Shown here: positions 1 to 33,587 of the stretch, one piece after another
Layout: every line of letters starts with the position of its first letter
How positions within the stretch are numbered: the stretch's first letter is position 1
From: Candidatus Altimarinus sp.
GTDB taxonomy: Bacteria > Patescibacteriota > Gracilibacteria > BD1-5 > UBA6164
Assembly (NCBI GenBank): GCA_020724225.1
Contig: DYHI01000011.1
Span: 1 to 33,587, forward strand
Reading direction: 5' to 3'
DNA length: 33,587 nucleotides
The notes under the pieces: generated by a model
Seen by the model: only the letters and a program-made list of their open reading frames with translations
What the model was told of the DNA's origin: nothing
The model's database searches: none
Program-made: the position numbers and the translations under genes

Positions 1-71
1 TCTTTACATTCGATCATAGCAACTCATGTAGTTTCTCTAAGTTCTTTAACTTGGGATGCAGTTATGGTCAT
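1..71 (-). CDS. tsf: Elongation factor Ts, N-terminal part (gene runs off the left edge)
   Basis: Minus-strand translation with TGA=Gly: MTITASQVKELRETTGVAMIECK, the EF-Ts N-terminal UBA motif; lies directly downstream of rpsB. Confidence 0.9.
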
Positions 72-97
72 TTTTTATGAAGTTAAAAAATAAATTA

Positions 98-399
98 TTA
101 ATTTTTTTTATTTATCTTATCATCCAATTTATCTATAAATTCTATTCTTATTTCAGCTCAATTATAAACTTTATATCAATAGTAAATACTAATTCATATA
201 TAAATAAGATTTAAAATGATTACAAATGGAGCTAAAATTATAGTAAACATCATCAATGTTGAAATAACAACATATAATCCAAAAAGATACATTCAGTAGT
301 TTTATTTTCCTCAATGAAAAATAATAACACAGCAACTAGGGGAATATAACACAAAGCATTTTTAAAATTATCCTTTGGAGATTTTTCTGATTGTTCCAT
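98..399 (-). pseudogene. Small multi-TM membrane protein (Tic20/DUF4870-like in style) interrupted by one frameshift near 290
   Basis: MEQSEKSPKDNFKNALCYIPLVAVLLFFIEENKTTE, then a shift to YLFGLYVVISTLMMFTIILAPFVIILNLIYIGISIYYGYKVYNGAEIRIEFIDKLDDKINKKN*. Length 302 nt; one extra base restores a single frame. Confidence 0.55.
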
Positions 400-466
400 A
401 AGAAAAAATTTAAGTGATAAAAATGTATAAGATGCTAAATAAATTATCATCTTATACTCATATTAA

Positions 467-1312
467 TTACACATTTTCAGTTTTTTCTTCAACTTTTTTT
501 GCTTTTTTTTCAGTTTTTACATCTTCAGTAGTAGTTTCTACTTTTTTAAAAGATGCTTTTTTTTCTCCAGATATTTTTTTATCTTCAACTTTTTTAACTT
601 TTACTCATTCATTTGTTTTATTTTGAGTTACAGGAGTAGCTCAAACTACTATTGAAGATTTAAGAGTAGATGCTAAATATTGTAAAGATTTTACAGAGTT
701 TGTACTAGCAGGGATACAGTTAGCAACAACCAAATCATCACCATTTGTATTTAATATAGCTATACACTCTATATTTAATGAATTAGCTTCTTTTACAGCT
801 TGTTTTTCATACATTCCATCAACAACAAATATCAAATCTGGAAGTTTTTTCATTTCTTTTAATCATCCATAAGCTTTACCTAATTTTTCAAGTTCAAGTA
901 ATCTAGAAGCTTTTTCTTTCTTTGTAAGAAGTTCTAATTCTCCTAATTCTTGATCTTTTAATAATTTCAAGTAAGTATTTATTCTTCTTCTAATTGTTTT
1001 AAAGTTTGTCAATAATCATGGTACCCATTTTTCAGAAACATAATAATTTCCTGTTTCTTCAGCCAACTTTTGAAAAGCATCTTTTCATTGTAATTTTGTA
1101 GCAACAAAAAGTACTTTTTTACCACTTTTAGTAACTTCATTTAATCTAGCTTTCACTTCTTCTATTTTTTCAACAGTTTTAACAAGATTAAATACATGTA
1201 TTCAGTTAGTAGCTCCGTAAATATATGGTTTCATTTTTGGATTCCAGAAATTTACTTTATTTCATATATGTAACAGATTATCAAACATTGTCTTTAATAC
1301 AGTTTTTTCCAT
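467..1312 (-). CDS. rpsB: 30S ribosomal protein S2
   Basis: 281-aa ORF with TGA=Gly: MEKTVLKTMFDNLLHIGNKVNFWNPKMKPYIYGATNGIHVFNLVKT...PDLIFVVDGMYEKQAVKEANSLNIECIAILNTNGDD...; Lys/Glu-rich C-terminal tail. Confidence 0.95.
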
Positions 1313-1404
1313 TTTTTATTAATTATATTATAAATCAAGGTTTTACCCTTTAAAAAATAAGTCTGTTCTCAAATATTAAACTTGAGATTCACAAAAATAT
1401 TTAA

Positions 1405-2607
1405 TTAAGCAGCAGCTTCTTCAGTTTTAACTTCTTCAGCTTTTACTTCTTCTTTTTTTGTAGTTTTTTTAGTTTTTGGTTCTTCTTTAGCTTCTGAACC
1501 TTCTGTTTTAGGAGCTTCAGTTAAAGCTTTTATAGATAAACCAATTCTTTTTTCATTTGGTTCGAAATTAATGATTTTTACACTAGTTTCTTGTCCAACT
1601 TTTACATGTTCTCTTATATCCTTAACAACACCATGTGATATTTCAGATAAATGTATAAGCCCTTGAATTCATCCATCAAGTTCGATAAATGCTCAGAATT
1701 GTGAAATTCTAGAAATAGGTGCTTTAATAACATCACCAAGTTTGTATTTAGCAGCAAGAACGTCCCAAGGATTTTCTCTAAGTCTTTTAATAGATAATGA
1801 AATTTTTTCACTATCAAGACCAATAACTTTAACTTTAACTTTTTGCCCAACTTTTGCAAATTTAGCTAAGTTTGTAACATGTCCCCAATCAACTTCAGAA
1901 ACGTGAACTAAACCTTCTAATCCGTCAAAAGTAACGAACAATCAGTAAGATAATATTCAACTTACAACTCATTCTACGATATCACCTTCTTTTAATCAAG
2001 CTAATGCTTTTCCTCTCTTTTCTTCTATTGCAGCTTTTTCAGAGAATATAATTTTTTTACCTCCTTCATCTACATTTATTACTTTTACTTTAAAATCAAG
2101 TCATACTAATCCATTTAAATGAGCTAGAATTTTTTCTTGATCTGCTCATTCAACTCTTGGGTAATGAATTGGAGTTAATTGTGATACAGGTATAAATCAT
2201 TTTAAACCATCAATATCAACAAGTAAACCTCATTTATTAGCCTCAGTAGGTTTAACAGTGATAATTTCACCAGATCCAAAGTATTTTCATAAATTTGAAA
2301 GACTTTTGATTTGATTTGCTCTTTTCAAAGACAAAATCAACAATCCTCTTTCAACTGAATCTCATAGAACCATAACTTCTATAGCATCACCTTCATTTAA
2401 TGAATTTAAATCTACAGTATTTCAAAGTTCTTTATTTATAACTAATCAAGTAAATTGATTATTTACATTAACTAATATGTTTTTCTTTTCTACCTTCAAA
2501 ACTGAACCAGTAATAACATCTCCTTCTTGTGGGTATTTAATCTCAGGAGATTCTTTAAATAACTCTTCAAATAGAGATAAGTCTGCATTTTTTGCTTTTG
2601 GTGCCAT
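1405..2607 (-). CDS. rpsA: 30S ribosomal protein S1 (multiple S1 RNA-binding domains)
   Basis: 400-aa ORF: MAPKAKNADLSLFEELFKESPEIKYPQEGDVITGSVLKVEKKN...GLFVTFDGLEGLVHVSEVDWGHVTNLAKFAKVGQKVKVKVIGLDSEKISLSIKRL...; repeated S1 motifs. Confidence 0.93.
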
Positions 2608-2793
2608 TATGCATATAAAATTAAGAAATAAAATAGTGAAATTCTTACAAATTTGACATTTTACAAGGCTTTTGTAATCAAATCGAGAATTTCTTTTTTA
2701 AAAGTTACGAAGTAAAATTTTTATTGAAAAATTTCACTATGATAATTTTAAAATATCACACTTTGGAATCCCATTATGTGAGATTCTTCCTTA

Positions 2794-2828
2794 ATTATTC
2801 ACTATTCATTATTCACTTTTCACTATTT
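2794..2828. repeat. Degenerate heptameric tandem repeat, 5 units (ATTATTC ACTATTC ATTATTC ACTTTTC ACTATTT)
   Basis: Read directly. Confidence 0.8.
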
Positions 2829-2912
2829 TTATGGGGTGCTCGAAGGGGTTCGTCGCCTTTCAGGTCGGACCTCCGAGCCGAAAGACCAGAGCAATGGTCT
2901 TTCTAAAATTTT
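2826..2912. repeat. GC-rich structured element carrying a second copy of the tRNA-His 3' end
   Basis: ttttatggggtgctcgaaggggttcg is also present at the tRNA-His locus (~2996-3021). The rest is GC-rich with a 9-bp hairpin GAAAGACCA-ttgctc-TGGTCTTTC (minus strand). Confidence 0.65.
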
Positions 2913-2999
2913 AAAAAAATTTTACTCTCCTTTCGAACCCCAATTTATTTTTTTGTTCTATAAGCTAATCTTTATATTTCATATTTTTTGTTTATTTTA

Positions 3000-3077
3000 T
3001 GGGGTGCTCGAAGGGGTTCGAACCCTCGACCTCCAGAGTCACAATCTGGCATTCTAACCAACTGAACTACGAGCACC
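3000..3077 (-). tRNA. tRNA-His (anticodon GTG), 3' CCA encoded
   Basis: Minus strand G-GTGCTCGTAGTTCAGTTGGTTAGAATGCCAGATTGTGACTCTGGAGGTCGAGGGTTCGAACCCCTTCGAGCAC-C-CCA: 7-bp acceptor stem, anticodon loop TTGTGAC, T-arm GTTCGAA, extra G-1 opposite C73. Confidence 0.95.
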
Positions 3078-3256
3078 ATATATTTTTCCAATACAACAAA
3101 ATTTGCCTTAGAAATCTAAAGCTATAGAAGTATATAAAAAAGATAGTAATTTGCAAATCTTTTTTATAAAAAATACTACTTTTTTATATAATTACATTGA
3201 CTTTATTTATATAATCATTATATATAATAGATAAACAATAAAATTAAGTAAAAAAA

Positions 3257-3883
3257 ATGGTAAAAATACTTAGATTGTGAAATGATTGAAAATTTCATGA
3301 TGTATCACAGAAACAAGTACAAGATTTAACTATTAGTAAGACATTAAAAAAAATTAATGATCCTTTTTTATGTCAAATTTGAGATTTTGTTTGAAGCTTA
3401 ATAAATCTCCCTGCTAGTTATTGAATAAAATGATCTGTTTTAGTTAAATCAAGTACTTTTTGAATTACTATTGTACAAAGAGCTTCTGTAAAAGATTTTG
3501 CAAAAAAAATAAAAACTCCTTTAGAGTATCACGATTATGAATGGATTTTTAAAAAAACTAATACTCTATCATGAGTTGAAATAAGTTTTGAAGCAAAATT
3601 TTTAGAATTTTGTGTAAAAAAATGATTTCCGATCACAAAAGAAATAATTGAAGCACTTAGAAAATGACAAATATGAAAATTAAGAGAATTAATACCATAT
3701 GATTTCAGTCATCTATTCTCCAGACAAAATTTATCTGATGAATTACAAAATGTAAGTAATTTAACAGAAAAGACACTACAAATAGAAAATTCTAATCAAT
3801 GAAAAAACAGATTTCAAGATAAAAAAATTTGATGACAACCAAGTTTTTTAAATGAAGAATGGTTTGAGAAAAATAACGATTAA
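3257..3883 (+). CDS. Hypothetical protein
   Basis: 208-aa ORF with TGA=Gly: MVKILRLGNDGKFHDVSQKQVQDLTISKTLKKINDPFLCQIGDFVGSLINLPASYGIKG... Confidence 0.8.
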
Positions 3884-4389
3884 TCAATCAAATATTTTGG
3901 ACTTATAAAAAAACTTAAATTTCAATTAGAATTTCATATTTTTCCCCAATTTTCTATGTCAAAATCTATTATAGAAATTCACAAAGTTTCCACTCATAGA
4001 TTTTGATTTCAAGTTAAAAATCTAGATAATTTTGTTATAAAAGGATTATGTCAAACTAAAACAATAGTTTCATTTTTATCATCAACTTTTGAAATTAAAT
4101 CAATATAATAATCCAAAGTTTCAGACATATGATAATCATAAATTCATCTGTCATATATAACTTTTTCATTTATTACATCAAGCTCTTCCCAAAGTCACTC
4201 TAGTGTTTCTCTTGCTCTTACTGCACTACTACAAAGAATTAAATCAGTTTTTAATTCTAGTTTTTTTAGAATTTTTGAAACAAATTTTATTTCTTCAATT
4301 CATCTTTTTGATAATCATCTATCAAAATCAGTATCATAATAATTATCTTTATCAGATTTTGCATGGCGAACTAAGATTATTCTTTTCAT
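3880..4389 (-). CDS. Histidine phosphatase family protein (SixA-like)
   Basis: 169-aa ORF: MKRIILVRHAKSDKDNYYDTDFDRGLSKRGIEEIKFVSKIL...LVGHNPFITKLSRFL...; RHG-type motif LVRHAKS and a second catalytic GHN. Confidence 0.85.
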
Positions 4390-4398
4390 AAAATATTA

Positions 4399-5688
4399 TT
4401 ATACATTAATCAAACTTTTAACTATTTCATTTTTCAAATCTTCAAGTCAAAGCTTTTTAAAACTTGAAATAAAAATAGGTTTATATGTTTTAAATCTTTT
4501 TTTGATATCTTTCAATTTTTTTTCATCAAGTAAATCAATTTTATTAAAAACATAAAGTCTTTTTTGATTTGCTCAAATAGATTCTAATATATCATCAACT
4601 ACCTTTATTTTTTCATCTATCTTTGGATCACTTGTATCAATTACATGCAAAAGTAAATCTGACTCTATACTGTCTTCCAAGGTTGATGTAAAGGCCTTTA
4701 TAAGCGATGGTGGCAAATCTCTTATAAATCAAATAGTGTCATTTAGAAGTATTTCTATTCATTTTTGATATTCACTATTATATTGTCATTCTAAATTTAC
4801 ATCTATATTGTCATCCTCGTGCTTGACACGGGGATCTATTAAATTGTCTTTTCAATTTTTATAGATTCCTGCCTTCGCAGGAATGACAGCAGGAGATTCT
4901 ATCCATAATTTCCCTACTGAAGTTCAAAGTGTAGCAAAAAGCTTATCTTCTGAAAGCACTCATTTATGTGTCAAAGTATTCAAAAGACTTGATTTTCAAG
5001 CATTTGTATACCCTACTATTCATACTGTTGAAAATCATTTTTTCTTTCTTCATTGTCTATGCACTTCCCTTACATGTTCATATTTTTCTAATTCTTTTTT
5101 TATATTTAGTTCCATGTCTCTTAAGTGCCTTTTCATTATCTCCGTATTTGTTTCTCACTTTCATCTTGCTAGTTTTGATCCACCTCATTGCCTTGAAAGT
5201 TCCATACCCATACCAAATATACGAGGTCACATATGCTTTATTGAAGCTAATTCTATTTGTAATCTACTTTCAGTTGTTTTTGCATTTTTTTCAAATATTT
5301 TTAATATGAGATCCACTCTATCCCAAGCTTTTGCTCAAATTGCTCTTAGTTTTTCATTTATATTATAAATCTGATGAGGTTTCAAAATATCTCAAAATAT
5401 AAGAAGTAAAGCTCATGATTCTTTCATTTCTTCAATTATTTCATCTAATTTTCAAGATCATATATAGGTATTATAATCCGGAGTTCATCTTTTTTGAATA
5501 TGTTTAACTACGACTAATCATCAGTAAGTTGAAACTAGATTTTCAAGTTCTACTAGCCTATCTTCCATATTTTCTCTTGCACAGCAAGTCGGTATTATAT
5601 CAGCTATAAAGACTTTTAATTCTTTATTGTCATATTCTAGATTTTGCTGTATTTGTTCTAATTCCCTTTGTGATTTTATTTTTGTCAT
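4399..5688 (-). CDS. hflX: GTPase HflX
   Basis: 429-aa ORF with TGA=Gly; ...MGPRIFGMGMELSRQGGGSKLARGKGETNTE...[32 protein letters not shown]...[27 protein letters not shown]...; P-loop GYTNAGKS and DTIGFI. Confidence 0.93.
4810..4888. repeat. Repeat element inserted in frame in hflX (translated VIPAKAGI...DPRVKHEDD)
   Basis: gtcatcctcgtgcttgacacggggatcta...tagattcctgccttcgcaggaatgaca; contains CCTGCcttcGCAGG and is locally much more GC-rich than its surroundings. Confidence 0.75.
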
Positions 5689-5761
5689 AAAATTATATTT
5701 AATATATATTCTATTATTATAATAAAAACTAAATTTATCAAAATTTAATTACTCTATTTTA

Positions 5762-5790
5762 TTGACTTTTATATTTATTTATGTTTAAAT
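5762..5790 (+). promoter_or_regulatory. Putative sigma70-type promoter for the 5817 gene
   Basis: TTGACT-17 nt-TTAAAT upstream of the ATG. Confidence 0.4.
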
Positions 5791-5816
5791 ATACAAAATA
5801 CTTCTAATTTTTTTAA

Positions 5817-6446
5817 ATGGATTTTTTTATATTTTCTCAAATACCCGAAGACAAGATAAAACATTTCCTTGTAAGTTTATGTTTATTTTTTGTGTTTTAC
5901 TTTTTTAGAAAGTATTATTTGAAAGAAAAATGATTTTTTAAGCCATTTGCATTTGCTCTAAGAGATACTTTGATAATCTGAATATTTAAAGAAATAATTG
6001 ATTTATTTTGATTTTGAAATCCTCAAATTTCAGATTTATTTGCAAATTGATTATGAATATTAATCCCAATTTACATATATTATATCTACAAAGAATCAAA
6101 AGACCTTAAACTATCAAAGTATTTCAGACAAGAAGCATTACTTATAAAAAAACTTGAAAATAAAACTTTTCTTTTATATAAAAGATTTAAGCTATTTTTA
6201 GAAATAAAAGTAAAAACATATATTTTCAAAAGAAAAATACTTTACTATATCCCATCTAGAACAAGGAGTTTTTTATTTAAAAAATCTTTTAATGATTTTA
6301 TTGAAATAATTAAATATTTTATACATTTTAGTATAATCTGGTTTATAAATCTTGTAGTTATGATTGTAAAAATACCACTTTGGGCCGTAAAAGATTCTAT
6401 TACGACATTTATTAAATTTTTTAAGTTTGCTTTTTTAAAAGTATAG
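5817..6446 (+). CDS. Membrane protein (possibly VanZ-like N-terminal segment)
   Basis: 209-aa ORF: MDFFIFSQIPEDKIKHFLVSLCLFFVFYFFRKYYLKEKGFFKPFAFALRDTLIIGIFKEIIDLFGFGNPQISDLFANGLGILIPIYIYYIY... Confidence 0.75.
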
Positions 6447-6475
6447 AGGTAAATAAATAGTAGTAATTCTAAGAT

Positions 6476-6781
6476 TTATTCCGTAAATCTATAAAAATAC
6501 TTTTTATCAACTTTTCCATTTATAATCTCTATTCAATCTTTTTCAAGTAATTCTTGTTTTTCCTTTACTCATCTATTAGTATTGTATCAACTTATTTTTC
6601 AATCATTTGCTACAACTTTATAGCAAGGATAAATTTGGGGTTCTTTGTTTTGTTTCATAATCCATGCAACAGTTCTAGGATGAACTCAAAACTTGTCTCA
6701 AATAAGTTTATATGTTGAAACTTTTTGTTTTGGAATTGTTTGAAGAAATGAGAGGATTTGGAGTATAAGATCTGTTTGCAT
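6476..6781 (-). CDS. MGMT/Ogt-family DNA-binding protein, short (alkyltransferase-like)
   Basis: 101-aa ORF: MQTDLILQILSFLQTIPKQKVSTYKLIGDKFGVHPRTVAWIMKQNKEPQIYPCYKVVANDGKISGYNTNRGVKEKQELLEKDGIEI...; PCHRV-like motif PCYKVV. Confidence 0.8.
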
Positions 6782-6795
6782 AGATTTTATTTAGA

Positions 6796-7989
6796 TTATA
6801 GCATCCCAAAAAGCCAAAGAGGGATTTTATTTTTTTCTCAGATTATTATATCATCTTGAACTAGAAAAGATTCTGTTTTTTTATCTTTTAATTGCTTAAA
6901 AGTCTTATTTTCTCATCAGATTTCAAAGCAAAAATCTCAGATTTTAAAATCTCATATTTTTGAAAACACAAGTTTATTATTAGAATTTTGTATACAATTT
7001 ATAAAAAAAGTTTCTCTAATAGTTGATAAATTTATTTCTTTTAACAAATTTGTATTTACTGCATAAAGTATATTTGTATTATCCAGATAAATCTTTGAAG
7101 TATTTTTCATTATATTATAGCCATCTACATCTTTTAATAAAAATCTGACAAGTCATCATTTTTCTAGTATTTCAAGATATGTATTTACTGTTTTATTGTC
7201 TATCTCTAGAGTTTTTGAGATTTTATTTGAGTTTAACTCTCAAGGCGGAATTATACTTAGATAATTTATAATTTTTTTAAAATATATTAAATTTTCTGTT
7301 TTTACATTGTAATAATTAGCTATATCATCATAAATTGTTTTGTTTATAGTTTCAAGTATTTTTGAATAATCTTTTTGTTTTTCATTTACAAAATATGGAT
7401 AATATCCAGATTTTAAATATTCTTTATAATACATCAAAAAAGGAATATTTGGCAAATTATTAGCTATACTTATATGATTTCTCAATAAATCTTCTATAGT
7501 GATTTTTTCTATTTTGTGATTGTAAACAAAATTTATATATTCCCTTAAAGTAAATCAATTTAAATAATATAGTTTTGCTCTTCTAGATAAATCATAATTT
7601 CATAAAACTAAATCTATACTAGAACTTCATGAAAAAATAATTTGTAATGTAGGAAAACTATCATAGATATTTTTTAGCTCTTGTTGCCAATTTCTGTATT
7701 TATGTATTTCATCTATAATAAGTAATTTTCAATCATATTCTCTTACAAATCTCAAAGCAAAGTCAAACAATTTATTTTCCAGAAAATAAATATTATCAGC
7801 CGAAATATATAAACTAACTCATAAATCTTTTGTTTTTAAGTATTGAAGCAAAAGAGTTGATTTTCATACTCATCTAGGTCAGATTACACCAATCAATCTC
7901 TCTGAAAAATTGATTTCATTATAAAGTTCTCTTTTCTCACTATAATTTGATGCAATTAGATTTTTTTGTATTTCAAAAAATGTATTCAT
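6796..7989 (-). CDS. AAA-family ATPase with DUF4143-like C-terminus
   Basis: 397-aa ORF: MNTFFEIQKNLIASNYSEKRELYNEINFSERLIGVIGPRGVGKSTLLLQYLKTK...LLIIDEIHKYRNWQQELKNIYDSFPTLQIIFSGSSSIDL...LSRRAKLYYLNGFTLREY...; Walker A, Walker B, SGSS sensor. Confidence 0.88.
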
Positions 7990-8143
7990 AATTATATAAT
8001 TGGAATATATTCTAAATAATTATATTCTTTTTTGGAATAGAGTCAAATTCTGTTATATTTTTATGGATTGTTTTTGGGGGGAGAAGATGAGACTTTGGGA
8101 GTTGGTTTATAAGTCATAAATGATTTTAGATTATATTTATATT

Positions 8144-8713
8144 TTAATTATTTTTTATTTTACAAATTCAATCCATAACTTTAATAAAATTTTCTTTAAA
8201 ATTATCATTATTTTCAAGTTCTTCTAAATATATATAAAACTCTTTTTTTACTCTATAATATAAATTTGTTCTATTAATTATTCAATCTTGAATAATAAAA
8301 TTCCCTACACTCCATATTTTATGTCCTTCAACTTCTCATTTATGCAAAATTCAACATCTAACATTAGTATAAAATTCATTAGAGATTTTTTCATTAAATC
8401 ATAAAGTTTTCATAAAATTTTCGATTAATTCTCAAGACTTTCATTTATGATTATAAATTCAATTTTTAAATCATTGTATAGTCTCAATTAACAAACAAGT
8501 AACTGCCAAAATACTAAATCCAAACTTTCTATTGTTAGAATCAATATTATTTTCTATGCAAATCAATGTATCAATAGAAGAAAAAAACCTTTCTTCAATT
8601 CTTTCTTTTAGCATTATTATAGCTTTTTTCCATAAATTAATATCTGATCTTAATTCCAAAGATAATTCATTATAATCTGTATTTTTATAATTTTTTGATA
8701 TTTCGTAAGACAT
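8144..8713 (-). CDS. Hypothetical protein (abortive-infection-C-like in style, not confirmed)
   Basis: 189-aa ORF: MSYEISKNYKNTDYNELSLELRSDINLWKKAIIMLKERIEERFFSSIDTL...ISNEFYTNVRCGILHKGEVEGHKIW... Confidence 0.65.
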
Positions 8714-8947
8714 ATTATTAATTAAAAATTAATTCATATTTCTTGTTTAAACAAATTCCACATAATTTTATCATTATTAAATTTTTTTCTTTCTGCTTTA
8801 TAATTGAAATATAACTCATCAAATATAATAGATAATGAGAATAAAACCCAAAAGTATATTAATACAAATATAGTTCGGTTGCATTTATTAAAATTAAAAG
8901 TATATCATAATAATTTTTATTCATAAATAACTGATTTAATTATATTT

Positions 8948-9175
8948 TTAATTCTGATGATTATCTATATCAAACACTATTAAATTTCAATCAGATAATC
9001 TTCAATAGACGCTAAATTATTTATTTATACGAAAATATATGATTCATTCTTTTTTAGGTTCTCTAAATCCGATTTTATTTCAAGGATAAATTCAGTTTAA
9101 TATATTTTCTTTTGATTTTTTATATTGCTTTAATAGAGATCTTTTATTCAAAAAATCAATTATACTTAAATTCAC
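8948..9175 (-). pseudogene. RelE-like toxin remnant with an in-frame TAA
   Basis: GTG-start frame: MNLSIIDFLNKRSLLKQYKKSKENILNGIYPGNKIGFREPKKEGIIYFRINK*FSVYGRLSDGNLIVFDIDNHQN*; both parts are in the same frame. Confidence 0.45.
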
Positions 9176-10049
9176 AATCTTCTTTTCAGTCTAACGAATA
9201 AGAAGTTCAATCAGATAAAATAATTGAAAGTATTTTTAATAAATTAATATCATATTCATCATTTCTTTTTAAGATTTGATAATAATTATTATTATTTACC
9301 GTTTTCTCAAATATAGTTTTATACTCAGCCACTATATTTCAATCAGTTATTAATAACGTATCATTTCCATAATTTATAGATTTACAAACTCAAATACATT
9401 CTTTATTATCTTTCCTTTTTACATTATCAAAATCATCTACTATCTCTCATCATTTAATTTCTTTTTCAGTAGTTACTTCATAAAAATCTGTTTCTTTAAC
9501 CACATTACTAGTTCAATAATATTTATTTACAGAAAAAGCAAAGGATAATTTTTGTATATTTTTATATAAATTGTTTTTAATAGATATTTTATTATCTTTT
9601 GCATCAAAAACTATGTCTTTTGATAAATCTTCTATTTTTTTACTTTCTTCTATATATTCATTATGTTTTTCATTACAATTTTGTTTTGAAATTGAATAAT
9701 CATAATAAAATACTGAAAAGAATATTCAAAATACTATTACTCATAGAAATAAAAACGGCAAAATTCTTTTTTTATAATTTACTTTAAATCCAATATTCTT
9801 TGTTTTTCATAATTTTTTTCTTAAATCATCAATTTTTTCTTTATCTTCTTGATTTTTTAAGTTAAATTCTAATATTTTTCTTCAAATTCTATATCTAAAT
9901 ATATAAAGTATTATCGAATATACACTTAATAATATTAAATTTCATACTACTATTTCATCGTCTCAAAAATCTAATAATTTTTCAAAAAAAATCCATCAAA
10001 TTGTCCACAATAATATATATGATACTATAAATAATAATTTTGTTTTCAT
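9144..10049 (-). CDS. Hypothetical protein with three predicted TM segments
   Basis: 301-aa ORF: MKTKLLFIVSYILLWTIGWIFFEKLLDFGDDEIVVGNLILLSVYSIILYIFRYRIG...RILPFLFLGVIVFGIFFSVFYYDYSISKQ... Confidence 0.75.
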
Positions 10050-10130
10050 AAAGACTTTTAAAATTAAATTATATTCCCCCTTACTATACTCCCTTTATAC
10101 AAAAAATCAAAAAACATTTACATTCAAAAA

Positions 10131-10152
10131 AGTCTAAAGATATCTTTAGACT
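10131..10152. terminator. Palindromic hairpin AGTCTAAAGATATCTTTAGACT
   Basis: Perfect palindrome with flanking A run on the left and T run on the right. Confidence 0.6.
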
Positions 10153-10177
10153 TTAGAGGGATTATATAGATTTCAAT

Positions 10178-10375
10178 TTATTCATAAGATTTTACAAAAT
10201 TTTTTATAAAACTACCAGGTAATCATGCATTTTTCATATTTCAAGCCACTTCATATTCATTTTCTATATCTGAATCTGGATAATTATTTTTTACAAAATC
10301 TTCTATAAAAGAAGCAACATCATTGAAAGTACCACTTGATAATTTTATATCCTCTTTAAATGTAACTGTTGTCAT
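10178..10375 (-). CDS. Small antitoxin-like protein, no adjacent intact toxin
   Basis: 65-aa ORF: MTTVTFKEDIKLSSGTFNDVASFIEDFVKNNYPDSDIENEYEVAGNMKNAGLPGSFIKNFVKSYE*; shares its leader with the antitoxin at 10777-10935. Confidence 0.6.
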
Positions 10376-10443
10376 AATAAAATTATTAAAAATTATTTTC
10401 TTTATTATAAACAAATCCTTAAAAAATCAAAAACTTATTTCCC
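10371..10443 (-). repeat. Duplicated leader/promoter region, copy 1
   Basis: gtcataataaaattattaaaaattattttctttattataaacaaatccttaaaaaatcaaaaacttatttccc; near-identical to 10931-11003. Confidence 0.85.
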
Positions 10444-10456
10444 TCACAAAAAAATC

Positions 10457-10481
10457 CCCCAAATTTCTTTGAAATTTGGGG
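10457..10481. terminator. Hairpin CCCCAAATTTC-ttt-GAAATTTGGGG
   Basis: Perfect 11-bp stem, 3-nt loop, immediately downstream of the toxin gene. Confidence 0.7.
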
Positions 10482-10501
10482 AGGTCTTTTAAAATTACTA
10501 T

Positions 10502-10774
10502 TTATTTTTTATAAATATCGTGATTTCAAATTGAGAAAAATTCCAAAACTATTTCATTCTTTTCTTGTGTTTTGTAAAACAATGCTCTGTAATTCATATT
10601 TATACTCATAGAAAAAACAAAACTTAACTTTCAAGAAAGTTTATGGATTCTTAAAGATGGATAATTAAATCAATTAGTTAACAATAAATTTAACTTTTCT
10701 TTAAACAAAGTCTGTTCAACAATAGATAAAGATTTATATTTCTTTTTAAAAGTCTCAGTTAATATTACTTTCAT
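10502..10774 (-). CDS. RelE/ParE-superfamily toxin
   Basis: 90-aa ORF: MKVILTETFKKKYKSLSIVEQTLFKEKLNLLLTNGFNYPSLRIHKLSGKLSFVFSMSINMNYRALFYKTQEKNEIVLEFFSIGNHDIYKK*; pattern HKLSGKLSF...NYRALF...GNHDIY. Confidence 0.8.
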
Positions 10775-10776
10775 AA

Positions 10777-10935
10777 TTATTTATCTAAATAATTAGTTAA
10801 TTCATCAAAAGAATCAGATTTTATATAATTTCAAAAAATCTTGTCTCTTTCATGCGAAACAATATCTATAAAAACTGAATATTCTTCTAAAAGTGCTTTA
10901 TCAACTTCAACTACAGATGATTGAAAATGTGTCAT
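10777..10935 (-). CDS. Antitoxin partner of the RelE-like toxin
   Basis: 52-aa ORF: MTHFQSSVVEVDKALLEEYSVFIDIVSHERDKIFGNYIKSDSFDELTNYLDK*; ends 2 nt before the toxin ATG. Confidence 0.65.
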
Positions 10936-11003
10936 AATAAAATTATTAAAAATTATTTTCATTATTATAAACAAATCCTTAAAAAATCAAAAACTTATTT
11001 TTC
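10931..11003 (-). repeat. Duplicated leader/promoter region, copy 2
   Basis: gtcataataaaattattaaaaattattttcattattataaacaaatccttaaaaaatcaaaaacttatttttccc. Confidence 0.85.
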
Positions 11004-11070
11004 CCACTTCACCTTTACTTTTAGATTAAAAAACATATATTCCTACAACATTATTTAACTAAAAACTCCT

Positions 11071-13125
11071 ATGCTAGAAACTCCAAACTACACTTTCCTG
11101 ATTGCAAAAGAACTATGAATTAAAGAATTTCAAACATCAACTGTACTAGAACTAGTTGCAGAATGATCTACTGTACCCTTTATAGCTCGTTATAGAAAAG
11201 AAAGAACTTGAAACCTGGATGAAAATGATATAAGAAAAATCATAGAACTAAAAACAAAGGCAGAAAATCTATACAATGCAAAAGTAACAGCAATAAATGG
11301 GATAAACGAGCTAGGAAAAATGACCGATGAATTAATGAAAAATATAGTAAATGCTCAAACATTGAAGGAAGTCGAAGAACTTTATAAGCCATATAAATCA
11401 AAGAAAAAAACAAAAGCAATGATAGCTTTGGAAAAAGGCTTTTGAATTGTAGCTGAAAAACTTAAACAAAATGAAATTATTATACCAGATGAATTATTAA
11501 AAGATTATCCTAGAGATGAAATCATAGATGGTGCAATCGAAATAATTTGAGCAGAGGTGAATGAAAATTGAAATCTCAGACATAAACTTATAAATGAATT
11601 GAAATCAAATTGATTTATAGCTTCAAACAAAAAATCAGATAAAATGCTTGCCAAATTAAATGAAAAAGACAAAGAACAAATTTCAAAGTTTGATATTTAT
11701 GCTGAATTTTCGACTAAAATAAATCAAATCAAACCATATCAGATTTTGGCTCTAAATAGATGAGAAAATCTTGCAATCTTGACTGTAAAAATTGAAAAAG
11801 ATGAAGATATTTTCAATACAATAGAAAGTGATTTTGCATATATTTTATGATTAAATGAATTTATAGAAGAATTAAAAGAAGCATTTAAAAGATGATATGA
11901 AAATCTCTTTTCATCCGTAGAAAATGAATTAAGAAGTGAACTAAATGAAGTTTGAGAAGATGATTCTATAAAGACATTTCAGACAAACTTACAAGCCCTT
12001 CTTATGACAAAACCAGAAAATGCGAATAGTATACTTTCTATAGATCCTTGATTTAGAGTTGGATGTAAGCTTTGTGTTTTAGACAATTTATGAAATCCTA
12101 TATTTTTTAGTAAAATTTATTTACATGAGGCAGAAAATGCAAAAAAAATAGTAGAAAGCATAATTTCAAAATACAAAATAGATGTAGTTGTAGTTTGAAA
12201 TGGTACTTGATCAAAAGAAGTTTCAATACTTGTATGAGAGTTATTTAACAAAGATATCTATATAGTAAACGAGTCATGAGCCTCAGTTTACAGTGTATCA
12301 AAAGTAGCAGAGGAAGAATTTCCAAATCTTGATAGTTTAGATAGATGAACAGTCTCAATAGGTAGAAGATATATAGATCCATTGTCTGAACTTGTAAAAA
12401 TCCCTGTTTGAAGTATAGGAGTTGGTATGTATCAACATGATATGCCAGAAAAAAAACTAGAGGAAAAACTATGATATGTAGTTGAAAACAGTGTAAATGA
12501 AGTTGGAATAAATGTAAATATAGCATCTATTTATGTTCTTAATCACATTTCTTGAATAGATAAAAGACAGGCAAAAAAGATCTATGAAAATAGACCTTAC
12601 AAATCAAGAAAAGATATAAAAAAAATACTTTCAGATAAGGCTTACCAGCAAGCAATTTGATTTCTTAGAGTTCCAGAAAGTAGTGAAAAGTTTGACAATA
12701 CAGATATCCATCCAGAGCAATATGCACTAGCTAAGTATACAATAGAAAACTGAAAAACTAGTTTAGATACAAAAATGAAAGAATTGTACCCAGATGTAAC
12801 AATTGATACAATAAATTTTATTTGGAATTCTTACAATAATCTCTGAAAAGAAAAAAGAACAAATAGCACTCATACAAAATGGACAAATTCATCAAATGAA
12901 ATCCAAGTTTGAGATATAATCGAGTGAGTTATAAGAAATGTAGTTGCATTTTGAGCATTTGTAGATATAGGAACAAAAAATGATTGATTAGTTCACATAT
13001 CTCATCTAAGTAATACTTTTGTAAAAAATCCCATGGATATAGTAAAAGTTTGAGACAAAGTGAAAGTAAAAGTTCTAAATATAGATGAAAAATGAAAGAC
13101 TCAATTAAGCATGAAGGAGGTTTAA
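11071..13125 (+). CDS. tex: Tex-family RNA-binding transcription accessory protein
   Basis: 684-aa ORF with TGA=Gly: MLETPNYTFLIAKELGIKEFQTSTVLELVAEGSTVPFIARYRKERTGNLDENDIRKI...; C-terminal S1 domain ([36 protein letters not shown]). Confidence 0.95.
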
Positions 13126-13130
13126 AAAAG

Positions 13131-13766
13131 TTATTTTTTCCAAAAAATATCTATAAAACTTGATTTTACAACTCATCAATTGATCTTGTTATGATTTTCC
13201 GAAACTTCTTCAATATACATAATTTCAAAATCTGAGAATAAAGATTTAATATAATCTATACTAAAAAAGTGCTTTAAATCCTCTCAATTTTTAAAGTAAT
13301 TTTCTTCCAGCATTTCTCATTTTCAAAACTCACTATCATTCTCTCATTTTACTCTTACAAACATTAATCATCCTTGTTTTAAAGATTTTTTTAATTTTTC
13401 AAAAATTTCTTTTGTATCATTGCTAGAAAAATAATGCAAAGAATTACAAGAATAAATTATATTATATTTTTCATTTACAAATTCATAACTTTTTATATCT
13501 CATAGTGTGGTATTTATAGATAATCATCACTTATTTGCATAATTTTTTAGATGTTCAAGTGCTTTTTGAGAAAAATCAAAAGATTCTACTTGAAATCATT
13601 TTTCAGCAAAATATAAACTATCTCTTCAAGCTCAACTTCAAACATCAAGTAAAACTCATCTTTTTTCTCATAAAAAATCCATTGTTTTCAAAGCAAATAA
13701 AGTAGGTCATATTTGATCTACTTTATCCCATTTTTTATCCCAAAAATTTTGAAAATCATTATACAT
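13131..13766 (-). CDS. Class I SAM-dependent methyltransferase
   Basis: 211-aa ORF: MYNDFQNFWDKKWDKVDQIGPTLFALKTMDFLGEKRGVLLDVGSGAGRDSLYFAEKGFQVESFDFSQKALEHLK...; motif I LLDVGSGAGRDS. Confidence 0.88.
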
Positions 13767-14298
13767 ATCATCTCATTTTAGCTAAAGTATAACAAGTTAT
13801 AGTCATAGGACAACTTATCAATCAAGATTTAATCTTTTCTTCAAATTCTTCTATATTACAAGTAAAAACTTTTATATCTTCTCAAGCCTCTAAACTTTGT
13901 CATATAAATTCACAATTATCTATAAAAAAATACTTCATTATAGTATCATCATAATTTGCAACTATAGATTCTCAAAGATAAATTATATCTTCTCCTACAT
14001 ATCAAGTTTCTTCATTTAATTCCTTTCTTGCATTCTCTTCAAATGATAAATCTGATTCATAAACTCACATAGAAAAACTATGTATAAAATTCTCTATTCA
14101 TTCTCTATATTCTTTTATATATATCACTTTTTTATCTTTCGTTAATCAAAAAGTCATAGTTGCATATATTGTTTTACAATGTCATGTAATCAAATAATTA
14201 TATACTTTTCAGTTTCATACATCAAAATCTTTTGATATAACTTTTCTATGTCAATTATCTACAATTACCTTTTCTGAAATTTTTATTTTGTGTGACAT
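13759..14298 (-). CDS. NUDIX hydrolase
   Basis: 179-aa ORF; ...SFEENARKELNEETGYVGEDIIYLGES... matches the Nudix box (ARKELNEETGY); overlaps the methyltransferase start by 8 nt. Confidence 0.85.
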
Positions 14299-14300
14299 AA

Positions 14301-16178
14301 TTATTTCTTCAATAACCCTATAAAAGCCTCACTTGGCAAACTCACTTTACCAAACTGTTTCATTTTTTTCTTTCACTCTTTTTGCTTGTCAAGAAGCTTT
14401 CTTTTACGACTAACATCTCAACCATAAAGTTTTGCTGTTACATCTTTTCTCATAGCTGATATATCTTCACGGGCAACTACTTTTCATCATACTGCTGCTT
14501 GAATAGCAATGGCAAAAAGTGCTCTTGGAACTACTTCTTTAAGTTTTTTTGTAATTTTTCATCATAAAAATGCAGCTTGACTACGGTGGCACATCAAACT
14601 AAGCGCATCAACTTTGTCTCAAGCTAAAAGTACATCCATCTTTACTAAATCATCTTCTTTGTATTTTAAAAATTCATAATTCATAGAAGCATATCAACTT
14701 GAAAGACTTTTTAATTCATCATAAAAATCTCATATAAGTTCTGCCATTGGTAGCTCATATGTTATAAGTACTCTTGAACTATCTATAAATGTTTGATTAA
14801 CAAGAATTCATCTTCTTTCTTGTGCTAATTGCATCAAATTACCTATATAATCACTAGGTGTAATTAGTTCACATTTCGCTATTGGTTCTTCTATACTTTG
14901 GTATAATTCTCTTTTGGGTAAATCTTCAGGATTAGATATATAGACGTAAGTAAATTTTCATCATCAAATCTCTACAAGTTCAGGGTTAAATCTGCCATAT
15001 TCTTCTCTTTTATCTCAAATAGTCTTGATTCTATATGTTACTTGAGGTGATGTAATTATTACATCCATATTGAATTCTCTATCAAGTCTTTCCTTCACTA
15101 TATCTAAGTGCAATAATCCCAAGAAACCACATCTATAACCATGACCTAGTGCGGGACTAACTTCTGGTTCAATTGATAGAGCGCTATCATTTAACATAAG
15201 TTTCTCAACTGCATCTACAAATTGAGGATACTCATCACTATTTATTGGAAAAACTCATGCAAAGATAAATGGAGTAACTTTTTTAAATCATTCTATTGCT
15301 TTTGCATTTTCTACTTTATCTTTTGGTCATTCTACATTCTCTGGCTTCCAAAGTGTATCTCACACTTTTGCTTCTCTGATAGATTTTAGCCCAGTAACTA
15401 CATATCAAACAGATCAATTTTCTATTTTTGGATCACTAACATATTTTGGTGCAAAGTGTCATACATCTAGTGCTTCTATTTTTTTAGAGCTATTTATAAA
15501 GTGAAGTGTATCTCATTTTTTTATTTCTCAGCTAAATACTTTTACATAACTTACAACTCATCTATATGTATCGTATTGACTATCAAAAACAAGTGCCTTT
15601 AGTTCTGAATTTGGATTTTGCTCTAATTTATTAAATACCCTAGGTTCTCTAATTCTTTCTATTACTGCATCCAAAACTGTTTCTACATTCATTCCTGTTT
15701 TAGCTGAAATTGGGATAATCTCCTCTTTTTTACATCAAAGTAAATTTATAATTTCTTCAGATACTTTATCTACATCTGCAGCTGGTAAATCTATCTTGTT
15801 TATAACAGGAATTATATCTAAATTATTTTCTATAGCCATATGTACATTTGAAAGAGTTTGTGCCTCTATCCCTTGTGTAGCATCAACTACAAGCAAAGCT
15901 CATTCTACTGAAGCAAGAGTTCTTGAAACCTCATATTGGAAATCAACATGCCCAGGAGTATCTATCAGATTAAGCTCATAACCTTTCCATTGCATTTTAA
16001 CTGGTGTAAGTTTGATTGTAATTCATCTTTCTTGTTCCAAAGCCATAGTATCTAGAGTTTGTGCTTTTAAATCTCTTTTATCTATTGTTCAAGTTATTTC
16101 AAGCATTCTATCCGCTAAAGTAGATTTACCATGGTCTATGTGGGCTATTATTCAAAAGTTTCTGATTTTAGATAACAT
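14301..16178 (-). CDS. lepA: Elongation factor 4 (LepA)
   Basis: 625-aa [83 protein letters not shown]...[28 protein letters not shown]... Confidence 0.96.
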
Positions 16179-16358
16179 AAAATATCTTAAAAATTTAAAT
16201 TTTCTGTATTTTATAGAAAATTGTTATTTTTCAAAATGATTTGAGAAAAACAAAATTATTATATATACATTAATATAAATGTTAATAGATTTTTATTTGA
16301 TTATTTAGATAAATTTAATTATAATCTTGAAGTATTTTAATTTAATAAATTATAAAAT

Positions 16359-18305
16359 ATGAAAATACCTCTAATTTTAAAGATTATAATATCTTTATTT
16401 ACACTTTTTTATATATCAAATACAAATGCTGTATGATATATAAAATGAACTGCGAAAGATGATGTAACATGACAAACTTTAACTTATGTTTGTTATGATG
16501 CACCTTGAAAATGAGATTATTATAGCTGTGCAATAAAGTGAATTAAAAATACTTTACCTTGAGATGTTCTTTGTCCTACAAATATCGATCCTGTATGTTG
16601 ACAACCACCTATGCCGACTTGTCAAACATGAATAGTTTGTTCACAAGTAATGCCACAACCTAAAACATATTCAAATTCATGTGAAATGAAAAAAGCTTGA
16701 GCAACTTTACTATATAAATGAACTTGTTCAAATTCAAATACAACAAACTCTTGTTCATGGACTTATCATAGTGTAGTATGACCTGTTTGAGATGTTTCTC
16801 CAAATCCTGATACTACAATGTGTAATTCTAGTAATAATTGAAAAATATCTTATGAAATTTGATGAAATAAACAAAAGGTTGCTACTTGTACTTGTAATTG
16901 AATTCAAACTACAAACCAATGTCCAAAAATAAATTGTGATGTATGATATAATGTAGTTAATAAATGAGTAAATCAAACTACATGATGTCAAATACAAGAA
17001 TGTGTAAAAAATGAAACAACAAATAATTCATGTAACTGGATATGACATGATATAGTATGACCTGTTTGAGAAGTATATCCTAACCCTTATACAACAAATT
17101 GTACAAATAGTATAAATTGAACATCTTCTTTTGAAGTTTCATGAAGTAAAAGAAAAGTTTTTACTTGTTTATGTGAATGAAGTTCAAATAATATTAATTC
17201 TTGAACTACAAAAAATAATAACTTTAAATTATATAATTGAAACTCTAAACCAGTATCATGAAATATAAGTACATATTGAACTCAAAATTGAAGTATTTGT
17301 AATAATCAAAATTGATACTCTATAATAACTTGATTAGATAAAAATAATCCTCCTAAATGATGTACTAATCCTGCAAATAACGATAATTGTAAAAATAACT
17401 TATCAAATTTTAGAGACTATAATCCAAGTGAATGGCTGAATAATTCTACTATAGTTACTTCATCTAGTAGTGATTTACTAAAAAACTATCCACTATGAAC
17501 TTACAATTTCTATCTAGCTTATTGAACTCAAATAATAAAAGTTTGAGAATGAACATTAAAATCTTGTACAACTAATTACTCTTGGTCTTGTATAGTTCCT
17601 TGACCTGTAGAAGTTAATACATCTTGATACACTTGTAATTCAAGTACTGTATGACAATCAAGAACAATAAGCTGATATAGCTGTACATGTACTCAAAATA
17701 CTAATACTAATACTAATACCAACTCTACTACTAATAATACTACCACTAACTCTACTACTAACACATGTAAATGGCAAGCTCATGATGTAGTTTGACCAAT
17801 TTGACAAGTATCCCCTAATCCTAATTCTACATTATGTACTATAGGTAATAATTGAACAATAGCCTACGAAATTTGATGAAATAGACAAAAAGTTGCTACT
17901 TGTACTTGTCCAAACTCAGCATCAACAAGTACATCAATACCTTCTCCTATTATTACTCTTTCAAAAACATTAAATTGAGCTACAACTACAAATTTTTATT
18001 CAAGAGAAACTATGTACTGAAAAGTAATTAATTCATGAATAAATAGTACATATAGTTGTGTTGCTCCAACTACTGATTTAAAAAATCCTGACTGATCTAT
18101 AATAGCAAGTTCAAAATCTTGTAATGATAGAAGTAAATGGGCTAAAATGCCTAATTCTGATTGGAAATATGATTCATCTAGTAATTCTTGGAGAATGAGT
18201 AGAAGTTGGGTTTGATTTCCATCATCTACATATAGATTATGGTTTAGAGATAACAATACAAACAAAGAATCTTCAATAATTATAAATCTTAAAAATAATG
18301 ATTAA
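16359..18305 (+). CDS. Large secreted Cys-rich protein with Kazal-like region and three internal repeats
   Basis: 648-aa ORF with signal peptide (MKIPLILKIIISLFTLFYISNTNAV); ...CPTNIDPVCGQPPMPTCQTGIVCSQVMPQPKTYSNSCEMKKAGATLLYKGTC...; low-complexity NTNTNTNSTTNNTTTNSTTNT. Confidence 0.88.
16749..16895 (+). repeat. Internal protein repeat unit 1 (SCSWTYHSVVGPVGDVSPNPDTTMCNSSNNGKISYEIGGNKQKVATCTC)
   Basis: Aligned by eye with units at 17028-17174 and 17762-17909. Confidence 0.8.
17028..17174 (+). repeat. Internal protein repeat unit 2 (SCNWIGHDIVGPVGEVYPNPYTTNCTNSINGTSSFEVSGSKRKVFTCLC)
   Basis: See unit 1. Confidence 0.8.
17762..17909 (+). repeat. Internal protein repeat unit 3 (TCKWQAHDVVGPIGQVSPNPNSTLCTIGNNGTIAYEIGGNRQKVATCTC)
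   Basis: See unit 1. Confidence 0.8.
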
Positions 18306-18316
18306 TTTATTATAAA

Positions 18317-18366
18317 ATAAAATCAAAAAAGTGGTAGTCAAAAACATACCACTTTTTTGATTTTAT
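18317..18366. terminator. Strong hairpin ATAAAATCAAAAAAGTGGTA ... TACCACTTTTTTGATTTTAT
   Basis: Perfect 20-bp stem, 10-nt loop, just after the stop codon. Confidence 0.85.
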
Positions 18367-18414
18367 AATGTATTTTTATATAATTGTATTACTTTTATTA
18401 TTTAAAATGTAATT

Positions 18415-21400
18415 ATGAACAAAAAAGTTCTTAATATTTTCTTTGCAATACTTATAACTTCAGTATCAGTTATAGGTGTTTATGCATGATATTTACAATG
18501 AAATTTCTTTGACAGTTCATGAAACTCTGTTAGATATGTATGTTATGATACTCCTTGAACTTGATGATACTATAGTTGTGCTGTGTTAATACCTTCAACA
18601 AATAATACTACAACTTGAAATAGTTGTAATTTATCGGACTGAACAACATTAGCTAATTGATCTAGTAAAAATTTATATTATAAAAATTCCTCTTGAAATT
18701 CTTGTATTTATGCAAGCTATAAATGTAATAATTGAACTTTAGCTCGGGGAACTCAATTCTCACCTGCTCCTTCTCAACCTGTAGCTTGATCTACACTTTA
18801 TACTACTAGTTCAGCTTGTACTAGTAGTATAAATAGTTCATGAAATACTTGATGTTCTTGAACTCTTCCTTCTTGAGCTTGAGTTGTAAGTTGTAACTGA
18901 GGTTGTGTTGATTTCTCTCCTGTTAATACTGTTTGGACTTATTCATCTAATCCTACTACTGCTTGTACTTGGTGATGTGCATCTTGATATACTAGAAACT
19001 GAAACTCTTGTGTAGTAAATTCTAATTCAACTACTGTATCTTGAACTTGTACTTGATTACCTAGTAATGCAGTTTATTACAATAACTCAACTAGTTATTC
19101 CATATCAAATGCCCCAACTTGAACTTCTCTAAGTGCTAGTTATCAATCTAATCCTACTTCTAATACTTGTAAATATAAATGTAACTCTTCTTCTACTCGG
19201 AATTGAAGCTCTTGTGTAGTTAATACTTGATGAAATACATGAACTAGTTGATGGAAATGGGTAAAAGTACCAAGTGAATGAGTTTATTTTAGTCCTATGC
19301 CACCACAATGTTCATCACAAAGCATTGAATGATGAAATTGTAATGAATGATGATATTGTATTTGAAATTGATTTGATTTAAAATGCCAATATTCATGAGC
19401 TCAATCATGATTAATAAAAATAGAAACAAATTGGTGAAAAAGTACAATTTCTAATTGTTCGGACCCTTGATCAACATTAAACTTTACTGTATGGAATTCT
19501 ACTCAAGATATAAAAGCATGTATGGAATATAATCTTACAGCACAATGAAGAGTATGACAAACATATAATTGTGATTCAGATAGTAAATTTCAAAATTTAG
19601 CATCTCCTTGGAGATTTGAAACAAATAAATGGTCTTATTTTACTTATCTACAAAATCATAAAACTTTTGTACCTTGAAAATATAGACTTGTAGTAAAAGC
19701 TAATGATTGAACAAAAATATATTGAGATTGGTTAACAATAAATACAAGTTGATCTTTATCTAATCCTGCTAACTGTAATTACTATGCTTACCCTGCTCAA
19801 TCTGTTGAAGATGCAGTAGATTATATACTTAGAACAAAAGATGTACATATATCAACTTGAATTGACTATACAAATATAAAAAACAAATGTCCTGATATAC
19901 AAATAAAAATGATTCAATCTGCTTGAGATGCTGCGAATGTATTTTGAATTAACTTCAAAGATCCTTCTATTGGATGATGATGACAAGCTAATTATGCCGT
20001 ATTATGGGACTTAAGTAGATGTTTTACTAGAACAATTCCAAATCCTCCTAAAACATATTCTGATTGATATGGTAATTCTAATTTACCTTGAGAAATAAAT
20101 AATCCAGCAATATTTGATTTTCAATCTTGGTATAATTGATGAAGTGCTTGGGCCGCTCCATGATGTTGAAATTGATGAAGATGATCTAAAAGTCAAATTT
20201 ATTGATGACAATCTTGGCAAGCTTGAAAAACTGTAGTATGTCCTGGATGATGATATGGTAACTGATGAGGAACTACAACTTGAACAAATTGTACACTATC
20301 TGATTGAACTACCCTAAATAACTGATCTAGTAAAAATTTATATTATAAAAATTCATCTTGAAATTCTTGTATTTATGCTAGTTATAGATGTAATAGTTGA
20401 ACTCTAGTTCGGGGAACTCAATTTTCTCCAGCACCACAACAACCTACAGCATGATCTATACTTTATACTACTAGTTCTGCTTGTTCTTCTTCTTTAACTT
20501 CTTCATCAGCAATAAATGTATCTTTCTCAAAAACTAAACTAAATGTAACTAATGATAGCTTAAACATAACTGTAAATTGATTAACTTATGATAATTTCCA
20601 ATGATGTAGAGCCGTTTTAGTTCATCCAACTGTACCAAGTGCAGTTAATGCAAACAAGTGTAATAATGTTAATGAATTTACTACTATTAAAGATGCATGA
20701 ACAGATTGGTTTTATAGTAACTGAGTATGGAAAAATACAATTATATCAGATAGTGCAAATATGCCATCTTGAACTAAATTAAGAAGTCATTTTAGAAACA
20801 AAGATACTTGAGAAATTAAAAGTGTAGAGTGGGAAATAATTTGAACAAATACATCATGATGAGCATCTTGATGTTCTTGAACTCTTCCAACTTGAGTTTG
20901 AGTTGTAAGCTGTAATTCAAGTTGTGTTGATTTTTCTCCACAAAATTATACTTGGACTTATTCTACTAACCCTACTACCTCTTGTACTTGGTGATGTAAA
21001 TCTTGATATACTAGAAGCTGAAATTCTTGTATAATAAACTCTACAAGCACTGTTCCTAATTTACCTACCTGCTGAACTAATTGGAAAACAATTTGAATTT
21101 TTACTTGTGATTCTCAAAATAGACAAGTTCAAACTATAAATACATGTTTACCAAATTGATATAGCGATCCAATGTTATGGAATTGGAATAAAACTACAAA
21201 TAGCTTTAGTCATTTAACTTGAAATTTATGTAATTGAGTTTCTAATAATTGATATCCTTGAACATCGTCTACAACAACTACATCTTCTTCATCGTTAGTT
21301 TGGGTATCAACACTTTCATTTTGAGCTCCTCCTTGAAGAGAAGATTTATTATGTGAAAGATTATGATATAATCCAACAAAATTAGAAGGAACATCTTGTA

Positions 21401-21468
21401 GATCTGAATGATTTATATGTTATCAATCTATGTGGTATTGAAATGAATATAAGTGTACTAAAAAGTAA
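18415..21468 (+). CDS. Very large secreted Ser/Thr/Gly/Cys-rich protein with duplicated modules
   Basis: 1017-aa ORF with TGA=Gly: MNKKVLNIFFAILITSVSVIGVYAG...; N-terminal motif VRYVCYDTPGTGGYYSCA matches LTYVCYDAPGKGDYYSCA of the upstream gene; contains two copies each of two Cys-rich modules. Confidence 0.88.
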
Positions 21469-21470
21469 TA

Positions 21471-21516
21471 GTATAAAAAAATAGACTAGTTTAATAACTA
21501 ATCTATTTTTTTATAC
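21471..21516. terminator. Bidirectional terminator between convergent genes (overlaps rsmA 3' end)
   Basis: GTATAAAAAAATAGAcTAGTT...AACTAaTCTATTTTTTTATAC. Confidence 0.75.
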
Positions 21517-22325
21517 AAACCAATCCACTCATCACATCATAACTCTTCCCCTCTTACATTTTCATCATATCAAAGTTCTTTTAATATTAAAAGAACTTTT
21601 TCTTTTTCATATCATCATTTAGTTAAATTATTTAAAAGTTTTTTTCTAGGTTCTTGAAATCATATCTTTATAAATTCTAAAAATTTTTTATCATCTATTT
21701 CTCTATATTTATCGTGTAATTCAAAAAGTAAAACTGCAGACTCTACTTTTGGAGCAGGAACAAAAGAAGATGCCGGAACTTTTATTATTTCACTAACATT
21801 AGCTTTTTTAGCTATAAATAGTGATAAAACTGAACTTCTTAGTTTTCATTTTTTTTCAATTTGTCATTCAATTATCTTATCTCCCACATCTTTTTGCATC
21901 AAAATAAGCATTTTTTCAGGATTATTGGTTACATCATATAAAAATCTATACAATATAGGTGATGTAATATAATATGGAATATTTGCAATTAAACAATATT
22001 GTTCAGATATAGGTTTAAATCTAAGTACATCTTCATTAAAAATCTGAAAATCCACATCATCAACTTTTAATTCGTAATTCGTAATTCGTAATTGAATAAC
22101 TTCAATCATATCTTTATCCAATTCTACCAAATGTAGTGATTTTGGTTTTTGATTAAGTAATTTTTCGGTTAAAGCACCATATCAAGGTCATATTTCTAAA
22201 ATATTTTTTCATTTAATTTCAAAAGTAGAAGAAATAATTCATAAAATATTCTCATCTATTAAAAAATTTTGTCATAATGACTTTTTGGCTTTAATTGAGT
22301 ACTTCTTAAAAAATTCTTGATTCAT
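21498..22325 (-). CDS. rsmA: 16S rRNA (adenine(1518)-N(6)/adenine(1519)-N(6))-dimethyltransferase
   Basis: 275-aa ORF: [57 protein letters not shown]...IANIPYYITSPILYRFL...; KsgA motifs [22 protein letters not shown]. Confidence 0.95.
22069..22096. repeat. Heptameric tandem repeat (AATTCGT x3 + AATTGAA) inside rsmA
   Basis: Read directly; encodes ...QLRITNYELK.... Confidence 0.8.
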
Positions 22326-22405
22326 AAAAAAATTTATGTTTTTAAATAAAAACTATTATAAAAATATTTTTCTAAAATAAAAATTTAAAAATATATCTCA
22401 TTTTT

Positions 22406-22434
22406 TTGACACTAAAAAAATATTATGATACGAT
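22406..22434 (+). promoter_or_regulatory. Sigma70-like promoter
   Basis: TTGACA-17 nt-TACGAT, 44 nt upstream of the 22479 ATG. Confidence 0.65.
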
Positions 22435-22478
22435 ATATTTACAGTCAAAAACAAAATTTATTTTTTAACAAAAAGTTT

Positions 22479-23141
22479 ATGACAAAAACAAATACAAAAA
22501 AGATACTTGCTATCTTAACTGCAGCTATATTAACAATTAATAGTACTTATGCTGCTACACAAATTGGTACTTGATCTGTATCTGGAACTTCTTCTTTTGA
22601 TTCTGCAGTTATGTGGAATGATTTAATTCCTGGTACTGCAACTGGTACAGTTACTTGAATAGTTGTAACTGCAAATGTATTACCAACTCTAAATATGGTA
22701 ATATCTACAGGAACAATTAATTTAGGAACATTAAGTGCTTCTGCTTACTCAACTGGTTCTTTAAGTATTGAAGTTGGTACAAATGCATCTCAATGAGTTA
22801 ATGTTACTGCTAAATCTGGTACAGGATGATTAAGAAGTGCATCAGCAAATTCTATAATAAATGATACTCTTTCTGATGGATTAGCTGAAAGTTATAGATT
22901 TAGTTCTGCTTTACAAGCTGCTGCAGATTCTTCTGTTGCTTGATACGCACAAACAGCAAATTTATCTACTGAAGTAAATGATAGTACTACATCTCATACT
23001 ATATATTCTACAAATAAACCAGAGTCTTCTAGTGGGGTAAATGATCTAACTTTTTATGTATCTGCAAAAATTGATGAACAAACTCCTGCCGCAAATGATT
23101 ACCAAGATACAATTACAATTACAGTAGTTTGAAACTTTTAA
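22479..23141 (+). CDS. Secreted surface protein (WxL-like beta-sandwich in style)
   Basis: 220-aa ORF with signal peptide (MTKTNTKKILAILTAAILTINSTYA), Thr/Ser/Ala-rich, C-terminus DLTFYVSAKIDEQTPAANDYQDTITITVVGNF. Confidence 0.75.
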
Positions 23142-23157
23142 TTATTTGACTTAAATT

Positions 23158-23184
23158 AAAGACTATAGAAAATCTATAGTCTTT
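23158..23184. terminator. Rho-independent terminator AAAGACTATAGA-aaa-TCTATAGTCTTTTTTTTT
   Basis: Perfect stem followed by a T tract. Confidence 0.9.
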
Positions 23185-23245
23185 TTTTTTGATTTTTATC
23201 AAAAAAGGCTTATATTAAAGAAAATTTATTGTGTTAATACATTTT

Positions 23246-24670
23246 ATGAAAAAAATAATTACTTTTTTTATACTTATAACTTTACTATTTTCTATATTTC
23301 CTTTTATATCTAATGCAAATATAGATATAACTGTTTCTCCTATAAAATACGAACTTACAATAGAAAAATGACAAACTGATAATAAAATAGTAAAAATATA
23401 TAATAATACTGATTTTGTACAAGAAATTTTTGTTACTACAAAAAATGCAATATCTATGCAAGATAATTGACAACCAAATTTTGTAGAAGAAATTGAAAAT
23501 CCAGAACTTTATTTAGCTGATTGGATTACTCCTAGTATAACAAATTTCGATATAAATCCATGAGAAAATATGGATATACCTTTTAGTATAACCGTTCCAA
23601 ATAATGCAAATCCTTGATGACACTACTGAGCAATTTTTTTTAATGTTAAAGAAACAAATACTTGATGACAAATAAATATTCAAAAAAGAATTTGAGTTTT
23701 AGTACTGTTAAAAATTCCATGAGAGGTAAGTGCTGTATGAGAAATAAAAGATATAAAAATTGCAGTGACTGACTGATGATGATGGGCATGAAGTAAAAAT
23801 GATAAATCAAACTTTATATGAAAAATATTTAAAAAATATGTTTTATGAGATAAAAGTGATTCTACAATAGAATTAGCAAAAAATGATACTAAAAATTCTG
23901 AAAATGAAGAAGATTTAGACTTATCTAGTGCTGATGAAAAAATAAATAATACTGTAAATTGAATTGAAAACAATACTGAAAAGAACTCTGATAAAAAAAG
24001 TGATTTTAATGTAGATTTAACAATAGATTTTGAAAATAAATGAAATACTCATCTGAAACCAACTTGAAAAATAGAAATAGTTGATGAAGACTGAAATACT
24101 CTTAAAAAAATATGAAAGGAAACTATTAAAAACGAAGCATGAGCAATTATATGAGAAAAAGTAGTAGATTACATACCTATAAATGATGAAAACTGAAATG
24201 TGCTACCGAATGAAAACAGAAAATTTAATCAAAACTGGGATTGATTTGCATACGAAACACTTGATGAAAATTGAAAAAAAATAATAAAATATTATGACCC
24301 TAGCGAATATTATTCATCTAAAAATACAAAAGAAAATTGATATTTAATGCCTTGGGAAAGAGTATGTACTAGAGAAATAAATAAAAAATTAACTGCAAAA
24401 ATTAATTTAAAATATACAGATCCAGACTGAAAAGAAGTTGAATTTAATTCAGCAAGAGATTTTAATGTATCTTATAACGAAGAGTATATATGATTAAATT
24501 GGTATGTAGTATTACCATTAATTATCTTTTGATTATTATTAATTCTATATTTTATCTTATGAGCATGTAAAAAAAGGAAATGTCCAAAATGTAAGAAAAA
24601 AGTCTGAAAAGATATGCAAATTTGCCCATACTGTGGGGAAAAATTAAAACACAAAAAAAGTAGCAAATAG
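23246..24670 (+). CDS. Membrane-anchored extracellular protein with DUF916/WxL-binding-like N-terminus and C-terminal cytoplasmic zinc ribbon
   Basis: 474-aa ORF: signal peptide, IDITVSPIKYELTIEKGQTDNKIVKIYNNTDF...INPGENMDIPFSITVPNNANPGGHYGAIFF..., TM helix WYVVLPLIIFGLLLILYFILG, then CPKCKKKVGKDMQICPYCGEKL. Confidence 0.8.
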
Positions 24671-24688
24671 CTACTTTTTTTGTGTTTT
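24646..24688. terminator. Hairpin between convergent genes (overlaps both 3' ends)
   Basis: AAAACACAAAAAAAGTAGC-aaata-GCTACTTTTTTTGTGTTTT, 19-bp stem. Confidence 0.85.
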
Positions 24689-25394
24689 AATAACATTGTT
24701 CTGTTTTATAATTCCATTGATTATTAATTTTTGTTATATCATCTAAATTTAAATTCATATAATCTATTAAACTATCATAATTAGTTCTTGTTTTTTGAAA
24801 TTGTTTTTTTCTATAATCTTTTGTTACTTGTAATTTATTTATTTGAAGCAAATTATTTGCAACTTTTTTATAAATTCATAATTTATATTCCACCAATTCC
24901 ATACATTCTGTTTCAACGAAATATGATTTAGATCATAAAATTGTAGTTGTATTATCTGAACAAGAAAGGTATTCTTTTATAATTGACTCTTCGTTACTTG
25001 GCTCACAATATTTTTTATACCTGTGCCGTAAAACTCAATACTCTCAAAAAATTTCATTTATATCATTTACTCAGTCTATATAAGTTTCTTTTCTATCTGG
25101 TCAAAAATAATAATCTTTTCACTTTTGTAAAGAATCAAGAAATAAAACTGCTTCTTTATCTATTTCTTTAAACTTTTTATCCAAAACTATTTGGTAAGCA
25201 ATTTCTTCCCTATCATTAGTTTGAGCACATATAAAATCTTCTATACTTCTAGGACTTCATCAATCATTTTCTTTGATACACTGTTCAATTTCACTGGTAT
25301 ATTTACATGAATTACCCGTATTATCTGCTCTGATTGAATAAATTGATCATACCAATATCAAAAAAAATATTGAAATTATAAAAACTTTTTTCAT
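24687..25394 (-). CDS. Hypothetical secreted protein
   Basis: 235-aa ORF: MKKVFIISIFFLILVGSIYSIRADNTGNSCKYTSEIEQCIKENDGGSPRSIEDFICAQTND... Confidence 0.75.
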
Positions 25395-25397
25395 AGG

Positions 25398-25625
25398 TTA
25401 TTTTTTTCTTTTAAAAACTCATATAATTTTAACTAATCATTTTCAAAATAAAGAATATGAAAAACAAAAAGTTTTTTTAAATACTCCTGTAATTTTCAAA
25501 AAAACTTTTTTTCAAAGTGATGTTTGACTAGCTCAAAAAATAGATGCCAAAGCTCATCATATAATAAGTCCTGTTACAATTTTATCTACTTTTGTTATTG
25601 ATTTATCAACTTTCTTTCTAAACAT
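25398..25625 (-). CDS. Small Gly-rich membrane protein
   Basis: 75-aa ORF: MFRKKVDKSITKVDKIVTGLIIGGALASIFGASQTSLGKKVFLKITGVFKKTFCFSYSLFGKGLVKIIGVFKRKK*. Confidence 0.6.
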
Positions 25626-25657
25626 TTACTGAAATTTTAAATTATAAGTGCTAAATA

Positions 25658-26080
25658 CTAGCTCTCAACTTTATTTATTTTTATACTTTTTGAATCAAAA
25701 TTAAGTTTTGGAATATTTATTATAAGTAAATTATTTTCCATAACAGCTTTTATATTATCAAAATCCATATTTTCTGGTAAAATTACATTTCTTACGAAAC
25801 TTCACCAGAAACATTCACTATTTCTTATAATATTTCACTCATAATAATTTTCTGGTTTATTTCTATTTCAACTTATTGTCAAAACTGACTTATTTACAGA
25901 CAAATCTATATCATCTAAATCAACTCAAGCAATTGGAGCTACTATAACTATAGAATCTCATTTTTCAATTATATCAAGTGCAACCTGTCAAACTTCATTA
26001 TCTATAATTGAAATTTCTTTATCCAATACTTCAAGATCTTCATTTTCATCTCATCATCAAACTCAAAAAAGTTTAAACAT
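25658..26080 (-). CDS. Hsp20/alpha-crystallin-family small heat shock protein
   Basis: 140-aa ORF: ...VALDIIEKGDSIVIVAPIAGVDLDDIDLSVNKSVLTISGNRNKPENYYEGNIIRNSECFWGSFVRNVILPENMDFDNIKAVMENNLLIINIPK... Confidence 0.9.
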
Positions 26081-26245
26081 AACTCAAAAATTTTAAAATT
26101 TTAAATGATAAATGTTAAATAAACGATTTAATTTATTTAATCGTCAAAAATTCGCATTAACATTTCAAAATTATTATATCAATTTTTGTAAAAAAACAAA
26201 TAAAATGATACAATATTACAAGATAATAAATAAAAAATATAAAAA

Positions 26246-27388
26246 ATGAAAAAAATAAATTTTTCAGAAATAAAAAACAGTGTTTTGATCAAATTTAATG
26301 AATTTAGAACAAATTCAATATCAAAAAATCAGAGATTAAGTATAAAAGAAAAAATAAATTTTCTTGATAGTTTTAGTACACTTTTAAATTCTTGAATACC
26401 TGTAACTAGTTCTCTCAAAATTATTTCTTACCAAACAAAAAATAAATGATTAAAAAAAATGATAGATACAATTTTAAATGATATAAATAGATGATCTAGT
26501 TTAAAAGAAAGTTTTTGAAGATTTTCTAGCATTTTTAAGATTTTTGATTTGTCAATTATTGAGATGTGAGAACTTACTTGAAAAGTATGAGATGCAATAG
26601 ATGTAATCAGAGAAAAGGAAGAAAAAATGAAAGAAATAAAATCAAAGATTCTTTGAGCTTTTATTTACCCATCAATTATAGTTACTTTAGCCTTAGCAAT
26701 GATAGTAACATTCATCGTTTATGTAATACCAAAGATTACAGAAATGTATAAAGATGCAAAAGTAAATTTACCTAAATTAACTCAAAATGTTATAGAAATA
26801 TCAGATTTCTTAGAAGCAAATGTAATTTATATATGTTTATGAATAATTGGATTAATTATTGTAATTTATATATTCAAAACTCATAAAAAAACAAAAATTT
26901 ATTTTGACCAATTTGTTTTGACATTACCTATTTTTTGACATCTACTTAAAAAGAAAATACTTTCAATGTTTACATCATCACTTTGAACATTATTAAAAAA
27001 TTGAATAATTATAAACAAGTCTTTAGAAATAAGTTCATGAGTCGTAAACAATGATTATTACAAAAAAGAGATAGAAAAAATAATAAGTTGAGTTTCTTCT
27101 TGAGAAGATTTTTCAAGATTACTTTGAATAGAAAATATAAGTAATTGAAAAGAAAGTAAATTTTTTCCTATTGAACTAGCCTCAGCGGTTAAAATCTGAG
27201 AACAAACATGAAAATTATCAGACTTACTTTTAAAAATTTCAAATAAATACAACAAAGAAATGGATGATACTGTAAAAAATCTATCAACTGCAATAGAACC
27301 AATAGTAATCATATTTGTATGACTAATAATTTGAACTCTAATTATGGCTATAATGTTGCCTTTCTTTAATATGGTTAATGTACTTTAA
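26246..27388 (+). CDS. Type II secretion system F / PilC-family inner-membrane protein
   Basis: 380-aa ORF: duplicated domain with FSTLLNSGIPVTSSLKII ... GELTGKVGDAIDVI ... FTSSLGTLLKNGIIINKSLEI ... AVKIGEQTGKLSDLLLKIS ... IEPIVIIFVGLIIGTLIMAIMLPFFNMVNVL. Confidence 0.92.
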
Positions 27389-27604
27389 TTATTTTATACT
27401 ATCTTGTATAGCTTTTTGTAAATCCTCATTATCTTGGTTATACAAATCTCTTACAGCTCTAACATCTTTTACACTTCCCTCTAGAGTATTACCATAATCA
27501 TTTATTACATTTTTTGTATCTTCTACAACTCATACTCAATCTCTAGTAGGCATAGAACAAGAAAAAAGGAAAAAAGAAACCAAAATTAAAATCGTTGTTT
27601 TCAT
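27389..27604 (-). CDS. Small lipoprotein
   Basis: 71-aa ORF with lipobox: MKTTILILVSFFLFSCSMPTRDGVGVVEDTKNVINDYGNTLEGSVKDVRAVRDLYNQDNEDLQKAIQDSIK*. Confidence 0.7.
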
Positions 27605-27617
27605 AAATCAGAAATTT

Positions 27618-28606
27618 AAATACTAAAGTTTATTATTTTTTTCATGTCATATTTTAATTCTCAAACAAATTCTACTCTTTTTCAATATAATTCAAATCAA
27701 AGTTTATAACTATGAAGAGCTTGTCTTTCTAATCAATATTCCTTCATTACTTCCTTATTTATATCAGCATTTCCATATACCTTATCTCAAATAATTGGAA
27801 ATCAAATACTTGATAGATGAACTCTAATCTGATGAGTTCTACCTGTTTCAAGTTTTATCTTTAAAATAGTGTATTTTGGAGAATTTTCATTATCTAAAAA
27901 CCCCCTACCCCCCTTTACAAAAGGGGGAATCATTCCTATATTATCATAAATATATCCCAAAACTTCTCAATGAGTTATAGCTATTTTTGGATTTATGGGA
28001 TTTTTTGTTGTCATCTTTATCTTGTCAGTTGGATGTCTACCAATGTATGATTCTATTTTAAATTGTTTATCCTTAAATACTCAGGCAACTATTGCTATGT
28101 AAAACTTATCAACTTCTCTTTTTTGAATTATATCTTGTAAATACTTCATCATCTTATCATTTTTTGCTATCATTATAAGTCCTGAAGTATCTTTATCAAG
28201 CCTATGAACAATTCAAGGCCTCTCCTCTCAACCTATTGTAGCAAGGTTTTTAGTATGATATAAAAGTGCATTAACAAGTGTTCAAGTTTTACCTTCTTCT
28301 CACGGAACTGGATGAGTATTTATTCAAGCATCTTTATTAACAATTATTAAATTTTCATCTTCATAAACTATATCTAAATCTATTTCTTCAGCATCAACTT
28401 TTGCTTTTCATATAACTATATTTATCTCAATTTCTTCTTTATTTTTGATTTTTATATTTTTTTTTATTTCATTTCAATTTACTTTTACTTGTCATTTATC
28501 AATTATTTTTTGTATAAAACTTCTAGAAAAATCTTGAAAAAGAGTTGATAAATACATATCAACTCTTTGTGGTTTATCTAAATATACACAAAAACTATAA
28601 TTCATT
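27618..28606 (-). CDS. RluA/RluD-family pseudouridine synthase (left end approximate)
   Basis: MNYSFCVYLDKPQRVDMYLSTLFQDFSRSFIQKIIDKGQVKVNG...[23 protein letters not shown]...[27 protein letters not shown]...; S4 domain plus HRLDKDTSG motif. Confidence 0.92.
27900..27932. repeat. GC-rich inverted-repeat element fused in frame in the RluD-family gene (translated IPPFVKGGRGF)
   Basis: accccctacccccctttacaaaagggggaatca; CCCCCTTT/AAAGGGGG stem. Confidence 0.75.
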
Positions 28607-28610
28607 ACAC

Positions 28611-28640
28611 AGTATTAAGTATTAAGTATTAAGTATTAAG
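28611..28640. repeat. Heptameric tandem repeat AGTATTA x4.3
   Basis: Four perfect units read directly. Confidence 0.9.
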
Positions 28641-28716
28641 AAATGATAGATAAAATTAACTATAAAACTACTTAATACTTACTACTCAGTTCTTATTACT
28701 ATAAAGCTTCGCTTTT

Positions 28717-29121
28717 TTAAAGTCCTAAACTTTTTCTTATCTCATCTTCTTTTGCTTTATTTTCATTTTCTTTTGCTTTATTTTCATTTTCAGCTTTATA
28801 CAAATCACCAAGTTGTAACCACTCAGTTTGTTGTTTTACAAGTAATTTTTTTATATCTTCTGGATGATCTTTTGCTAATTCTCTAAATTTTTCTCTTTCT
28901 TCAGTAAAAACTTTTGTCAATTCATCAAACTGGAATTGTGAAAGTGTTGGAACAGCATCAATTACTCTTTTCTTTTCCATTGTATTTAGAGAAAGACTAT
29001 GTTTTAATAAATCAAGAAATACTGGTTCATCAACTTTTACTATATCAAGATGTCCTTTAATTAACACTAAAATTATTGTATCTGTTTCTTGTTCTGTTAT
29101 TCCTATTTTTATATCTGACAT
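28717..29121 (-). CDS. Hypothetical protein, C-terminal coiled-coil (NENKAKE repeats)
   Basis: 134-aa ORF in the track: MSDIKIGITEQETDTIILVLIKGHLDIVKVDEPVFLDLLKHSLSLN...; needs no TGA recoding. Confidence 0.8.
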   Translation of the reverse strand: MSDIKIGITEQETDTIILVLIKGHLDIVKVDEPVFLDLLKHSLSLNTMEKKRVIDAVPTLSQFQFDELTKVFTEEREKFRELAKDHPEDIKKLLVKQQTEWLQLGDLYKAENENKAKENENKAKEDEIRKSLGL

Positions 29122-29283
29122 AAGTGAATTATAAGATTTTAAAATATTTCACTGAAATTATACCTAAAAATTTTTAAATTCAATTTTTTTGTATAAAATG
29201 TTATTAAGTTAATAATCAAGATAGTAAAATTATAAAATATATGTTTTACTATTTAATATTTTACAACTTTATAACAAAAAAAA

Positions 29284-29835
29284 TTGTCAATTTTCAAAAC
29301 AAAATGAATTATCCTAAAAATCTCAAAATTAAAAGAAAAAGACTTTATTTTTGATGTCTTTACTTATGACTATGGAAAAATTAAAATTCAGAAAAAAGAT
29401 ACAAAAAAAGAAAAAACACTAGATATATGATATATAGTTAACTTCGAAATAGAGACAAAAGAATGAAGAGATATAAGCAAAGCTAAAAATATCAAAATAA
29501 AATCAGAGTTTAGATATGAAAATAAAGAATTTAAAGTAATCAATGAATATTTAAATATAATTTGACTCATATATAAAAGACTACCTGAATGACTACATTT
29601 TAAAGAAATTTTTGAAATTATTGAAGAAATAAATGATAAAAAAAATTTAAACGAAACTAAGTTAATTTTAGCTAAATTAAAAGTAATTGATTATTTTTGA
29701 GAACTAAAAATAGAAAATGAAGATATAATAGTAGAAAAAATACTAAAGTTTGTAAATAAAAATAAAATAAAAGAAATTTTGAAATTAAGTGGAATTGATG
29801 AGAAAACACAAAAAAAACTAGAAAAAATTTTCTAG
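29284..29835 (+). CDS. recO: RecO-like DNA repair protein (putative TTG start)
   Basis: 183-aa ORF: (M)SIFKTKGIILKISKLKEKDFIFDVFTYDYGKIKIQKKDTKKEKTLDIGYIVNFEIETKEG...; RecO N-terminal OB-fold pattern; TAA three codons upstream of TTG, no in-frame ATG nearby. Confidence 0.65.
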
Positions 29836-29842
29836 TTTTTTT
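29811..29842. terminator. Bidirectional terminator AAAAAAACTAGAAAA-aa-TTTTCTAGTTTTTTT
   Basis: Perfect 15-bp stem between convergent genes. Confidence 0.85.
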
Positions 29843-30572
29843 AATACCCCACATTTTCTCTAATCCTTTCAAGTAAACTTTTATCCACATCTGATATATG
29901 TTTAGGCATCTTGGCATCAATCTTAACAATCAAATTCCCAACTTTTCATCATACTGATTTTCACAAATCTTTCACTCTAAATTTTGTTCATGGTTTAGTA
30001 TTAGCAGGAATTTTTAATTTTACTTTTTTCTTCAAATTTCATTCAACTTCTATAGAACAACCCAAAATCAAGTCAAATATAGGAACTTCATAAGTTTTTT
30101 CTATATCCAAACTTTCTTCTTTTTTAGGTTCTTCATATTTTTGATAATTTGAAGAAAAATCTTCTCATCATCTATTTGTTCAAGCAAATCATCAAAATAA
30201 ATCAGAGAAATCAAAAGAACTTGATTTTGATCTTTTTCATTTACTTGATCTACCAAAACCAGATAATATATCCTCAAATCATGAAAAATCTCATGTAGAA
30301 TATGTATATTGTTGTCATCATCAAAATGGATTTCATCAAGCAGAGTTAAATCATGAAAAGTTACTTCAAAAAGTATCATATTGTTTTCTTTTTGAACTAT
30401 CACTTAAAATTCCATAAGCTTCATTTATCTCTTTAAACTTACTTTCTGCAGTTTTATCTCATTTATTTCTATCTGGATGATATTTCATTGCTAACTTTCT
30501 GTAAGCCTTTTTTATCTCGTCATCACTTGAAGTTTTTGTAACTCAAAGTATTTCATAATAATTTTTACTCAT
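29841..30572 (-). CDS. DnaJ-like (CbpA-type) co-chaperone without zinc-finger domain
   Basis: 243-aa [72 protein letters not shown]...; J-domain HPD; Gly/Ser-rich linker; single CTD without CXXCXGXG. Confidence 0.92.
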
Positions 30573-30578
30573 TTTTAC

Positions 30579-30608
30579 TTGACTTTTATTAAAAAATAAC
30601 TATAAGAT
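30579..30608 (+). promoter_or_regulatory. Putative promoter for the 30638 gene
   Basis: TTGACT-18 nt-TAAGAT. Confidence 0.45.
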
Positions 30609-30637
30609 ATATGTTTAAATTCTAACTATTTTCTTAT

Positions 30638-31084
30638 ATGAAAAAAATTATACCACACATTATAATCTTTGTTTCACTTTTTTCAATATCAAATTTTGTA
30701 AATGCTTCAAGTGATTGACTTGTTTCAGATATGCTAAAACTAGAATATTGAATACAAGAAGCAGATATAAAAGCTATTAATACTAAAGAGATTAAATTAA
30801 AAAGTTTGACTCATCAAAATATGTACAATGAGTTTAAGAAAATGGATAAAACAATTAAATCTGAAATATTAAAAAAAATAAAAAGTAAAAAAATTGATTA
30901 TTATACATGATTTTGAATTATAAAAGCATATAGTAATTTTGTTTACAATGTTAATAGACTTTTTGATTTATATGCATTAAAAGAAAACTGAAGTAAAGAT
31001 TATTTTTTAGATGATAATATTAGAAGTACATATTTTGTGATTAAAACACATTATAAAAGAGTACAATATCTGATAAATAAATAA
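30638..31084 (+). CDS. Hypothetical secreted protein
   Basis: 148-aa ORF with signal peptide: MKKIIPHIIIFVSLFSISNFVNASSDGLVSDMLKLEYGIQEADIKAINTKEIKLKSL... Confidence 0.75.
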
Positions 31085-31088
31085 TAAT

Positions 31089-31805
31089 ATGCAACTTTTT
31101 GCAGAAACTTTAATCTCTGAAGATTTAAAGTGACCTAAAAAATATATAAAAGATTGAGACTTAGCTGAGTGAAATTGAATTGAAGTACACTTATTTAAAG
31201 ATATATTAGCTAATAGACTAAAATCAATAATAGATGAAAATAATGACATAGAACTAGCAAATTTACTTAGATATCCAAGTCAAATTATTGAGAAATATAA
31301 ATACAGGAAATTAAAAGAAGAATTTCTTAAAAGATTTTCACTAAGAATTTGATTTTGATGAGAAAATTATTATGTACAAAGTGATACAAAAATATATTGA
31401 AAAACTAGCAAAGATGAAATTATGGCTGATTGAAATAATACGATTTTTTTATTTTTTGAAGATAAACCAGTTGCTTTTGTAAGTATAAAAAATTATAATT
31501 GAAATATAATAGTAATTGAGCAAATACAATGAATAAATTGAGAAAATAAACATTTTGAAATAGAATGATTTGATTGGAAGAAATTTTTTGTAGAAATAGT
31601 AGAAATAATTTCCAAAAAACTTTGATTTAATAAAGTTTGAATAATACCTGCAAATTTTAGCAAATGGCTAATATTTCACCACCTTTTTGACAGACATCAT
31701 GAATTTGAAAAATGATGAAAATATTATAACATATATGACCAAGTAGCAATTGATATGTGATTTAAAAATTCTTCTATTAATCCAATTTATGTAAAAGAAT
31801 TATAA
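31089..31805 (+). CDS. Hypothetical protein (possible GNAT-like fold)
   Basis: 238-aa ORF: MQLFAETLISEDLKGPKKYIKDGDLAEGNGIEVHLFKDILANRLKSIIDENNDIELANLLRYPSQIIEKYKYRK... Confidence 0.75.
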
Positions 31806-31836
31806 AAAGCAAGAAATAAATTTCTTGCTTTTTATA
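31801..31836. terminator. Bidirectional terminator TATAAAAAGCAAGAAA-taaa-TTTCTTGCTTTTTATA
   Basis: Perfect 16-bp stem between convergent genes. Confidence 0.9.
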
Positions 31837-32512
31837 ATTCATAAACTCATTTTTTCATATCAGCAGTTACTTCTTTATCTTTAAAAACTATTACTCTTTT
31901 TTTAAATGCATCAACTATATTTTTATCATGTGTTGCTATAATTATAGTTTTCCCTTCTTTATTTAAGTCATCAAATATTTTCATAACATCACTTGCAGTA
32001 TCTGGATCTAGGTTTCAAGTCGGTTCATCTCATATTATAATATTTGGGTTGTGTCCTAATGCACGGGCAATTGAAACTCTTTGTTTTTCTCAACCTGACA
32101 ACTCAGATACAAATTTATCTTTTTTTGACAAAAGTCCTACTTGTTCCAAACTTTCTGGAACTTTTTTTTGTATATATTTATCATTGTATCCACAAACCTC
32201 CATTGCAAATGCTACATTTTCATATACACTTTTTGATTCCATAAGTTTATAATCTTGAAATACTACCCCTATACTTCTTCTATATGCTCATAATAAATCT
32301 TCATTTAAATTTTTGTACAGAAATCCTCAATTATCCAAAACTACATCTCAAAACTGAGGTTTAAAATCACCTATCAATGATCTAATCAAACTTGTTTTAC
32401 CAGATCAAGAATGACCAATAAAAAAAACAAATTCCCCTGGTTTTATTTCTATATTTACATTTTTTAAGACTATTTTGTTTCAAAATGCTAGAGTTATGTT
32501 GTCGATTTTCAT
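31832..32512 (-). CDS. ftsE: ABC transporter ATP-binding protein, FtsE-like
   Basis: 226-aa ORF: MKIDNITLAFGNKIVLKNVNIEIKPGEFVFFIGHSGSGKTSLIRSLIGDFKPQFGDVVLDN...[38 protein letters not shown]...; Walker A, LSGGE signature, DEPTGNLD. Confidence 0.85.
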
Positions 32513-32554
32513 AAATTAGTTATTAGATTAAAGATTAGAGATTAGAGTTTGGAG
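32513..32554. repeat. Degenerate heptameric repeat, 6 units (AAATTAG TTATTAG ATTAAAG ATTAGAG ATTAGAG TTTGGAG)
   Basis: Read directly; sits immediately before the ftsE start. Confidence 0.7.
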
Positions 32555-32658
32555 TATTCTACATTTTTTATAAGTAAAATCAAACAAAAAAACAAGTTCA
32601 AAAATTATTTTAATAAGGTTAGTTTTTCAAATGAATCTTTTTTCATAATATCAAAATT

Positions 32659-32712
32659 AAATTTTCTTAAAATTGAAAGTAATTTACATTACTTTCAATT
32701 TTAAGAAAATTT
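32659..32712. terminator. Perfect 24-bp hairpin with 6-nt loop downstream of the FISUMP-like gene
   Basis: AAATTTTCTTAAAATTGAAAGTAA-tttaca-TTACTTTCAATTTTAAGAAAATTT. Confidence 0.85.
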
Positions 32713-32752
32713 CACTCCGCGAGAAATAGAACAAAGAGAGCAAAGAGATGAA

Positions 32753-33587
32753 TTAGTTCTTAATACATACTACTGAGAAACCGTAATACTTATTGTAATT
32801 GTGACGAAGTACATTACCACTGACAGAACCCAAGTAACGGAACAATGAATTAGTAGTGGTAAACTCTGTAGATGACCACCAGTAACCGTATGTAGTACGA
32901 ATGTTGAAACTACCATCAGTACCGCGGTAACCTGGAAGAACTGAAACTATTCAAGATAGTTTATTTCAAGTCCATCATGTAGCTCAAGCATTTCTTAAAG
33001 TAGTCCACTGAGCATCTGTGGGTAGATTCCATCAAGTTCACAATTGTCCACATACTGATATTGTTGTATCCTCTACTTGTGTACAACTTGTAGTATTACA
33101 ACTTGCAGGAAATCACATTGATTCAGCCCATGTATATAGTGCTCAATCAGTATTACATATATTTGAGTCATTATTATAACACCACTTTTCTATTGTATTT
33201 GTATCTGATGGTATAGTTGATCAGTTTGCTAACATTGTTCAATGCTTCATATTTGTACTAGTCCAACATTTTCAGTCTGGTCAAAGTAGTGTAGTATATG
33301 TATATCATCATGCTGATACTGTATCTCAACAAGCAAAACTTGGAGTATATGTCTCACAATTAGGTCAACTATAATTTGTATTACATGAAAAGCCACAGTT
33401 TGCAGAATCTTTTATCCAAGATTGATTTGTAGTTGTTGGATTACCTGTTATAAGTGTACATCATGTAGGTAAACAAGTTGGTTGTGTAGAGTTACATGAA
33501 TTTGTTTCTGAAGAAGTTATTTCTTGTTGTACTATTATTGCTCATCATCAGATTCATCATACATTATTGTTTATATAGTTATTTACT
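32753..33587 (-). CDS. FISUMP-like secreted/surface protein, partial (N-terminus beyond right edge); C-terminal candidate variable region
   Basis: 277-aa open frame with TGA=Gly: ...GYTYTTLLGPDGKCWTSTNMKHGTML...ALYTWAESMGFP...VCGQLGTGWNLPTDAQWTTLRN...GYRGTDGSFNIRTTYGYWWSSTEFTTTNSLFRYLGSVSGNVLRHNYNKYYGFSVVCIKN*; matches the family pattern (GKCW..NM, GWxLPTDAxW, YWWSSTE, GFSVxCI). Confidence 0.85.

Follow-up and report, generated by a model that had tools for sequence, protein, structure and literature searches.

A putative variable region at the 3′ end of a FISUMP gene, remote from its diversity-generating retroelement, in a bacterium that reads TGA as glycine

The 59 codons that close a FISUMP gene of Candidatus Altimarinus sp., a code-25 member of the Patescibacteria, very probably form the variable region (VR) of a target of a diversity-generating retroelement (DGR), remote (in trans or orphan) from the reverse transcriptase (RT) and template repeat (TR) that wrote it. 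The segment lies at positions 32932–32753 (minus strand) of the window, the whole 33,587-nt stretch analysed here, which is contig C47 of a 1.17 Mb genome assembled in 54 contigs (94.6% complete). This assignment, made from sequence, rests on the TR/VR pairs of relatives, a shared start codon, the NNY columns and a 3′ motif. A DGR-type VR had been proposed in a preliminary description of this DNA, and the proposal is now supported by DGR RTs in the genome, an alignment to relatives’ TRs, a 27-mer in common with them, the 3′ motif and a purge of TGA-glycine codons. In the proposed mechanism, the DGR RT would copy a TR located elsewhere in the genome, misreading template adenines, and the cDNA would replace the VR segment, turning AAC/AAT template codons into random NNC/NNT codons at the predicted binding face while the A-poor scaffold of the VR would stay fixed. 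The scaffold glycines would be GGT, not TGA, because the A of TGA is mutable. The likeliest source of the VR is a FISUMP-type DGR whose RT is on contig C3 and whose Avd/TR side would lie beyond the end of that contig.

The features of the window, all on the minus strand, are as follows.

32753..33586, minus strand: C-terminal part of a FISUMP (Fib_succ_major) domain gene, code 25, 22 TGA-Gly codons, PF09603 and TIGR02145.
32753..32932, minus strand: putative VR of a DGR, with the codon break where verified VRs begin, NNY at 18/19 AAY columns, and matching composition.
32725..32752, minus strand: 3′ flank element TTCATCTCTTTGCTCTCTTTGTTCTATT of tandem CTCTTTG units, common to verified DGR target genes.
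32659..32712, minus strand: near-perfect palindrome of 54 nt, with a 25-bp stem, a 4-nt loop and a self-match of 96%.

The FISUMP gene matches Pfam PF09603 (E=5.5e-13) and NCBIfam TIGR02145 (E=6e-12). Its stop codon is at 32753–32755, and its reading frame is still open at 33586, where the contig stops short of the 5′ end. A type IV pilin-like N_methyl segment forms the N-terminus in several relatives of this gene, and by analogy with them the window protein probably begins in the same pilin-like manner and would thus be a surface protein. We take FISUMP to be a C-type-lectin-like family. A profile search of solved structures gave no match, and structure prediction from two sequences reached a mean pLDDT of 40, too poor for fold comparison.

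The coding style of this gene changes abruptly near its 3′ end, as the preliminary description had reported, with frame, code, coordinates and codon counts that all proved exact. Codons 219–277, the last 59, contain seven GGT and no TGA, three CGT and one CGC with no AGR, and 15 codons ending in C (TAC x6, TTC x3, AAC x2, CGC, ACC, GTC and CAC). The 41 codons just upstream of the break hold six TGA, a single arginine codon (AGA) and one C-ending codon. Over the entire gene fragment, TGA accounts for 22/25 glycines in the body versus 0/7 in the tail (Fisher p=4e-5), and C-ending codons for 10/218 versus 15/59 (p=1e-5). None of 7047 sliding 59-codon windows in the 23 other genes of the contig had at least 14 C-ending codons without TGA, the maximum being nine C-ending codons; the break is therefore not chance. 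The altered segment is C-terminal in its protein, as is typical of DGR VRs.

Verified VRs for comparison came from a script that sought segment pairs with mismatches at A in one copy, run on 48 family genomes and later on the class; AT-rich palindromes and opposite-strand duplicates were discarded as by-products. It yielded more than 20 TR/VR pairs in relatives, with FISUMP or other targets, differing almost only at template adenines and found in both code-25 and standard-code members. The FISUMP pairs are listed below.

G039:C16: 19 A-mismatches and 0 others over 179 nt.
G024:C17: 20 A-mismatches and 1 other.
G003:C24: 18 A-mismatches and 0 others.
G023:C8: 20 A-mismatches and 1 other.
G037:C27/C58: 12 A-mismatches and 0 others; a second VR on another contig, 14 and 0.

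The second VR of G037 is a remote target, like that of the window. RT homologues (E<=1e-20) occur in 71/353 class genomes, only some of the 71 having been examined for a TR. On contig G021:C23 (L031, 6893–7935, minus strand), some 50 bp separate a FISUMP gene from the degraded FISUMP-type RT that follows it at the contig end; no TR was found on that contig, and either a true rearrangement or joining across VR/TR during assembly could account for this order.

The verified VRs and the window tail share their start codon (GxR), and the FISUMP TRs of relatives with a C3-type RT align with the tail codon for codon, save for gaps of one to two codons. Variable columns were defined as the 19 that are AAC or AAT in at least two of three close TRs. 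At these AAY columns the window has NNY in 18/19 and NNC in 10/19, against NNC in 3/32 elsewhere. The NNY count (p=0.02) is a weak test, because FISUMP tails without a DGR also favour NNY at those columns; the fractions of C-ending and A-ending codons separate the two classes better. The C-ending fraction is 0.25 in the window, 0.17–0.34 in verified VRs and 0.02–0.07 in FISUMP tails without a DGR; the A-ending fraction is 0.15, 0.03–0.13 and 0.23–0.39, respectively. A TR-type 27-mer, GGTAACCGYAATACYGATGGTAGYTTC, is present in 3/353 class genomes: it is exact in G021 and G032 and has three mismatches in the window, all at adenines (A to T, A to G and A to G). The closest relatives of the window VR by scaffold are G032:C37 and G021:C23. 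A search of viral contigs for the TR-type motif and for FISUMP relatives returned none, and a scan of genome contigs yielded a single relative (L135), whose contig has no TR. Two FISUMP paralogues are encoded in the same genome.

G000:C13 (L010), 1447–2319: FISUMP paralogue whose tail has no TGA, but NNT in place of NNC; perhaps an old VR.
G000:C1 (L011), 5413–7413: FISUMP paralogue whose tail has five TGA and no VR style.

Searching the window revealed neither RT nor TR, in agreement with the preliminary description, which had suggested looking across the genome for a DGR-clade RT and for a near-copy of the tail that would be its TR. RTs of this kind are present at two loci, on C33 and C3; no near-copy was found in the assembly of 54 contigs. 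The C33 locus is a complete DGR.

G000:C33 (L008), 59–4287: type IV pilin-like/FGE-sulfatase-like target, Avd-like gene, RT and TR.

Between its VR (~1511–1635) and its TR (4163–4287, which overlaps the RT gene at that gene’s 3′ end) there are differences at 10 template adenines and a few others, mostly at the 3′ edge; its Avd-like protein matches NF033474 with E=1.5e-10, below that model’s cut-off. The RT on C3 is ~70% identical to the RT of the G039 FISUMP-DGR and carries the catalytic motifs to be expected, with YVDD and LPIGNLTSQ. It lacks about the first 50 residues, as the contig end cuts the gene where relatives have Avd and TR. Repeat-like inserts lie between conserved motifs of this gene (L009, G000:C3 ~9480–9900, minus strand), and the enzyme may be inactive because one insert contains an in-frame TAA; the RT inserts in G003:C82 are in frame and stop-free. 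Relatives of the C3 RT clade usually have the order target, Avd, TR, RT, the TR lying a short way upstream of the RT start, and the missing TR is therefore expected just beyond the end of C3. A degenerate-pattern search for the cognate TR in the 94.6%-complete assembly, allowing changes at any TR adenine plus three mismatches, recovered only the window itself. A FISUMP-type Avd gave only weak matches in the assembly, the best of which is a free-standing 116-aa protein encoded on C34 without an adjoining RT. The window VR also suggests that these bacteria, probably episymbiotic, maintain more than one surface protein under diversification, perhaps several.

Directly after the stop codon of the window gene is a 28-nt element that was first noticed as a match common to the flanks of verified VRs. 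A pattern built from these flank elements has ten sites in the 48 family genomes and none in a reversed control. Nine of the ten are directly 3′ of variable-type genes, six of them being the window and verified VRs. Four sites were outside the pattern building: those of G003:C7, G007:C1 and G047:C17 directly follow variable-type lectin-like genes, one of which is then followed by an avd-like start, and the G036 site looks like a low-complexity chance match. A looser 7–10-nt periodicity after VRs may serve as a lead: its mean run is 3.3 in 45 verified VR flanks of the class, 1.1 after 896 other ORF ends and 1.1 after TRs, for a score devised after the flanks had been seen, with VRs not all independent and a window value of only 2. 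Tandem 7–10-nt units resembling CTCTTTG or CTATTTG occur directly after DGR target genes at L035, L036, L074, L033, L034, L106, L107 and other loci, in code-25 and standard-code members of the class, and were not seen after TRs.

Further downstream, 41 nt after the stop codon, is the 54-nt palindrome, an inverted repeat 3′ of the VR such as is expected of DGR targets. The 102-nt flank folds at -31.9 kcal/mol, and an Rfam search of 32500–33000 gave no match. A DGR 3′ hairpin/cruciform and a transcription terminator are equally possible identities for the palindrome. In the BPP-1 mtd DGR of a Bordetella phage, efficient homing requires an inverted repeat immediately 3′ of the VR (Guo et al. 2011, PMC3240598). 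That system likewise has its VR at the 3′ end of the target gene and variable codons of the AAY type; its target is Mtd rather than a FISUMP protein, its stem is 8 bp, GC-rich and closed by a GRNA loop, whereas the window has an AT-rich 25-bp stem, and the window alone has tandem CTCTTTG units separating VR from palindrome.

The DGRs described in Patescibacteria/CPR (clade 2, PMC8144416) are alike in lineage group, C-terminal VR and adenine-directed differences, and their RT/Avd/TR organisation is that of relatives of the window genome. The window differs from them in that its VR is not beside its RT and its host reads TGA as Gly. The family FISUMP-DGRs of G039:C16, G024:C17, G003:C24, G023:C8 and G037:C27/C58 agree with the window in target domain, RT clade, variable columns and the codon at which the VR starts; the 3′ motif of the window is also found in those of G039, G024, G003 and G037. 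They have their TR and RT in hand, whereas the window VR is remote. VRs away from their RT are a class that the survey of Roux et al. 2021 (PMC8144416), by its authors’ account, could not detect. Surveys that require RT and VR on one contig miss such targets, which the codon break, NNY columns and 3′ motif make recognisable from sequence in fragmented genomes.

Several other readings must be weighed against a remote VR served by the C3 element. The segment could have been written by a DGR that is now broken or lost, so that the gene is no longer diversified, a tentative view to which we give somewhat less than even weight. It is favoured by the failure to find a TR in the assembly, by the TAA-bearing insert that interrupts the C3 RT, and by the paralogues, of which that on C1 does not have the VR style, through loss or because it never acquired it, and that on C13 shows it only in part. 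Against it, the window tail has gained no TGA or AGA and keeps NNC at 10/19 variable columns, which argues that the writing is recent or maintained; moreover, the half that the C3 element lacks would begin precisely where the contig stops. The intact DGR on C33, with its pilin-FGE target, is a most implausible source, even though the assembly showed no other intact DGR: the FGE-type segment encoded by its TR has no counterpart in the window VR, and mutagenic retrohoming needs TR/VR identity.

Two further readings dispense with a retroelement. The FISUMP C-terminus could have been acquired horizontally from a standard-code bacterium, since the absence of TGA, the CGN arginines and the additional C-ending codons would resemble foreign DNA. 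We consider this very unlikely: the break lies inside one domain, at the start codon of the VRs in verified pairs, NNY codons stand at the TR-Asn columns, and in the family’s DGR loci TGA is used in target bodies and RTs while being nearly absent from TR/VR. Codon selection or chance, with no DGR link, has hardly any credibility, for although codon style can vary within genes, the other genes of the contig offer no comparable window, and the position, codons and 3′ flank of the tail match those of verified VRs. A remote DGR VR accordingly remains the preferred reading of the segment.

In a host reading TGA as Gly, the mutable A of that codon had led the preliminary description to predict a purge of TGA-Gly from the VR. 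The purge proved real across code-25 DGRs but not absolute, as four TGA codons are left in TRs. In a sample of 19 code-25 DGR templates, with two doubtful genomes left out, TGA makes up 4/91 glycines (4%; expected about 49), against 407/751 (54%) in target bodies (p=1e-22); the pooled codons have common ancestors, so that the independent evidence is weaker than the purge p-values indicate. Templates are poor in GGA as well (5/87 GGN in code-25 and 0/51 in standard-code members), and Arg is shifted from AGR to CGN; the TGA purge thus forms part of a wider tendency for fixed positions to avoid A. In the same family, 18/37 Gly of FISUMP tails that lack a DGR are TGA, and the FISUMP domain itself is thus not the cause.

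A literature search of partial coverage returned no paper on the interaction of TGA recoding and DGR templates. Our broader proposal joins two parts and, taken as a whole, has in our judgement an even chance of being right: that recoding and retroelement diversification are at odds, TGA with its mutable adenine being selected out of DGR templates in TGA=Gly lineages, producing recoding-poor TR/VR islands, and that the undescribed tandem 7–10-nt element directly 3′ of VRs in this class acts as a homing or target-site signal. Recoded bacteria offer an example, open to testing, of how a single mutational mechanism may hold back a reassigned codon. The sampled VR retains three of the four template TGA codons and has TGT in place of the fourth (Gly to Cys), so that the cost of TGA in templates is directly seen. 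This change belongs to the TR of G021:C22 (L076), which has two in-frame TGA-Gly codons, one of them changed to TGT in the VR, so that a DGR is seen to have rewritten a reassigned codon.
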